Source of the DNA: Lentimicrobiaceae bacterium
GTDB lineage: Bacteria > Bacteroidota > Bacteroidia > Bacteroidales > F082
NCBI GenBank assembly: GCA_015061365.1
Contig: SUWS01000003.1
Location: 50,920 to 114,919, forward strand
Direction of reading: 5' to 3'
DNA length: 64,000 bases
Shown here: piece after piece, positions 1-64,000 of the stretch
Layout of the letters: each line of letters opens with the position of its first letter
Position numbering within the stretch: the stretch's first letter is position 1
Position numbers and translations under genes: made by a program
The notes under the pieces: generated by a model
Database searches by the model: none
Seen by the model: the letters and a program-made list of their open reading frames with translations, nothing else
What the model was told of the DNA's origin: nothing

Positions 1-308
1 TATGTAATGTAAGTTCAGTGAATTACGTGACAGAAAATCCACAAGACGCATTCGGGTTCTTAGTGAAGGCTGTAGAGTTTTTCATTCCTGTGACAGACAA
101 TATCGACACCGAAGCCGAGCTTAAGAAGTTGGAAGAAGAGTTGAAATACGCACAAGGATTCTTGAAATCTGTCGAGGCAAAACTTTCTAACGAGAAGTTT
201 GTCAACGGCGCGCCAGCTGCTGTTGTCGATAAGGAGAGAAAGAAGAAATCCGATGCCGAAGCAAAGATTAAAGTCTTAGAGCAACAGATTGCGGCGTTGA
301 GGAAGTGA
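1..308 (+). CDS. valS: valyl-tRNA synthetase, C-terminal coiled-coil end (5' truncated by window)
   Basis: Open frame enters from window start; tail ...ELKKLEEELKYAQGFLKSVEAKLSNEKFVNGAPAAVVDKERKKKSDAEAKI is the typical ValRS C-terminal arm. Confidence 0.9.
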   Translation, partial: CNVSSVNYVTENPQDAFGFLVKAVEFFIPVTDNIDTEAELKKLEEELKYAQGFLKSVEAKLSNEKFVNGAPAAVVDKERKKKSDAEAKIKVLEQQIAALRK

Positions 309-311
309 TGG

Positions 312-343
312 ACAATTAACAATTAACAGTTAACAGTTAACAA
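312..343. repeat. Heptamer tract (AATTAAC/AGTTAAC)n
   Basis: acaattaacaattaacagttaacagttaacaa, period 7. Confidence 0.9.
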
Positions 344-344
344 T

Positions 345-379
345 ATAGAGACGTAAGATTTTGCGTCTCTATTTTTTTG
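345..379 (+). terminator. Hairpin ATAGAGACG-N10-CGTCTCTAT followed by T-run, downstream of valS
   Basis: 9-bp perfect inverted repeat then ttttttt. Confidence 0.7.
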
Positions 380-414
380 TTTGAGAGCGGATTTTGATTT
401 TCAGTAGCCTCTAT

Positions 415-496
415 GCGTTAGGGATTGGAGCGGCATCCTTTTGGAGCGCAGCGGAGAAAGATATAGCGGAAAGCCCGACGGCGACAGCCGGAACGC
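415..496 (+). repeat. 82-bp dispersed repeat, copy A (inverted copy at 26366-26447)
   Basis: Hand alignment to reverse complement of 26366-26447: ungapped, 5 mismatches over 82 bp; ends GCGTT...AACGC. Confidence 0.9.
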
Positions 497-502
497 CCTC
501 CT

Positions 503-580
503 TTTAAAGTTTATAGTTAATAGTTAATAGTTAATAGTTTATAGTAGTTTTAAAGTTGAAAGTTTAAAGTTGAAAGTTGA
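503..580. repeat. Heptamer tract (AGTTAAT/AGTTTAT/AGTTGAA)n
   Basis: tagttaatagttaatagttaatag...aaagttgaaagtttaaagttgaaagttga. Confidence 0.85.
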
Positions 581-693
581 CGGTTTGCAATTAATGTGTT
601 GAAAGTTGAAAATGGTTTAAGGTTTAAAGTAGAGTATTACCTTTACAGATTTAGGGGACTTCTACATGAAAACTCTTTCAAAGTTATAGAATT

Positions 694-1080
694 CTAAATC
701 TCAACAACTTTGTTTGCCATCATATTGACGAGATTCTGTAGCGGTCGCGACGCCATCATCTGCATAAGAGGGTTGAGTTGGGCATCGATTTCGAAGCAGC
801 ATTCTGTATGTTCGTTGTTTCTGATATGGATGTTCAACACAAATTGGAAAGGCGTCTTCCCGACAGGTGAGAGTTGTATCAGTTCATTTGGTTTTCGGTC
901 GCGAACTTGTAATGCGATGCTTCCCATTCCTTGGATGGTGAAGGAAAGGTTGTCGTTATCGGCGGTTATGTTTACTACCTGTTCCGGCAAAATAGGCGGC
1001 ATGTTGTTCATGTCGCCTATATATTCGAATAATTCTTCTGCGGAACGTTTGTTTGTGACCCAATTACTTTTGAAAATCAT
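694..1080 (-). CDS. SRPBCC/START-like domain protein
   Basis: 128 aa ORF; polyketide cyclase-like pattern (SAEELFEYIGDMNNMPPILP...). Confidence 0.6.
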   Translation of the reverse strand: MIFKSNWVTNKRSAEELFEYIGDMNNMPPILPEQVVNITADNDNLSFTIQGMGSIALQVRDRKPNELIQLSPVGKTPFQFVLNIHIRNNEHTECCFEIDAQLNPLMQMMASRPLQNLVNMMANKVVEI

Positions 1081-1134
1081 AATTGTTAAAACTTTACGCT
1101 TAATTTTTAATCTTTAGTCGTCAATAGACTTCAA

Positions 1135-1782
1135 TTACATTCTTGCGTCGCTCCAAGCCTGTGGGTCTTTTTTCCATTCCATCAAAGAAGCCAAGTCGTT
1201 TTCTCTGATGTAGTTTTCTTCTGCAGCTTTCTTAATCAACGCGTCATAGTTTGTCAAGGTAAACAATTCGCATTTGTTCTTCTTGAAGTTTTCTGCTGCT
1301 ATATCCATTCCGTAAGTGAAGATGGCGAGCATTCCTTTTATGACGGCGCCTTTTTCGCGTAAAGCCTCAACGGCGTTCAAACTCGACTTGCCTGTAGATA
1401 CGAGGTCTTCGATGATAACGACAGATTGTCCGCTATTGATGATACCTTCGACTTGGTTGTTCATGCCGTGTGATTTTTTCTCGGAACGTACATAAACGAA
1501 AGGCAGTCCTAATTCTTGAGCTACCAACGCACCTTGTGGGATGCCACCTGTTGCTACACCTGCTATCACATCTGGAGTGCCGAACTTATCTAAACACATG
1601 TTTTTGAAGCCTTCACGGATAAAAGTTCTTACCTGTGGATATGATAATGTCACGCGATTGTCACAATAGATAGGACTTTTTAATCCTGATGCCCATGTAA
1701 AAGGATTTGCAGGATTCAATTTAATTGCTTTAATTTGCAAAAGAAAACTGGCAAGAGCCATTGATGTTTCTTGTTCGTTCAT
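1135..1782 (-). CDS. pyrE: orotate phosphoribosyltransferase
   Basis: PRPP motif VVIIEDLVSTGKSS; start placed at MNEQETSMALASFLLQ rather than the upstream-extended ORF. Confidence 0.92.
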   Translation of the reverse strand: MNEQETSMALASFLLQIKAIKLNPANPFTWASGLKSPIYCDNRVTLSYPQVRTFIREGFKNMCLDKFGTPDVIAGVATGGIPQGALVAQELGLPFVYVRSEKKSHGMNNQVEGIINSGQSVVIIEDLVSTGKSSLNAVEALREKGAVIKGMLAIFTYGMDIAAENFKKNKCELFTLTNYDALIKKAAEENYIRENDLASLMEWKKDPQAWSDARM

Positions 1783-1808
1783 AAAATTAACCTTTAAATT
1801 TTTCGCAA

Positions 1809-2432
1809 ATGTATAGACTTTTTTGCAATAATAAAACCCTTGAGTGCATAAATTTTTTTGAACAATGCATAGATGTTGAAACGGATGAGTCGTTATATTC
1901 GAGTCAAGTGTTTGAAAATACATTAGATAAGATAAAAAAATGGCTCGAAGACGGTGACGAAAATTTAGTTATTGATGATGTTGAAAACAAGATTTTGTCA
2001 GCTGTGATAAAAAAAATATTTCGTTTTGCGCCGGCGGCTGGAGGTGTAGTTGTGGTCGACAATTCGGTAGTCGCGATAGAAAGGAACGGAATTCCAGATT
2101 TGCCCAAAGGTCATATCGAGAGAGGCGAGTCGCCCGATGCAGCCGCATTAAGAGAAGTTCGTGAAGAGACAGCAATCTCAAATCTAACGATAATAAGACA
2201 ACTTCCATCTACGTTTCATTGCTATCTTCTCGACGGACAATGGACACTGAAACAAACTTCGTGGTTTATGATGAAGACCGACAACGGATTCAAGTCTAAA
2301 CCTCAAACCGAAGAAGGAATATCAAAAGTGTTCCTCCTAAATAAAGATAATGTTAATGATTTTTTAGAAAAGACATTCATCTCTTTAAAGATTACGTTGG
2401 GAGAAGAGATTTTAAAGATAATTAACAGTTAA
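1809..2432 (+). CDS. NUDIX hydrolase
   Basis: Nudix box GHIERGESPDAAALREVREETAI. Confidence 0.92.
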   Translation: MYRLFCNNKTLECINFFEQCIDVETDESLYSSQVFENTLDKIKKWLEDGDENLVIDDVENKILSAVIKKIFRFAPAAGGVVVVDNSVVAIERNGIPDLPKGHIERGESPDAAALREVREETAISNLTIIRQLPSTFHCYLLDGQWTLKQTSWFMMKTDNGFKSKPQTEEGISKVFLLNKDNVNDFLEKTFISLKITLGEEILKIINS

Positions 2433-2485
2433 CAATTGACAATTAACAGTTAATAATTAACAGTTGACAATTTACAATTAATAAT
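2427..2485. repeat. Heptamer tract (AATTAAC/AGTTAAC/AATTGAC)n
   Basis: period-7 units after the NUDIX stop. Confidence 0.85.
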
Positions 2486-2572
2486 TTAGGACAATAGTTT
2501 AAGGGCAGAAGTAGAAATGCGTATTCATAAAGTCCGTTGTCTGTTGACTGTTGTCCGTTGACAATAAAAAAT

Positions 2573-3049
2573 ATGAGAAAAGCAGTATTTTCGGGTTCGT
2601 TCGACCCTATAACAAAAGGTCACGAGGATATAGTATTGAAAGCCATGCCTCTTTTCGATGAGGTGATTGTGGCTGTAGGAATTAACAACGTAAAGAAATG
2701 CGCATTTCCTTTAGAGCGGCGTCTTCAGTGGATAAAAGATACTTTTGCAGATTATCCAAAGGTGAAGGTTACGCATTATGAAGGACTTACCGTCGACTTC
2801 TGTAAAGATAACGGAGCTGATTTCATCATAAGAGGTTTGCGTGGTAGTGCCGACTTGGAATATGAGACGACGATAGCGGAAGCAAACAAAAAGATAAATC
2901 CTGAAATAGAGACGATATTTTTCTTGACAGAGCCGTCGCTGAGATGCGTGTCGTCGACAGTGGTCAGAGATTTGCTGAAACATAATTGCTCGGTTGAGCA
3001 GTTCGTTCCGGAGAAGGTTTGTATTGAATCTGAGAAACTGAGAATCTGA
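2573..3049 (+). CDS. coaD: phosphopantetheine adenylyltransferase
   Basis: MRKAVFSGSFDPITKGHEDIV ... FIIRGLRGSADLEYE ... VSSTVVRDL. Confidence 0.95.
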   Translation: MRKAVFSGSFDPITKGHEDIVLKAMPLFDEVIVAVGINNVKKCAFPLERRLQWIKDTFADYPKVKVTHYEGLTVDFCKDNGADFIIRGLRGSADLEYETTIAEANKKINPEIETIFFLTEPSLRCVSSTVVRDLLKHNCSVEQFVPEKVCIESEKLRI

Positions 3050-3077
3050 GAAACTGAGAATCTGAGAAACTGAGAAT
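3033..3077. repeat. Octamer tract (TCTGAGAA)n overlapping the coaD 3' end
   Basis: tctgagaaactgagaatctgagaaactgagaatctgagaaactgagaa, period 8. Confidence 0.9.
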
Positions 3078-3090
3078 TGGCTAAAGCCTT

Positions 3091-3450
3091 AGTTCAAAGT
3101 TCAAAAGCCTTGGTTCAATAAATCTCTCGCAGAGACGCAAAGGACGCGAAGTTCAAAGTTCAAAAGCCTTGGTTCAATAAATTTCTCGCAGAGACGCAAA
3201 GGACGCGAAGTTCAAAGTTCAAAAGTCTTGGTTCAATAAATTTCTCGCAGAGACGCAAAGGACGCGAAGTTCAAAGTTCAAAAGTCTTGGTTCAATAAAT
3301 TTCTCGCAGAGACGCAAAGGACGCGAAGTTCTAAGTTCAAAAGCCTTGGTTCAATAAATTTCTCGCAAAGACGCAAAGGACGCGAAGTTCTAAGTTCAAA
3401 AGCCTTGGTTCAAAGCTCAAAGTTCAAAGCTCAAAGTTCAAAGTTCAAAG
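3091..3450. repeat. Tandem array, 5 copies of a 59-bp unit, ending in (AAAGCTC/AAAGTTC)n heptamers
   Basis: ctcgcagagacgcaaaggacgcgaag begins at 3126, 3185, 3244, 3303, 3362 (exact 59-bp spacing). Confidence 0.95.
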
Positions 3451-3504
3451 TCTTCTAATGTTTCCGGATTTAAAATATTAATGATAATATCACGTTATCT
3501 TATC

Positions 3505-4914
3505 ATGAAAAAGTACATTTTAATAATAGCGTTATTTTTAAATCTTAATTTATTTTCACAAAATGTCTCTATCAAAGGAGCTGTCAGGCAGTCGGCAAAT
3601 AGCGATAAGCAATCAACATCATTGGTTCGTCTTCTGACATATAACGATATGTTGACTTGCGAGCAGACTACGATTTATGAGACTTATACTGATGATAATG
3701 GAAATTTCGTCATTGAGACAAATATCGACGATATAGTCATGGCACAGATCGCTGTTGATTTGGAGCGTGTTGACATTCTGTTACGTCCCGATTCTGATTA
3801 TGAAATTGAGATAATCATACCAGAACAAAATGATGACGTTTCTTATTTCGAACGCCAGAGTCCAACCTTAAAAATGATTAAGGAAAATGACGATGACTTG
3901 TATTATCAATATTCCATGTCGAATATGATTATCGACGATTTTGTCTTAAATAATTTTAACAAACTTTATAGAGGACGACAGATTTCTTTGTTGGATAGCT
4001 TAGATGTCAATATAAATAAGGAATTGGGAGATATAAGCTCCGATTTTGTGAGAGACAATTTACAATATCGTAAGGCGGCAATTCAGATGATGGTAAATAA
4101 CAACGCGAAGAGAGTCATTGAAAACTATTACAATAAGAAAGAGATACTCTATTCCAATCCAGCGTATATGAATTTGTTTCAGGAAATTTTCACTAATTAT
4201 CTTGCCTCACGACAGTTTAATCCTTCAGAAATACGCAACCTGCTTTATGCCGACTATGACAGTTTCTTAAAATATGTTAAGGAAAAAGATGTCTTTTTGT
4301 CAGATAATGAAGATTTGTCAGAGTTGATTGTAGCTTGGAACCTGAGACGTATGTATTATGAGATGCCAGACGAAAAAAATGAAATCTTGAACTATCTCGA
4401 TTATATCGCGAAACACACGAAAAGTGTAGAGAACAGAAAGTTGGTTGTTGATATTTTAACACAAATCAAGAGATTGTCGTTCGGTTCAGATGCTCATGGT
4501 TTTTCTTTAAAAGACAAGGATGGCAGAACAGTTACTTTGTCCGATTTTAAAGACGACCTCGTACTTATGCAATTTGTCGATCATAAGTCTAATATGACAG
4601 ACTATCAATTTGAGATGTTGGATAATCTTTCGAGACAATGGCAAGACACGATTCAGATTTTCACTATCGCCAACAGGGAATATTTCGAAGAATATAAGCA
4701 GATGTTTGAAGATAAAGGATATGAATGGACGTTGTTAAACCTTGAAGACGACATACTTCTTCTCGAGAAATATCAGATCAGAATCTTCCCGGATTATGTG
4801 ATTCTCGGAAAAGACAATAAGATTGGAATGTCGCCAGCGCCGTCACCCGATCAATATTTGGACTTTCATGTGAGAAGAATTTACAACTATTATAAAAAAA
4901 ATGATAAAAAATAA
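3505..4914 (+). CDS. Secreted thioredoxin-like (TlpA/AhpC-type fold) protein without a CXXC motif
   Basis: N-terminal signal peptide MKKYILIIALFLNLNLFSQ; C-terminal FSLKDKDGRTVTLSDFKDDLVLMQF. Confidence 0.65.
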   Translation: MKKYILIIALFLNLNLFSQNVSIKGAVRQSANSDKQSTSLVRLLTYNDMLTCEQTTIYETYTDDNGNFVIETNIDDIVMAQIAVDLERVDILLRPDSDYEIEIIIPEQNDDVSYFERQSPTLKMIKENDDDLYYQYSMSNMIIDDFVLNNFNKLYRGRQISLLDSLDVNINKELGDISSDFVRDNLQYRKAAIQMMVNNNAKRVIENYYNKKEILYSNPAYMNLFQEIFTNYLASRQFNPSEIRNLLYADYDSFLKYVKEKDVFLSDNEDLSELIVAWNLRRMYYEMPDEKNEILNYLDYIAKHTKSVENRKLVVDILTQIKRLSFGSDAHGFSLKDKDGRTVTLSDFKDDLVLMQFVDHKSNMTDYQFEMLDNLSRQWQDTIQIFTIANREYFEEYKQMFEDKGYEWTLLNLEDDILLLEKYQIRIFPDYVILGKDNKIGMSPAPSPDQYLDFHVRRIYNYYKKNDKK

Positions 4915-4915
4915 T

Positions 4916-4923
4916 TATCTTTG
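4916..4923 (+). promoter_or_regulatory. Bacteroidetes -7 element TATCTTTG upstream of secA
   Basis: TAnnTTTG consensus match. Confidence 0.55.
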
Positions 4924-5042
4924 CACAACATTTGTTAAAATGATTTCGAGATTTTTATCTCACGATAAAAAGTAACTATAATATAAATTGTGCATCATGC
5001 AAAATTATGAATCAAGCATCATGCATTAAGAATTAAAGAAGT

Positions 5043-8000
5043 ATGGGATTTTTAGCTAAACTCTTCGGTAATAAGGCATCGCGCGACAACAAAGCCTTGC
5101 AGCCGATTTTGGATAAGACATTAGAAGCTTATGAGAAAATAAAGAATTTAGATACTGACGCTCTTCGTCATAAGACAGTTGAGTTTAAGGAATATATCAA
5201 CAACTACATCGCTGACGACGAAGCTCGCATCAAAGAACTGAAACTGAAAGCTGAAGATGAAGACCTTGACCTCGAGAAGAAAAACGACATTTACGAACAG
5301 ATAGATAAATTGGAGAAACATGTCCTCGAAAGAATCGAGGAAGCTCTCAACAATATTATGCCTGAAGCTTTTGCTGTCTTGAAAGAAACAGCGAAACGTT
5401 TCAAAGAGAATGAGGTTGTAGAAGCGACAGCTACAGAATTAGACCGTGACCTCGCAGCGAGATTCGATCATATCAACGTTGAAGGCGACAAGGTTTATTA
5501 CGATAACAGCTGGGTTGCAGGCGGCAACACTATAACTTGGGACATGGTTCCGTATAACGTACAGGTCATTGGCGGTGCTGTCTTGCATCAAGGTAAGATC
5601 GCTGAGATGGCAACTGGTGAAGGTAAGACCTTAGTCGCGACCTTCCCTGTATATCTCAACGCTCTCGCAGGTCGTGGTGTTCACGTAGTTACCGTTAACG
5701 ATTATCTCGCGAAACGTGACTCCGAGTGGATGGGAACGATATATGAATTCCTCGGTCTCACCGTAGACTGCATCGACAAGCATGAGCCTAACTCACAGGC
5801 ACGTCGTAACGCTTATCTCGCAGACATCACCTACGGAACAAACAACGAATTCGGCTTCGACTACCTCCGTGATAATATGACAGGTAATCCAGAAGAACTC
5901 GTTCAACGAAAACACCATTTCGCTATCGTCGACGAGGTTGACTCCGTCTTGATAGACGACGCTCGTACACCTTTAATCATATCCGGACCGACACCACGCG
6001 GTGACCATCAAGAGTTCGACATATTGAAAGGAGACGTGGTGAAACTTTATGAAGCACAAAAACGTCTCGTGACTTTATGCCTCGCCGAAGCAAAGAAAAT
6101 ATTGACCGACCCTAATGCTACTGAAGACCAAAAACGTCATGGAGCCGACCAGCTTTTCCGCGCTTACAGAGGTCTTCCTAAAAACAACGCCTTGATTAAG
6201 TTCTTAAGCGAAGAAGGTATGAAGACCCTCATGCAGAAGACCGAAGGCTTTTATCTCCAGGAACAACAGAAAAATATGCATATCATCGACGATGAACTTT
6301 ATTTCGTCATCGATGAGAAACTTCATAGCGTCGACCTTACAGAGAAAGGTATCGACGAACTTACCAAAGCATACAACGACCAAACGTTCTTCATCTTGCC
6401 TGACGTAGGTTCTGAGATAGCCGAGCTCGAACGCAGCGAACTTCCTAACGACGAGAAACTGATGAAAAAGTCGGAACTGCTCCGCAACTATTCAGAGAAA
6501 TCGGAACGCCTGCATACAGTGCAACAATTACTTAAGGCATATACCTTGTTCGAAAAGGATGTCGACTATGTCATCATGGACAATAAGATTAAGATTGTTG
6601 ACGAACAGACAGGACGTATCATGGAAGGTCGTCGTTGGTCGGACGGTCTGCATCAGGCTGTAGAAGCAAAGGAAAACGTCCATATCGAAGCTGCGACACA
6701 GACATACGCGACAATCACTTTGCAGAACTACTTCCGTATGTATCATAAGTTGGCAGGTATGACAGGTACTGCTGAGACTGAAGCCGGCGAGTTCTGGGAC
6801 ATCTATAAGTTAGATGTAGTCGTTATTCCTACCAACAAGCCTATCGCTCGTATCGACGCGGAGGATCTGATATATAAGACAAAACGTGAGAAATATAATG
6901 CCGTCATCGATAAGATAGAAGAGTTCGTTGCTGATGGTCGTCCTGTTCTTGTAGGTACGACATCCGTTGAGGTTTCAGAGCTTCTCTCCAGAATGCTTAC
7001 TCGTAAGGGCATCAAACATAATGTCTTGAACGCTAAGTTGCATGCCAAGGAAGCTCAGATCGTTAAAGACGCAGGTCAAGCTGGAACGGTAACAATAGCA
7101 ACTAATATGGCTGGTCGTGGTACTGACATCAAGTTGGGACCAGGAGTTAAAGAGGCAGGCGGTCTCGCCATCATTGGCACAGAACGTCACGAGTCACGCC
7201 GTGTTGACCGTCAGTTACGTGGTCGTTCAGGTCGTCAGGGCGATAATGGTAGCTCTCAGTTCTTCGTGTCGTTGGAAGACGACCTCATGCGTATGTTCGG
7301 CTCAGAACGTATTGCTCCTATCATGGATAAATTAGGTCTTCAGGAAGGCGAAGTGATCCAACACTCGATGATCACAAAACAGATTGAAAAGGCTCAGAAG
7401 AAAGTAGAAGAGAATCACTTCGGAACACGTAAGCATCTTCTTGAATATGACGACGTGATGAACTCACAACGCGAGGCGATATACGAAAAGAGACGCCATG
7501 CCTTGTTCGGAGAACGTCTTTCAATAGACATCAACAATATGATGTATGACCTCGGCGAATCGTTGATAGAGAAATATCAGGAAGTCAACGACTATGACGG
7601 ACTTAAATTAGAAATCATCTCCAAGATGGGTATCGATGTTCCTTTCGACGAAGACGAATTTAAACGCTCAAAACTCGATGTGCTCGCAGATAAGTTGTTC
7701 GAGACAGCATTGGAAGTCTATAACAATAAGACACGTATCATAGGTGAGAAGACACTTCCTGTGATAGAGAACGTTCATAAGAACACACAATATGAAAACA
7801 TCCTGATTCCGTTTACCGACGGTAAGAAGAGCATGAACGTGGTTGTCAACCTCAAGAAAGCTGTAGAAAACGGAGCGAGAGAAATAACATTGGCGGTAGA
7901 GAAATTCATTACGCTCGGCATTATCGACGAATCATGGAAAGAACATCTCCGCGAATTGGACGACCTTAAACAATCTGTAAGAAATGCGACTTACGAACAG

Positions 8001-8330
8001 AAAGATCCTCTCTTGATTTATAAATTCGAGTCGTTCAACCTGTTCAAACAGATGATACAAAAGATAAATACAGATGTGATCTCATTCTTGATGCGCGCCG
8101 ACGTTCCTATGCAAGACGGAAGTCAGGTGAGAGAACAAAGAGCGAGAGCCATCGACAGAAGCAGGCTGAAAGAACAACGCAACGACCTCTTGTCGCAAGC
8201 TCACAGCAACACACAAGAACGTCAAGTGACACAGCCTATTCACGTGGAGAAAAAAGTCGGACGCAACGACCCTTGTCCTTGCGGTAGCGGCAAGAAATAC
8301 AAAAACTGCCACGGAAAAGATGAATTATAG
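5043..8330 (+). CDS. secA: preprotein translocase ATPase SecA
   Basis: [40 protein letters not shown]-terminal zinc motif [14 protein letters not shown]. Confidence 0.98.
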
Positions 8331-8331
8331 A

Positions 8332-8425
8332 ATCTGAGAAACTGAAAATCTGAGAATCTGAGAATCTGAGAATCTGAAAATCTGAGAATTTTCTCAGGTT
8401 TTCAGGTTTTCAAGTTCTCAGATTT
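8332..8425. repeat. Octamer tract with orientation switch (TCTGAGAA)n...(TTCTCAGA)n between convergent secA and birA
   Basis: aatctgagaatctgagaatctgaaaatctgagaattttctcaggttttcaggttttcaagttctcagatttt. Confidence 0.9.
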
Positions 8426-9194
8426 TAAATACGATTTCCTTCAAATCACAAACGACTTCACGGTCGTTTTTTTCTTTTAAGATGAGACGACCAAATCTGT
8501 CATAACCAGTAATTATCATTTCTTTAACCTTACCTTCGTGTTCGTAAAAAGCCCACTGATTGTAGCGATACAATTTATCAGTGTAGAGATGTTGAAAATT
8601 GAAAGTTGAAAGTTGAAAGTTGAAAGTTGAGTTAATCGAATTGGAAGATGCCTGTTGTCTGTTGACTGTTGTCTGTTGACTAAGTTTATTGCATATCTCA
8701 TTCAATAACATTTCTAAATCATAATCCTTTCCCGTAATCATTTTCATCGAGATAGGATTCGGAAGACTTTCGTCGAAAGACGTTTGATTTACATTAAGTC
8801 CGATTCCAATGATGGAAGTACCAAGCATCACACCTTTGATTTCATTCTTTATCAAGATGCCTGCGATTTTTCTGTCGTTGAAATAAATGTCGTTAGGCCA
8901 TTTTATGAAAAGATTTTCTTCAGGAAGATAATTTTTCAAAACGTTAATCATGGCGACAGAAACCATCTGAGTGAGAAGAAACTGATCTTCGGCTTTGAGA
9001 AAACTCATATCAAGAGCTATGCTGAAAAGCAGATTCTTTCCATCTTCGCTTTGCCATATATTCCTCCCCTGCCCTTTTCCCGATGTCTGAAAATCGGTGA
9101 CGACAACATTATCAGCAACATCTTCACCTTTATCTAAAAGATTCTGAAGGTAAGAATTAGTAGAATCTATATTTTTGAAATGGGTTATTTTCAT
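8418..9194 (-). CDS. birA: biotin--[acetyl-CoA-carboxylase] ligase with in-frame heptamer-repeat insertion
   Basis: SGKGQGRNIWQSEDGKNLLFSI, KWPNDIYFNDRKIAGILIKNE; start at MKITHFKNIDSTNSYL. Confidence 0.92.
   Translation of the reverse strand: MKITHFKNIDSTNSYLQNLLDKGEDVADNVVVTDFQTSGKGQGRNIWQSEDGKNLLFSIALDMSFLKAEDQFLLTQMVSVAMINVLKNYLPEENLFIKWPNDIYFNDRKIAGILIKNEIKGVMLGTSIIGIGLNVNQTSFDESLPNPISMKMITGKDYDLEMLLNEICNKLSQQTTVNRQQASSNSINSTFNFQLSTFNFQHLYTDKLYRYNQWAFYEHEGKVKEMIITGYDRFGRLILKEKNDREVVCDLKEIVFKI
8591..8680. repeat. Heptamer repeats inside birA (TTGAAAG)n and (CTGTTGT/CTGTTGA)n
   Basis: gttgaaaattgaaagttgaaagttgaaagttgaaagttga ... cctgttgtctgttgactgttgtctgttgac. Confidence 0.95.
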
Positions 9195-9242
9195 GATGCG
9201 AAAATAAACATTTTGCACAATCAATAGTGCAGTTTTTGTAAA

Positions 9243-9310
9243 ATAATGCACAATTCATAATGCACAATTTATAATTCATAATGCATAATTCATAATGCAT
9301 AATTTATAAT
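9243..9310. repeat. Heptamer tract (CATAATG/CATAATT)n
   Basis: aatgcacaattcataatgcacaatttataattcataatgcataattcataatgcataatttataat. Confidence 0.9.
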
Positions 9311-9356
9311 AAAATTTTTTTACATATATTTGCAAGTAGTTTTGAATCTCCACAGA

Positions 9357-10040
9357 ATGAAAAAAATATTACTAATCTTTATTATCTGCATGATTTCGAC
9401 TTCATGCGTACACGATTGTATTCCGAGCAAAAAGAATGTTCGTTACGCACAATCAAACGATTATATAGAATGTATAGACGCTGAAGATTTGAAAGCATTG
9501 ATCACTTCAGACACTACTAAATATAAAATCGTTGTTTTCTATAGTGTGTGTTGCGGTCCATGCATGAGGCATTTTGAGGAAACTTATTCTCCCGCATACA
9601 ACAAATATAGTGACAGCATAAATTTCTATTTTATAAATTATAACACGGGCGGCGTAAGATATGCCCGTGAACATCTTGAACAATACGGACTGTTTGATGG
9701 AAAAGCATTGTGCTTCTTAGACCTTGAAAATCCTGATTTCCACTACGACAATATTCAATATCTCAATAATATAGCGAACTATGTTTTCGATAGTGAACCG
9801 AAAATAAATGGAAATTTTGGAACTCCATGTGAATTCATCATAAGCAAAGACAACAATGTGCTGAAACAGCTCACCACTACGCCGACATCGGGATCTGCTT
9901 TCACAACGATGCAGTTATGGCAAATCGAAATCGACAAGATAAATGAAATAAATTTTGACTCTATTTACAGACAAGACATAGAGTTTGATTTATTTAACGA
10001 ACTACCTGTATGCACCGACGAACATTGTCCAATATTTTAA
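9357..10040 (+). CDS. thioredoxin-like lipoprotein with CGPC active site
   Basis: lipobox MISTSC; FYSVCCGPCMRHFEE. Confidence 0.7.
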   Translation: MKKILLIFIICMISTSCVHDCIPSKKNVRYAQSNDYIECIDAEDLKALITSDTTKYKIVVFYSVCCGPCMRHFEETYSPAYNKYSDSINFYFINYNTGGVRYAREHLEQYGLFDGKALCFLDLENPDFHYDNIQYLNNIANYVFDSEPKINGNFGTPCEFIISKDNNVLKQLTTTPTSGSAFTTMQLWQIEIDKINEINFDSIYRQDIEFDLFNELPVCTDEHCPIF

Positions 10041-10041
10041 A

Positions 10042-10662
10042 ATGAAAAGATTTTTATTATATATACCATTGTTAATTTCTATCCTGTGCTTATCGTCATG
10101 TCAGGCAGTCTGGGACATGACAGTATCGCCTTTCGTAGAATATGACATGGAAGAATCAGACATCAGATGGTCGAAATATTATCCTGAATGCGATTATATT
10201 TTTTACGAAATAGACTCATCATTACGAGACATTTTCTTGCATGATGAAAAGTATTGCACTTATAGATGGAGATTGAAATACGATTCGCCGGCATCTCCTA
10301 TACAGACAATCATGTTCGACAAAGAAGGAAAATGTGTTGGCGGATATGAATTCTGCTATGGCAATGCGAAAATACTTGATGTTTATAATGATATTCCAAT
10401 CTTTCAAAGGAATATCTACAACGACACCATATTTGAAATCATAAAGTTTGACAGCTATATAGGTTTGTTTGACACAGATGTTGCAAAGAAAGAAGAGGTA
10501 TCTCAAACTTTGAGTAACTATGACTATAATATTATTGTAGTTTGGAGTTATTACGGCGGTTATTACATGAAACGTCATTTACGTCAGGTAAAGAAATACG
10601 TTGAAGAATTTGGTAACGAATATAAATTCAGAGTGATATATTTGAGAATCAATAAAAAATGA
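10042..10662 (+). CDS. hypothetical lipoprotein
   Basis: lipobox ILCLSSC; follows the upstream lipoprotein by 1 bp. Confidence 0.6.
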   Translation: MKRFLLYIPLLISILCLSSCQAVWDMTVSPFVEYDMEESDIRWSKYYPECDYIFYEIDSSLRDIFLHDEKYCTYRWRLKYDSPASPIQTIMFDKEGKCVGGYEFCYGNAKILDVYNDIPIFQRNIYNDTIFEIIKFDSYIGLFDTDVAKKEEVSQTLSNYDYNIIVVWSYYGGYYMKRHLRQVKKYVEEFGNEYKFRVIYLRINKK

Positions 10663-10671
10663 CCAATGACA

Positions 10672-10747
10672 AAATTCTCAGGTTTTCAGATTCTCAATTT
10701 CTCAGATTCAAAAAAAATCCGTTGTCTGTTGTCTGTTGTCTGTTGAC
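10672..10747. repeat. Mixed octamer (TTCTCAGA)n and heptamer (CTGTTGT)n tract
   Basis: ttctcaggttttcagattctcaatttctcagatt ... ttgtctgttgtctgttgtctgttgac. Confidence 0.9.
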
Positions 10748-10787
10748 TTTTATTATCTTTGCAGAAATAATTTTTTCAACTATAAAT

Positions 10788-11159
10788 ATGAGAGTTAGAC
10801 ACGAGTCAGATAATCCGGAATTTGTAGTCTCCGCTGTTGTTGAGACTATGCAAGAACTTAAAGCCAAAGAAGTGGTATCGTTAGATTTAAGAGATATACA
10901 TTCAGCTGTGACAGACTATTTCGTGATATGCCACGCGCAGTCGAAGACACAGGTTTCTGCCATCGCTGACAGAATTTTAGACAACTTACGTGACAACCAT
11001 CATGTCAAACCATACCATTATGAAGGTTTCGAAAACTCGGAATGGATTTTGTTAGACTACATCGACGTAGTAGTTCACGTTTTCTTGGAACCAAAACGAG
11101 AGTTTTATAAATTAGAATCGTTATGGGCTGACGCTGAACGAACTTCATACGAAGATTAA
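10788..11159 (+). CDS. rsfS: ribosome silencing factor
   Basis: DLRDIHSAVTDYFVICHAQSKTQVSAIAD ... WILLDYIDVVVHVF; start at MRVRHESDN. Confidence 0.92.
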   Translation: MRVRHESDNPEFVVSAVVETMQELKAKEVVSLDLRDIHSAVTDYFVICHAQSKTQVSAIADRILDNLRDNHHVKPYHYEGFENSEWILLDYIDVVVHVFLEPKREFYKLESLWADAERTSYED

Positions 11160-11188
11160 GTTTAACGTAAATTAAAACAACTGATTAA

Positions 11189-13189
11189 ATGGAGAACAAC
11201 AATCCTTTTGGAAATTTTTCAAACGACAAAAACGACAACAAACCAAAAAAGAAGTTCAATTTTTATTGGATCTATGTAATCTTGACGGCGGTATTTCTCG
11301 GTTCTATATTTTTCAACGGACCGAAAAGCGCGGAAGAAATCGACAAAGGCAAATTAATCACATTACTGAAAGACAGAGATGTCGAGAAGATTGACCTCGT
11401 CAACGGAGAAGTTGCGGAGATCTATCTTAACGAGTCGGGAATGAACAAATATTTCCCTAACGATAAATCTAACGCTTTCAACCAAATACCGAACTACACA
11501 TTCCGCATAGGTTCATTGGAACGTTTCGAACAAGACATTGAAGCCGCACAGGAAGGTTTCGCCGATCCCGTTTACGCCAATATGGTTAAACGTCACAACT
11601 GGGGAAGTGAAATCATCTCATGGATCTTACCTATTTTATTAATATTCGGATTCTGGTTCTTGATAATAAGAATGATGGGACGCAACGGAGGTGCCGGCGG
11701 CGGAGGTAACGTCTTCAATATCGGTAAGTCGCAGGCTAAACTTTACGACAACGCTTCTGATGTTAAGGTCACATTTAAAGACGTTGCCGGCTTGGAAGAA
11801 GCGAAAGAAGAAGTGGTTGAAGTGGTCGACTTCCTCAAGAATCCTAAGAAATATACACGTCTCGGCGGCAAGATTCCGAAAGGCGTTTTGTTGGTAGGCC
11901 CTCCTGGTACAGGTAAGACATTATTAGCCAAGTCTGTTGCCGGTGAAGCTAACGTTCCTTTCTTCAGCATCTCAGGTTCCGACTTCGTAGAGATGTTCGT
12001 TGGCGTGGGTGCTTCGAGAGTGAGAGACTTATTCAAACAGGCAAAAGAAAAGTCACCGAGTATAATATTTATTGATGAGATCGACGCCATAGGTCGCGCT
12101 CGTAGCAAGAGCCCGATGAGCGGTGGTAACGACGAAAGAGAAAGCACCTTGAACCAGCTCCTTACAGAGATGGACGGATTCGGCACTAACTCAGGCGTCA
12201 TCGTCATAGCAGCGACAAACCGCGCCGACATCTTAGACAAGGCTCTTATGCGTGCCGGACGTTTCGACCGTCAGATCTACGTCGAACTCCCTGACCTCAT
12301 CGGCCGTAAGGAGATTTTCGAGGTACACATGCGTAAGCTCAAACTCGCCGATGATGTCGACAAAGAGTTCTTAGCAAAACAGACACCTGGATTCTCGGGA
12401 GCCGACATCGCTAACGTCTGTAACGAGGCTGCTCTCATCGCGGCACGTCGTAACAAAGAATCTATCGAGAAACAAGATTTCTTAGACGCCATCGACCGTA
12501 TCGTCGGCGGTCTTGAAAAGAAAAATAAGGTCATCACCGATTCAGAGAAAAAAGTCATCGCTTTCCATGAGGCGGGTCATGCCACAACGAGCTGGCTTTT
12601 GGAGTTCGCTCATCCTCTCGTAAAGGTCACCATCGTTCCTCGCGGCAAGGCTCTCGGCGCAGCATGGTATCTGCCTAACGAACGCCAGATCACCACAAAA
12701 GAACAGATGTATCATGAGATGATAGCTACACTCGGAGGTCGCGCCGCTGAACAACTCATCTTCGGTCATATATCCACCGGCGCGCTTAGCGACTTGGAAA
12801 AAGTTACGAAACAAGCTACGGCAATGATCGCTTATTATGGATTGGACGAAAGAATAGGTAACAGAAGTTATTACGACTCGACAGGTCAGCAAGATTATGC
12901 TCTGACAAAACCATTCAGCGAGAAGACCGCGGAAATAATCGACGAGCAAGTAAGCAAACTTATCGAGAGCGCATATCAAGAAGCTCTTAGAATATTAGGC
13001 GAAAATATCGACGGACTGACACAACTCGCCAACAAACTCATCGACAAGGAAGTGGTTTTCGGCGACGACCTTGAGATGATATTCGGCAAACGTCCGTGGG
13101 TCAAAGAGGAAATTGATTTTCCGAAAGAAAGTCAACAGACAACAGACAACGGACAACAGTCTGAGTCGACAGAAGAGAATTTAGTTTAA
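11189..13189 (+). CDS. ftsH: ATP-dependent zinc metalloprotease FtsH
   Basis: GPPGTGKTLLAKSVAGEA, HEAGH protease motif. Confidence 0.98.
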   Translation: MENNNPFGNFSNDKNDNKPKKKFNFYWIYVILTAVFLGSIFFNGPKSAEEIDKGKLITLLKDRDVEKIDLVNGEVAEIYLNESGMNKYFPNDKSNAFNQIPNYTFRIGSLERFEQDIEAAQEGFADPVYANMVKRHNWGSEIISWILPILLIFGFWFLIIRMMGRNGGAGGGGNVFNIGKSQAKLYDNASDVKVTFKDVAGLEEAKEEVVEVVDFLKNPKKYTRLGGKIPKGVLLVGPPGTGKTLLAKSVAGEANVPFFSISGSDFVEMFVGVGASRVRDLFKQAKEKSPSIIFIDEIDAIGRARSKSPMSGGNDERESTLNQLLTEMDGFGTNSGVIVIAATNRADILDKALMRAGRFDRQIYVELPDLIGRKEIFEVHMRKLKLADDVDKEFLAKQTPGFSGADIANVCNEAALIAARRNKESIEKQDFLDAIDRIVGGLEKKNKVITDSEKKVIAFHEAGHATTSWLLEFAHPLVKVTIVPRGKALGAAWYLPNERQITTKEQMYHEMIATLGGRAAEQLIFGHISTGALSDLEKVTKQATAMIAYYGLDERIGNRSYYDSTGQQDYALTKPFSEKTAEIIDEQVSKLIESAYQEALRILGENIDGLTQLANKLIDKEVVFGDDLEMIFGKRPWVKEEIDFPKESQQTTDNGQQSESTEENLV

Positions 13190-13214
13190 AGTTTAAGGTT
13201 TAAAGTTTAAGGTT
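13131..13214. repeat. Heptamer repeats forming the ftsH 3' end and following spacer
   Basis: gtcaacagacaacagacaacggacaacagtc, then gtttaaagtttaaggtttaaagtttaagg. Confidence 0.9.
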
Positions 13215-13257
13215 GAGATTCAAGACCTTACTTTAAACCTAATTTTATTTAATACAA

Positions 13258-13923
13258 ATGAGTGTCTTCGGATATAATAAAGATTGTACAAGTAAGGAGC
13301 AGATCCTCACAAAGGTTCGTGAAGCTATCTTGGAGAAAGACGAGAAGCATTTCTCAACGATAAATCTTCAAGATGACACTTGGCTGCCTTTTGATGAAGA
13401 AGACGGTGCTGAGTTCACTTTCGTCAAACGTTTCAAGGAAAACGGCGGCATCTTCATGTATTTCGAAGAGATGGAACATTTCAAAGAGGCCATGCAACAG
13501 TTCGTTGCTGAGAATAATTGGTCACCGCTACTTACGACAAGCCCTTATATTAAAGAGATATTCGCCGACAGCGAGATAGAGTTTTCCGACGACTACAGAG
13601 ATATGGAACGTAAGAATAAAGTCAGCATTATTGATTGTGAGTGCATGATAGCGCAGACGGGCAGCATTATGGTTTCTGATGCGACAGCCGGTTCTCGTGC
13701 CGCTTACGCTTTCGCCGATACTCTTATAGTTGTGGCTCATCCTTCTCAGATTGTGGCTAAGATGAAAGACGCCTTCTGGCTGATGAAAGAAAAATACTGC
13801 GACAACCAGCCCGCTATCATGACGATAATAAGTAGGTCGACACGCAGTACAGATATCGAAAACACATTGGTTATAGGCGCATACGGATTCAAGCAGATAG
13901 CGTTATTCTTGGTAGAAGAATAG
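13258..13923 (+). CDS. LUD domain (LutC/YkgG-like) protein
   Basis: CECMIAQTGSIMVSDATAGSRAAYAFADTLIVVAHPSQIV. Confidence 0.75.
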   Translation: MSVFGYNKDCTSKEQILTKVREAILEKDEKHFSTINLQDDTWLPFDEEDGAEFTFVKRFKENGGIFMYFEEMEHFKEAMQQFVAENNWSPLLTTSPYIKEIFADSEIEFSDDYRDMERKNKVSIIDCECMIAQTGSIMVSDATAGSRAAYAFADTLIVVAHPSQIVAKMKDAFWLMKEKYCDNQPAIMTIISRSTRSTDIENTLVIGAYGFKQIALFLVEE

Positions 13924-13927
13924 ATAT

Positions 13928-15028
13928 TCAGCCATTCATCCGTTTGGTTAGTTCCTCCACAAACTTAAATTCGCTGAGCAGCTGCTTCGCGATTATTCTT
14001 ATCAAAGTATACACAGGAATGGCTACAATCATTCCGACAACACCGCCAATATTTCCAGCCATCAAGATAACTAAGAATATCTCAATAGGATGTGCAAAGA
14101 CGCTTTTTGAATAAATAGTAGGTTGTAAGACGAAGTTGTCAACAGCATTGGCTGCTACAAATACTCCTATTATTTCCAAGGTGTTAGGTAAAATCAGATC
14201 GTAAGCACCTATGCCAAGATTTGATATAATGCCTATTATGACTCCTATGCAACCGCCCATCAACGGACCGAGATAAGGAACGATATTCATGAAACCTCCT
14301 ATTACAGCTATAATCAGGGCGTTCTCCACACCGAAGATTGTAAGGCCTAAGAATATCAATATCATCATGCATAATAATTCAGCAATCAATCCGAACATAT
14401 AACGTGTAAGCATCTCTCTTGAATCGTGGAGTATGTTCTTCATACGCAAGGTTTGTTCGTCAGGAGTTATAGCCATGAAGATATTATGAACTATCTGTGG
14501 ATCCTTTAAGAGGAAAAATGTCAGAAAAACTGTAGAGAATAAGCCGATAACAAAAGAACTTGTCTTAGATACTATGCCTCCGACAACGCTACGTATATTA
14601 TCCCAGTTGGCTATGGAATATATCTTTGCTTCAATAACATTCAGGATATTTTCTTCAGGTCGTATGATATTATATTGGATGAGTAAGTCGTAGATATGCT
14701 CTATCGGTTTCTCGAAATAAGCTACTATGGCGTCGGTGTCGATATTTGATAATATTATGATTTCCTTGTTTATCAATGGTATGATGAATAAGAAAATAAG
14801 GGAGAATATCAGAAACATCACTGCCATGGTTATGACAGCCGAAGCTGAATCGCCGAGATGTAACTTTTTAATATGAATTTTTTTGAGTCTTTCGCATAAT
14901 GGACGACCGAGCATTGATAAGATGACTGCCATAGCGAAATATATGAATATATCTGGAAAGAAATATATCAATGCTCCGGCAGCTAATATTCCCGCGACAG
15001 GTTTTATGAAAGATATTATTTTGTTCAT
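13928..15028 (-). CDS. AI-2E family transporter
   Basis: multi-TM; FGLIAELLCMMILIFLGLTIFGVENALIIAVIGGFMNIVPYLGPLMGG. Confidence 0.85.
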   Translation of the reverse strand: MNKIISFIKPVAGILAAGALIYFFPDIFIYFAMAVILSMLGRPLCERLKKIHIKKLHLGDSASAVITMAVMFLIFSLIFLFIIPLINKEIIILSNIDTDAIVAYFEKPIEHIYDLLIQYNIIRPEENILNVIEAKIYSIANWDNIRSVVGGIVSKTSSFVIGLFSTVFLTFFLLKDPQIVHNIFMAITPDEQTLRMKNILHDSREMLTRYMFGLIAELLCMMILIFLGLTIFGVENALIIAVIGGFMNIVPYLGPLMGGCIGVIIGIISNLGIGAYDLILPNTLEIIGVFVAANAVDNFVLQPTIYSKSVFAHPIEIFLVILMAGNIGGVVGMIVAIPVYTLIRIIAKQLLSEFKFVEELTKRMNG

Positions 15029-15243
15029 CTGCGTAAATATAGGGGATTTCTATAAATTGCTTTGCAAGTGATTTATGAATTTTTCTTTGAGAAGATTTTT
15101 GTTTATCTTGAGAGAACATAGCGAGCTATGTGATTGAAAGATAGACGAAAATATTCCAAGAAAAAACATAAAGCACGCAAAAGTTCCTATCATAATTGTC
15201 ATAATTTATTTAAACGGGGAATTTATAGAAGTCCCCTATAAGT

Positions 15244-15289
15244 AGTGACGTGTCAATGATGCTGTATAACTAAACACCGACACGTCACT
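15244..15289. repeat. Palindromic element AGTGACGTGTC...GACACGTCACT
   Basis: 11-bp perfect inverted repeat, 24-nt spacer. Confidence 0.8.
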
Positions 15290-15304
15290 GTAGTTTCTTC
15301 TCTT

Positions 15305-16276
15305 TTAAAATAAGTTTTCTAATGTCATTCCGAAGAGACGGCTCAACGGTATTCCCATCTCGGCGGCTTGTTTAGGCATGATGCTCGCCTCCGACATTCC
15401 AGGGACGATGTTGACTTCGATAAAGAACAAGCCTTCTTCGTTAAGGATATAATCGAAGCGAGCAAATCCTTTACAGCCGAAGCTCTCGTAAAGCATGGCG
15501 GAAGTAGCTTTTACCTCAATCTCTTCCAATTCTTCCAATTCGGCTGGAGTGATTTCGTCCGATTTTCCATTTGTATATTTTGCCTCATAGTCGAAGAATT
15601 CGTTTTTACTTACTATCTCAGTAAGAGGAAGAACCATCATCTTGCCTTTATGTTCGATGACGCTGCAAGCGAGTTCACGTCCTTTCACGAATTTCTCGCA
15701 CATTATCTGGTCGCCGGCGTTGAAAGCGGTTTCTACCGCCTTGTCGAAATCTTCTTCAGTATTGACTTTACTTACACCAACGCTTGATCCGTTACAAGTA
15801 GGTTTCACAAACAGAGGCAATCCCAATTCTTCGATAATCTCACTCTTGTCGATGAAATCACCTTTGTTTATAGTTATTGATGGAGATACTGTCGCTCCGT
15901 GAGCCGCTGCTATATGTTTTGTCAGGTCCTTATTGAATGTCAATGCACAAGTTGTGAAATTAGATGAGGTATAAGGTATGCCTAACATCTCGAAATAACC
16001 TAAGATCTCACCGTTCTCGCCGGGAATGCCGTGAACAGCATTGAAAACGGCGTCGAAAGTGATTTTTTTACCGTCGACGTTGATGGAGAAATCGTTCTTG
16101 TCGACAGGGATATGCAAGTCGTTATCGGTAAGATGATACCATTCACCCTTTTTTATCACGATAAGATATGAATCGTAAATTGTTGAATCTAAATGTTTTT
16201 TTACAACTTTAGCACTCTTGATGGAAATCTCGTATTCACCGGAATAACCTCCACAAATAATTGCAATCTTTCTCAT
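15305..16276 (-). CDS. ddl: D-alanine--D-alanine ligase
   Basis: ICGGYSGEYEISIKSA, LFVKPTCNGSSVGVSKV, FIEVNIVPGMSEASIMPKQA. Confidence 0.95.
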   Translation of the reverse strand: MRKIAIICGGYSGEYEISIKSAKVVKKHLDSTIYDSYLIVIKKGEWYHLTDNDLHIPVDKNDFSINVDGKKITFDAVFNAVHGIPGENGEILGYFEMLGIPYTSSNFTTCALTFNKDLTKHIAAAHGATVSPSITINKGDFIDKSEIIEELGLPLFVKPTCNGSSVGVSKVNTEEDFDKAVETAFNAGDQIMCEKFVKGRELACSVIEHKGKMMVLPLTEIVSKNEFFDYEAKYTNGKSDEITPAELEELEEIEVKATSAMLYESFGCKGFARFDYILNEEGLFFIEVNIVPGMSEASIMPKQAAEMGIPLSRLFGMTLENLF

Positions 16277-16307
16277 AATAATATTTCAATAAAAAAATTA
16301 AATTCGT

Positions 16308-16315
16308 TATCTTTG
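16308..16315 (+). promoter_or_regulatory. -7 element TATCTTTG upstream of the PASTA gene
   Basis: TAnnTTTG consensus match. Confidence 0.5.
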
Positions 16316-16371
16316 TCGCACCAAAGTTAGCAAAAACACGTTATTAAATAACATTAAAAAATTAAAAATAA

Positions 16372-17427
16372 ATGAAAGCCTTCAATTTTTTAACCAAAAG
16401 GGCGTTTTACATACATCTGCTGATAGCTATAGCATTAGTTGTCATAATAATAGAGTCAGTATTCTTATCTCTGAACTCGTACACACGTCATGGTGAAGAA
16501 ATCGTAGTTCCTGATTTTGTAGGTTTGGATTGTGATTCGATATTGGACATCTATGGCGACGATTTTAATTTCGTCTTGATGGATAGCATATATTCGAGAA
16601 CCTTTCATGAAGGATCTATATTTCAACAAGATCCTATGCCAGGTTCCAAGGTGAAGAAAGGTCGTAACCTTTATTACGTAAAGATTTCTGAAGGTCCTGA
16701 AAGAGTGATAATGCCAAACCTTCGTAATCTGTCGTTGCGTCAAGCTATCGTTTCCCTCAGATCTAATGGATTGAAACTGGAGAGTTTGGAATATGTGGAA
16801 CATTTCGCAAAGAACGCCGTAGTGGAACAGATGTTTGACGGCAGTGTCATCAATCCAGGAGAGGAAATCGTTAAAGGCAGCTCCCTGAAACTCCTCGTTG
16901 GTCTTGGTAGTGGTGATAAGAGAACACATCTTCCAAACTTATTGACGGTTAAGAAAGAAAATGTTAAAGACAATATCTTGGAAGCCTCGCTTAACCTTGG
17001 TAAAGAGATATATATGGATAACGATGAAAAAGGAAAATACAGAGTGTATAAGATGGAACCGGCATACGACATTAAGACGCTCGTCCCTCTTGGCTCTGAA
17101 GTGAATGTCTGGTATCGCTCCGAAAGCAAATTCGATTTCGATTCGTATGGCAGAGAACTCTTTAAGAAAGATTCTGTCCTCACGGTGATGAAGAAGAAAA
17201 AATTATCAGATGATACAATTAAATACGTAACCGATAGTTTTGATTATATCATAACTCATAGACTTTTCCAATTCGATTCTATAAGTCGCGAGTACGACAA
17301 GAGCCTCATCCTAAAAAGAGATTTCTTCGAATATATATATCGTGACGACACTATCGACAGGAATACGTTAAACGAATTAATTAATAATGGAATTAAAGCA
17401 AATTATAATTACTACTATGAAGATTAG
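16372..17427 (+). CDS. PASTA domain membrane-anchored protein
   Basis: one N-terminal TM, then PASTA-like repeats (VVPDFVGLDCDSILDIY..., QDPMPGSKVKKGR..., MPNLRNLSLRQAI...). Confidence 0.85.
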   Translation: MKAFNFLTKRAFYIHLLIAIALVVIIIESVFLSLNSYTRHGEEIVVPDFVGLDCDSILDIYGDDFNFVLMDSIYSRTFHEGSIFQQDPMPGSKVKKGRNLYYVKISEGPERVIMPNLRNLSLRQAIVSLRSNGLKLESLEYVEHFAKNAVVEQMFDGSVINPGEEIVKGSSLKLLVGLGSGDKRTHLPNLLTVKKENVKDNILEASLNLGKEIYMDNDEKGKYRVYKMEPAYDIKTLVPLGSEVNVWYRSESKFDFDSYGRELFKKDSVLTVMKKKKLSDDTIKYVTDSFDYIITHRLFQFDSISREYDKSLILKRDFFEYIYRDDTIDRNTLNELINNGIKANYNYYYED

Positions 17428-19471
17428 AATTTTGATATTTATATCTCTGATATCTGTTGGACTAAAAGGTTTTTCACAAGAATATCTGACAGGATTATCT
17501 CATGGAACGCCAACAAATACCATGAGGTTGACAAAGTCGCAGACGTTGACACTTCCTTTCTTCGATGATTTTTCCGAGAACGATGTCGTTACGAATGCAA
17601 ATAGATGGAAGAATCAGTATGTGTTCGTCAACTCTGGTTTCCCGTTATTTCCTATTAATTACAATGCCGCCACATTTGACGCTCTCGATGAGATTGGAAG
17701 AGTATATTCTCATGCAAGCAGCAACCCGTTCGTAGCTGATTCGTTGATGTCTAATCCGATAAGTCTTGATGGCATGTCACCCGCCGACTCTCTATACTTC
17801 AGTTTTTACTACCAGCCTCAGGGCTTGGGCGACGCTCCTGAATCGACAGACTCGTTGGTGCTCATGTTCGGCTGTGTCGTAGATACATTCAGAATTGAAT
17901 ACGATTCGGTCTTCGTCTATGAAATGTTCGAATATATGCAAGTCGATACGATATTTCCAGGCGACATCCTGTATCACGACATGAATTCGTCATGTAATCA
18001 GGATATGTACACACTGTCGCAGAGCTTATATACAGCGGAAGATTCTTTGGTGAAGGTGGCAATTCCTTGCGACACCGTCTTTTATACAGAATTCGTCTGG
18101 AACCATATATGGAGCACTGAAGGCATGAGCTTGGATTCATTCCTTGTTGTCAACAACGGAAACTATTTCAAACAGGTGATGATTCCTGTCGTCGACGAGA
18201 AATATTTTAAAAATGACATGATAGTCCTTTTCTATAATTATGCGACATTGCCTTCATCGATGTATCCTAACGACAGAAGTAACGTCGACAATTGGAATAT
18301 CGACTTCGTTTATTTTGACAAAAATCGTTCATACAACGACATCACATATCCATTGATTACTTTCTCCGAAAAATCGCCTTCATTTTTGAAACGTTATCAA
18401 TCAATGCCTTACCGACAATATAAGAGCAATCCTACTGTTGCGATGTCAACCAACTACAAAATGTATTTCATTAATTTAGATTCTGTCGGAGCAAATGTTC
18501 AATATTCATGTAAGATTGAAAATATGACAAACGGATGGTCTTATGATTACGAAGCGGACTGGTCGACAGTTTCACCTTACGCTAATCACGGGATTCATGA
18601 GTACCCTGTGCATTTCAACAACTTCCTTTTTGATATGGATGATAAACTCGATATGGCAACATATCAGATCACACATATTATCAATGTAGATGAAAATTCG
18701 TCGTCGGCAAAAGGCGACACTATCGTAGGATTACAAGTCTTTGACAACTACTACGCCTACGATGACGGTACTCCGGAAAGAGGCTACGGCGTGGTTCCTG
18801 ACGATTCTTATTTCGCTTCTCAATTTACCATATCCGTACCTGATACCTTGTGCGGCGTGCAACTGTTTTTCAACAGAACGCATAACGATGCCAATTACGA
18901 CTTTTTCGATATTGTGGTATGGAACGACAATAACGGCAAACCGGGTAATGAAGTATATCGTCTTAAAAACCAACGACCAATTTGGGATGAGGATGAGATC
19001 TATAAATTCGCCTATTATCCTTTTGATAAAGTCCTGAGAGTGAACGGAACTATCTATGTAGGAATAATGCAACACTCAAGAGAAAGCATAAATATAGGTT
19101 TTGATACATCTGTTGATAATAGTCAATATAATTTCTATGAGACCGGCGACGGTTGGCTTAATAGTCAGATGAAAGGCTCATTGATGATACATCCTGTTCT
19201 CGGCGGCGACTATGTCATTGAGGAAAACGAGGTACAGAAAACACGACTCGGACTTTATCCTGTTCCTTCACAAAATGAAGTGAACATAAGCGAATTACCT
19301 GCCGATGTCTGTGAGGAGATAATAATCTTTGATATGACAGGTCGCATCGTTAAACGTTTTAGTTATGATGTTCGTCTCGACGTTAGCGATTTGTCGAACG
19401 GACTTTATATGATACGAGTAGTCACCGATGAAGGTAAGTCGTATACTGAAAAATTCTTGATTTCTAAATGA
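17417..19471 (+). CDS. T9SS type A sorting domain-containing secreted protein
   Basis: signal peptide; C-term LGLYPVPSQNEVNISELP...FDMTGRIVKRF...LSNGLYMIRV...EKFLISK. Confidence 0.85.
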   Translation: MKIRILIFISLISVGLKGFSQEYLTGLSHGTPTNTMRLTKSQTLTLPFFDDFSENDVVTNANRWKNQYVFVNSGFPLFPINYNAATFDALDEIGRVYSHASSNPFVADSLMSNPISLDGMSPADSLYFSFYYQPQGLGDAPESTDSLVLMFGCVVDTFRIEYDSVFVYEMFEYMQVDTIFPGDILYHDMNSSCNQDMYTLSQSLYTAEDSLVKVAIPCDTVFYTEFVWNHIWSTEGMSLDSFLVVNNGNYFKQVMIPVVDEKYFKNDMIVLFYNYATLPSSMYPNDRSNVDNWNIDFVYFDKNRSYNDITYPLITFSEKSPSFLKRYQSMPYRQYKSNPTVAMSTNYKMYFINLDSVGANVQYSCKIENMTNGWSYDYEADWSTVSPYANHGIHEYPVHFNNFLFDMDDKLDMATYQITHIINVDENSSSAKGDTIVGLQVFDNYYAYDDGTPERGYGVVPDDSYFASQFTISVPDTLCGVQLFFNRTHNDANYDFFDIVVWNDNNGKPGNEVYRLKNQRPIWDEDEIYKFAYYPFDKVLRVNGTIYVGIMQHSRESINIGFDTSVDNSQYNFYETGDGWLNSQMKGSLMIHPVLGGDYVIEENEVQKTRLGLYPVPSQNEVNISELPADVCEEIIIFDMTGRIVKRFSYDVRLDVSDLSNGLYMIRVVTDEGKSYTEKFLISK

Positions 19472-20562
19472 TTATGACAGAACGTTTTGAAGATATAAAA
19501 GAAGAAGAAAAGAAGCAGGATTTCATCGGAAAATATCAAGACGAAGAAACTGAAGAATCTACAGAACTTTACGAACATTTCCGTATCGTGGCGGATCCTG
19601 GTCAGTCGTTAGTGCGTATCGACAAGTTTCTACAGAACAGAATGGAGAACGTCTCTCGCAATAGGATTCAGAATGCGGCAAAGGCAGGAAGCATCTTAGT
19701 GAACGGCAATCCTGTCAAGCAGAATTATAAGATAAAACCTAACGATGTGGTCTCTATCGTACTTTCATTCCCGCCACGCGAAGTAGTCATAACTCCGGAA
19801 AATATTCCTTTGGAAATAGTCTACGAGGACGATGATGTCATCATCATAAACAAACAAGCCGGTCTTGTCGTGCATCCTGGTCACGGTAATTTCGATGGTA
19901 CACTTCTGAATGCCTTGGCATATCATTTTAAGAATACAAATCAGAAGGTAGAAAACGGATTCGGTTATCTCGTACATCGTATCGATAAAGACACTACAGG
20001 TCTGATGATCGTGGCGAAGAACGAAACCGCGCAGACAGTATTAGCGAAACAGTTTTTTGAACATAGCATCACGCGTCGTTATCAGGCTCTCGTATGGGGC
20101 GATTTTGAAAATGATGAAGGTACGATAGAAGGTAATATCGGACGCAGCCTTAAAGACAGGATAGCGATGGCGGTGTTTCCAGACGGCTCGCAAGGAAAGA
20201 CAGCCGTTACACATTATAAGGTCTTGGAACGATTTAATTATGTTACCTTAGCAGAATGTCGTTTGGAGACGGGACGCACACATCAGATACGCGTGCATTT
20301 CCAACATATCGGACATCCTCTCTTCAACGATTATCTATATGGTGGCGACACGATTATCAAAGGTACTACATTCTCGAAATATCGTCAGTTTATCGAGAAC
20401 TGTTTCAGAGAGATACCACGTCATTGCCTGCATGCCAAGATTTTAGGTTTCGTGCATCCGACAACGGGAAAAGAAATGTATTTCGACTCGGAACTGCCAA
20501 AAGATATGGTGGCAGTCTTAGATAAATGGCGTAATTATATAAAAAGTAGAATTGACAATTGA
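19468..20562 (+). CDS. rluD: RluA/RluD family 23S rRNA pseudouridine synthase
   Basis: S4 domain plus HRIDKDTTGLMIVAKNE, ETGRTHQIRVHFQHIGHPL. Confidence 0.92.
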   Translation: MIMTERFEDIKEEEKKQDFIGKYQDEETEESTELYEHFRIVADPGQSLVRIDKFLQNRMENVSRNRIQNAAKAGSILVNGNPVKQNYKIKPNDVVSIVLSFPPREVVITPENIPLEIVYEDDDVIIINKQAGLVVHPGHGNFDGTLLNALAYHFKNTNQKVENGFGYLVHRIDKDTTGLMIVAKNETAQTVLAKQFFEHSITRRYQALVWGDFENDEGTIEGNIGRSLKDRIAMAVFPDGSQGKTAVTHYKVLERFNYVTLAECRLETGRTHQIRVHFQHIGHPLFNDYLYGGDTIIKGTTFSKYRQFIENCFREIPRHCLHAKILGFVHPTTGKEMYFDSELPKDMVAVLDKWRNYIKSRIDN

Positions 20563-20645
20563 TAATTAACAATTAACAATTTACAATTAACAATTGACAA
20601 TGATAGATTAATAACTGTAAACTGTAAATTGTAAACTATAAACTG
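20555..20645. repeat. Heptamer tract (AATTAAC)n then opposite-sense (TGTAAAC)n
   Basis: attgacaattgataattaacaattaacaatttacaattaacaattgac ... aactgtaaactgtaaattgtaaactataaactg. Confidence 0.9.
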
Positions 20646-20648
20646 ATT

Positions 20649-21686
20649 ATGATAGTAATAACTGGAGCAGCGGGTTTCATCGGCAGCGTAGTCGCAGGTG
20701 AACTTAATAATAGAGGTCGTAACGATTTAGTGTTAGTCGATGATTTCTCTAAGAAACAGAAGGAGAGAAATTATATTGACTTAAGATATAATGTGCTGAT
20801 TAATAGAAATGACTTCTTCGATTGGTTCGAGGAAAATCATTATTATGTAGATTTCGTGGTTCATCTCGGAGCTCGTACCGATACTACGGAATTCGACTGG
20901 AACGTGTTCCAGAAACTCAATGTCGATTATACTGAGACGATGTTTTCCTTATGCGCTGAATATCAGATCCCGTTGGTATATGCTTCATCGGCTGCGACAT
21001 ACGGCAACGGTGAGTTAGGCTATGACGACAGTCACGAGGTGGTGGAGAGATTGCAACCTTTGAATCCTTACGGACGTTCTAAGAATGAAGTCGACAAATG
21101 GATTTTGAAACAAGAGAAACAGCCGCCTTTCTGGGCAGGTTTAAAGTTTTTCAACGTCTATGGTCCTAATGAATATCACAAAGGACGTATGGCTTCTGTC
21201 ATATTCCATTCGTTCAATCAGATAAACGCTACAGGAAAGGTGAAGTTGTTCCGCTCGCATCGTCCGGATTTCGAAGACGGACAACAACTCCGCGACTTTA
21301 TCTATGTTAAAGACATTGCTAACGTAATCTGTTTTATGATGGAAGGTCAACAGACAAAAGTCAACGGACAACAGACATCGTCCACAGAAAATTTCAATTC
21401 TCAACTTTCAACTTCCAATTTAAAGAGCGGTATCTACAACCTCGGTACGGGAAAAGCACGCAGTTTCTATGACTTGGCAGCTGCTACTTTCAAAGCGATG
21501 GGAAAAGATGTTAATATCGAATTTATCGACATTCCAGAAGACATAAGAGATAAGTATCAATACTTTACCGAAGCCAATATGACAAAACTTAGAGATGCCG
21601 GCTACGATAAAGAATTCACTTCATTAGAAGATGGCGTTGAGGATTATGTGAAGAATTATTTGAGGGATTTTATAGAAGTTCCTTAA
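20649..21686 (+). CDS. hldD: ADP-L-glycero-D-manno-heptose-6-epimerase-like (SDR) with in-frame heptamer-repeat insertion
   Basis: ITGAAGFIGSVVAGELNNRGRNDLVLVDD, YASSAATYGNGELGY, FIYVKDIANV, SGIYNLGTGKARSF. Confidence 0.85.
   Translation: MIVITGAAGFIGSVVAGELNNRGRNDLVLVDDFSKKQKERNYIDLRYNVLINRNDFFDWFEENHYYVDFVVHLGARTDTTEFDWNVFQKLNVDYTETMFSLCAEYQIPLVYASSAATYGNGELGYDDSHEVVERLQPLNPYGRSKNEVDKWILKQEKQPPFWAGLKFFNVYGPNEYHKGRMASVIFHSFNQINATGKVKLFRSHRPDFEDGQQLRDFIYVKDIANVICFMMEGQQTKVNGQQTSSTENFNSQLSTSNLKSGIYNLGTGKARSFYDLAAATFKAMGKDVNIEFIDIPEDIRDKYQYFTEANMTKLRDAGYDKEFTSLEDGVEDYVKNYLRDFIEVP
21346..21420. repeat. Heptamer repeats inside hldD
   Basis: gtcaacagacaaaagtcaacggacaacagac ... caattctcaactttcaacttccaa. 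Confidence 0.9.
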
Positions 21687-21755
21687 GTATGAGAAAGTGA
21701 TTTAGAATAGAACATTTTTATAACATCTTTGTAAAGAATAAATAAGATATAGGTA

Positions 21756-24032
21756 ATGGACAATGGACGGATAATAACAGTCTGCTGTCAGCGTTTTGTT
21801 GGCAGTATCAACTCAAAGCTCAAAGCTCAAAGCTCAAAGCTCATAGTTGTTCTTTTATCTTTTGTCTTTTGTCAGAATCTCATTGCCCAAACCAACGATT
21901 CCATCACTCGGCCTCGCGTTGGTGTAGTTCTCAGCGGTGGAGGAGCTAAAGGATTCGCCCACATCGGCGTACTCAAAGTGATAGAGGAGTCGGGGTTGCC
22001 GATAGATTACATCGCGGGCACGAGTATGGGCAGTATCGTCGGCGGACTTTATTCCATAGGATATTCGCCGGAGACTATGATTCGTTTAGTGAAAGAGCAG
22101 AACTGGGACGCTGTGATGTCGGACGCCATTCCTCGCAAATATATATCCGTAGATGATAAAATATTAGATCGTCATTATCTTGCCACTTTCCCTTTTAGAA
22201 ACCGTAAGATCGAGATGAAGTCGGCTATTTATGACGGCGCGATGGTGAATCTGCTTTTGGCTCGACTTACGTCGCCAGTCTATAACATAAGGAACTACAG
22301 TGAATTATCGGTTCCGTTTTTATGTGTGGCTGCCGACATAGAAACGGCGGAGGCTTACGAGATGACGAGAGGCAACTTGCAGCGTTCTATAAGGGCGTCT
22401 ATGTCGATCCCGTTTTATTTCACGCCAGTAGAGGTAGACGGACGACTGCTCATCGACGGTGGAATGAGAAATAATTTCCCGGTACATAACTTAAGAGACA
22501 AAGGACTTGACATTATAATAGGTGTCAACGTTCAACGTGATTTTCGGAAGAAAGACGACCTCAACTCTCTCGCTAAAATCCTCGACCAGATGATAGCCAT
22601 GACTGACATCGACGCTAATATGAAAGCGCAGGAAGATGTCGACATCCATATAAAACCTAACTTATCGAATTTCGGCATGATGGATTTTAATTATTATGAC
22701 ACCATCATCGCTCTCGGTGAACAGGCGGCACGCCAATATCTTCCTGAATTTAAACGCTTAGCTGATTCTATCAAGTCGATAGAAGATTATACTTTGGAAC
22801 GTCCTGATATAGAACCTCTCGACACCATATTCGTGATCTCGTTAAAAGTGAAAGGCGTGAAGCAGGAAAGCGAGAACTTCATAAAGAAATCATTAGGAAA
22901 ACATTATCCGGCAACGATGGCAATTGACGATATCGAGACTTCCATTATGAGAATTTACGCCACCGGATATTTCAGCGATATATGGTATGAACTCGAACCT
23001 GCCGTTAAAGGCGTCAACTTGGTTATTCATTGCAAAGAGAGAGAAGAAGAGACAGTTTCCGTGGTAGCTCATTACGACAGCGACTACGGAATAGGAATCT
23101 TAGCTAATGTCACCTTGAAAAATATCTTGAAATTTCCTACACGTTCAACATTGTCGGCGGATATTAACATAGCTGAAGATCCTTACTTCAAACTTCGTCT
23201 TCATTCCAATGTGTCGCAGAAATTTAAATATGGTGTCGACCTCTCTGTGATAAGTCTGTTTATGAATCAATATAGCGACTATGTAATTAATAATTCATAC
23301 AGCGTGCAAGACAATAAGTTAGATCTCTTCTTTGAATTTATGCCTAATTTAAAACGTCAGTTCAGAATCGGTACGGCGGCGAATTATGTTCACCTTCGCG
23401 ACAACCTGATACATACCGTCAGTTCGGATAATTACGACTTTATCAGTTACGCATATTTCAACTATTATATCAACAATGAAGATTCGCCGACATTCGCTTC
23501 GAGAGGTTGGAAATTCAATCTCAATGGTAAGTATATCATGCCTGTGATAAAAATGGATGACGGAAGCATGATGAAAAACTCCATCGTTTTAAAAGCTGAT
23601 GTCAGCGGTTCTATAGCAATAGGGAAACGTCATTCCTTGAAAATAGGAGCGACGTTAGGTTCATCTTTATTGCAAGAAGAACCACCTCTCAGCTACCAGT
23701 TCTTCGTAGGTGGACAGTCGAATATGAACTATTTTGATAATATCATATCTTTCGACGGATTGAGGTTTACCCAACTATACGGCGACCATATAGCTATCGC
23801 AAAGATGTCGTGGCAATATAACTTCTACAAGAACTTGTATGCCATCGCCAATGTGAACGGAGGCTATATAAATTCTGACTATAATAGTTGGTTCTCTGAC
23901 AAGAGTTTTGTTTTCGGTTGCGGACTGACGTTTGGTATTGAGACAATGGCAGGTCCTATAGAGTTAAGTCTCATGGGAAGTAACAGATGTTCCGACTTAG
24001 TAGGGTTTTTAAATGTAGGTTATTGGTTTTAA
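21756..24032 (+). CDS. patatin-like phospholipase with C-terminal Omp85/BamA-type barrel
   Basis: GGGAKGFAHIGVLKV, GTSMGSIVGG, POTRA-like and barrel regions; exact start uncertain because the N-terminus lies in repeats. Confidence 0.85.
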   Translation: MDNGRIITVCCQRFVGSINSKLKAQSSKLIVVLLSFVFCQNLIAQTNDSITRPRVGVVLSGGGAKGFAHIGVLKVIEESGLPIDYIAGTSMGSIVGGLYSIGYSPETMIRLVKEQNWDAVMSDAIPRKYISVDDKILDRHYLATFPFRNRKIEMKSAIYDGAMVNLLLARLTSPVYNIRNYSELSVPFLCVAADIETAEAYEMTRGNLQRSIRASMSIPFYFTPVEVDGRLLIDGGMRNNFPVHNLRDKGLDIIIGVNVQRDFRKKDDLNSLAKILDQMIAMTDIDANMKAQEDVDIHIKPNLSNFGMMDFNYYDTIIALGEQAARQYLPEFKRLADSIKSIEDYTLERPDIEPLDTIFVISLKVKGVKQESENFIKKSLGKHYPATMAIDDIETSIMRIYATGYFSDIWYELEPAVKGVNLVIHCKEREEETVSVVAHYDSDYGIGILANVTLKNILKFPTRSTLSADINIAEDPYFKLRLHSNVSQKFKYGVDLSVISLFMNQYSDYVINNSYSVQDNKLDLFFEFMPNLKRQFRIGTAANYVHLRDNLIHTVSSDNYDFISYAYFNYYINNEDSPTFASRGWKFNLNGKYIMPVIKMDDGSMMKNSIVLKADVSGSIAIGKRHSLKIGATLGSSLLQEEPPLSYQFFVGGQSNMNYFDNIISFDGLRFTQLYGDHIAIAKMSWQYNFYKNLYAIANVNGGYINSDYNSWFSDKSFVFGCGLTFGIETMAGPIELSLMGSNRCSDLVGFLNVGYWF

Positions 24033-24055
24033 ATAATAATATAAATTTTTACGAT

Positions 24056-24760
24056 ATGAAATACACAAGAGTACTTTTGAAATTAAGCGGTGAAGCCTTG
24101 ATGGGAAATCAACAATATGGCATCGATCCGGAACGTTTAAATGACTATGCGGAAGAGATTGCGGAAGCGTCGAGACAAGCGCAGATAGCTATCGTCATCG
24201 GTGGCGGCAACATATTCCGCGGGCTGCAAGGTGCGAGCAAAGGCATGGACAGAATACAAGGTGACTATATGGGAATGTTAGCTACTGTTATCAACAGCAT
24301 GGCGTTACAATCCACATTGCAATCTAAAGGCGTGAAGACTGCGCTTTTGTCGGGTGTGTTCATCGACCGTATCGCTGATTCCATGAGCAGTGCCAAGGCA
24401 ATAAAACTTCTCGAAGAAGGTAATGTCGTCATCATTGGTGGAGGCTCAGGAAATCCGTTCTTCACTACAGATACCGCCTCAGCGTTGAGAGCCGTTGAAG
24501 TGAGAGCCGACATCATCTTGAAAGGAACTCGCGTCGATGGCATTTATACCGCCGACCCGGAAAAAGACCCGACAGCAACAAAATTCGAACATATCACATA
24601 CGACGAGGCCTACAACAAAAACCTTAAAGTAATGGATCTTACCGCATTTACTTTATGTAAGGAAAACAATATGCCGATGTATGTCTTCGATATGAACACC
24701 AAAGGCAATCTGTTAAAAGTCCTTAACAGAGAAGAAATCGGAACTTTAGTTACAAAATAA
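24056..24760 (+). CDS. pyrH: UMP kinase
   Basis: MKYTRVLLKLSGEALMG ... IVIGGGNIFRG ... TRVDGIYTADPEKD. Confidence 0.95.
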   Translation: MKYTRVLLKLSGEALMGNQQYGIDPERLNDYAEEIAEASRQAQIAIVIGGGNIFRGLQGASKGMDRIQGDYMGMLATVINSMALQSTLQSKGVKTALLSGVFIDRIADSMSSAKAIKLLEEGNVVIIGGGSGNPFFTTDTASALRAVEVRADIILKGTRVDGIYTADPEKDPTATKFEHITYDEAYNKNLKVMDLTAFTLCKENNMPMYVFDMNTKGNLLKVLNREEIGTLVTK

Positions 24761-24811
24761 TGTTGATATAAGCGAAAAATTTTTATTTTTGTGCTGTAAA
24801 AAGTTTTTATT

Positions 24812-25375
24812 ATGACAGACGAATCTCAATTTATTTTAGACGAGACAACTGAAACCATGGAGAACACCATGAAACACATGGAAAATGAGTTTCAGAAGAT
24901 AAGAGCCGGCAAGGCAAGTCCAGCTATGTTGCAAGGCGTTAAGGTAGAATATTACGGAACCATCGTTCCTATCGAACAAACTTCAAATATCGGTACTCCC
25001 GACCCACGTCAAATCATCGTCCAACCTTTCGATAAGGGTTCAATCCAGGCTATCGAAAAAGCTATATTGGCAGCCAACTTAGGATTCAATCCTAAAAACG
25101 AAGGTGATTTCTTGCGTATCCTCGTTCCTCCATTGACAGAAGAACGCCGTAAGGATCTGGCAAAACGTTCAAAGACAGTGGCAGAAGAAACAAAGGTTGG
25201 TATACGTAACATTCGTCGTAACGCTAACGACGACGCCAAGAAACTAAAAGACGAAGGCGTATCAGAAGATGAAGTCAAATTGGTGACAGATAAGATCCAG
25301 GAACTCACCGACAAATATGTCAAGAAGATTGATGAGTTATGTGAACTTAAAGTGAAAGACATCTTAACAGTATAA
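24812..25375 (+). CDS. frr: ribosome recycling factor
   Basis: FQKIRAGKASPAMLQGVKVEYYG ... PPLTEERRKDLAK. Confidence 0.96.
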   Translation: MTDESQFILDETTETMENTMKHMENEFQKIRAGKASPAMLQGVKVEYYGTIVPIEQTSNIGTPDPRQIIVQPFDKGSIQAIEKAILAANLGFNPKNEGDFLRILVPPLTEERRKDLAKRSKTVAEETKVGIRNIRRNANDDAKKLKDEGVSEDEVKLVTDKIQELTDKYVKKIDELCELKVKDILTV

Positions 25376-25404
25376 AAAAAAACTCCCGCAAGGGAGTTTT
25401 TTTG
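25374..25404 (+). terminator. Hairpin AAACTCCC-GCAA-GGGAGTTT plus T-run after frr
   Basis: aaaaaaaaactcccgcaagggagttttttt. Confidence 0.9.
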
Positions 25405-25429
25405 TTGAACGCTAAATGATAACTATATA

Positions 25430-26293
25430 CTATTTTTTCATCATCTCGAATCCTTTACCATAAACGCCCATCACGGTATTGACGGAAACGAACGCGGCCG
25501 GATCAAGTTGTTTCACGATCCTAATGACACGCTGCGACTCAGTCTTTCTTACTACGACCATCACGATGTTGTTCTCAGTCTTGGTGTACCATCCAGTACC
25601 TTTTATCATCGTAACGCCACGATGAATTTCTTCTCCTACTTTATCAGCGATTTCATCAGGTCTCTGTGAAAAGATGAACATCTGCACCGATTGTTTGCTG
25701 CCGTTCATCGTCAGGTCCATCGTATAACTTGTTACCATAAGTCCGACGTAGCTGTATATCAAGAGTTCTAAATCTCTGAAGACAAAATAAGAACATGAGA
25801 TGATAGCTACGTTAATGAATAAGGTAAGACGACCTAAGGTGATGTTGCGGTATTTGTTTATCATCATGACGATTATGTCGGTGCCGCCGGTGCTGCTTCC
25901 TTCCAAGAAGATAAAGGCGCAAGCAACGCCGTTCAATCCTGCGCCGAGCACTGCCGAAAGAAAACGATCTTCAATGATAGGTGCTAAGAAGACATATTCT
26001 TGCAGGATGTAAAACACTACAGATGTCACAATGACGGAATAGATTGTGCTTAAAGCGAATCTTCTTCCCAAAGACCTGAATGCGATTAATATTAGAATTG
26101 CATTTAAAGCGAATATCGAGATACCTGTCGGTAATCCCGTAACCCAATAGATTATGGTGGCGAGACCTGTCACACCACCGCCGAGCATATTACTCGGGAT
26201 GAGAAACCCTGTCCATCCGATAGCTGAAATTATGATCGCTACAGTGATAATGATGTGGCTTCTTACTTCTTGCCAGATAATTGATTTATTCAT
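25430..26293 (-). CDS. YitT family membrane protein (DUF161/DUF2179)
   Basis: multi-TM; GGTDIIVMMINKYRNITLGRLTLFIN; C-term KGTGWYTKTENNIVMVVVRKTE. Confidence 0.85.
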   Translation of the reverse strand: MNKSIIWQEVRSHIIITVAIIISAIGWTGFLIPSNMLGGGVTGLATIIYWVTGLPTGISIFALNAILILIAFRSLGRRFALSTIYSVIVTSVVFYILQEYVFLAPIIEDRFLSAVLGAGLNGVACAFIFLEGSSTGGTDIIVMMINKYRNITLGRLTLFINVAIISCSYFVFRDLELLIYSYVGLMVTSYTMDLTMNGSKQSVQMFIFSQRPDEIADKVGEEIHRGVTMIKGTGWYTKTENNIVMVVVRKTESQRVIRIVKQLDPAAFVSVNTVMGVYGKGFEMMKK

Positions 26294-26365
26294 ATTATTT
26301 TATTTTTTTATCAATAGACAACAGACAACGGTCAACAGCTTTTTGTTTGAAATCTGAATATTTGG

Positions 26366-26447
26366 GCGTTCCGGCTATCGCCGTCGGGCTTTCCGCTATA
26401 TCTTTTTCCGCTACGCTACAAAAGGATGCCGCTTCAATCCCTAACGC
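26366..26447 (-). repeat. 82-bp dispersed repeat, copy B (inverted relative to 415-496)
   Basis: see 415-496. Confidence 0.9.
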
Positions 26448-26593
26448 TCTTTTGAGGCGTGGACATGAAACGGGAGCAGAGTGCCGAGACTGATTTACAA
26501 TTCAAATTAGACGCATCAATTTCCCTTTTGTCTCTTGTCTTTAGTCAGTTTTAAATATTAAAAAAGTCGCCACATTGTGACGACTTATCTGTT

Positions 26594-28360
26594 TTATTTT
26601 TCAATAAAAGCGATAGTCTCGCCTTTTTCTACAAGTTTACCTTGAGGTGCGACGGCCTCCACGATCTTGCCTGGCCACAGTGCCACGACAGGTTCTTGTC
26701 CGTAAGGTGCTTGGATTTGTGCGATTATATCACCTTCTTTATATGAGGTACCTACGGCTGGTGTTGTAGACTTGTCGTTGAAGTCGATGTCCCATAATAT
26801 TCTTCCGCCGACAGGAGCCACTACAGGTTCTGCGTTTGGATGACGTAATGCTCTCAGGTCAGGAATCTTGACGTCGGCACCGCCTTGTGAGAACTTAGCT
26901 TTCATCTTTTCTTCTAATTCCTGGTTGAAGCGACGTTTAGCCTCACCAGATTTATATTCACGATATTGTTTTTCGTGCATAGCGAATTCGAAGAGTTCTT
27001 CTTCGTCAGGACCGAGATCCCAGCCGTTTTCTTCCATCTCTTTACGGAAACGTGGAAGTTCATCCGGATAGTTGTCTTGAGGATTGCCTTCGAAGAACTC
27101 GAGACCTTTTTTCTTAGCCAAGTCAATAATCTCTTGATCCAATTTACCTGGAAGCTGACCAGCCTTACCGAGTATCATGCCCCATGCGGCAGGGTCGATA
27201 GAGTTTTCATAACGAGCATCGCCCTTGCTTAATGAATAGAGATTCATCAAAGCGATGTTCTTTGTATATTGACTGAACGGTGTTACCAACGGAGGATAGC
27301 CGAGTTTTGGCCAAATATTCTGTACTTCGTCGAAGAGTTGAACGAGGAGTTCGTCTTCTGAGAGTTCTTTCTCGCCTTTGTTTTTAAGGTTCATGTTGAT
27401 GGCAGCGTGAACGCCTTTGAGGTCAGCCATGAGAGAACCCATCATACCGCCTGGGAGTCCGCAGCCTAACATCAACGAGTTGAGATAACGGTTACGTGGG
27501 TCGATCCAATAGCCGAGGAAGTCGTCGATGAAACTTTGTGTCATGGCGCGTGCTTCCATATATGCGTTCATGTCGATGTCTTTTACTAAGAAACCTGCGT
27601 CTTTCAACATAGCTTGTACTGAAATTACGTCAGGGTGAACCATACCCCATGAGAGTGGTTCCATTGCTACGTCTAAGTAGTCGGCACCTGCTTGTGCTAC
27701 CTCAAGCATGGAAGCCATGGAGAGACCTGGACCGGAGTGACCGTGATATTGTACCTTGATTTCTGGATGTTGTTTCTTGATAGCAGCGACGACCTTACCT
27801 AATGAGAAAGGACGGCCAATACCTGCCATATCTTTCAGTGCTATTTCTTTTGCGCCTGCTTGGATGAGTTTCTCAGCCATGTTGATATAATATTCTGCTG
27901 TGTGAACAGGTGAGTAGGTGATACTCATGGCAGCTTGTGAAATCATGCCGGCTTCGTTAGCCCATTGGATTGAAGGTATGATGTTACGAACGTCGTTCAA
28001 TCCGCAGAAGATACGTGTGATGTCGACACCTTGAGCTTTCTTTACTTTGTACATGAGCTGACGTACGTCGGCTGGGACAGGGTTCATGCGGAGAGCGTTG
28101 AGTGCGCGGTCGAGCATGTGACATTCGATGCCGCCCTTGTGCAATGCCGCGGTGAAAGCTCTCACCGAATGGTTTGGATTCTCACCATATAATAAGTTAA
28201 CTTGTTCTGCTGCACCACCGTTAGATTCGACGCGGTCGAAACAACCCATCTTAATAATAATAGGTGCTATCTGTTCTAATTGGTCTTTACGAGGAACATA
28301 TTTACCGGAACTTTGCCACATGTCACGGTAAACCAAGCTGAATTTTATTTCTCTTTTCAT
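26594..28360 (-). CDS. oadA: oxaloacetate decarboxylase alpha / pyruvate carboxylase subunit B-like carboxyltransferase
   Basis: HMGL-like TIM barrel: ALKDMAGIGRP, YHGHSGPGLSMASMLEVAQAGADYLD; C-terminal barrel-sandwich domain without the AMKM motif. Confidence 0.85.
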   Translation of the reverse strand: MKREIKFSLVYRDMWQSSGKYVPRKDQLEQIAPIIIKMGCFDRVESNGGAAEQVNLLYGENPNHSVRAFTAALHKGGIECHMLDRALNALRMNPVPADVRQLMYKVKKAQGVDITRIFCGLNDVRNIIPSIQWANEAGMISQAAMSITYSPVHTAEYYINMAEKLIQAGAKEIALKDMAGIGRPFSLGKVVAAIKKQHPEIKVQYHGHSGPGLSMASMLEVAQAGADYLDVAMEPLSWGMVHPDVISVQAMLKDAGFLVKDIDMNAYMEARAMTQSFIDDFLGYWIDPRNRYLNSLMLGCGLPGGMMGSLMADLKGVHAAINMNLKNKGEKELSEDELLVQLFDEVQNIWPKLGYPPLVTPFSQYTKNIALMNLYSLSKGDARYENSIDPAAWGMILGKAGQLPGKLDQEIIDLAKKKGLEFFEGNPQDNYPDELPRFRKEMEENGWDLGPDEEELFEFAMHEKQYREYKSGEAKRRFNQELEEKMKAKFSQGGADVKIPDLRALRHPNAEPVVAPVGGRILWDIDFNDKSTTPAVGTSYKEGDIIAQIQAPYGQEPVVALWPGKIVEAVAPQGKLVEKGETIAFIEK

Positions 28361-28445
28361 ATTATATTTATTGATAATTTTACAAAATTTATAGTCTACA
28401 AAAATAATATTTTTTTCCCAATCGTGAATTAGTAATTTTATGTTA

Positions 28446-28547
28446 GTTTCTCAGATTTTCGGTTTCTCAGATTTTCAGATTCTCAGATTCTCAGATTTTC
28501 AGATTCTCAGATTTTCAGATTCTCAGATTTTCAGATTCTCAGATTCT
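28446..28547. repeat. Octamer tract (TTCTCAGA)n
   Basis: cagattttcagattctcagattctcagattttcagattctcag..., period 8. Confidence 0.95.
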
Positions 28548-28884
28548 ATTTATTCTCTTTACTCTCAAGTTCCTTGTCAAGTTCCAATAAAAATTTCTTT
28601 GTTTTCTCCAATGTCATCAAGACTGTCGTCTTTCTTTCTAATTGGTCGAAGTCTTTTTTAAGGGCGTCTTTAGCACCTTGCAGTGTATAGCCTTGAACTT
28701 TGACGAGCTGGTAAATCATACGGAGATAACGAAGGTCACGTTGTGTAAACATTCTGTTGCCCTTGTTACTCTTACGAGGTCTCAATACAGAAAATTCACT
28801 TTCCCAATAACGTATGAGAGAGGTGTTGACGTTAAACATCTCAGCCACTTCACCTATGCGATAGTATAATTTTTCGTCATTCAT
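28546..28884 (-). CDS. MerR family transcriptional regulator
   Basis: YYRIGEVAEMFNVNTSLIRYWESEFSVLRPRKSNKGNRMFTQRDL. Confidence 0.92.
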   Translation of the reverse strand: MNDEKLYYRIGEVAEMFNVNTSLIRYWESEFSVLRPRKSNKGNRMFTQRDLRYLRMIYQLVKVQGYTLQGAKDALKKDFDQLERKTTVLMTLEKTKKFLLELDKELESKENK

Positions 28885-28886
28885 GT

Positions 28887-29858
28887 TTAGTCCATTGTTT
28901 GCGAAGGATGTTGCGACAACTCGAGTATCTTGTCGTATTCTTCAGGAGTTAAGTCGTTATAGAAGAAGTTTATAGGATTTACGGTCTTGTTGTTTTTTAT
29001 CACTTCGTAATGAAGGTGAGGTGCGGTTGATTTTCCTGTGTTTCCCATGGTGCCTATTTCTTGTCCTCTTTTTACCTTATCTCCTTTCTTTACCATAATG
29101 GTGTTGAGGTGAGCATAACGTGTCATATAGCCATATCCATGGTCGACGAGGATGTTGTTGCCGTAACCGTTTTTGTTCTTTTCTACTTTTTTTACGACGC
29201 CATCGCCTGTGGCGTAAATTCCTGTTCCGATGGGACCGCTGAAGTCGATACCTCCATGAAATTTCGTCACCTTATAAAACGGGTCAGTACGTTGTCCGTA
29301 ATGCGATGAGATTCTGTATATGTCGGTGTCTTTTACGGGCATGATGGCTGGAATACAGGCGAGCATCTCCGACTTGTTCTTCGCCATCTCGTAAATCTCG
29401 TCAAAAGATTTCGACTGAACGTAAAGCTGACTTGAAAGTACGTCGATTCTTTTGGCTGTGTTAATGACCATGTCTGAATTGACGTAGCCGTCTAATGCCA
29501 CATAACGGTTGGAACCTCCATAACCCGCTTTTCTCACTGATGAAGGAATTGGTTCCGATTCAAAGATTACCCTGTAAATGTTGTCGTCCCGTTCCTCCAT
29601 TTCGCCTAACAACAAATCTATTTCGTCAATTTTGTCGTTCATGATGTCGTATTGCAACCTGAGATATTCTATCTCTCGCGCCTGCATCCTCTCGGTTGGC
29701 GAACCGAAGAAATTCTGAATCAAGATAACTATGAGAAATGCTGTTGCACCCGTAGATAAAAGATATAAGACAACACTCCAGAATCTCTTCTTTTGCGATG
29801 TCTTATATTCTTCGTATTCAAGTGTCTGTGGATTGAAGATGTATTTCTTTTTTGCCAT
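28887..29858 (-). CDS. M23 family metallopeptidase
   Basis: FHGGIDFSGPIGTGIYATGDGVV ... GYMTRYAHLN ... STAPHLHYEV. Confidence 0.95.
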   Translation of the reverse strand: MAKKKYIFNPQTLEYEEYKTSQKKRFWSVVLYLLSTGATAFLIVILIQNFFGSPTERMQAREIEYLRLQYDIMNDKIDEIDLLLGEMEERDDNIYRVIFESEPIPSSVRKAGYGGSNRYVALDGYVNSDMVINTAKRIDVLSSQLYVQSKSFDEIYEMAKNKSEMLACIPAIMPVKDTDIYRISSHYGQRTDPFYKVTKFHGGIDFSGPIGTGIYATGDGVVKKVEKNKNGYGNNILVDHGYGYMTRYAHLNTIMVKKGDKVKRGQEIGTMGNTGKSTAPHLHYEVIKNNKTVNPINFFYNDLTPEEYDKILELSQHPSQTMD

Positions 29859-29924
29859 TCTCAGAATTTTGTCTTTATATGAAAAATATTCTATTAATTC
29901 TGCAAAAATAATATTTTTTTGAAC

Positions 29925-29932
29925 TAAATTTG
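29925..29932 (+). promoter_or_regulatory. -7 element TAAATTTG upstream of alaS
   Basis: TAnnTTTG consensus match. Confidence 0.5.
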
Positions 29933-29973
29933 CAAAAATTTTTTTCGATTAAATATTTAACACATTATTATAT

Positions 29974-32595
29974 ATGAAAGCAAGTGAAATTCGTAACAGC
30001 TTCTTGAAATTTTTTGAATCTAAACAGCATCTCATAGTGGCATCGGCTCCTATAGTGGTTAAAAATGACCCTACTTTGATGTTTACTAACGCAGGTATGA
30101 ATCAGTTTAAAGATGTCTTCCTCGGCAACGCTCAATATAAATCTAACAGAGTCGCCGACATACAAAAATGTCTTCGCGTGTCGGGAAAACATAACGACCT
30201 TGAAGAAGTAGGTCGCGACACTTATCATCATACTATGTTCGAGATGATGGGCAACTGGTCGTTCGGCGATTATTTCAAAAAGGAAGCTATCGCTTGGGCT
30301 TGGGAATTTCTTACTGAAGTGTTGAAAATCGACAAGAATAAATTGTACGTCACTGTCTTCGGCGGCGACGCTAAAGATAACTTAGAACCAGACAACGAAG
30401 CCTTTGAATTCTGGAAAGAACATATCGACGAGTCGAGAATAATTTACGGTAGCAAGAAAGACAACTTCTGGGAAATGGGCGACCAAGGTCCTTGCGGTCC
30501 ATGTTCTGAAATACATATCGACATCCGCGATGAAGAACAACGTAAACTTGTCGATGGTAAAGAGTTAGTAAATAAAGATAATCCGGAAGTGATCGAGATA
30601 TGGAACCTCGTATTTATGCAGTTTAACCGTATGGCTAACGGCAGCCTCGTGAACCTCGCAGCAAAACATATCGACACAGGAATGGGATTTGAACGTCTCG
30701 TCCGCGTCATTCAAAACAAGAAATCAAATTATGACACCGACGTATTCACTCCGTTAATTAATAAGGTTGCTGAACTTTCTGGTAAAGAATACGGCAAAGA
30801 AGAAATGGTAGACATTGCGATGCGTGTCATCTCCGACCACTTACGCGCTGTAAGTTTCGCTGTCGCCGACGGTCAGCTTCCTTCTAACAACGGCGCGGGT
30901 TATGTGATACGCCGCGTCTTACGTCGCGCTGTACGTTATGGCTACACATTCTTAGGTTTCACAGAGCCTTTCGTTTATAGAATCTTACCAGTCTTGGTTC
31001 AAGAAATGGGCGAACAATATCCGGAATTGAAATCGCAACAAGAATTGGTTGCTAAGGTCATCAAAGAAGAAGAAACTTCATTCTTGAGAACCTTGTCGCA
31101 AGGCATCAGACGTTTCGAGTCTTATATCGAACAAAATCCAGATGCTAAAGTCATCGACGGCGCTTTCGCATTCGAACTCTTCGATACTTACGGTTTCCCT
31201 GTCGATTTGACAAACCTCATGGCTGAAGAGAAGAATCTTACTGTCGATATGGAAGGTTTTAAAAACAATCTTGAAGAACAGAAAAACCGTTCCCGTAAGG
31301 CCGCTGAGAAATCGTCAGGCGACTGGGTCGTTGTTGTTGAAGATGACAAAGCAACAGAGTTTAAAGGTTATAACGAACTGACGACTACATCGAAGATTAT
31401 GCGTTACAGAGAAGTCATCGCTAAGAATAAGAAACATTATGAAATAGTCCTCAACGCTACTCCTTTCTATGCTGAGATGGGCGGTCAGGTCGGCGACATC
31501 GGTACTTTGACATCAGAAGATGAAGTGTTAAAAGTTCTTAACACTGTTAAAGAAAACGATTTGATTATTCATATCACAGATAAGATTCCAACAAATCCTG
31601 AGGCTGAGTTCACAGCTGTTGTCGATGTGAAGAGAAGAAAGAAGATTGAAGCTAACCACACGACAACTCACTTGATGCATGCCGCTTTACGTCAGGTTCT
31701 CGGCAATCACGTCGAACAAAAAGGTTCGTTGGTAAATGACGAGAGATTACGTTTCGACTTCAGCCATTTCTCAAAGATGACAGACGAAGAGATTAAGGAA
31801 GTTGAGCGCATCGTCAACGAGAAGATCAGAGAAGATATTTTGAACAACACATACGAAAACGTTCCTATCGAAGAAGCTAAGAACATGGGAGCTATGGCTT
31901 TGTTCGGAGAGAAATACGGCGACCATGTGAGAGTCGTTGCCTTCGATAAAGAGTATTCTGTTGAACTTTGTGGCGGTACACACATCGCATCGACAGGTCG
32001 CATCGGTTCTTTCAAGATTTTATCAGAAGGTGCCATCGCTGCTGGCGTACGTCGTATCGAAGCTGTAACAGGTGAGGAAGTGATGAACTATTTGGATCAT
32101 CAGATTGAACAGATTTCTAAGATAAAAGAAATCGTCAAGACATCAGGCGACTTGATTAAGGCGATAGAAAATCTCAACGCACAAAATCAGACATTACAGA
32201 AGAAGGTAGAGCAGATGATGCACGACAAAGCCGTTGCTGAAGCACGTAGCATCTACAACACTGCTGTCGATTATGAAGGACGTAAGTTGATTGTTGCTAA
32301 AGTTGAAGCCGACGTAAACCAGATGAGAACCATCGCTACATCAGTCAAGGAGTTGGATGCAGAAGCCATCTTGATTATGGGCGGTATTTTTGAAGCCAAG
32401 CCAGCATTATGCGTGATGATACCACAGTCGTTAGTTGATGAACGCAAGTGGGATGCAGGCGCCATGATCAGAGAAGCTGCCAAAGAAATTCAGGGCGGCG
32501 GTGGCGGTCAGAAGACACTCGCTACAGCAGGCGGAAAAAATGTCGATGGCATAGAAAAAGCTATCAACATATTGAAAAATTTCTTATCTTTGTAA
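29974..32595 (+). CDS. alaS: alanyl-tRNA synthetase
   Basis: MKASEIRNSFLKFFESKQHLIVASAPIVVKNDPTLMFTNAGMNQFKD; HTTTHLMHAALR; CGGTH. Confidence 0.98.
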   Translation: MKASEIRNSFLKFFESKQHLIVASAPIVVKNDPTLMFTNAGMNQFKDVFLGNAQYKSNRVADIQKCLRVSGKHNDLEEVGRDTYHHTMFEMMGNWSFGDYFKKEAIAWAWEFLTEVLKIDKNKLYVTVFGGDAKDNLEPDNEAFEFWKEHIDESRIIYGSKKDNFWEMGDQGPCGPCSEIHIDIRDEEQRKLVDGKELVNKDNPEVIEIWNLVFMQFNRMANGSLVNLAAKHIDTGMGFERLVRVIQNKKSNYDTDVFTPLINKVAELSGKEYGKEEMVDIAMRVISDHLRAVSFAVADGQLPSNNGAGYVIRRVLRRAVRYGYTFLGFTEPFVYRILPVLVQEMGEQYPELKSQQELVAKVIKEEETSFLRTLSQGIRRFESYIEQNPDAKVIDGAFAFELFDTYGFPVDLTNLMAEEKNLTVDMEGFKNNLEEQKNRSRKAAEKSSGDWVVVVEDDKATEFKGYNELTTTSKIMRYREVIAKNKKHYEIVLNATPFYAEMGGQVGDIGTLTSEDEVLKVLNTVKENDLIIHITDKIPTNPEAEFTAVVDVKRRKKIEANHTTTHLMHAALRQVLGNHVEQKGSLVNDERLRFDFSHFSKMTDEEIKEVERIVNEKIREDILNNTYENVPIEEAKNMGAMALFGEKYGDHVRVVAFDKEYSVELCGGTHIASTGRIGSFKILSEGAIAAGVRRIEAVTGEEVMNYLDHQIEQISKIKEIVKTSGDLIKAIENLNAQNQTLQKKVEQMMHDKAVAEARSIYNTAVDYEGRKLIVAKVEADVNQMRTIATSVKELDAEAILIMGGIFEAKPALCVMIPQSLVDERKWDAGAMIREAAKEIQGGGGGQKTLATAGGKNVDGIEKAINILKNFLSL

Positions 32596-32606
32596 GAAGT
32601 AAAATG

Positions 32607-32638
32607 TAATAGAGACGTAGAAACATGCGTCTCTATTA
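32607..32638 (+). terminator. Palindrome TAATAGAGACG...CGTCTCTATTA after alaS (AGAGACG family)
   Basis: 11-bp perfect inverted repeat. Confidence 0.7.
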
Positions 32639-32669
32639 CTTAATTTATTAACCAATAAACTAAAATATT

Positions 32670-33542
32670 ATGAGTAAAATTTCAATCAGATTTTTCAATG
32701 ATCGTGAAGTTCGTGCCGTGTGGGACGAAGAAAATTCCAAGTGGTGGTTTAATGTTGTGGATATAATAGGCGTTTTAAATGAACAGGACGATTATACCAA
32801 GAACAGAAATTACTGGAAGTATCTAAAAAATAAATTGCGAAAAGAGAACGACCAGTTGGTTAGTCGCACTAACCAACTCAAATTAACAGCTTCTGATGGA
32901 AAGAGGTATTTAACAGATACTCTCGATAGTGATGGAGTTATCGCCTTGGCAAAGAATTTCCCAAACAGTCGCTCAAATGAATTCCTCGATTGGTTTTTAT
33001 ACAGCGACAATACCATTGACGGACAAAGTAAAAAGAAAGCCTACACCTTGTTTGAAAGTGGCTTATTGGATAGCCTCGAAGTGGGAAGCATGAAATGTCT
33101 TCAGCAGATTCATGCCTATTTGTTCGGAGGGCTTTACGATTTCGCTGGAAAGATAAGAACCAAGAATATCAGTAAGGGCGGATTCACTTTTGCGCCATGC
33201 CAGTATTTTGACATTACTTTGAGAACTATTGAGAATATGCCAGAGACAACATTCGACGAGATTATGGATAAATATATCGAGATGAATGTGGCGCATCCTT
33301 TCATGGAAGGCAATGGACGAAGCACGAGAATATGGCTCGACTTGATGCTGAAACGTTCATTAAAGAAATGTGTCGATTGGAGCCGTATCAACAAGAATGA
33401 TTATCTCAACGCGATGAGCATAAGTCCTGTTGATGGGACAGAGATAAAGAGCTTGGTTGAAAACGCCTTGACGAACAAAATCAACGACAGAGAGATCTTT
33501 ATGAAAGGAATAGATTATTCGTATTATTACGAGGAGCAGTGA
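32670..33542 (+). CDS. Bro-N-like domain fused to Fic domain (putative AMPylase)
   Basis: N-term FFNDREVRAVWDEENSKWWFNVVDIIGVLNE (Bro-N-like); Fic motif HPFMEGNGRSTR. Confidence 0.85.
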   Translation: MSKISIRFFNDREVRAVWDEENSKWWFNVVDIIGVLNEQDDYTKNRNYWKYLKNKLRKENDQLVSRTNQLKLTASDGKRYLTDTLDSDGVIALAKNFPNSRSNEFLDWFLYSDNTIDGQSKKKAYTLFESGLLDSLEVGSMKCLQQIHAYLFGGLYDFAGKIRTKNISKGGFTFAPCQYFDITLRTIENMPETTFDEIMDKYIEMNVAHPFMEGNGRSTRIWLDLMLKRSLKKCVDWSRINKNDYLNAMSISPVDGTEIKSLVENALTNKINDREIFMKGIDYSYYYEEQ

Positions 33543-33584
33543 GAACTTAATTGACAATGGATAAGTTCGTAATCAAAATAAATT

Positions 33585-33615
33585 ATGAATTATGCATTAT
33601 GAATTATGAATTGCA
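33585..33615. repeat. Heptamer tract (AATTATG)n
   Basis: attatgaattatgcattatgaattatgaattg. Confidence 0.85.
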
Positions 33616-34191
33616 TCAGTGTCTCATTAAAAACTCCACGAGTTTCTGTGTAGCTCTACCTCTGTGGGAAATCTTGTTTTTCACTTCCATTGGCATCTCT
33701 GCGAAAGTCTGATCGAAGCCGTCAGGTAAAAATATCGGGTCGTAGCCGAAGCCTTTTTCTCCGTGTTGTTCCTTGGTGATGACGCCTTCCACTTTTCCTT
33801 CAAAGAGATATTGTTCTCCGTTGAGGTTAAGAGCTATCACTGTCTTGAAGCGAGCCTTACGGTTTTCGACACCTTCTAAGGCTTCTAAAAGTTTATTAAC
33901 ATTATCTTGATAAGAACAGCCTTCGCCTGCGTAACGTGCCGAATAAACGCCAGGAGCTCCGTCTAAAGCATCGACTTCCAATCCGGTGTCGTCAGCGAAA
34001 CAATCGATATGATAATTGTTTGTGACGTAATTAGCCTTAATGATGGCGTTGTCTTTTAATGTCTCTCCATCTTCAACAATATCTTCATGGCAGTTGATGT
34101 CGTGAAGTCCTAAGATGTTAAAATCTTTTAAGATAGCTCTAAGCTCTTCCAATTTATGAGCGTTGTGAGTTGCGAAAACTAAATCTTTCAT
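33616..34191 (-). CDS. rdgB: RdgB/HAM1 non-canonical purine NTP pyrophosphatase
   Basis: [18 protein letters not shown] ... [25 protein letters not shown] ... SHRGRA. Confidence 0.95.
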
Positions 34192-34306
34192 ATTTTCTAA
34201 GTCAACGGACAATAGTCAATAGTCTTTGTCCATAATTTTATTTATTATTATTTTTTTCTATTTTTCATTTTATAGTCAACATTCGCTGGAAGTCAGATGT
34301 GGTTGA

Positions 34307-34337
34307 AGTCTGTTGTCCGTTGTCTGTTGACTGTTGT
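34307..34337. repeat. Heptamer tract (CTGTTGT/CTGTTGA)n
   Basis: gtctgttgtccgttgtctgttgactgttgtc. Confidence 0.9.
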
Positions 34338-34340
34338 CTT

Positions 34341-35021
34341 TTACAAACTCCAGTCGATAGGTTTGATATTATGATTTATTAAATATTCATTTGTTTTAGA
34401 AAAATGATGGCATCCGAAGAAACCACGTGATGCGGATAGGGGAGAAGGGTGAACAGTTTTCAGTATGAGATGTTTGTTATGGTCGATGAGGTTTTCTTTA
34501 GCGATGGCATAGTTTCCCCAGAGTATGAAAACGAGGTTTTGTTTTTTGTCGGACAGTGCTTTTATAGCTGCGTCGGTGAAACGTTGCCAGCCTATTTTAG
34601 CGTGAGACGCGGCTTCATGGGCTCTTACTGTTAGAGAAGCGTTTAGAAGTAAGACGCCTTCTTTTGCCCATTTTTCTAAATTTCCATTCATTGGGATAGG
34701 AATATTTAAGTCTTGATTTAATTCCTTAAAGATATTTTGCAGACTTGGCGGTTTCTGTATTCCGTCTGGAACTGAGAATGCCAGTCCGTGAGCTTGTCCA
34801 TCGTTATGATATGGGTCTTGACCTAAGATAACGACTTTAACATTATCGAATGGCGTAAGATTAAAAGCGTTGAATATAAGTGGTGATGGTGGGAACACTA
34901 TATGACGTCTCTTCTCCTCAATGAGAAAATTCTTAATCTCAATGAAGTATGCCTGTTCAAATTCATTTTTCAGTACCTCGTACCATTTTTCCTCGATGTC
35001 AGGTTTCTTTATCAGTGTCAT
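34341..35021 (-). CDS. ung: uracil-DNA glycosylase
   Basis: VVILGQDPYHNDGQAHGLAFSVP ... LNASLTV ... HPSPLSA. Confidence 0.97.
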   Translation of the reverse strand: MTLIKKPDIEEKWYEVLKNEFEQAYFIEIKNFLIEEKRRHIVFPPSPLIFNAFNLTPFDNVKVVILGQDPYHNDGQAHGLAFSVPDGIQKPPSLQNIFKELNQDLNIPIPMNGNLEKWAKEGVLLLNASLTVRAHEAASHAKIGWQRFTDAAIKALSDKKQNLVFILWGNYAIAKENLIDHNKHLILKTVHPSPLSASRGFFGCHHFSKTNEYLINHNIKPIDWSL

Positions 35022-35111
35022 TAAAATTTATTTTGTAAATAATGTACAAATATCGATAAAATATCGTTACTTTGTAAAAGAAAAAATAATAATAATATAA
35101 TAGTTCAGATA

Positions 35112-35240
35112 ATGAAAAAGTTTCTTTTGTTGGTTATCACCGTGTGTTTCTTAGGAGCAGTTTTAAGTTCGTGTCATCAGACGCAGTCATGTCCTGCCTA
35201 CAACAGTTATAAGCATTATCAAAAGGAGAATGCTTTTTAA
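35112..35240 (+). CDS. small (42 aa) lipoprotein, absent from the supplied ORF track
   Basis: Hand translation MKKFLLLVITVCFLGAVLSSCHQTQSCPAYNSYKHYQKENAF*; -7 like TACTTTG upstream; terminator at 35284. Confidence 0.7.
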   Translation: MKKFLLLVITVCFLGAVLSSCHQTQSCPAYNSYKHYQKENAF

Positions 35241-35283
35241 CATTTACAGTGTTCGGAATAATTTATTAGTGTTTTTATGACAT

Positions 35284-35314
35284 AAAAAAAGAGCATCGAT
35301 TGATGCTCTTTTTT
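35284..35314. terminator. Bidirectional-looking hairpin AAAAAAGAGCATC-GATT-GATGCTCTTTTTT
   Basis: perfect inverted repeat with A/T flanks between convergent genes. Confidence 0.9.
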
Positions 35315-35332
35315 ATTATATGCGATACTTAA

Positions 35333-38317
35333 TTAGTATACCAAAATTTTTGTTGTGTTAGAAACTGTACCAGCTTGTACTCTTACGATATATGTTCCTG
35401 ATGTGAGACCATTGACATTGAAGTTAGCTGAGTGAGAACCTTCTCCGTATGTTCCTAATACTTGATTCATAACCATACGACCTGATAAGTCATAAACTTG
35501 CATTGTAACCTGAGCTTTGTCAGCAACATTGAAGTTTATTGTTGCGTCACTTACGATTGGGTTAGGGAAGATATTCATTTCAAATGATTGTGACATTGTT
35601 GGTTCTTCAATGCCAAGTTCACTTCCTGATACGAGGTAGTTGTCGCATCTGTATAAACCTCTACCGTATGTTGCGATGTATATCATGCCTTCATTGTTGA
35701 TACCTGGATAAGTTATTGTTGTAATGTCACCAATTTCATCAACTAAATATACGTAAGCATTGTCATGATTTGCTTGTAATTGTTGTTTGATTTCCATTAC
35801 AGGGACGCCTGTGATGGCTGTTGGTTTCCAAGTGTTCATATCATCTGATGTATAGACACCATTTTCAGTTCCGACGAATACTTTACCAGTTGTGCTCTCT
35901 ATTAAACTTGAATATACAGGAGCTTGAGTAGGGCTTGTTACAGCTGAGAATGTAGCACCGTCTGTTGCATGGAAGATGTAATTTTCATTACCGTAGTTAC
36001 CCAATGTAACGATTACTTCATTTGCATCATTAGGATTGATAGCGATGCTTGTGATAGCTTGACCATTGAATACTGTTCCGTCCATTTCTTCGAATGTGAT
36101 AACGCTTGGTATTGCAGGTACTGCAGGGATTGAGTCTGTTCCATCTACACCAGGTACGGCTGGAACTTCTGCTTGACCTATTGCAGCCAATTCTGTAACA
36201 GCGTCAGTCAAACCTGTTGCTTTATACAATTTACCTTCTATTGTACCTACGTATGCGATGTCGCCGTCTGCTGATATTGTAAGTGCATTTGGAATACCAG
36301 TGATTGAACCGATTTGCCACCATCTTGCTACTTCATTGAATACTAACGCATCTCTTGTCATAAAAACTTTACCTTCAACAGCGACTACCATTGTTGAAGA
36401 AATGATGTCTTGTACTTCTATTGAATCGCCGGCTGCCAATGGAGCCTCAAGTATATACTCGAATGGATATTCCGAGTTATGGCTTCTTAGCTGTATTTTA
36501 TCACCAGCAGGAATTGCCAATGTGTCTCTGTTGATATATTTTGCAAATTCAACAGCTTTAGTATCGTTATAATTTTCGAAAAGTGCTATAGGTGTTCTGA
36601 AAGCGTTGGTATTGACGATAGCTGGTTTATAAGTTGAACTTGATGATTGTTCTGTTGCTGAGTAAGCGAAGTTTTCTTTGTCATAGTCGTAACCTGCTGT
36701 TTGTGTTCTCATCAATGGAGTTCCTACTGCATTGGAACCTGTTGTAGTGACGAACATTATCTGAGGATTGATAGTTGAAATAGCACAAGGACCACCTGCT
36801 TTTGTATAATCGAATGAACCGTATGTTTCAGCTGCATTTGTAGTTGCGATATCATTAGGATAGATGGCGTTTCCTTCTGTGATGCTGTTTGTTGTTGGGT
36901 CACCAAAAACATTGATTGTACCATGATCGAGAGATCCTCCTAATGTCATATTGTTATCACCAGCGAAACCGACACTGAACATTCTTGCTACAGATGTGTG
37001 ATTTTCAGCATTGATCATATAACGGTTGCAGCCTTCAAATTGGTAACCGGCAGCCGCACTGCATGTGCCTTTGAAGATACCACCTTCGCTACCTACGAAA
37101 AATTCATTTACATTAGCTGGGTTGAAAGTGATTTCTTGGATGCCATAGTGAATGTATTGGTAGTTGTAGTAGAATGCGCCTCCTGATTGTGCGATTTGGA
37201 ATCCGGCACCGCTTGATATACATTCCATTCTGAAGATGCCTTCGCCAAATACGTCTCTCATAACCCATAAGTTCTGACCACCGATTAAAACTTTTCTTGG
37301 GTCATTAGGATATACTTTCATGGCATTGTCTAACATACCACGTGAACCGAATATGTCGTACATTGCAGTTGCTGTATAGGCTGTTTCCCAAGTCTCACCG
37401 TGATTACTTGTATAATATATGTTACCTGTTTCGCTTGAATTTTTCAGATAGGCAACATAGATATAGTTGTGATCTGATGGAGATACAGCAATAATTTTAT
37501 ATGTGTCTTCTGCAGGTAACATGTTCTCTTCACCAGTTGTGATTGCTACAAATTCGTCATTATCATCTTGCATGTAGACATCACTTCCGATGACAGCGAT
37601 GAGTTCACCATCTGAGCATACTTCGATACCGAATGCTTCACCTTCTTTGATGTTAGATGCAGTGTTGCCTTCAATCGACATGATACCTTCGTTTGTTGCT
37701 GCATAAACCTTGTTTCCGTAAACAGCCATATCATTGACGAATGCTACTGATGATGTGTTTTCAACAGGTGTTTCGCTGCCCAATTTGTAAATACCTGTAC
37801 CAACGAAACTTGTTTCATAATTGAGTTCTGACAATCCGTTTTGGTTGTGCGCTCCACGACCGTCACCTGTACCGATGTAGATTGTGCCGTCTTCTGTTTG
37901 GACCATACAACTTACCATTAAGTTCTGGCTTACAGAAGCCCATGTGATGCCGCCGTTAGTAGTCTTGAACACGCCGCCACCCATTGTACCGATGTAAATG
38001 GTTTTGTTTGTCGCATCTTGATTGTCATAAACAATACCTCTTGTCAATGAACCGTAATTATCTGGTCCTAATGAAGTCCAATTTAATTCACCATCTCTTG
38101 ATTGTGAATTTTTTGTTGCTTCAAGCATCCATGCCGGATCGATTAAACCTGTCTCCTGATTTGCACGGATACTCTTCATAAACGATTGTGCAGTAGTTTG
38201 TGATGTGCTTCTAGGATCGTATTTTCCAGAATCACCATTTGCACTAACTACAAAACTTGTTTGCGCTAAGATAATGATAGTCAAAAGCAAACTAATTGGT
38301 AAAAATCTTTTTTTCAT
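35333..38317 (-). CDS. T9SS type A sorting domain protein with BNR/sialidase-like beta-propeller repeats
   Basis: GGVFKTTNGGITWASV, YYTSNHGETWETAY; C-term EMNIFPNPIVSDATINFNV...YDLSGRMV...GLTSGTYIVRV. Confidence 0.85.
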   Translation of the reverse strand: MKKRFLPISLLLTIIILAQTSFVVSANGDSGKYDPRSTSQTTAQSFMKSIRANQETGLIDPAWMLEATKNSQSRDGELNWTSLGPDNYGSLTRGIVYDNQDATNKTIYIGTMGGGVFKTTNGGITWASVSQNLMVSCMVQTEDGTIYIGTGDGRGAHNQNGLSELNYETSFVGTGIYKLGSETPVENTSSVAFVNDMAVYGNKVYAATNEGIMSIEGNTASNIKEGEAFGIEVCSDGELIAVIGSDVYMQDDNDEFVAITTGEENMLPAEDTYKIIAVSPSDHNYIYVAYLKNSSETGNIYYTSNHGETWETAYTATAMYDIFGSRGMLDNAMKVYPNDPRKVLIGGQNLWVMRDVFGEGIFRMECISSGAGFQIAQSGGAFYYNYQYIHYGIQEITFNPANVNEFFVGSEGGIFKGTCSAAAGYQFEGCNRYMINAENHTSVARMFSVGFAGDNNMTLGGSLDHGTINVFGDPTTNSITEGNAIYPNDIATTNAAETYGSFDYTKAGGPCAISTINPQIMFVTTTGSNAVGTPLMRTQTAGYDYDKENFAYSATEQSSSSTYKPAIVNTNAFRTPIALFENYNDTKAVEFAKYINRDTLAIPAGDKIQLRSHNSEYPFEYILEAPLAAGDSIEVQDIISSTMVVAVEGKVFMTRDALVFNEVARWWQIGSITGIPNALTISADGDIAYVGTIEGKLYKATGLTDAVTELAAIGQAEVPAVPGVDGTDSIPAVPAIPSVITFEEMDGTVFNGQAITSIAINPNDANEVIVTLGNYGNENYIFHATDGATFSAVTSPTQAPVYSSLIESTTGKVFVGTENGVYTSDDMNTWKPTAITGVPVMEIKQQLQANHDNAYVYLVDEIGDITTITYPGINNEGMIYIATYGRGLYRCDNYLVSGSELGIEEPTMSQSFEMNIFPNPIVSDATINFNVADKAQVTMQVYDLSGRMVMNQVLGTYGEGSHSANFNVNGLTSGTYIVRVQAGTVSNTTKILVY

Positions 38318-38490
38318 ATCGCCTAATTTAGATATTTATTACTATTTATAATTCACCGTTTAAGGGTGCTAAATTACTATATTTTTTGAATACACGCAAG
38401 TAATTTTGTGTAAAAAAAATATTTTTTTTTATATCGTCCTACGTTGATTTTGATTGTCTTCGGCAAAGTTTGAATTATCAAATACTTATC

Positions 38491-39261
38491 TTAATATTTG
38501 ATGATTGTTGATGATGGCAGCCAACCTACACTTCCGTTAGCGATCTTTATCTTTTCCCATTCTCCGGTTTTGTCTAAGATTTTCACTTTCGAACCTTCAT
38601 GCAAAACGAAAAGGTCGACACTTGATGATGATGGCGAACTTTTTACAGTAATGGTCGGTGAAACGATAATACCTTCATTATTACTCCTCATATAGTTGTA
38701 TTTTTTTGTCGTAATACTAAAGGTGATTATTGTCAGCAATATAAGTGTGATGCATAAAAAGAACATGCTTTTTTTCAATATTCGGGTCCTTGCTGTCAAG
38801 TATAAAAATAAAGACAACAGAAGGAAACCAGTGACGATTAATGAGATGATCGACCATGTTTTGAGTGTAAATAGATTGCTGAAATTATTCCACCATGTTT
38901 TTATGAAAATCTCAGGAACAGGCTCGATCTTATCACTTATGAATGCTTTGGCGATTTCAATATTGTGTTTTGTATCCTCATTGTTTGGGTCTAATTTTAA
39001 TGATTTCTCATAATAATATATTGCCTTCGGATAATTCCTTATTTTATAGTAGCTGTTTCCTAGATTATAATATAGTTCTGGCGATGAATATCCTTTGTTG
39101 ACGATACTTTCGTATACAATGACAGCTGAATCGTAAGCGTTCTGGTTGTATAACTCATTGGCTTTAATAAATAATTCATCCGGATTTTGAGCTTTCACTT
39201 CTGGGCATAATAAGCCTCCGATGAAAAGCATTATCACTATTATGGGTGTTGTGGTCTTCAT
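38491..39261 (-). CDS. batE: TPR plus SH3 domain protein, BatE-like
   Basis: TPR NPDELFIKANELYNQNAYDSAVIVYESIVNKG; two TMs; C-terminal SH3; last gene of the bat cluster. Confidence 0.75.
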   Translation of the reverse strand: MKTTTPIIVIMLFIGGLLCPEVKAQNPDELFIKANELYNQNAYDSAVIVYESIVNKGYSSPELYYNLGNSYYKIRNYPKAIYYYEKSLKLDPNNEDTKHNIEIAKAFISDKIEPVPEIFIKTWWNNFSNLFTLKTWSIISLIVTGFLLLSLFLYLTARTRILKKSMFFLCITLILLTIITFSITTKKYNYMRSNNEGIIVSPTITVKSSPSSSSVDLFVLHEGSKVKILDKTGEWEKIKIANGSVGWLPSSTIIKY

Positions 39262-39266
39262 GTCCT

Positions 39267-41117
39267 TTATTTTAAAAGTTTCTCTGATTTTGTTATTAAC
39301 TCGATACCTTTTTGATATAAGTCGTCCATCTTTTTATTAGGGTCGCCTGGGGCAAATCTCGCAAATTCACAGTTGTTTAATAATTCAATGAATTCGTTGA
39401 CTATATCTTCACTCACGTTCTTGCTTAACATCATTTCTTTTACAGTCTCCATTGATAATTGCGATCTGACTATGTTTAATTTGTCTGAAATATATCCCCA
39501 TAATGCCTGCGATAATTCCTCATAAAAACTATTTTGATTGTTTATCTTCAAGAAATTGTATGCGTTGGTCAATCGCTTCTTTGCAACTTTCGTGGCTTGT
39601 TTGTTTCTCGCTAATCCTTGGTCTTTGTTGAACTGGACTTTTCTTTTAAAGATCACGAGTGCTATCAGGAAAATGGCAAGCATCATACATAATATAATAA
39701 TGTATGTTGTCGACATATAGAAAGTCACTCCTGTAATGGTTAGCTTGTTGTTGTTGCTGTCATTGATATGTCGGATATCGTTGCCCAAATATTTGATGTC
39801 GGCCTGACCTGGTGTATAGACAATATTGTTGCTCGAATTACCATCACCTTTGTTAACTTTTATGTGCTGAGCTTCAGACTTTAATGTTTCGTATCTCTCC
39901 AACGAGGTGTTAAAGTATGAGAACTCTATTTCGTTCAATGTGAAATCACCTGAGACTCTTGGGATAACAATATATTCTGCCTTTTTGCTTCCGCTTATCC
40001 CTAATGCATTGTCTTTTATTGATGAGGTTATTTTGGGATCGTATACTTCGAAATCAGGAGGAAATGTTGGTTTAGGCAATTCTAATAATTCTATGTTGCC
40101 CTTGCCTGATACGGTTAACGTTAATGTAAATGCTTCGTTGACTTTAAGTTCATTTTTATCTATCTTGGATGTGAATGTGAACTGACCGACAGCACCCTTG
40201 AAACTTTGTGGTTTGTTAGCTGTGGGTAAAGGCATCACTTCTATTGTAATTGGTTGTGACTTAATGTCTTTTTTGACGTTGGTGTAAGTGGTTCCAAAAA
40301 CGTCACCAAAGAAGTCTTCAAAAGGATCGTATGTTTGAGACCTATTCCTTTGTTGTCTTATTTGTGCTAAACAGGTTATGTCAAGAGGATCAATTGTTAG
40401 AGTGCCAGACTTTTGTGGGAATAATACTATCTCTTGTATAGTGGCGACATTGTATTGCCTACCATCCTTCATGACAGACGATTGCTGAAGTGTGCCGTTA
40501 TTGTCAGTGATGTCTTTTGTCCAGAATCCGGAATACGACGGAGCTTTGGAAACAGATAGTTGGGAAATTGGTATATTGTAAAACAAACGGTAGGTTAACA
40601 TGATTTGTTCTCCTATGTAAGCCTTTCTCTTGCTTGGAATAGCTTCCATGAAGATTTCTTTTGAACTGCTCGTTGTTTGGGAACTGTTGTTCACGTTGTC
40701 ATTTCCAGATCTGTATGTATTTCCGTTTGATGAAGCAACTACGTTTATTTCACATGGTTCGCTCGTGATCCTTTTTTTATCTACAGTAATTGATGCTTGT
40801 GGCATGGTGAAATTACCTTCTTTGATGGCTCTGAGATGAAAAGAATATGTCTGTGTGTTTGTCTTTGTAACAGAGCCATTTATAATCTGAACACTGGAAC
40901 TCGTCGATGAGAACGGTCCGCCTATAACTTCAAAGTTTGTAAAGTTTGGAGTTCTGAAATCTTTTCCATCACCGTTCAACTCATACGACACCTGAAATTG
41001 CTCGCCAACTGAGACCTGTTTTTTACAAATTGTTTTGAAAGTAACATCGCTTTGAGCCTGAATAGAATACAAAGCAATGAACATAATTACCATTATATTA
41101 AAGAGCTTATTTTTCAT
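39267..41117 (-). CDS. batD: BatD family protein
   Basis: signal peptide; VTFKTICKKQVSVGEQFQVSYELNG ... KRKAYIGEQIMLTYRLFYN; C-terminal TM. Confidence 0.88.
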   Translation of the reverse strand: MKNKLFNIMVIMFIALYSIQAQSDVTFKTICKKQVSVGEQFQVSYELNGDGKDFRTPNFTNFEVIGGPFSSTSSSVQIINGSVTKTNTQTYSFHLRAIKEGNFTMPQASITVDKKRITSEPCEINVVASSNGNTYRSGNDNVNNSSQTTSSSKEIFMEAIPSKRKAYIGEQIMLTYRLFYNIPISQLSVSKAPSYSGFWTKDITDNNGTLQQSSVMKDGRQYNVATIQEIVLFPQKSGTLTIDPLDITCLAQIRQQRNRSQTYDPFEDFFGDVFGTTYTNVKKDIKSQPITIEVMPLPTANKPQSFKGAVGQFTFTSKIDKNELKVNEAFTLTLTVSGKGNIELLELPKPTFPPDFEVYDPKITSSIKDNALGISGSKKAEYIVIPRVSGDFTLNEIEFSYFNTSLERYETLKSEAQHIKVNKGDGNSSNNIVYTPGQADIKYLGNDIRHINDSNNNKLTITGVTFYMSTTYIIILCMMLAIFLIALVIFKRKVQFNKDQGLARNKQATKVAKKRLTNAYNFLKINNQNSFYEELSQALWGYISDKLNIVRSQLSMETVKEMMLSKNVSEDIVNEFIELLNNCEFARFAPGDPNKKMDDLYQKGIELITKSEKLLK

Positions 41118-41157
41118 CTTTATAAATTTTATTGCAAAAATAAAACCTTATTTAATA

Positions 41158-41895
41158 TTACCAATCTTTTAATGACCTTCTTTTTTGCATCTTAGATGCT
41201 TTTTTGTCATTCATTTCTTCCATTGTTTCTTTCTCTTGATTCTCGAGAGCTTTTAACATTCGCTCAGCATCTTCTTTTGAAAGTTCCTGCTGTTGTTGCT
41301 GCTGCTGTTGTTGCTGCTGTTGATCTTGTTGCTGTTGATCTTGTTGCTGTTGCTCTTGTTGTTGCTCTTGTTGCTGCTCTTGTTGCTGCTCTTGTTGCTG
41401 CTCTTGTTGCTGCTCTTGCTGTTGTTGATCTTGCTGATTTTGCTGTTGATTCTGTTGCTGTTGTTGAATCATTTTCCAGCGGGCATATTCAAGATTATAC
41501 CTTGCATCCTCATCGTTTGGATTGAGTTTCAGGGAATTTTTATATGCCTCGAAGGCTTCTCCATATCTTTCCTGTGCCATCAAAGTGTTACCTAAATTGT
41601 AATATGCGCCAGATTCAATTTCTTTAGATGTTTCTCTTTTTGTCAATTCTGAGAAGTTTTTTTCAGCATCTTCATAGTTACCTTGCGAATATAAAGCATC
41701 ACCTAAATTGAATTGTGCTTTTGGATTGTAATCTTTATCCAATGATTTTCTGTATTTTATTTCGGCTTCCGAATAGCTGCCTTTCTTGAAGTCATTGTTT
41801 CCTTGTCTGATAAGGGCTTTGTCATTTTGTGCTTGTGCGCAGAAACAAGCTGAGACAAAGAAAAAACAGATGCATATTTTACTTATCGTTTTCAT
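41158..41895 (-). CDS. batC: BatC-like TPR protein with poly-Gln linker
   Basis: TPRs then (Q3-4 E/D/N)n tract; start at MKTISKICICFFF. Confidence 0.82.
   Translation of the reverse strand: MKTISKICICFFFVSACFCAQAQNDKALIRQGNNDFKKGSYSEAEIKYRKSLDKDYNPKAQFNLGDALYSQGNYEDAEKNFSELTKRETSKEIESGAYYNLGNTLMAQERYGEAFEAYKNSLKLNPNDEDARYNLEYARWKMIQQQQQNQQQNQQDQQQQEQQQEQQQEQQQEQQQEQQQEQQQQDQQQQDQQQQQQQQQQQQELSKEDAERMLKALENQEKETMEEMNDKKASKMQKRRSLKDW
41284..41470. repeat. CAA/CAG microsatellite-like tract encoding poly-Gln in batC
   Basis: ttgttgctgctcttgttgctgctcttgttgctgctc... Confidence 0.95.
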
Positions 41896-42943
41896 TTCTC
41901 GGATCAAAAAAGTTAAATTTGGATTCCCATTCCTTCTTGCTGGAAGAAGTCATAATTTCTATGATTAAAAGTATAATTGCGACACCCAAAAACCATTGAA
42001 ATTGGTCTTCGTAGTCTGTGAAGACTTTAGATTCAATTTCTGATTTTTCCGTCTTATTTATGTTATCTATTATTTCATCCAAGCCGACGTTGGAGTTGCT
42101 GGCTCTTCTGTATATACCGTCTCCAATTTCTGCTATTTGGCGTAACATATTGTCGTCTAATTTAGTGATGACGATTTTTCCTTCGTTGTCTTTTTTATAT
42201 CCAGTTCGTTTGCCATATTGGTTGTATAGTGGGATAGGAGCGCCTTCTTCTAATCCCATACCAATTGTGTATAATTTAATGCCTAATTTAGCGGCTTCTT
42301 GAGCGGCCTTGATTGCATCGCCATTCTCGTGATCTTCTCCATCGGATATGACGATAATTGCTTTGTTGTATTCGCTGTTGCCGAAAGATTTTATTGCCAA
42401 ATTAATTGCTGTCCCAATTTCAGTGCCTTGTGAAGGAATCAAACTGGTGTTGATGGTTGATAAGAATAACTTTGCCGCTGCGTAGTCGGTCGTAATTGGT
42501 AATTGTACGTATGCATTACCGGCAAATACTATTATTCCTATCCTATCGCCATTAAGTTTGTTTATTATATTGTTGATTGCTTGTTTGGAACGTTCAAGAC
42601 GGCTCGGAGCTATGTCTTCAGCATTCATCGAATTTGAGATGTCGATGCAGAACATCAAATCGATGCCTTCTCGTTTGGATTCCTCCATCTTAGATCCTGT
42701 CTGTAAATTCGCGGATGCGAGGATGCCAAGAATAATAACCATCATAAACAATATAAACTTTATGTTGCTTCTTCCATTTGATGCCAAAGGTATGAGGAAT
42801 TCCATGAATTTTTCGTTGGCAAATCTCTTGAATTGTCGTTTGTTGATGATTCTGATAGAAACATAGATGGCAATCAATACAGGTATGACCAATAGCCAAT
42901 ATAGATATTCTGGATGTTCAAATCTTAAAATATGTGTTTCCAT
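41879..42943 (-). CDS. batB: BatB VWA domain protein
   Basis: IDLMFCIDISNSMNAEDIAPSRLERSKQ (MIDAS). Confidence 0.9.
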   Translation of the reverse strand: METHILRFEHPEYLYWLLVIPVLIAIYVSIRIINKRQFKRFANEKFMEFLIPLASNGRSNIKFILFMMVIILGILASANLQTGSKMEESKREGIDLMFCIDISNSMNAEDIAPSRLERSKQAINNIINKLNGDRIGIIVFAGNAYVQLPITTDYAAAKLFLSTINTSLIPSQGTEIGTAINLAIKSFGNSEYNKAIIVISDGEDHENGDAIKAAQEAAKLGIKLYTIGMGLEEGAPIPLYNQYGKRTGYKKDNEGKIVITKLDDNMLRQIAEIGDGIYRRASNSNVGLDEIIDNINKTEKSEIESKVFTDYEDQFQWFLGVAIILLIIEIMTSSSKKEWESKFNFFDPRNENDK

Positions 42944-42953
42944 ACTACTTCAA

Positions 42954-43952
42954 TTATTCTGTTATTGATTTGAAAATCGTGTTCTTTAATATGAAGGATA
43001 GTAGCAATAAGAACAGACCTAACATTACAAGCGGATAGAATTCTTCATGTAATCTTTTGAATTCATTTACTTGTATTTTTGAACGTTCCATCTTATCGAT
43101 CTCTGCGTAGATCTGCTCAAGTTTCTCCTTTGATTCCGCACGGAAATATTTACCTCCTGTTTCGGTTGCAATTTGTTGTAGTAATTCATCGTTAATCGTT
43201 ACAGGAACTTGCTGATACTGAATTCCCCCAAAAGGTGTTTGTGTAGGATAGGGGGCTGTGCCTCTTGTTCCTGCACCTATGGTGTAAACTCTTATACCAA
43301 ATAATTTTGCCATTTCCGCTGCTGTTGATGGGTCGATGGAACCGGCATTGTTATCACCGTCTGTTAGCAAAATTACAACCTTAGAAATGGCTTCGCTGTC
43401 TTTAAGTCGACTTATTGCAGATGCTAATCCGTCGCCTATAGCGGTGCCGTCTTCTAACATTCCGCATTTCATGTCTTGTAACATGTTGAGCATCATACCG
43501 TGATCTGTCGTCAGTGGAACTTGCGTAAATGTTTCTCCACTAAAAACTACAAGACCCATTCTGTCGTTTGGACGTCCTTTGACAAACTCTGAAGCAACAG
43601 ATTTGGCTGCTTCTAATCTGTCAGGTTTAAGGTCAGCCGCGAGCATACTGCTGGAAATATCCATCGCCAATACAATGTCAATACCTTCAACATTGACCTC
43701 TTTATTTTTTGAACTGCTTTGTGGTCGGGCTAATGCTATGATAAACAATGCTAATGCACATATTTCTAAAACAAACACAATATGTCTGAGATATGATTTC
43801 CACGATTTAGGCAGTTCGCTGAAAAATCCAGTGTCAGAGAAACGGACGTATGCTTGCTGTTTATTGCGGCTAAATATGTACCATAATATTAATAATGGTA
43901 TTATAATCAATCCTAAAAGGAAATATGGCGATGCAAATTCGATAGAATTCAT
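42954..43952 (-). CDS. batA: BatA VWA domain protein
   Basis: IDIVLAMDISSSMLAADLKPDRLEAAK (MIDAS). Confidence 0.92.
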   Translation of the reverse strand: MNSIEFASPYFLLGLIIIPLLILWYIFSRNKQQAYVRFSDTGFFSELPKSWKSYLRHIVFVLEICALALFIIALARPQSSSKNKEVNVEGIDIVLAMDISSSMLAADLKPDRLEAAKSVASEFVKGRPNDRMGLVVFSGETFTQVPLTTDHGMMLNMLQDMKCGMLEDGTAIGDGLASAISRLKDSEAISKVVILLTDGDNNAGSIDPSTAAEMAKLFGIRVYTIGAGTRGTAPYPTQTPFGGIQYQQVPVTINDELLQQIATETGGKYFRAESKEKLEQIYAEIDKMERSKIQVNEFKRLHEEFYPLVMLGLFLLLLSFILKNTIFKSITE

Positions 43953-44986
43953 TTTGATTCCTCCATTTCTTGATTTGCTGGTTCCTCCTTTTCTGCTTCG
44001 TGTTTTCTAATCTTTGCTTCTTCAACTCTTCTTCTTTCCATCTCCTGGTGGAAAATATAACTCTCTTCAACGAAAGTGTTTATGTTGTTGAATGCAGTTT
44101 CGTTTTCTTTCGGATTAGGGTTAGCTTTTGCGAATTTAACGAGGTCGGCAGTTATAAGAGTGTTTTCAAACTTACTGATGATTGTCTTGTCGATGTCTAA
44201 TTTTTTGACTTCCATAAGTATATCGTCAGACGTCATTTCAACGGCATCAATACTAAATTGTCCTTCAAGATATTCTCTCACTATATCAGTTAAATCCGTG
44301 TAATATTCCTTTGATTTCCCTGATTGCCATAGATTTGAATCCTTAAGTTGAGATAATTTTTCGCGTGCGGTAATGATGGCAGGAATACTCGGCGCAATGT
44401 CCTCTTCTTCTTTCTTTTCTTTATTCTTTGCACGCCTGATGAGATGTATCGTTAACAGTACCAATGCTGCTAAAATAATAGCACCTCCGATAAATGGTGT
44501 AGTCTCTATGAACGTGATGTTCTGTTTTATCGGCATTTTGATCGGCTTGTAAGCCGTTGTTGTATCTATAGATACTGGTTCTACGTAAACATACATATAC
44601 TCCGTAAAACATTTCTCAGTAGCGGTGTCGTTGGCAGATTTAGAATATTTTATTCCGATCGGTGGAATTTCAATATATCCAGTGTCAAAACTTGCTAAGG
44701 TTAAAGTCTGTGAAACGATCACGTTATTGTTGATAGGAGTGCTGCTAATTTCACTCCTTTTTATAATCTCTATGTTTTTACTTAATGTGTCTTTAAAGAT
44801 ATCCCAATCAATTACATAGCTATTAGGTATATTGACATCAATTTTATAATTGAAGGGCTGACCTGCAAAAACGCTGTCTCTGTCGATGCTTCCGTTGGCG
44901 TAGATGTTTTGTGCAAAACAATTGTTAAGTTTTGTTGTCATTATCATCGCCAATATGATGCTTAATATGTACGATTTCCATCTCAT
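43949..44986 (-). CDS. Bat-operon membrane protein of unknown function (between DUF58 and BatA)
   Basis: signal peptide, one TM, cytosolic helical tail; 4-bp overlaps on both sides. Confidence 0.7.
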   Translation of the reverse strand: MRWKSYILSIILAMIMTTKLNNCFAQNIYANGSIDRDSVFAGQPFNYKIDVNIPNSYVIDWDIFKDTLSKNIEIIKRSEISSTPINNNVIVSQTLTLASFDTGYIEIPPIGIKYSKSANDTATEKCFTEYMYVYVEPVSIDTTTAYKPIKMPIKQNITFIETTPFIGGAIILAALVLLTIHLIRRAKNKEKKEEEDIAPSIPAIITAREKLSQLKDSNLWQSGKSKEYYTDLTDIVREYLEGQFSIDAVEMTSDDILMEVKKLDIDKTIISKFENTLITADLVKFAKANPNPKENETAFNNINTFVEESYIFHQEMERRRVEEAKIRKHEAEKEEPANQEMEESK

Positions 44987-45861
44987 CGTCTTGATTCTCT
45001 TTTCTTAAATAACTGCATTAATGGTTTAACATAATCTATATCTGTATAAATCAGAGTGTTGTCGATGCCATTGTTAGCAAAGATCTTGTTGAGCCTAATT
45101 GATTCAGATTGGATATGCTTTTGATATGCCTCGTTCCATGAACTCATTGATGTGTCGATCCATACATCTTTGTTGGTTTCAGAATCTCTGAATTTTACAA
45201 GTCCGATTTTAGGAATTACCAATTCTCTTTTATCAGTAATTCTTAAACAAACTAAGTCATGTTTGTTAGCGGCGATTCTAATCTGTTGGTCGAATGGCTT
45301 GTTTGATATAAAATCTGAAATTAAGAAAGCTGTGGTACGCTTCTTTATTGCACTTGTCAGGAAACGTAATCCCTCACCGATATCAGTGCCCTTATGTTGT
45401 GGTGTAAATGTTACTATCTCTCTGATAATACGTAATATATGACTCGATCCTTTTTTGGGAGGAATAAACTTCTCAATCTGGTCGCTGAAGAAGATCACCC
45501 CAACCTTGTCATTGTTCTGTATTGCGGAGAATGCTAAAACGGCTGCTAATTCGGCAGTAAGATCTCGCTTAGATATATTGACGGAGCCAAAGTCGTTTGA
45601 ACCAGAGACATCAATTAGTAACATGACAGTCATTTCTCTTTCTTCTTCGAATACCTTGACAAAAGGTCGGTTGAAACGAGCCGTTACATTCCAATCTATA
45701 TTACGAATGTCGTCACCATATTGATATTCACGAACTTCACTGAAGGTCATACCACGCCCTTTGAAAGCACTATGATATTGACCTGAAAAAATATTGTTGG
45801 TCAAGCCACGTGTCTTAATCTCGATTTTTCTAACCTTTTTAAATAGTTCGTTTGTTTCCAT
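44983..45861 (-). CDS. DUF58 domain-containing protein
   Basis: GQYHSAFKGRGMTFSEVREYQYGDDIRNIDWNVTARFNRPFVKVFEEEREM. Confidence 0.95.
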   Translation of the reverse strand: METNELFKKVRKIEIKTRGLTNNIFSGQYHSAFKGRGMTFSEVREYQYGDDIRNIDWNVTARFNRPFVKVFEEEREMTVMLLIDVSGSNDFGSVNISKRDLTAELAAVLAFSAIQNNDKVGVIFFSDQIEKFIPPKKGSSHILRIIREIVTFTPQHKGTDIGEGLRFLTSAIKKRTTAFLISDFISNKPFDQQIRIAANKHDLVCLRITDKRELVIPKIGLVKFRDSETNKDVWIDTSMSSWNEAYQKHIQSESIRLNKIFANNGIDNTLIYTDIDYVKPLMQLFKKRESRR

Positions 45862-45872
45862 AATTCAATAAA

Positions 45873-46865
45873 TCACGGCACTTCAACAATGTTTAAAATC
45901 TCATTGATAATTTCTTCTGTCGTTATATTCTCAGCTTCTGCTTCGTATGTCAAACCGATACGGTGTCTCATTACGTCAGGTGCTACAGCGCGAACATCTT
46001 CTGGGATGACATAACCGCGGCGTTTTATAAAAGCGTATGCCTTAGCAGCCATAGCTAAATTGATAGTAGCACGTGGCGATCCTCCGTAACTGATGAGGTT
46101 AGCAAACTTCTTTAATTTATAATCGTTTGGATAACGTGAAGCAAAAACGATGTCGGTGATGTAGTTTTCTATTTTTTCGTCAAGATATACTTCTCGACAG
46201 ACTTTCCTTGCATTCAGAATTTCTTTTGTGGAAGTAACAGGCTTTACTTCTGGATAATCTTTGTTGATATTCTGACGAAGAATGATCTTTTCTTCTTCCT
46301 TTTTAGGATAGTCTATTATGACCTTTAACATAAAACGGTCGACCTGTGCTTCTGGAAGCGGATATGTACCTTCTTGCTCTATCGGGTTCTGTGTCGCCAT
46401 TACGAGGAACGGGTCAGGTAGTGCGAAAGTGCTTTCTCCAATGGTGACTTGATGTTCCTGCATAGCTTCTAATAATGCGCTTTGTACCTTGGCTGGCGAA
46501 CGGTTGATTTCATCGGCTAATACGAAATTAGCGAAAACAGGTCCCTTACGAACTATGAACTCTTCGTTCTTCTGACTGTAAATCATAGTACCAATCAAGT
46601 CGGCTGGTAAAAGGTCCGGAGTGAACTGGATACGGCTGAAATCTGCATCGATAATGCTTGATAATGTTTTGATGGCAAGTGTCTTAGCCAATCCAGGAAC
46701 GCCTTCAAGAAGAATGTGACCATTTGATAATAAACCAATAAGCAATCTTTCTGTCATGTGTCTCTGACCGACTATAACCTTGCTCATTTCAAGATTAATG
46801 AGGTCGATGAAATGGCTTTCATTCTTAATTCTTTCGTTAAGTTCACGAATATCTGTCTCTATCAT
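45873..46865 (-). CDS. MoxR family AAA ATPase
   Basis: GHILLEGVPGLAKTLAIKTLSSIIDADFSRIQFTPDLLPADLIGT. Confidence 0.96.
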   Translation of the reverse strand: MIETDIRELNERIKNESHFIDLINLEMSKVIVGQRHMTERLLIGLLSNGHILLEGVPGLAKTLAIKTLSSIIDADFSRIQFTPDLLPADLIGTMIYSQKNEEFIVRKGPVFANFVLADEINRSPAKVQSALLEAMQEHQVTIGESTFALPDPFLVMATQNPIEQEGTYPLPEAQVDRFMLKVIIDYPKKEEEKIILRQNINKDYPEVKPVTSTKEILNARKVCREVYLDEKIENYITDIVFASRYPNDYKLKKFANLISYGGSPRATINLAMAAKAYAFIKRRGYVIPEDVRAVAPDVMRHRIGLTYEAEAENITTEEIINEILNIVEVP

Positions 46866-47015
46866 TTTGACTGTTTTTTTGTATTATTAATATGTGCAAA
46901 ATTAACAAGTTTTTGTCGATTTTATTGTATTTATTTTGACAAAAATTTATAATCTGAGTTTCGAACAATGACTTGTTTAGTATACGACTCATCGCTCGAA
47001 ACTCGAAGCTGTTCG

Positions 47016-47525
47016 CTAATTTGGACAATATTCACTTAATTGTTGCATTAGTTTCTTTCTGCTATAGAAGATTCTGCTTTTTACGGTTCCAATTGTAAAA
47101 TGTAGACAATCAGCGATTTCCTTGTATTTGTATCCTTCGTTGTACATGTCAAAGGCGCGTCTGAATTCTTCGTCCAATTGTTTTATTCCTTTCTCTAATT
47201 CAATTGCGTTCAGGATGGACTCTGGATCTGTGTCGGTATGCGAATTACTGATATTTAAATAGTAAAGATCTTCTGTCTGGTCGATGATGGTGTTCGCTTT
47301 TTTGGTTCTTCGATAGTTATTAATGAATATGTTTTTCATGATGGTATAAACCCATGCCTTGAAATTGTTGTGATTGACGTATTTCTCCCTGTAGATTAAT
47401 GCTTTGAGAAATGTCTCTTGTGTTAAGTCTTTGGCGTCGTCTTCGTTGCCGGTCAGTTGTTTTGCAAATGTTTCAAGATTGCCTTGAAGATTTGTCAGAT
47501 TGGTGTTGAATTCAATTGTTGTCAT
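47016..47525 (-). CDS. ECF-type RNA polymerase sigma factor
   Basis: sigma-70 region 2 DAKDLTQETFLKAL..FKAWVYTIMKNIFIN and region 4 YKEIADCLHFTIGTVKSRIFYSRKKL. Confidence 0.93.
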   Translation of the reverse strand: MTTIEFNTNLTNLQGNLETFAKQLTGNEDDAKDLTQETFLKALIYREKYVNHNNFKAWVYTIMKNIFINNYRRTKKANTIIDQTEDLYYLNISNSHTDTDPESILNAIELEKGIKQLDEEFRRAFDMYNEGYKYKEIADCLHFTIGTVKSRIFYSRKKLMQQLSEYCPN

Positions 47526-47706
47526 TTTGATGTTGTTTTTGTGTTTAAAATTGGGTTGTTTTTTGTTGTTGCGAGTGCAAAAATAATATACAATTTTTAT
47601 TTGTCAATACCCTTCTATGGCAATCTGACCCCATAATGACCGTTTTGTTTTCTATTGGATTGATTTATTGTATTTTACGAAATGTTAAAAAAATGTTAAA
47701 TTTTGA

Positions 47707-47782
47707 AAGTTAACGGAAATTTGAAAAAGTTAACGGAAATCTTATTAAATTTTAAGGATTTTTGACATAAGTTAACGGAAAT
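47707..47782. promoter_or_regulatory. Three direct repeats AAGTTAACGGAAAT in the divergent sigma factor / DUF2520 promoter region
   Basis: exact copies starting at 47707, 47727 and 47769. Confidence 0.6.
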
Positions 47783-47873
47783 TAAGAATGCGTATTTACT
47801 TACTTCGTATTGTAAATTATGATTTGTCGATTGTTAATTATTTTTTCGTATCTTCGTAGAAAATTATTCAGAG

Positions 47874-48641
47874 ATGATTCCATTCTTTAAAATATGTATA
47901 ATAGGTTCTGGAAATGTTTCTTACACATTTTCTAATGTGTTGAAAAACAATGGTATAAATCCTAAGTATATTTTGATACGTAATGTAGATAAAATACCTG
48001 AAGTTGAGAGTCTATTTGGAGTGGAAACTGTTGCGGATTATGATATAATCTCAGACTGTGACCTGATAATTGTAGCGGTAAATGATGATTCGATAAAGGA
48101 TGTGGCTTCTAATCTTAAAAATTTTAAAGGATTGGTTGTTCATACATCAGGAACACAATTTTCTTCTGTTTTAGATTGTGTTGATAATTACGGGGTTTTG
48201 TATCCTTTGCAAACATTGACAAAAGGTTTTGATGTCGATTTTAAAATGGTGCCGTTACTTATAAATGCTTCATCATCTGATAATTTGAATAAATTGAAAC
48301 ATCTTGCTGACTTACTTTCTGAGTTTGTAATTGAATGTTCCGACGAAGACAGGAGTTATATCCACATGAGTGCTGTTTATGTGTCTAATTTTGTGAATGT
48401 AATGTTGCAAATAGGAAATAAATTATTAGCTAACAAAGGTTTAGATGTTTCGGTGTTAAATCCTTTGGTACGTGAAACGATTAATAAATCTTTTGCATTA
48501 GGTCCGGAAAATGCTTTGACAGGTCCTGCTAAAAGAGGTGATGTGAATACTATCGACAAACATAAGTTTATGTTAAAAGACAATGTTGAAGAAAAACAGA
48601 TTTACGAATTATTGACAAATTATATAATTAACAAATATTAA
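47874..48641 (+). CDS. Rossmann-fold / DUF2520 domain protein
   Basis: ICIIGSGNVSYTFSNVL ... VHTSGTQFSSVL ... LYPLQTLTKG ... LTGPAKRGD. Confidence 0.85.
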   Translation: MIPFFKICIIGSGNVSYTFSNVLKNNGINPKYILIRNVDKIPEVESLFGVETVADYDIISDCDLIIVAVNDDSIKDVASNLKNFKGLVVHTSGTQFSSVLDCVDNYGVLYPLQTLTKGFDVDFKMVPLLINASSSDNLNKLKHLADLLSEFVIECSDEDRSYIHMSAVYVSNFVNVMLQIGNKLLANKGLDVSVLNPLVRETINKSFALGPENALTGPAKRGDVNTIDKHKFMLKDNVEEKQIYELLTNYIINKY

Positions 48642-48645
48642 CAAA

Positions 48646-49170
48646 ATGAAGAATTATAAAGAAAAATTAAAAGATATTACTACTTTCATATTTGATTATG
48701 ATGGTGTTATGACTACTGGTGAAGTTTTAGTGGATGGTAATGGCATTCCGTTGAGAAGTAGTGATGTTAAGGATGGCTATGCTCTCCAATTAGCAGTTCG
48801 TCTCGGATACAATGTCGCGGTTATCACTGGCGGTTATTCTGTGTCTATAGAAAAAAGAATGGCGATGTTGGGCGTTAAAGACGTCTTCGTGCGTTCTGCT
48901 AATAAAGTTGAAGTCTTGGAGAGATATATGAAAACCAATGATTTAAAGCCTGAACAAATTATGTATATGGGAGATGACTTGCCAGATTATCCTGTGATGA
49001 AAATCATCGGCTTGCCTGTATGTCCAGCCGATGCATCTCCTGAGATTAAAGATATTAGTCTCTATATCAGTAATCGTAATGGTGGTAGAGGTGCTGTTCG
49101 TGATATTATAGAACAAGTTCTGAAAGCTCAAGATAAATGGATGAAAGATTTTGCCTGTTATATTTGGTAG
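48646..49170 (+). CDS. kdsC: HAD-family 3-deoxy-manno-octulosonate-8-phosphatase-like
   Basis: TFIFDYDGVMTTGEVL...VKDGYALQLAVRLGYNVAVITG...MGDDLPDYPVM. Confidence 0.87.
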   Translation: MKNYKEKLKDITTFIFDYDGVMTTGEVLVDGNGIPLRSSDVKDGYALQLAVRLGYNVAVITGGYSVSIEKRMAMLGVKDVFVRSANKVEVLERYMKTNDLKPEQIMYMGDDLPDYPVMKIIGLPVCPADASPEIKDISLYISNRNGGRGAVRDIIEQVLKAQDKWMKDFACYIW

Positions 49171-49179
49171 TTTCTGATT

Positions 49180-50124
49180 ATGAATAAGATAAAATGTTTT
49201 TTTAAGTTAATCCGTTACTCGAATCTTTTGATGATAGCTTTAATGACGTTTTTAGTCTATTATTGCTTGATGTTACCGATGTTTAAGACTGGTATTGTCG
49301 GTGCGGTGCCTTCGTCTCCTGCGTTTATTTTGCTCGTGATTTCTTTACTTTTTATAGTCGCAGGTGGTTATGTGATTAATGATTATTTTGATGTGGAAAT
49401 CGACAAGATAAACAAGCCTGATAAACTTATAGTATCAAGAGTTTTCTCCGAAAATGTCACTAAGTTTTTTTATATAACATTGACATTCTTAGGTTTACTT
49501 AGCGGATTGCTGTCAAGTATAATGATTTTGAATTCGAAGTTTTACCTGCTTTTCGCAATTTTGTTTTTGCTGGTTTGTATGCTTTATTCATATTCTGCAT
49601 ATTATAAAAAGAAATTAATAGTTGGCAACTTGATAGTATCCGTATCGGTTGCATTTGCTGTTTTTCTACCTTGGCTATTTGAAATATTGTATCTTTCAAA
49701 TAATACACTGATACTTTATGCGGTAGGGGATACTTTGATGTTAACTTTACCTTATGTATTGATATACACTATCTTTGCCTTTTTCATGACTATGATGAGA
49801 GAGATAATAAAAGATGCTGAAGATTTTAAAGGTGATCTTGTAACTCTTTGTCGTACAATACCAATTGTATTGGGAATTAAAAAGATGAATATAATATTAG
49901 GATTTATAGTTTTTTTGTTATGTGCGGTTATACTTTATTATCAGATGGTTCTATATTACCAGCATTCTTATTTTGCTTTAAGTATTATGTTCATTATTTG
50001 GATTAGTCTACCGATTTCAATAATTAAGTTATTTAACAAAAAAGTTGATATCGATTATCATAGTTATTCGGTTTTCTTAAAAATAATTATGTTGTTAGGT
50101 GTTTTATCAATGATATTTATATAA
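49180..50124 (+). CDS. UbiA-family prenyltransferase
   Basis: NDYFDVEIDKINKPDKLIVSRV; multi-TM. Confidence 0.88.
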   Translation: MNKIKCFFKLIRYSNLLMIALMTFLVYYCLMLPMFKTGIVGAVPSSPAFILLVISLLFIVAGGYVINDYFDVEIDKINKPDKLIVSRVFSENVTKFFYITLTFLGLLSGLLSSIMILNSKFYLLFAILFLLVCMLYSYSAYYKKKLIVGNLIVSVSVAFAVFLPWLFEILYLSNNTLILYAVGDTLMLTLPYVLIYTIFAFFMTMMREIIKDAEDFKGDLVTLCRTIPIVLGIKKMNIILGFIVFLLCAVILYYQMVLYYQHSYFALSIMFIIWISLPISIIKLFNKKVDIDYHSYSVFLKIIMLLGVLSMIFI

Positions 50125-50126
50125 TT

Positions 50127-50708
50127 ATGTTAACAAATTTAAAGAAATACAATATTATATTAGCTTCAAAATCTCCGAGACGTCAGGAATTGTTAAAGGG
50201 TATAGGGATTGCTTTTAACATTATGACTAAAGATGTTGATGAGTCGTATTCTAAGAATATATCTGTATATGAAGTAGCTCCTTTTTTGAGCTTGAAAAAA
50301 GCTAAAGCATTTGATGAATCGGAACTTCCTGAAAACTACATGGTTATAACAGCCGATACTGTCGTGCTTATTAATGATACAATTCTTGGTAAACCAAAAG
50401 ATGATGACGACGCACGTAAAATGCTGAAGGTTTTGTCGGGGAATAAGCATTCTGTTATCACTGGAGTTACAGTTCGAACTAAAGAAAAAACAAAGACATT
50501 CTCTGTTACTTCAAAGGTTTCATTTGATGTGCTCGATGAAACTGAAATTAATTATTATGTTGATAATTTTAAGCCGTTCGATAAGGCGGGATCATACGGC
50601 ATACAGGAATGGATTGGTTATATTGGAGTTAACGGCGTAGATGGTTCATATTTTAATGTTATGGGATTGCCGACGCAGAGATTGTATCAAATCTTAAAGA
50701 ATTTCTGA
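50127..50708 (+). CDS. maf: Maf family nucleotide pyrophosphatase
   Basis: IILASKSPRRQELLKGIG ... ADTVVLINDTILGKPKD ... DKAGSYGIQEW. Confidence 0.95.
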   Translation: MLTNLKKYNIILASKSPRRQELLKGIGIAFNIMTKDVDESYSKNISVYEVAPFLSLKKAKAFDESELPENYMVITADTVVLINDTILGKPKDDDDARKMLKVLSGNKHSVITGVTVRTKEKTKTFSVTSKVSFDVLDETEINYYVDNFKPFDKAGSYGIQEWIGYIGVNGVDGSYFNVMGLPTQRLYQILKNF

Positions 50709-50710
50709 TT

Positions 50711-50977
50711 ATGAAGATAAAGGATAGTTTTATATTGGGTGTTATTATGTCTGTGGCGATTTTTTTCGTCTTTTATGGTGTAATCAATTTTTTTACTTCT
50801 TACCCATATTTCTCGCAAAGTCGTGATTCTCTGTGGGTTTATATTATTTCACTTGTGCCAAATCTTTTGTTGTCAAGATTTATGTTGGTGAAATGGGAAT
50901 ATGAGTCATTGGGTAAAGGTGTGTTGTTAACTACGTTAGTGTGTATTTTATTAATAATGTATATAGTTTTGAAATGA
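50711..50977 (+). CDS. small membrane protein
   Basis: 88 aa, TM segments; stop overlaps lpxB start (ATGA). Confidence 0.65.
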   Translation: MKIKDSFILGVIMSVAIFFVFYGVINFFTSYPYFSQSRDSLWVYIISLVPNLLLSRFMLVKWEYESLGKGVLLTTLVCILLIMYIVLK

Positions 50978-52095
50978 AATATTACGTGATAGCGGGTGAG
51001 GCGTCTGGTGATCTTCACGGTTCGAATCTGATAGCCTCCATAAAGAAAAGGGATCCTCGTGCGAAGATTCGTGCGTGGGGCGGTGACCTCATGAAGGCTC
51101 AGGGTGCTACTTTGGTGAAGCATTACCGTGATTTGGCTTTTATGGGTTTTGTTGAAGTTCTTATGCATCTGAGGATTATCTTAAATAATCTTAAGTTTTG
51201 TAAAAAAGATATTTTGAATTTTGCACCAGATGCGATAATCCTTATCGATTATCCTGGATTTAATATTAAGGTGGCTAAATTCGCTCATAAACATAATATT
51301 AAGGTTTATTATTATATTTCTCCTCAGGTCTGGGCTTGGAAAAAACGTAGGGTTTATACCTTAAAAAAAGTGGTCGACAAGATGTTGGTGATCTTGCCGT
51401 TTGAGAAACCATTTTATGAAGAATATGATATGGATGTTCATTTTGTGGGACATCCGTTGCTTGATGAGATGTCAAAGTTAAAGAATGTTAACAGGAAAGT
51501 TTTTCTTAAACAGAATAATCTTGATCCGAAGAAAGAGGTTATAGCCTTGCTGCCAGGCAGTCGTACTCAAGAAGTGTCGCGTATGCTTGAAATAATGCTC
51601 AAAGTTATTGAACTTTATCCGGAATATCAATTTGTTATAGCAGCAGCTCCATCGCTTACTGAGGAATTCTATAAATCACTCATCGGAAAAGAAAATGTTA
51701 CTTTGCTTTTTAACAAGACATACCAATTGCTACAGGTGGCGAGTGCTGCTATAGTTACCTCTGGAACAGCGACTTTAGAGACCGCATTATTGTATGTTCC
51801 AGAAGTGATTTGTTATAAGGGAAATCCTATCTCATATAGGATCGCAAAGAATCTGATAAAGATAAAATATATTTGTCTTGTTAATCTTATTATGGATAAA
51901 CCTGTGGTTAAGGAATTGATACAGGATGATTTAACGCCTGAAAATATTAAGTCTGAATTAGATCAGTTGTTGACTAATCCCAAAAGACAACGTGCAATCC
52001 TTGAAGATTATGATGAATTAAGACATGTTCTGGGTAATGCCGGAGCTTCCGACAATGCAGCTTCTATTATAGTGTCAGATCTTAAAAAGAAATAA
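50974..52095 (+). CDS. lpxB: lipid-A-disaccharide synthase
   Basis: MKYYVIAGEASGDLHGSNLI ... YYISPQVWAWKKRRV ... LLPGSRTQEV. Confidence 0.96.
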   Translation: MKYYVIAGEASGDLHGSNLIASIKKRDPRAKIRAWGGDLMKAQGATLVKHYRDLAFMGFVEVLMHLRIILNNLKFCKKDILNFAPDAIILIDYPGFNIKVAKFAHKHNIKVYYYISPQVWAWKKRRVYTLKKVVDKMLVILPFEKPFYEEYDMDVHFVGHPLLDEMSKLKNVNRKVFLKQNNLDPKKEVIALLPGSRTQEVSRMLEIMLKVIELYPEYQFVIAAAPSLTEEFYKSLIGKENVTLLFNKTYQLLQVASAAIVTSGTATLETALLYVPEVICYKGNPISYRIAKNLIKIKYICLVNLIMDKPVVKELIQDDLTPENIKSELDQLLTNPKRQRAILEDYDELRHVLGNAGASDNAASIIVSDLKKK

Positions 52096-52199
52096 GGAAT
52101 TTTACTAATATTTTTTAACATAAAATATTGTAAATAAATATATTGTATATCAAAAAATATTTATATCTTGCGCCATGAATCCAAAATTTGTGAAGCAAG

Positions 52200-54317
52200 A
52201 TGATTTCTTGGTGTAAATATCCGTTTATCAGACTCTTGATCCCTTTTGCGATAGGGGTTGTATCTGCTTTTTCGTTTAATATGGTGGTGGCTGAAGAGAA
52301 AGTGGTAATTTCTTTATTAATATTTCTTACACTTTTATTATTAGCCTTAATCATAATATCAGAAAAAATCAGGAATTATAGTTATCGTTGGATATTCTCA
52401 TTTCTGCTGTTCTTGTTTCTTGCTCTCTCTGGATTTACCTTTGTTGTAAATGCTGATTATAGATTGAGAGTTAATGATATACCTGAAATAGATGATGTGT
52501 CAGAATACTATATAGCACGGTTGTATGAATCTCCTTCGCATAGAGAAAAAACGTTAAAAGTAACATTAAATGTTTTGGCGTATAAGAGTGGTAATACTCT
52601 TCAAAATATTGATTCTAAGGTTATTGCTTATTTTGAGAAGAGTGAAAAATCAACAACTCTAAAGTATGGCGATTGCATAATTATTTTTGCAGATCCGGAA
52701 GAAGTGGAGAAGCCTCCGAATCCTGAGCAGTTTGATTATAAAGATTATCTGTATAAAAAAGGTATATCTCATCAAGTTTATCTTAAATCTGACGACTGGA
52801 TTGATTTGAATGAAAATAGATCTAACCCTATATATAGATTCTCATATTGGATGCGTGATTTTCTTCTTGAGACTATGCAAAAGCTTGGTGTTCATGAGGA
52901 AGAATATGCTGTTGCGGCTGCGATATTGCTTGGCTACGATGATAGTCTTCCGCAGGAACTCAGACAGAAATATGTGGCGGCAGGAGCTATGCATATTCTT
53001 TGCGTGTCGGGACTTCACGTGGGCGTGATATTTATGGTGTTTTCATATATGCTTTTCATCTTGGATGAAAGAAAGAATAATCAGCGTATCATCAAGCAAT
53101 TGATATTATTAATTCTTATATGGTTTTATGCTCTTCTCGCCGGACTCGCTCCCTCGATATTAAGAGCGACGATAATGCTTTCTTTTGTAATTATAGGAAA
53201 TATTATTAATAGAAATGGGGTGGTGCTAAATTCGTTGGCGGCTTCTGCTTTCATATTGTTATGTGTTAACCCAGCTAATCTCTTTGATGTGGGATTCCAA
53301 CTTTCGTATGCAGCTGTGATAGGAATAGTTGTCCTTCAAAGACCAATTATGAAGTTGTTTTACTTCAAATATAATATTGTCAATAAGATATGGGAGGTTA
53401 CTTCGGTGACTTTAGCGGCTCAAATCGCTACGGCACCATTTACGATTTATTATTTCCATCAGTTTCCGACGTATTTCTGGCTTAGCAACCTTTTCATGTC
53501 ACCAGTTTCTTCTGTAGTTATAATAGGCGGAATGCTGATGCTTTTACTGTTTTTTATCCCTTATGTTAATGTTGTAATAGCATGGGTCGTATCAAAGATG
53601 ATTTTCGTGATGAACTATGGTGTATGCTGGATAGAGTCGTTGCCATATTCTATATTAAAAGGACTTTACATAAATGAAATACAGTTCGTTATTTTGTTAT
53701 TTGTCTTGCTCGCTATTTTGTTATTTGTTCAACTTAAGAACAAAACAATACTTTTTTCAATAATGATAATGTCAATCCTTTTCCTACTTGTCAATGTGAA
53801 TAATAATTTGAAAATTAATATGCAGAAGGAAATAATAATTTATTCAATTAATAATGTGACTGCAATAGATTTTATATTTGGAAGGGAGCATTTGATCTTG
53901 TCGGATAGTCTTTTTATAAATGATAAATCGGCTTTTTCATATAACATAGAGAACTGTTTGGTGAGTAGGGAAGTCTTTCATAACGGAAATAGTAAACTTT
54001 TAGAAGATGATTTTGATTACAATTTAATAAAAAAGAGAAAAAATGTCGTAACTTTTGATGAAAAGTTGATAGGATTGTCAGATGGAAGCATTTTTTCTAA
54101 AGTAGAGCTACAGTATAAGATTCCCTTAGATTATATGGTTGTTTATGGTCGTAGAAAGCAAACATTATCATATATTTTGAATGTCTATAGATTTGATTAT
54201 CTGATAATTGATAGGAGTGTGCCGAGCTATTTGGCCTCAAAACTAATGGATGAAGCAGATGCTTTGGGTATTAATTATCATAATATTAGGGAAGATGGAG
54301 CATTTATTATAGAATAA
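52200..54317 (+). CDS. comEC: ComEC/Rec2 family competence membrane protein
   Basis: AVAAAILLGYDDSLPQELRQKYVAAGAMHILCVSGLHVGVIF. Confidence 0.93.
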   Translation: MISWCKYPFIRLLIPFAIGVVSAFSFNMVVAEEKVVISLLIFLTLLLLALIIISEKIRNYSYRWIFSFLLFLFLALSGFTFVVNADYRLRVNDIPEIDDVSEYYIARLYESPSHREKTLKVTLNVLAYKSGNTLQNIDSKVIAYFEKSEKSTTLKYGDCIIIFADPEEVEKPPNPEQFDYKDYLYKKGISHQVYLKSDDWIDLNENRSNPIYRFSYWMRDFLLETMQKLGVHEEEYAVAAAILLGYDDSLPQELRQKYVAAGAMHILCVSGLHVGVIFMVFSYMLFILDERKNNQRIIKQLILLILIWFYALLAGLAPSILRATIMLSFVIIGNIINRNGVVLNSLAASAFILLCVNPANLFDVGFQLSYAAVIGIVVLQRPIMKLFYFKYNIVNKIWEVTSVTLAAQIATAPFTIYYFHQFPTYFWLSNLFMSPVSSVVIIGGMLMLLLFFIPYVNVVIAWVVSKMIFVMNYGVCWIESLPYSILKGLYINEIQFVILLFVLLAILLFVQLKNKTILFSIMIMSILFLLVNVNNNLKINMQKEIIIYSINNVTAIDFIFGREHLILSDSLFINDKSAFSYNIENCLVSREVFHNGNSKLLEDDFDYNLIKKRKNVVTFDEKLIGLSDGSIFSKVELQYKIPLDYMVVYGRRKQTLSYILNVYRFDYLIIDRSVPSYLASKLMDEADALGINYHNIREDGAFIIE

Positions 54318-54397
54318 CTTTTTTTGAAAGAATATTATTGATTATCAATTTATTATAAATTTTTTTTAAAAAAAATGAATTTTTTTTAAAAAAAAGC

Positions 54398-54427
54398 TTG
54401 CAGATTCAAAAAAAGGTTGTATCTTTG
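54398..54427 (+). promoter_or_regulatory. Bacteroidetes promoter TTG-N19-TATCTTTG for tRNA-Asp
   Basis: ttgcagattcaaaaaaaggttgtatctttg. Confidence 0.7.
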
Positions 54428-54474
54428 CACCCGTAATCAACAACGAAACAACGAAGTTGATAAACAGAAAAGCA

Positions 54475-54549
54475 GGTGCTGTAGTTCAGTTTGGTTAGAA
54501 TGCCTGCCTGTCACGCAGGAGGTCGCGAGTTCGAGTCTCGTCAGCACCG
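54475..54549 (+). tRNA. tRNA-Asp (GTC)
   Basis: acceptor GGTGCTG/CAGCACC; anticodon stem-loop CCTGC-CTGTCAC-GCAGG; T-loop GTTCGAGTC. Confidence 0.96.
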
Positions 54550-54550
54550 C

Positions 54551-54585
54551 AAACCGCTCGGAAGTCTCTGAGCGGTTTTTTTATT
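54551..54585 (+). terminator. Hairpin AAACCGCTC...GAGCGGTTT plus T-run after tRNA-Asp
   Basis: 9-bp perfect stem. Confidence 0.92.
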
Positions 54586-54663
54586 TATTCTATCTGACTT
54601 CCACAAAAAAAAGAGACGATATTCGCCTCTTTGATGTATGCACTTCTCATTAGGTATTACATA

Positions 54664-55410
54664 TCACTCATGTATCGCCTTTATTGCCACTAAATTCTTA
54701 CCTTCTTTAATAGCCTCTCTTATTTTCTCATGTCCTTTGATAACATGGAATCTTCCTTCTTTCTTAACGATTTCTATCTCGTTTGAAACGTTGTCTTTAA
54801 TGTTTTCATTATCCTTGCTTAGATCAAGGTTTTTGGGCGACATCCACACCTTATTATATTCTTTACCTTGTTCAAAAGCTAAGAAACTGCTTAATACCAA
54901 TTCATTGACTTCTTCTTTTGTGGCATGGCTTGTGTCGATGATAAAATCGTAATTATTGTAATTATCAATATCTACATTATAGAAGGTCTTGTATCTCAAT
55001 ACTTCGCTTTGACGTCTCTCTATGATTTCCTTCTTGGCTGTTTCCATATCAGAATATGACTCACTGACGCGTCCTTTGTCGTTGAAGATACGTTCCGTTG
55101 CCGTGTCAATATCGACATACATATAAATCTTAAAAGACTTTGGTACGAAATACCATGCTAATCGGGAGTCGAAGATAATGTTCTCCTCTTTTTCGCCCAT
55201 TTCCTTGATGGCATCGTCGACCATATTGTCGTATTTTGGATTACTTTCGATGAATTGGTTAAATTCTTTTGCTGTCATTCCGTGCTGTTCCGCTAACCTC
55301 CGAAATATCAATCCAGCAGATTCTATCCTATAGTTAATATTGTTTATCAAATGGTTAGCTACTGTGCTTTTGCCGCTGCCCAAATCGCCAGCTATAGTAA
55401 TATTTATCAT
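54664..55410 (-). CDS. cytidylate kinase-like P-loop protein with C-terminal ParB-like extension
   Basis: Walker A GDLGSGKSTVANHL; C-term IEIVKKEGRFHVIKGHEKIREAIKEGKNLVAIKAI. Confidence 0.75.
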   Translation of the reverse strand: MINITIAGDLGSGKSTVANHLINNINYRIESAGLIFRRLAEQHGMTAKEFNQFIESNPKYDNMVDDAIKEMGEKEENIIFDSRLAWYFVPKSFKIYMYVDIDTATERIFNDKGRVSESYSDMETAKKEIIERRQSEVLRYKTFYNVDIDNYNNYDFIIDTSHATKEEVNELVLSSFLAFEQGKEYNKVWMSPKNLDLSKDNENIKDNVSNEIEIVKKEGRFHVIKGHEKIREAIKEGKNLVAIKAIHE

Positions 55411-55425
55411 TTTGTAATGTTTTTA

Positions 55426-55884
55426 TTAACCTTCAACGTTGGTGATGTCTGTAACTTTCTCCATGATGTTCTTATTGATGGTGACAAAGACTTTGAGTGG
55501 AGCCATGATAACTACCATCATTAATTCTAAAAAGTAGATAGGCCAGACGTGATCCTCTGCTGTGGTTATCTGATATATAATAAGTATTATTGTGAAAGTC
55601 ATGAACAGAAATTTGCCGTATCGTTTTCTTCTGAACAACAGAATCAGACTAACGACTAACATTCCGACTATAAACCACAGTATTGCAGACATCATCATTC
55701 CTTGAAACAAAGTCTCTCCTGAATACTCTGGATCGTAGACGTTTCTGTAAAAGATTCCGAAGATAGTAAGAAGCAAAAAATACAGCAGGTAATATGTTAT
55801 GGCGAATGCTCCGACAAGTTTGACACCTAAGGTTAGTTTCCTGCCTCTGATGAAAATGTCCGTTATTTTTTGCTTCTTATTCAT
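55426..55884 (-). CDS. hypothetical membrane protein
   Basis: 4 TM-like segments. Confidence 0.6.
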   Translation of the reverse strand: MNKKQKITDIFIRGRKLTLGVKLVGAFAITYYLLYFLLLTIFGIFYRNVYDPEYSGETLFQGMMMSAILWFIVGMLVVSLILLFRRKRYGKFLFMTFTIILIIYQITTAEDHVWPIYFLELMMVVIMAPLKVFVTINKNIMEKVTDITNVEG

Positions 55885-56366
55885 TATTGCATGGATTTTT
55901 TATAATGTGGATAATACATAGCAATAAATAATGCAGTCCATAAGACTGGTCCGAATGTGATCTTGGTAAATACTGTGATCACTATCAACATGAGAATCTG
56001 TGCGATGGCATAGATATGGAATCCTCTTTTCTGTAATTTCCACATCATCAAGACCCCGACGAACGACGCTACATAAAGTACCATCTCAAGGAAGTAATAT
56101 CCTCTACCTATAGAGAAAGCCATCTCTGAGGCTTGAGCCATAATCTCCCAGCTGTCGCCCATCTGTTCTGCCATGTCTTCATAAATTCCTTCGCCGGCAG
56201 CCATCTGTGCAAATAAGCTCTGAAATGTGTCGTAGAACGCAAATGATATGAAATTTGACAATGCACTCCAAACGGCGTTGATGAATGATAAAACACATAA
56301 AACAGTAAGCATCTCCGGACGCTTCGCTGGTTCTTGCTCTATATTGTATTCTTCTTGATATTCCAT
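55884..56366 (-). CDS. hypothetical membrane protein
   Basis: TM segments; 1-bp overlap with downstream gene. Confidence 0.6.
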   Translation of the reverse strand: MEYQEEYNIEQEPAKRPEMLTVLCVLSFINAVWSALSNFISFAFYDTFQSLFAQMAAGEGIYEDMAEQMGDSWEIMAQASEMAFSIGRGYYFLEMVLYVASFVGVLMMWKLQKRGFHIYAIAQILMLIVITVFTKITFGPVLWTALFIAMYYPHYKKSMQ

Positions 56367-56375
56367 ACTACTTAA

Positions 56376-56515
56376 AGTTTATAGTTTATAGTTTATAGTT
56401 AATAGTAGTGTTGGAGTTTAAAGTTTATAGTTAATAATTATTCAGATAAACTTTTATACTTAAAAACTTTTAACTTTCTAACTACTATGAACTATAAACT
56501 ATCAACTTTTAACTA
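56376..56515. repeat. Heptamer tract (AGTTTAT)n with opposite-sense (TATAAAC/CTTTTAA) arm
   Basis: aaagtttatagtttatagtttatagttaatag ... actataaactatcaacttttaac. Confidence 0.88.
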
Positions 56516-56517
56516 TA

Positions 56518-58011
56518 TCATATTTCAACATTATAGTTTTGTAAAAAGTTCACTGATTTTGCTATTTCAGTGTACATGACTTTGTCGGTCTTGACGAACT
56601 CGACTTCCTTGCGATATTCTGCCACGAAATTCTCTATAGTCTCTGACGATTTCAATGGTCTTCTGAAGTCTAATGCCTGTGCTGCGTTGAACAACTCTAT
56701 CGCCAAAACTCTCTCCAAGTTGTCGGCTACGCGCAATGCTTTTGTTGCTGCGTTGGCACCCATACTGACGTGATCTTCTTGTCCTTGTGATGACTCGATG
56801 CTGTCGACAGATGCTGGAGAACATAATTGTTTGCTTTGACTTACGATAGAAGCTGCTGCGTATTGAGGAATCATAAATCCTGAGTTGAGACCTGGTTCCG
56901 CTACTAAGAATGAAGGAAGCTCACGTTTGCCACCGATGAGCTGATATACTCTTCTTTCGCTGATGTTGCCGAGTTCTGCCATTGCTATCGCCAAGAAATC
57001 CAAAGTGATGGCGAGAGGCTGTCCGTGGAAGTTACCTGCTGAGATGACTAAATCTTCGTCAGGGAAAATTGTCGGGTTATCGGTGACAGCGTTAATCTCA
57101 TTCAAAAACACTGAAGCTACATAGTCGATAGCGTCTTTTGATGCGCCGTGAACCTGAGGTATGCAGCGGAACGAATAAGGATCTTGTACGTGTTTCTTCT
57201 CGCGTGCAATTAATTCACTGCCTTTTAAGAAATTACGAAAACGCTCAGCAGTCTTGATTTGTCCTTTATGATGACGGATTTGATGTACTTGATCGAAGAA
57301 AGGCTCGATGCGACCGTCGAAAGCGTCTAATGAGACAGCACCGATGAGGTCGGCGAGATATGAGAGACGGAATGCCTTTAACAAGACGTATGTTCCGTAT
57401 GAGCTCATGAACTGTGTTCCGTTGAGAAGTGCCAAACCTTCTTTAGATTGAAGTGTGATAGGCTCCCATCCAAATTCCTTCATCACCACTTCGGCAGGAA
57501 CTATTTCGCCTTTGTAATGAACTTCGCCGAGACCGAGCAAAGGTAACATCAAGTTAGCCAATGGAGCTAAGTCGCCAGATGCTCCGAGTGAACCTTGGTT
57601 ATAGACTACAGGAAGCACGTCGTTGTTGAAGAAGTCGATGAGACGTTGTACTGTAACGACTTGCACGCCAGAGTTGCCGTAAGAAAGGCTCTGAACCTTC
57701 AATAAAATCATGATGCGGATAATCTCTTTCGGGACGAGTTCGCCAGTGCCACAAGCGTGCGACATCACCAAGTTCTTTTGAAGCGTACTTAAATCTTCTT
57801 TTGAGATATTATGATTACATAAAGAACCGAAACCCGTTGTGATACCGTAGATTGGAGTTGTCTGAGTCTCCATTTTCTTGTCTAAATAATCACGGCATTT
57901 CTGGATACGAGCCTTAGCGTCGTCTGATAAAGCGAGTTTATAACCTTTTGTTACGATTTCATTAACTCTTGCAAATGTTAATGTCTCTGCTGAAATATAA
58001 TGTGTATTCAT
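56518..58011 (-). CDS. hutH: histidine ammonia-lyase
   Basis: MIO motif GSLGASGDLAPLANL; YGITTGFG. Confidence 0.93.
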   Translation of the reverse strand: MNTHYISAETLTFARVNEIVTKGYKLALSDDAKARIQKCRDYLDKKMETQTTPIYGITTGFGSLCNHNISKEDLSTLQKNLVMSHACGTGELVPKEIIRIMILLKVQSLSYGNSGVQVVTVQRLIDFFNNDVLPVVYNQGSLGASGDLAPLANLMLPLLGLGEVHYKGEIVPAEVVMKEFGWEPITLQSKEGLALLNGTQFMSSYGTYVLLKAFRLSYLADLIGAVSLDAFDGRIEPFFDQVHQIRHHKGQIKTAERFRNFLKGSELIAREKKHVQDPYSFRCIPQVHGASKDAIDYVASVFLNEINAVTDNPTIFPDEDLVISAGNFHGQPLAITLDFLAIAMAELGNISERRVYQLIGGKRELPSFLVAEPGLNSGFMIPQYAAASIVSQSKQLCSPASVDSIESSQGQEDHVSMGANAATKALRVADNLERVLAIELFNAAQALDFRRPLKSSETIENFVAEYRKEVEFVKTDKVMYTEIAKSVNFLQNYNVEI

Positions 58012-58051
58012 GTTTGTATGTTTGTTTTGTTAATTATTTCTCATTTTTTAT

Positions 58052-58096
58052 GAGACGTATCAATGTGTATCATTGTAAGTTGCATTGATGCGTCTC
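58052..58096. repeat. Palindromic element GAGACGTATCAATG...CATTGATGCGTCTC (AGAGACG family)
   Basis: 14-bp arms, 1 mismatch. Confidence 0.85.
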
Positions 58097-58104
58097 TACA
58101 ATTG

Positions 58105-59466
58105 TTAATTGTTAATTTTATTTAACAGTTCCTCTGCGCTGACATTCTCCTGTCTTCCTTCTTTCATCCATTTCACGGTGAAGGTCTTGTTATTCATCTC
58201 GTCTTCGCCAGCCATGACGACTACAGGTATTCCGCGTTGGTCGGCATATTTCATCTGTTTCTGAATCTTAGCTGAGTCGGGATAAATCTCTGCGTTGATG
58301 CCGTTTCTTCTAAGTTGTTGAAGATAAGGCAAGCAGTAACGTTCTTCATTTTTTCCGAAGTTAAGGAAGATGACTTCAGTGCTATCGATGTTTCTCTCCG
58401 GAAAGAGGTTCAGCTCTGTGAGTACGTCATAGATACGATCGGCGCCGAAGCTGATGCCCACGCCAGACACGCCTTGTAGTCCGAAGATGCCGGTGAGGTT
58501 GTCGTAACGTCCGCCGCCTGAGATGCTGCCCATCGCCACGTCTTTCGCCTTGACTTCAAAGATAGCTCCGGTGTAGTAGTTCAAGCCGCGGGCGAGAGTG
58601 AGGTCGAGTTCATATTCGATGCCGACATTCATATCGTCGATGTAATCGAACAATGTCTCTAATTCCTCAATACCTTTTTCGCCAATTTCTATTCCTGACA
58701 TGAGTGACTTAAGCTGAGCAAACTTCTCACGAGCGTCACCGTTCATAAATAATATAGGCTGTAACTTCTCTATTGCGTTTTCATCTAAACCTTTCTGAGC
58801 GAGTTCTGCATTAACAGCTTCAATTCCAATCTTGTCTAATTTGTCGATAGCGACAGTGATGTCGACCAAAGCGTCAGGTTTACCGATATATTCTGCTATG
58901 CCGGCAAGTACTTTTCTGTTATTTATCTTTAAGACTACGTTAATCTTCAGTGCGTTAAAGACCTCGTCGACTATTTGTACGAGTTCAGCTTCGTTGAGGA
59001 GCGAGTTACTTCCAACAATATCGACATCGCATTGATAGAACTCACGGTAGCGACCTTTCTGAGGACGGTCGGCACGCCATACAGGTTGAATCTGATAGCG
59101 GCGGAACGGGAACGAAATCTGATCGCGATATTGTACCACGAAACGAGCGAAAGGCACTGTGAGGTCATAACGCAGACCTTTCTCACAAATCTTACCTGCA
59201 ATCTTCTCCGAATGAAGAGTCTCGCCATTCTGTTCCACGCCCGACATGAAGTCGCCGGAGTTCAATATTCTGAACAGAAGCTTGTCGCCTTCCTCTCCGT
59301 ATTTTCCGAGAAGAGTGCTGAGATTCTCCATAGAAGGAGTCTCAATAGGTTGAAATCCAAAACGTTTAAAAACTGTCTTTATAGTATCAAAAATATAATT
59401 ACGACGAACCATGACTTCAGGTAAGAAGTCACGAGTTCCTTTCGGTATTGAAGGTTTCTGAGCCAT
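58105..59466 (-). CDS. hisS: histidyl-tRNA synthetase
   Basis: [22 protein letters not shown] ... LTVPFARFV ... [14 protein letters not shown]. Confidence 0.97.
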
Positions 59467-59562
59467 TTGTTAATTTTTTAAATAGGAAACAAAGATAGGA
59501 AAATAATGCGAAATTCATAATTCATAATGCATTTTTTTATGAGGAATTCTTGTCGAGAAGAT

Positions 59563-60957
59563 TTACAATCCTTCAAGAAAGACCTTTATCATCCACAAGG
59601 TGCAGGCTTCGAAATGGTCTACTGGTTCTTCGAGTTCTGTGGCGTCTACTTTGTCGCCGAACGCTTCTTTCATAGCTATAGAATTCTCGTAAGGCACGGT
59701 CCTATCTCCACTGCTGTAAAACAACCTGATACGATGCGACGGGGTCCAGTCTCTTGTCAGATCATTTTTATCTAAACATTTGTATAGGTCTTTGACAATC
59801 TCGGAATTATTGTTGAACATGGCTTCCTTGAAGATGTCTGATAAATAGATCTCATCATCGGAAAGATCTTCGTCTACGGTAATTCTCAGGTTTTTTACGA
59901 GTAGTTCATTTATTTCAGCGGTGGTGAAGTTCTTGCTTTCAAACATATAATCTATAGTATCTTTCATCTGCAGATATTCGTCGGAGAACATTTCTTCTTC
60001 GGTATATTTCCCGAGAATGTCGGGATATGATTGCATCATCGATTTCAGTGTAAATGGATATATCAAAGGATATGAGGTCTTTCCCTTTTCGAAATATTTT
60101 TCCATTGTCAAGGATGGGTTATATGGGCCGGCTGCTGCATACGAATATTCAAACTTCCATACCTCAGCGTATTCAGGATTTGTATCCATAAATTTGTGGA
60201 CAGCCAACGCGTTGCCGCCTCCTTGCGAAGCTCCTATAACACACGTCGTCCAATCTTCTTTCAATTCGCAAGAGGCAACTTCATCAAACAGAGTATAACC
60301 TGCTGCTAAGGCATCTATTGAATTTGTCGCACACAAGTCATGGTTGAGATACGGATGTGGTAAGTGACGTGTCAGTCCGTATCCTATGTAGTCAGGCATG
60401 ATGGTGAGTGTGTTACCTGTAACTAAAAGTTCGAACGGGGAACATTGTGTCGGGGCTTCCGCATCCGAAGTGATTGTAAAATGTTCAACCATGACAATCT
60501 TTTCGGGAGAGATGTCATGCCATACCGTGTCATTATTCTTGCGGTAGACGCGCCATAATGCGGCAGATGAGATTTCTATAGGTTCGCCGTTAACGTCTGT
60601 TGAATAATATGAATAAGCGATTTTCCTGAGTCCTAATTCAATATCGTGAGTTCCTATCGTCGTAGCGATGCTGTCGGCAAAACTGTTGATGTCAGCGATG
60701 ACCATATTTTTAAAAAACGTTGTCTGAACATCGTCTCCTAAGTTAGAGAATATCTGTTCTATAATGTCCAACGCCGCGATTGTCTCATCATCGAGCACAT
60801 TGTAATACACAGCCTCAGGATAGTTGTTTCCTACATTGTCGTTTTCATCACTTCCATTTTGTTGCTTTCTGTCGCAAGAGGCCGTAGCTATTATCAATAT
60901 GATAGCGGAGAATAATCTTAAAAATGATTTGTTCGCACTAATAAGTTTTGATAACAT
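59563..60957 (-). CDS. secreted alpha/beta hydrolase (lipase-like) lipoprotein
   Basis: lipobox IIATASC; nucleophile elbow GASQGG; C-terminal SGDRTVPYENS. Confidence 0.75.
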   Translation of the reverse strand: MLSKLISANKSFLRLFSAIILIIATASCDRKQQNGSDENDNVGNNYPEAVYYNVLDDETIAALDIIEQIFSNLGDDVQTTFFKNMVIADINSFADSIATTIGTHDIELGLRKIAYSYYSTDVNGEPIEISSAALWRVYRKNNDTVWHDISPEKIVMVEHFTITSDAEAPTQCSPFELLVTGNTLTIMPDYIGYGLTRHLPHPYLNHDLCATNSIDALAAGYTLFDEVASCELKEDWTTCVIGASQGGGNALAVHKFMDTNPEYAEVWKFEYSYAAAGPYNPSLTMEKYFEKGKTSYPLIYPFTLKSMMQSYPDILGKYTEEEMFSDEYLQMKDTIDYMFESKNFTTAEINELLVKNLRITVDEDLSDDEIYLSDIFKEAMFNNNSEIVKDLYKCLDKNDLTRDWTPSHRIRLFYSSGDRTVPYENSIAMKEAFGDKVDATELEEPVDHFEACTLWMIKVFLEGL

Positions 60958-60967
60958 ATATTGGTAA

Positions 60968-61756
60968 TTATTTCTTTATAATCTTTTCAATAATCTCATG
61001 ATTATCTATCGCTACCTTCACGAAATAAACACCAGCGTTGAGTCCTGAAATGTCAACACCTTCTTCATTGTATTTGCCTTCATACATCATCACTCCGTTT
61101 ACTGTGAAAATCGTAATATTCGTTATTTCTTTTTCTGTCTCAATGAGAAGTTGGTTCTCGACAGGATTTGGATAAACGTTAAAAGAAATCTCATTTTCCG
61201 CCACCGATTCCACCGAGATTAATTCAACGTTGTCGATTCTTATTCCGTTGGCGTCGACTCCACTACAGTTGTGATGACGGAATCCGATGTACATATTTTT
61301 TCCGGCATATTCGCTGAGGTCGACAAATTCCTCACCCCATTTGTCATTAGGATACGGTTCTGTATATTTTTTGCTCCATATTTCCAAGAAGTTAATTCCG
61401 TCTTCTGAAACAATAACTCCAAAATTTTCGTTAAAGTAAATAATGTCAGACTGGCAATGGAAGAAATGCAGCTGTGAATTTTCTGTAATTAAATAGGTCT
61501 CACTTGTGAAAATGTAGTTGTCTGGAGTCAGTTCGCCAGCGTTGTAACATGAGGAATACAGACCGTAAGTGCCGTCCATTCCACCTGATGTTGTGGTGTT
61601 ATGTAACTCCCATGTATGACCGTCGCCATCGGCATCTATACCAGTCCAGCCATCAAAGGTGTTGTTATTGAAGTTAAACGAAAATGTAGTTTCCTGTGCA
61701 TTGACAATTGTCAACAAACCTAATAGGCATAATGTCGTCAGTAGAATTCTTTTCAT
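60968..61756 (-). CDS. T9SS type A sorting protein, choice-of-anchor-J/MAM-like domain
   Basis: signal peptide; FNFNNNTFDGWTGIDADGDGHTW; C-term FNVYPNPVENQLLIETEKE...GLNAGVYFVKV. Confidence 0.85.
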   Translation of the reverse strand: MKRILLTTLCLLGLLTIVNAQETTFSFNFNNNTFDGWTGIDADGDGHTWELHNTTTSGGMDGTYGLYSSCYNAGELTPDNYIFTSETYLITENSQLHFFHCQSDIIYFNENFGVIVSEDGINFLEIWSKKYTEPYPNDKWGEEFVDLSEYAGKNMYIGFRHHNCSGVDANGIRIDNVELISVESVAENEISFNVYPNPVENQLLIETEKEITNITIFTVNGVMMYEGKYNEEGVDISGLNAGVYFVKVAIDNHEIIEKIIKK

Positions 61757-61865
61757 AGTTATAAGTTTTAAATTATTTTCTCACAAAGATAGGAAAAAGT
61801 AAATAGAAAATAGACAACGGATAATGGATTTTTTTGAACTTATACTGTGAACATAGAAATCCTCT

Positions 61866-63134
61866 TTAGCATTTACTTCCTAAAACTAACACTTTCTTAT
61901 CTCCTTTCATCGTGGTTCCGAAGATGTAGAAATCGTCGCCGTCTTTGAAGCCGAGATGCTTCCTCAACTCCTCCGCTGATAATGGAAAGTTGCGGACTGC
62001 GATACTTACCTTCGATAAAGATTGTTGTCCGTAGTCTGTTGTCTGTTGACTTAAAATCTTCTTCGCCTTCTTGTCAAAAGGGACAACATTAATAACTTCA
62101 AAGGTTCTTCCTGGGAAGTCGGTAACTAATTCATCGGAGGTGTAGAGATGACTGTTTCTATGTAATTTCTTGATATTAAATCTTTGCGACAATAACTTAA
62201 ACGGAGCCGCTTTCATACAAGCCACCCCCGGTTCGTAAAGATATTTTCCTATCTCATCAGCGAAAGTAGGAACTGTCTCTTGTTCCTCATCTTCACTAAA
62301 AGTAAAACTCCAGTTTTCTCGAAGGTCTATTGTTATGAGCTGTGAGCAAGCTTTGGATGAAGTCTGTTGTCCGTTGTCTGTTGTCCGTTGACATAAAACC
62401 AAAACTTCTTTGCATTCATTCTTCACCGCTACGACATGTATCTCCTTAATATTTTTTAACTCTTTCTTAATGATGTCGATGTCGAGCATGGGAGAGAGTT
62501 TTACGATGACGGTATTCGTCTTTTCAAATAACAAATTTTGCAGCTCCGCCACATCGGGACTGCAGTCGTGAAGAGAAACCATCTTACGTCCGTATTCATC
62601 TCTGCGAGCAGGATCTAGATAGATGCAATCGACATTGTCACATTGAGAAAGGAAGTCTTCTGCTTTGGCATTGACGACTTTAATACTTTTATTTAATACT
62701 TTGAAATTATGACGTGCCAACTCACAGAGTTCTTCTTGTGCCTCGATGTAAATCGTCTCATCGAAATTATCAGAAAGATAAGCAGTGTCAACGCCCATTC
62801 CTCCGGTGAGGTCGATGAGAGTTCTTTTTCCTCCCACAGATTGACACTGATTTTCACTGATGTTACATTGTGCCTCTTCGTCTCTGTGACTTATAGTCCT
62901 TTTATATTTTGCTGTCAACTCTGACGAGCATTGTTCCAAAGATAGTCGCTTCGGGAAAAGCAACTCATCGTTCTCCGACCAAGAAGGCAACTTCTTCTTC
63001 AGCATCTGTCTCGCTTGTATCTGTCGTATGACGAATTGTTTATCAATGTCATCTGGAAACTTCGACAATGCTAACTTATTGACATCGTCGTTAAGATGCA
63101 CGTTGATAAAATCTTTGGTCAATTCATGATTCAT
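61866..63134 (-). CDS. class I SAM-dependent methyltransferase, THUMP-like C-terminal domain
   Basis: LIDLTGGMGVDTAYLSDNFDETIYIEAQEELCELARHN; YLDPARRDEYGRKMVSLHDCSPDV. Confidence 0.85.
   Translation of the reverse strand: MNHELTKDFINVHLNDDVNKLALSKFPDDIDKQFVIRQIQARQMLKKKLPSWSENDELLFPKRLSLEQCSSELTAKYKRTISHRDEEAQCNISENQCQSVGGKRTLIDLTGGMGVDTAYLSDNFDETIYIEAQEELCELARHNFKVLNKSIKVVNAKAEDFLSQCDNVDCIYLDPARRDEYGRKMVSLHDCSPDVAELQNLLFEKTNTVIVKLSPMLDIDIIKKELKNIKEIHVVAVKNECKEVLVLCQRTTDNGQQTSSKACSQLITIDLRENWSFTFSEDEEQETVPTFADEIGKYLYEPGVACMKAAPFKLLSQRFNIKKLHRNSHLYTSDELVTDFPGRTFEVINVVPFDKKAKKILSQQTTDYGQQSLSKVSIAVRNFPLSAEELRKHLGFKDGDDFYIFGTTMKGDKKVLVLGSKC
62023..62050. repeat. In-gene heptamer repeat (methyltransferase)
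   Basis: tgttgtccgtagtctgttgtctgttgac. Confidence 0.85.
62361..62391. repeat. In-gene heptamer repeat (methyltransferase)
   Basis: agtctgttgtccgttgtctgttgtccgttgac. Confidence 0.9.
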
Positions 63135-63158
63135 AATGCGTAATTCATAATTATATCA

Positions 63159-63213
63159 AGAGACGTGTCAATTACATCGTGTTTATTTTATTTGGTGTAA
63201 TCGACGCGTCTCT
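63159..63213. repeat. Palindromic element AGAGACGTGTCAATTACA...TGTAATCGACGCGTCTCT
   Basis: 18-bp arms, 2 mismatches. Confidence 0.88.
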
Positions 63214-63241
63214 ACTTGTTGTCTCGTTGACTTGTCGTTAT

Positions 63242-64000
63242 TTATAACACTGGTTCGTTTTTCTTTTTCCAGCTCGCGAACCAGACGATGGCTGTTATCG
63301 TAGCGACGCCACCGATTATGTAGGCTATCGTCTCGTTCATTCTGAATCCTTCTGGTGCGATGCAGATATATGTAGTGACGACGCAGGTCATGAACAAGGC
63401 TGGAATCAAAGTCACGAAATAGTTTTTCTTCTCAAGGACGAGATAAACCGTTATCGCCCAGAGCGTGAAGACCGACAAGGTCTGGTTGCACCATGAGAAG
63501 TAACGCCATATTATCGTGAAGCCGTCGTTGTTCATAATACTGAATATCAACAATCCTAATGATGCCGCGAACAATGGAGCGCAGAGTAGCAGTCTCTTCG
63601 AGATGCTTTTCTGTTCCATCTTCAACATATCGGCGAGTATAAGTCGTGCCGAACGCATGGCGGTGTCGCCGGATGTTATAGGTGCTGCTATCACACCGAG
63701 TACCGCGAGTATTCCGCCTATCACACCGAGCCAGTCTTTACAAATGAAATCAACGACTTGCGCTGCGGTGAAGTCTGTTCCATGTTGTTCAAAGAAGGCT
63801 GTGGCTGCTGCCGCCCATATCAAAGCGACGATGCCTTCTACTATCATGGCGCCGTAAAATACAGGGCGTCCGTGTCTTTCATTTTTGATGCATCGTGCCA
63901 TGAGAGGCGACTGCGTGGCGTGGAATCCGCTGATGGCTCCGCAGGCGATAGAGATGAACATCATAGGAAATATCGGTCCTGGCTCGTACTTGGTGCCGAA
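63242..64000 (-). CDS. cstA: carbon starvation protein CstA, C-terminal part (runs off window)
   Basis: ISIACGAISGFHATQSPLMARCIKNERHGRPVFYGAMIVEGIVALIWA. Confidence 0.93.
   Translation of the reverse strand, partial: FGTKYEPGPIFPMMFISIACGAISGFHATQSPLMARCIKNERHGRPVFYGAMIVEGIVALIWAAAATAFFEQHGTDFTAAQVVDFICKDWLGVIGGILAVLGVIAAPITSGDTAMRSARLILADMLKMEQKSISKRLLLCAPLFAASLGLLIFSIMNNDGFTIIWRYFSWCNQTLSVFTLWAITVYLVLEKKNYFVTLIPALFMTCVVTTYICIAPEGFRMNETIAYIIGGVATITAIVWFASWKKKNEPVL

Follow-up and report, generated by a model that had tools for sequence, protein, structure and literature searches.

The birA gene and its two repeat arrays

The window, a stretch of 64,000 nucleotides from the draft genome of an uncultured Lentimicrobiaceae bacterium (115 contigs; hereafter G000), carries on its minus strand at 8418–9194 an intact birA gene for biotin--[acetyl-CoA-carboxylase] ligase (258 residues), whose frame is open from the ATG at 9194 to the stop at 8418. 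The predicted protein scored above the cut-offs of both the TIGR00121 equivalog (125.1 bits vs. 83.1) and Pfam PF03099 (BPL_LplA_LipB; 80 bits vs. 21), and an ortholog alignment showed that its conserved core residues and its C-terminal G-R-L and K-E motifs are retained, as the first-pass annotation had noted for the sequence flanking the insert. A Foldseek search with the AlphaFold model of the protein (mean pLDDT 93.7) ranked biotin protein ligases first, with a best E-value of 6.6e-19.

Within this open frame, at 8591–8681, lie two tandem arrays read on the minus strand. Array 1 (8652–8681; 30 bp, identified with TRF as about four copies of CTGTTGT) has an exact four-unit architecture of CAACAG(A/T), reading GT-CAACAGA-CAACAGT-CAACAGA-CAACAG on the birA strand, and encodes SQQTTVNRQQ (residues 172–181). 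Array 2 (8591–8630; 40 bp) consists of four identical AACTTTC units followed by AATTTTC and a partial unit, encodes STFNFQLSTFNFQ (residues 189–201), and was reported by TRF as 5.7 copies of the unit GTTGAAA/TTTCAAC with 93% matches. Between them, translation and the ortholog alignment place a non-repeat spacer (8631–8651, minus strand) that encodes ASSNSIN (residues 182–188) and is perhaps what remains of the original loop. It had been proposed from the letters alone that birA contains an in-frame double repeat encoded by two heptamer families also found in spacers, and our repeat scans uphold this. The earlier estimate of about 30 repeat-encoded residues has to be lowered: two arrays are indeed present, but they account for ~23 residues, on either side of a 7-residue non-repeat piece.

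On the structure model the insert falls on the two helices that join the catalytic and C-terminal domains, where the pLDDT drops to ~76–77. As it sits in this linker helix pair the enzyme should still work, and we infer from sequence and model that BirA with its insert is active. The net gain over BirA orthologs is just 13 residues (39 nt), because array 1 replaces helix residues and is not added to them. The insert RNA has no predicted structure (z = −0.23). Shifting the arrays by one unit brings an early stop in either other frame, with loss of the C-terminal domain; as a one-unit change would thus truncate BirA, the frame is presumably under selection.

birA orthologs and the surrounding DNA

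The extra 13 residues were present only in G000 and absent from all 28 other Bacteroidales BirA orthologs that we aligned. No close ortholog carried the same segment with unrelated codons, a finding that would have spoken against an insertion; however, in the nearest relative, G009 (73–78% identical), this linker is occupied by another heptamer array, CAACAGC x4, without a net gain of that size. The birA observation is thereby confirmed and its reading as an insertion supported, while the main finding is the wider pattern in the genome described below.

Repeats also flank the gene. Upstream of birA, TRF identified an AATTCAT/AATGCAT heptamer array (9243–9310, no strand assigned), and at the same site in the alignment with G009, the G009 birA has a CTGTTGT array adjoining a -7 box, which a promoter scan located. 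Downstream of birA the sequence is repeat-rich in both species. In G000, inverted octamer arrays of the AATCTGAG family occupy 8329–8426 (no strand assigned; TRF hits at 8329–8389 and 8394–8426) between secA and birA, which converge here. Their RNA forms a strong hairpin (−51.6 kcal/mol, z = −9.1 on the plus strand; −35.4 kcal/mol, z = −4.5 on the minus strand), which is probably a bidirectional terminator that ends both transcripts. Many variants in its paired arms allow G-U pairing, and of the two strands that of secA gives the better fold.

Arrays in other genes

Similar in-frame arrays were found in other genes. The hldD gene (20649–21686, plus strand; ADP-glyceromanno-heptose 6-epimerase, TIGR02197 at 365 bits vs. 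274.6) has, like birA, a double array in one loop: CAACRGW x4 in the four-unit architecture, encoding QQTKVNGQQT (21348–21377, plus strand), and a second array of the TTTCAAC family, encoding NFNSQLSTSNL (21392–21418, plus strand), both identified by TRF and ortholog alignment. This loop has a single length in 19 orthologs and is enlarged only in G000 and G009, the latter having there a GACACCGA octamer array as opposed to the CAACRGW and TTTCAAC arrays of G000. A SAM-dependent methyltransferase-like protein (61866–63134, minus strand), which had no NCBIfam match and whose function is predicted from sequence motifs, has two in-frame CAACRGW arrays in two loops (TRF and ortholog alignment): CAACRGW x4 in loop 1, encoding QRTTDNGQQT (62362–62390, minus strand), and a CAACAGW-type array in loop 2, encoding SQQTTDYGQQS (62023–62048, minus strand). 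Both loops hold other repeat families in G009. In a third loop of this protein, G006 (L351) has a palindromic GAGACGcactgcaatGCGTCTC-type element in frame within the coding sequence, which resembles those beside many intergenic arrays (GTAGAGACG...).

In TsaB, a loop with an AGTTCAA-type stretch in G000 has an exact 35-bp AAGAC(C/T)AC array in G009, and in a second loop G008 has inverted heptamers of its own, also in frame. FtsH includes in its C-terminal tail a CAACRGW x4 array in the four-unit architecture (13133–13160, plus strand; ESQQTTDNGQQSESTEEN) that translation and comparison with G009 showed to be common to both species. Further open genes with arrays, their inserts read from translations, are those for RfbB, RimO, ClpB, a subtilisin-like protease and T9SS-sorted proteins; of these, the protease and a single T9SS-sorted protein were compared pairwise with G009 at the DNA level. 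We claim insertions solely where the host gene has an ortholog alignment. All of these host genes stay open, those having a curated model match it, and they are mainly housekeeping genes without a surface-antigen theme. At a different locus, L152, an 820-aa ORF (12307–14769, minus strand) that ends in a TPR-like and helix-turn-helix-like region has an N-terminal half packed with ~15 heptamer/octamer arrays; either capture has gone unusually far here or the start was mis-called.

Array properties across the genome

For the census we used 444 kb from G000 and up to 627 kb from G009, with one genome per species. At a strict threshold the 444-kb G000 sample had 88 period-7 and 21 period-8 arrays and only 0–3 arrays for each of the periods 5, 6 and 9–12, while block-shuffled sequence at the same score threshold had no period-7 arrays; period 7 is thus in excess over the other periods, and the arrays are far above chance expectation. 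A looser TRF scan placed 21 of 127 period-7 arrays inside genes, a count that is approximate since it rests on a heuristic ORF scan, and the majority between genes.

Array lengths for periods 7 and 8 peak at 28–36 bp, with a detection limit of ~21 bp, and the preferred form is four units plus a few bases, about 30–36 bp. CAACRGN arrays had four units in 45 of 54 cases, three in the remaining nine, and never more. Among the 41 AAGACTAC arrays of G009, 18 were exactly 35 bp long, 30 ended and 29 started in the same phase. Longer arrays do occur, a few at 60–120 bp, in the AAGACTAC and other families, so four units are a strong mode and not a law. The coding copies share the architecture of the intergenic ones (e.g., 35 bp for the G009 TsaB insert and 30 bp for birA array 1). 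Variation between units is limited to a few positions (4, 5 and 7 for CAACAGA), and neighbouring CAACRGN units alternate beyond chance, being equal in 54 of 135 pairs where 77 were expected. The broad spread of unit numbers and the alike neighbours of contingency loci were therefore both missing from the CAACRGN arrays.

The families are largely private to a species. Exact matches to three CAACRGN units numbered 318 in G000 and 36 in G009, with 0–1 in each of 38 other genomes; conversely, three AAGWCNAC units had 191 matches in G009, two in G000 and none elsewhere. The chief families of G000 are CAACRGW, GTTGAAA, AAACTAT, AACAATT, AATTATG and AATCTGAG, and the dominant families differ between these two sister species. 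A preference for period 7 is seen in other Bacteroidota too, where the arrays measure about 31 bp and consist of different units. The genome-wide extent of the arrays, their near-fixed size and their species-private families go beyond what the first-pass annotation described.

The window holds repeats of other kinds as well. A 59-bp unit is repeated 5.5 times at 98% at 3091–3413, with two AGTTCAA heptamers per unit, and a 12/24-bp repeat (TGCTGCTGTTGT) extends over 180 bp at 41288–41466, its period being divisible by three, unlike the heptamer class. A dispersed repeat of ~200 bp with inverted ends (TATAGGGGAtTTCTATAAATT ... AATTTATAGAAGTCCCCTATA) at 15038–15241 looks like a MITE and has at least 35 matches in G009 (84–96% identity), often at contig ends; another, of ~90 bp and containing GGGCGTTCCGGC and CGCTACGCTACAAAAGGATGCCGC, lies at ~26353–26459, also with at least 35 matches in G009.

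Proposed in-frame capture of dispersed arrays and its alternatives

The reading that we favour, though with only moderate confidence, is the in-frame capture of dispersed 7-/8-bp elements of near-fixed size whose families turn over fast between species. The birA insert would then comprise a pair of elements from a population of short dispersed repeats that extends over the whole genome, each a near-fixed stack of about four 7-/8-bp units with few degenerate positions per unit. Such elements would arrive or arise throughout the genome and mostly land between genes, and would be kept within a gene where they are read without a stop, change its net length by whole codons and fall at a permissive site (a loop, linker or tail). 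At one locus, one family could be replaced by another between sister species. Most of the genus is without arrays at the loops where the sister species differ, and the different families at the same loops suggest either an old insertion that was later rewritten or repeated insertion at a few permissive loops.

The most serious rival holds that these are ordinary heptanucleotide microsatellites that grew in place by slippage from chance seeds, those in genes having stayed in frame. Period 7 is the commonest long-unit class in many bacteria, for which slippage has been proposed as the cause in the work summarised in PMC4679880, and both the few arrays of 60–120 bp and the four identical AACTTTC units of birA array 2 are in keeping with it. 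Nevertheless, slippage alone predicts a variable unit number and alike neighbours, and the best-measured family has neither: its unit number is nearly constant, and its adjacent units resemble one another less than chance would give, the opposite of what slippage produces. In addition, a small set of heptamers occupies hundreds of places within one species and scarcely any elsewhere, and the CAACRGW arrays of unrelated viral contigs, with their 4 to 8 mostly identical units, differ from those in the genome. We thus disfavour slippage and regard it as unlikely.

Since hundreds of sites share the same heptamers, we prefer a spread by copying from a template, i.e., template switching or conversion from other arrays, which would act in place of or beside local slippage. 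Other routes fared less well. Whole-array copies were not clearly over-represented (21 identical pairs vs. 16 expected, p = 0.13), so a simple copy-and-paste from a master array is not supported. The flanks of CAACRGW arrays looked unrelated save for the bases adjoining the array ends, which does not fit a larger carrier element. CAACRGW x4 matched 12 viral contigs, in runs of 4 to 8 mostly identical units, with no clear link to carriage by phages, and a AAGACNAC search of viral contigs returned no matches. A RAYT-type Y1 transposase, considered as the writer, has one copy each in G000 and G009 and more in several relatives, with no correlation seen. Overall, the array flanks and transposase candidates that we examined revealed no carrier, target-site duplication or array-moving enzyme, and the alternation of units fits none of the spreading models considered. 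As a bolder and more tentative proposal, which we hold to be less likely than not, some Bacteroidota might harbour an unrecognised miniature element of ~four degenerate 7-/8-bp units (~30–36 bp), often with a fixed end phase and written from a template, whose families sweep through each species on their own and take each other's place at the same sites, internal loops of conserved enzymes included.

A second rival, which we consider improbable, takes the arrays to be selected DNA or RNA sites for binding or structure that need about four units, the coding copies being by-products or functional as well. The confinement of variation to a few unit positions is in keeping with this, as are several features outside genes. 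In 10 of 187 cases an array with forward-strand TTG sits immediately upstream of the Bacteroidetes -7 box (TAnCTTTG), with one on the other side, the promoter of the G009 birA being among the ten, and the inverted arrays between secA and birA make a strong hairpin. In Chitinophaga solisilvae (L140), three long hairpins (~1494–1640, 5725–5845 and 9773–9920) have a 31-bp heptamer array as their base, with arms complementary unit by unit; in each copy a variant unit on one arm meets its match on the other, so that pairing is kept through the variants. On the other hand, these ten are a small part of the 187 arrays, the dominant families differ between sister species, a regulatory role hardly accounts for arrays within conserved enzyme loops, and the birA insert lacks RNA structure. 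Together these observations suggest that some arrays are put to use outside genes, roles that leave the coding copies unexplained.

A phase-variation switch in the birA arrays, with one heptamer gained or lost putting the C-terminal domain out of frame, is very improbable: in both other frames a stop would indeed follow the arrays closely, but biotin ligase is a housekeeping and usually essential enzyme, array-bearing genes are mostly of that kind with no surface-antigen theme, and we set this reading aside because the unit number is near constant genome-wide. Least credible is an assembly artefact, which a metagenome-derived draft of 115 contigs might invite, as every array-bearing gene that we examined is open, the separately assembled G009 has arrays of like design in the same loops, and arrays of 28–36 bp are far below the usual read length.

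Relation to known repeats and significance

Capture of dispersed repeats in frame within unrelated conserved genes is established for the Rickettsia palindromic elements (PMC10969869), and the in-frame insertions in birA, hldD, tsaB, the methyltransferase gene and the ftsH tail resemble them in this respect. They differ in that Rickettsia elements are palindromes of ~100–150 bp while ours are direct repeats of 30–40 bp, about a quarter of that size, and in that here another family occupies the same loop in the sister species.

Closer in form are the TAACTGA heptamers of Beggiatoaceae, some Cyanobacteria and five Bacteroidetes (MacGregor 2015, PMC4679880). They form 169 sets in one genome, mainly intergenic with few inside ORFs and sporadic across lineages, in 2–6 copies (up to 43 in some species) that are mostly just upstream of start codons, and their coding cases are mostly at protein ends or in hypothetical proteins. 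Our arrays are likewise many, tandem, heptameric and mainly intergenic with few in ORFs; however, there a single heptamer is involved, and here many families of near-fixed four units reach into internal loops of housekeeping enzymes. TAACTGA itself is not among the main G000 families, and among the loci that we examined it formed an array solely in the relative G010. A period-7 excess is also known for long simple sequence repeats with units of 5–11 nt (Mrazek et al. 2007, as cited in PMC4679880 and PMC4692102), and, like the Xanthomonas GGGAATC repeats, such arrays differ in length and sequence between close relatives at the same intergenic sites; they are treated as slippage-prone or as G-quadruplexes, whereas the arrays here have alternating units, no G-tracts and, in the best-measured family, a near-constant unit number. 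In the TAACTGA and heptanucleotide-repeat literature consulted, we found no report of a fixed unit number or of internal loops of conserved enzymes, and we found no account of such arrays in Bacteroidales in the open-licence literature.

The short tandemly repeated repetitive (STRR) heptamers of cyanobacteria occur, among other places, in the stem of a tRNA-Leu intron. They share with our arrays the variation of heptamer arrays within a tolerated loop of a gene, but there the loop is RNA and here it is protein, and we know of no fixed unit number for STRR. To our knowledge, Rickettsia supplies most examples of selfish or simple repeats that lie in frame within housekeeping genes. Here the repeats are very short, near-fixed in unit number and private to a species, with sister species holding different families in the same enzyme loops. 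They offer a natural series in which the gain and rewriting of new protein loops can be studied, and, since slippage alone should not yield a constant four units with alternating variants, they make the old question of why bacteria prefer 7-bp repeat units testable.
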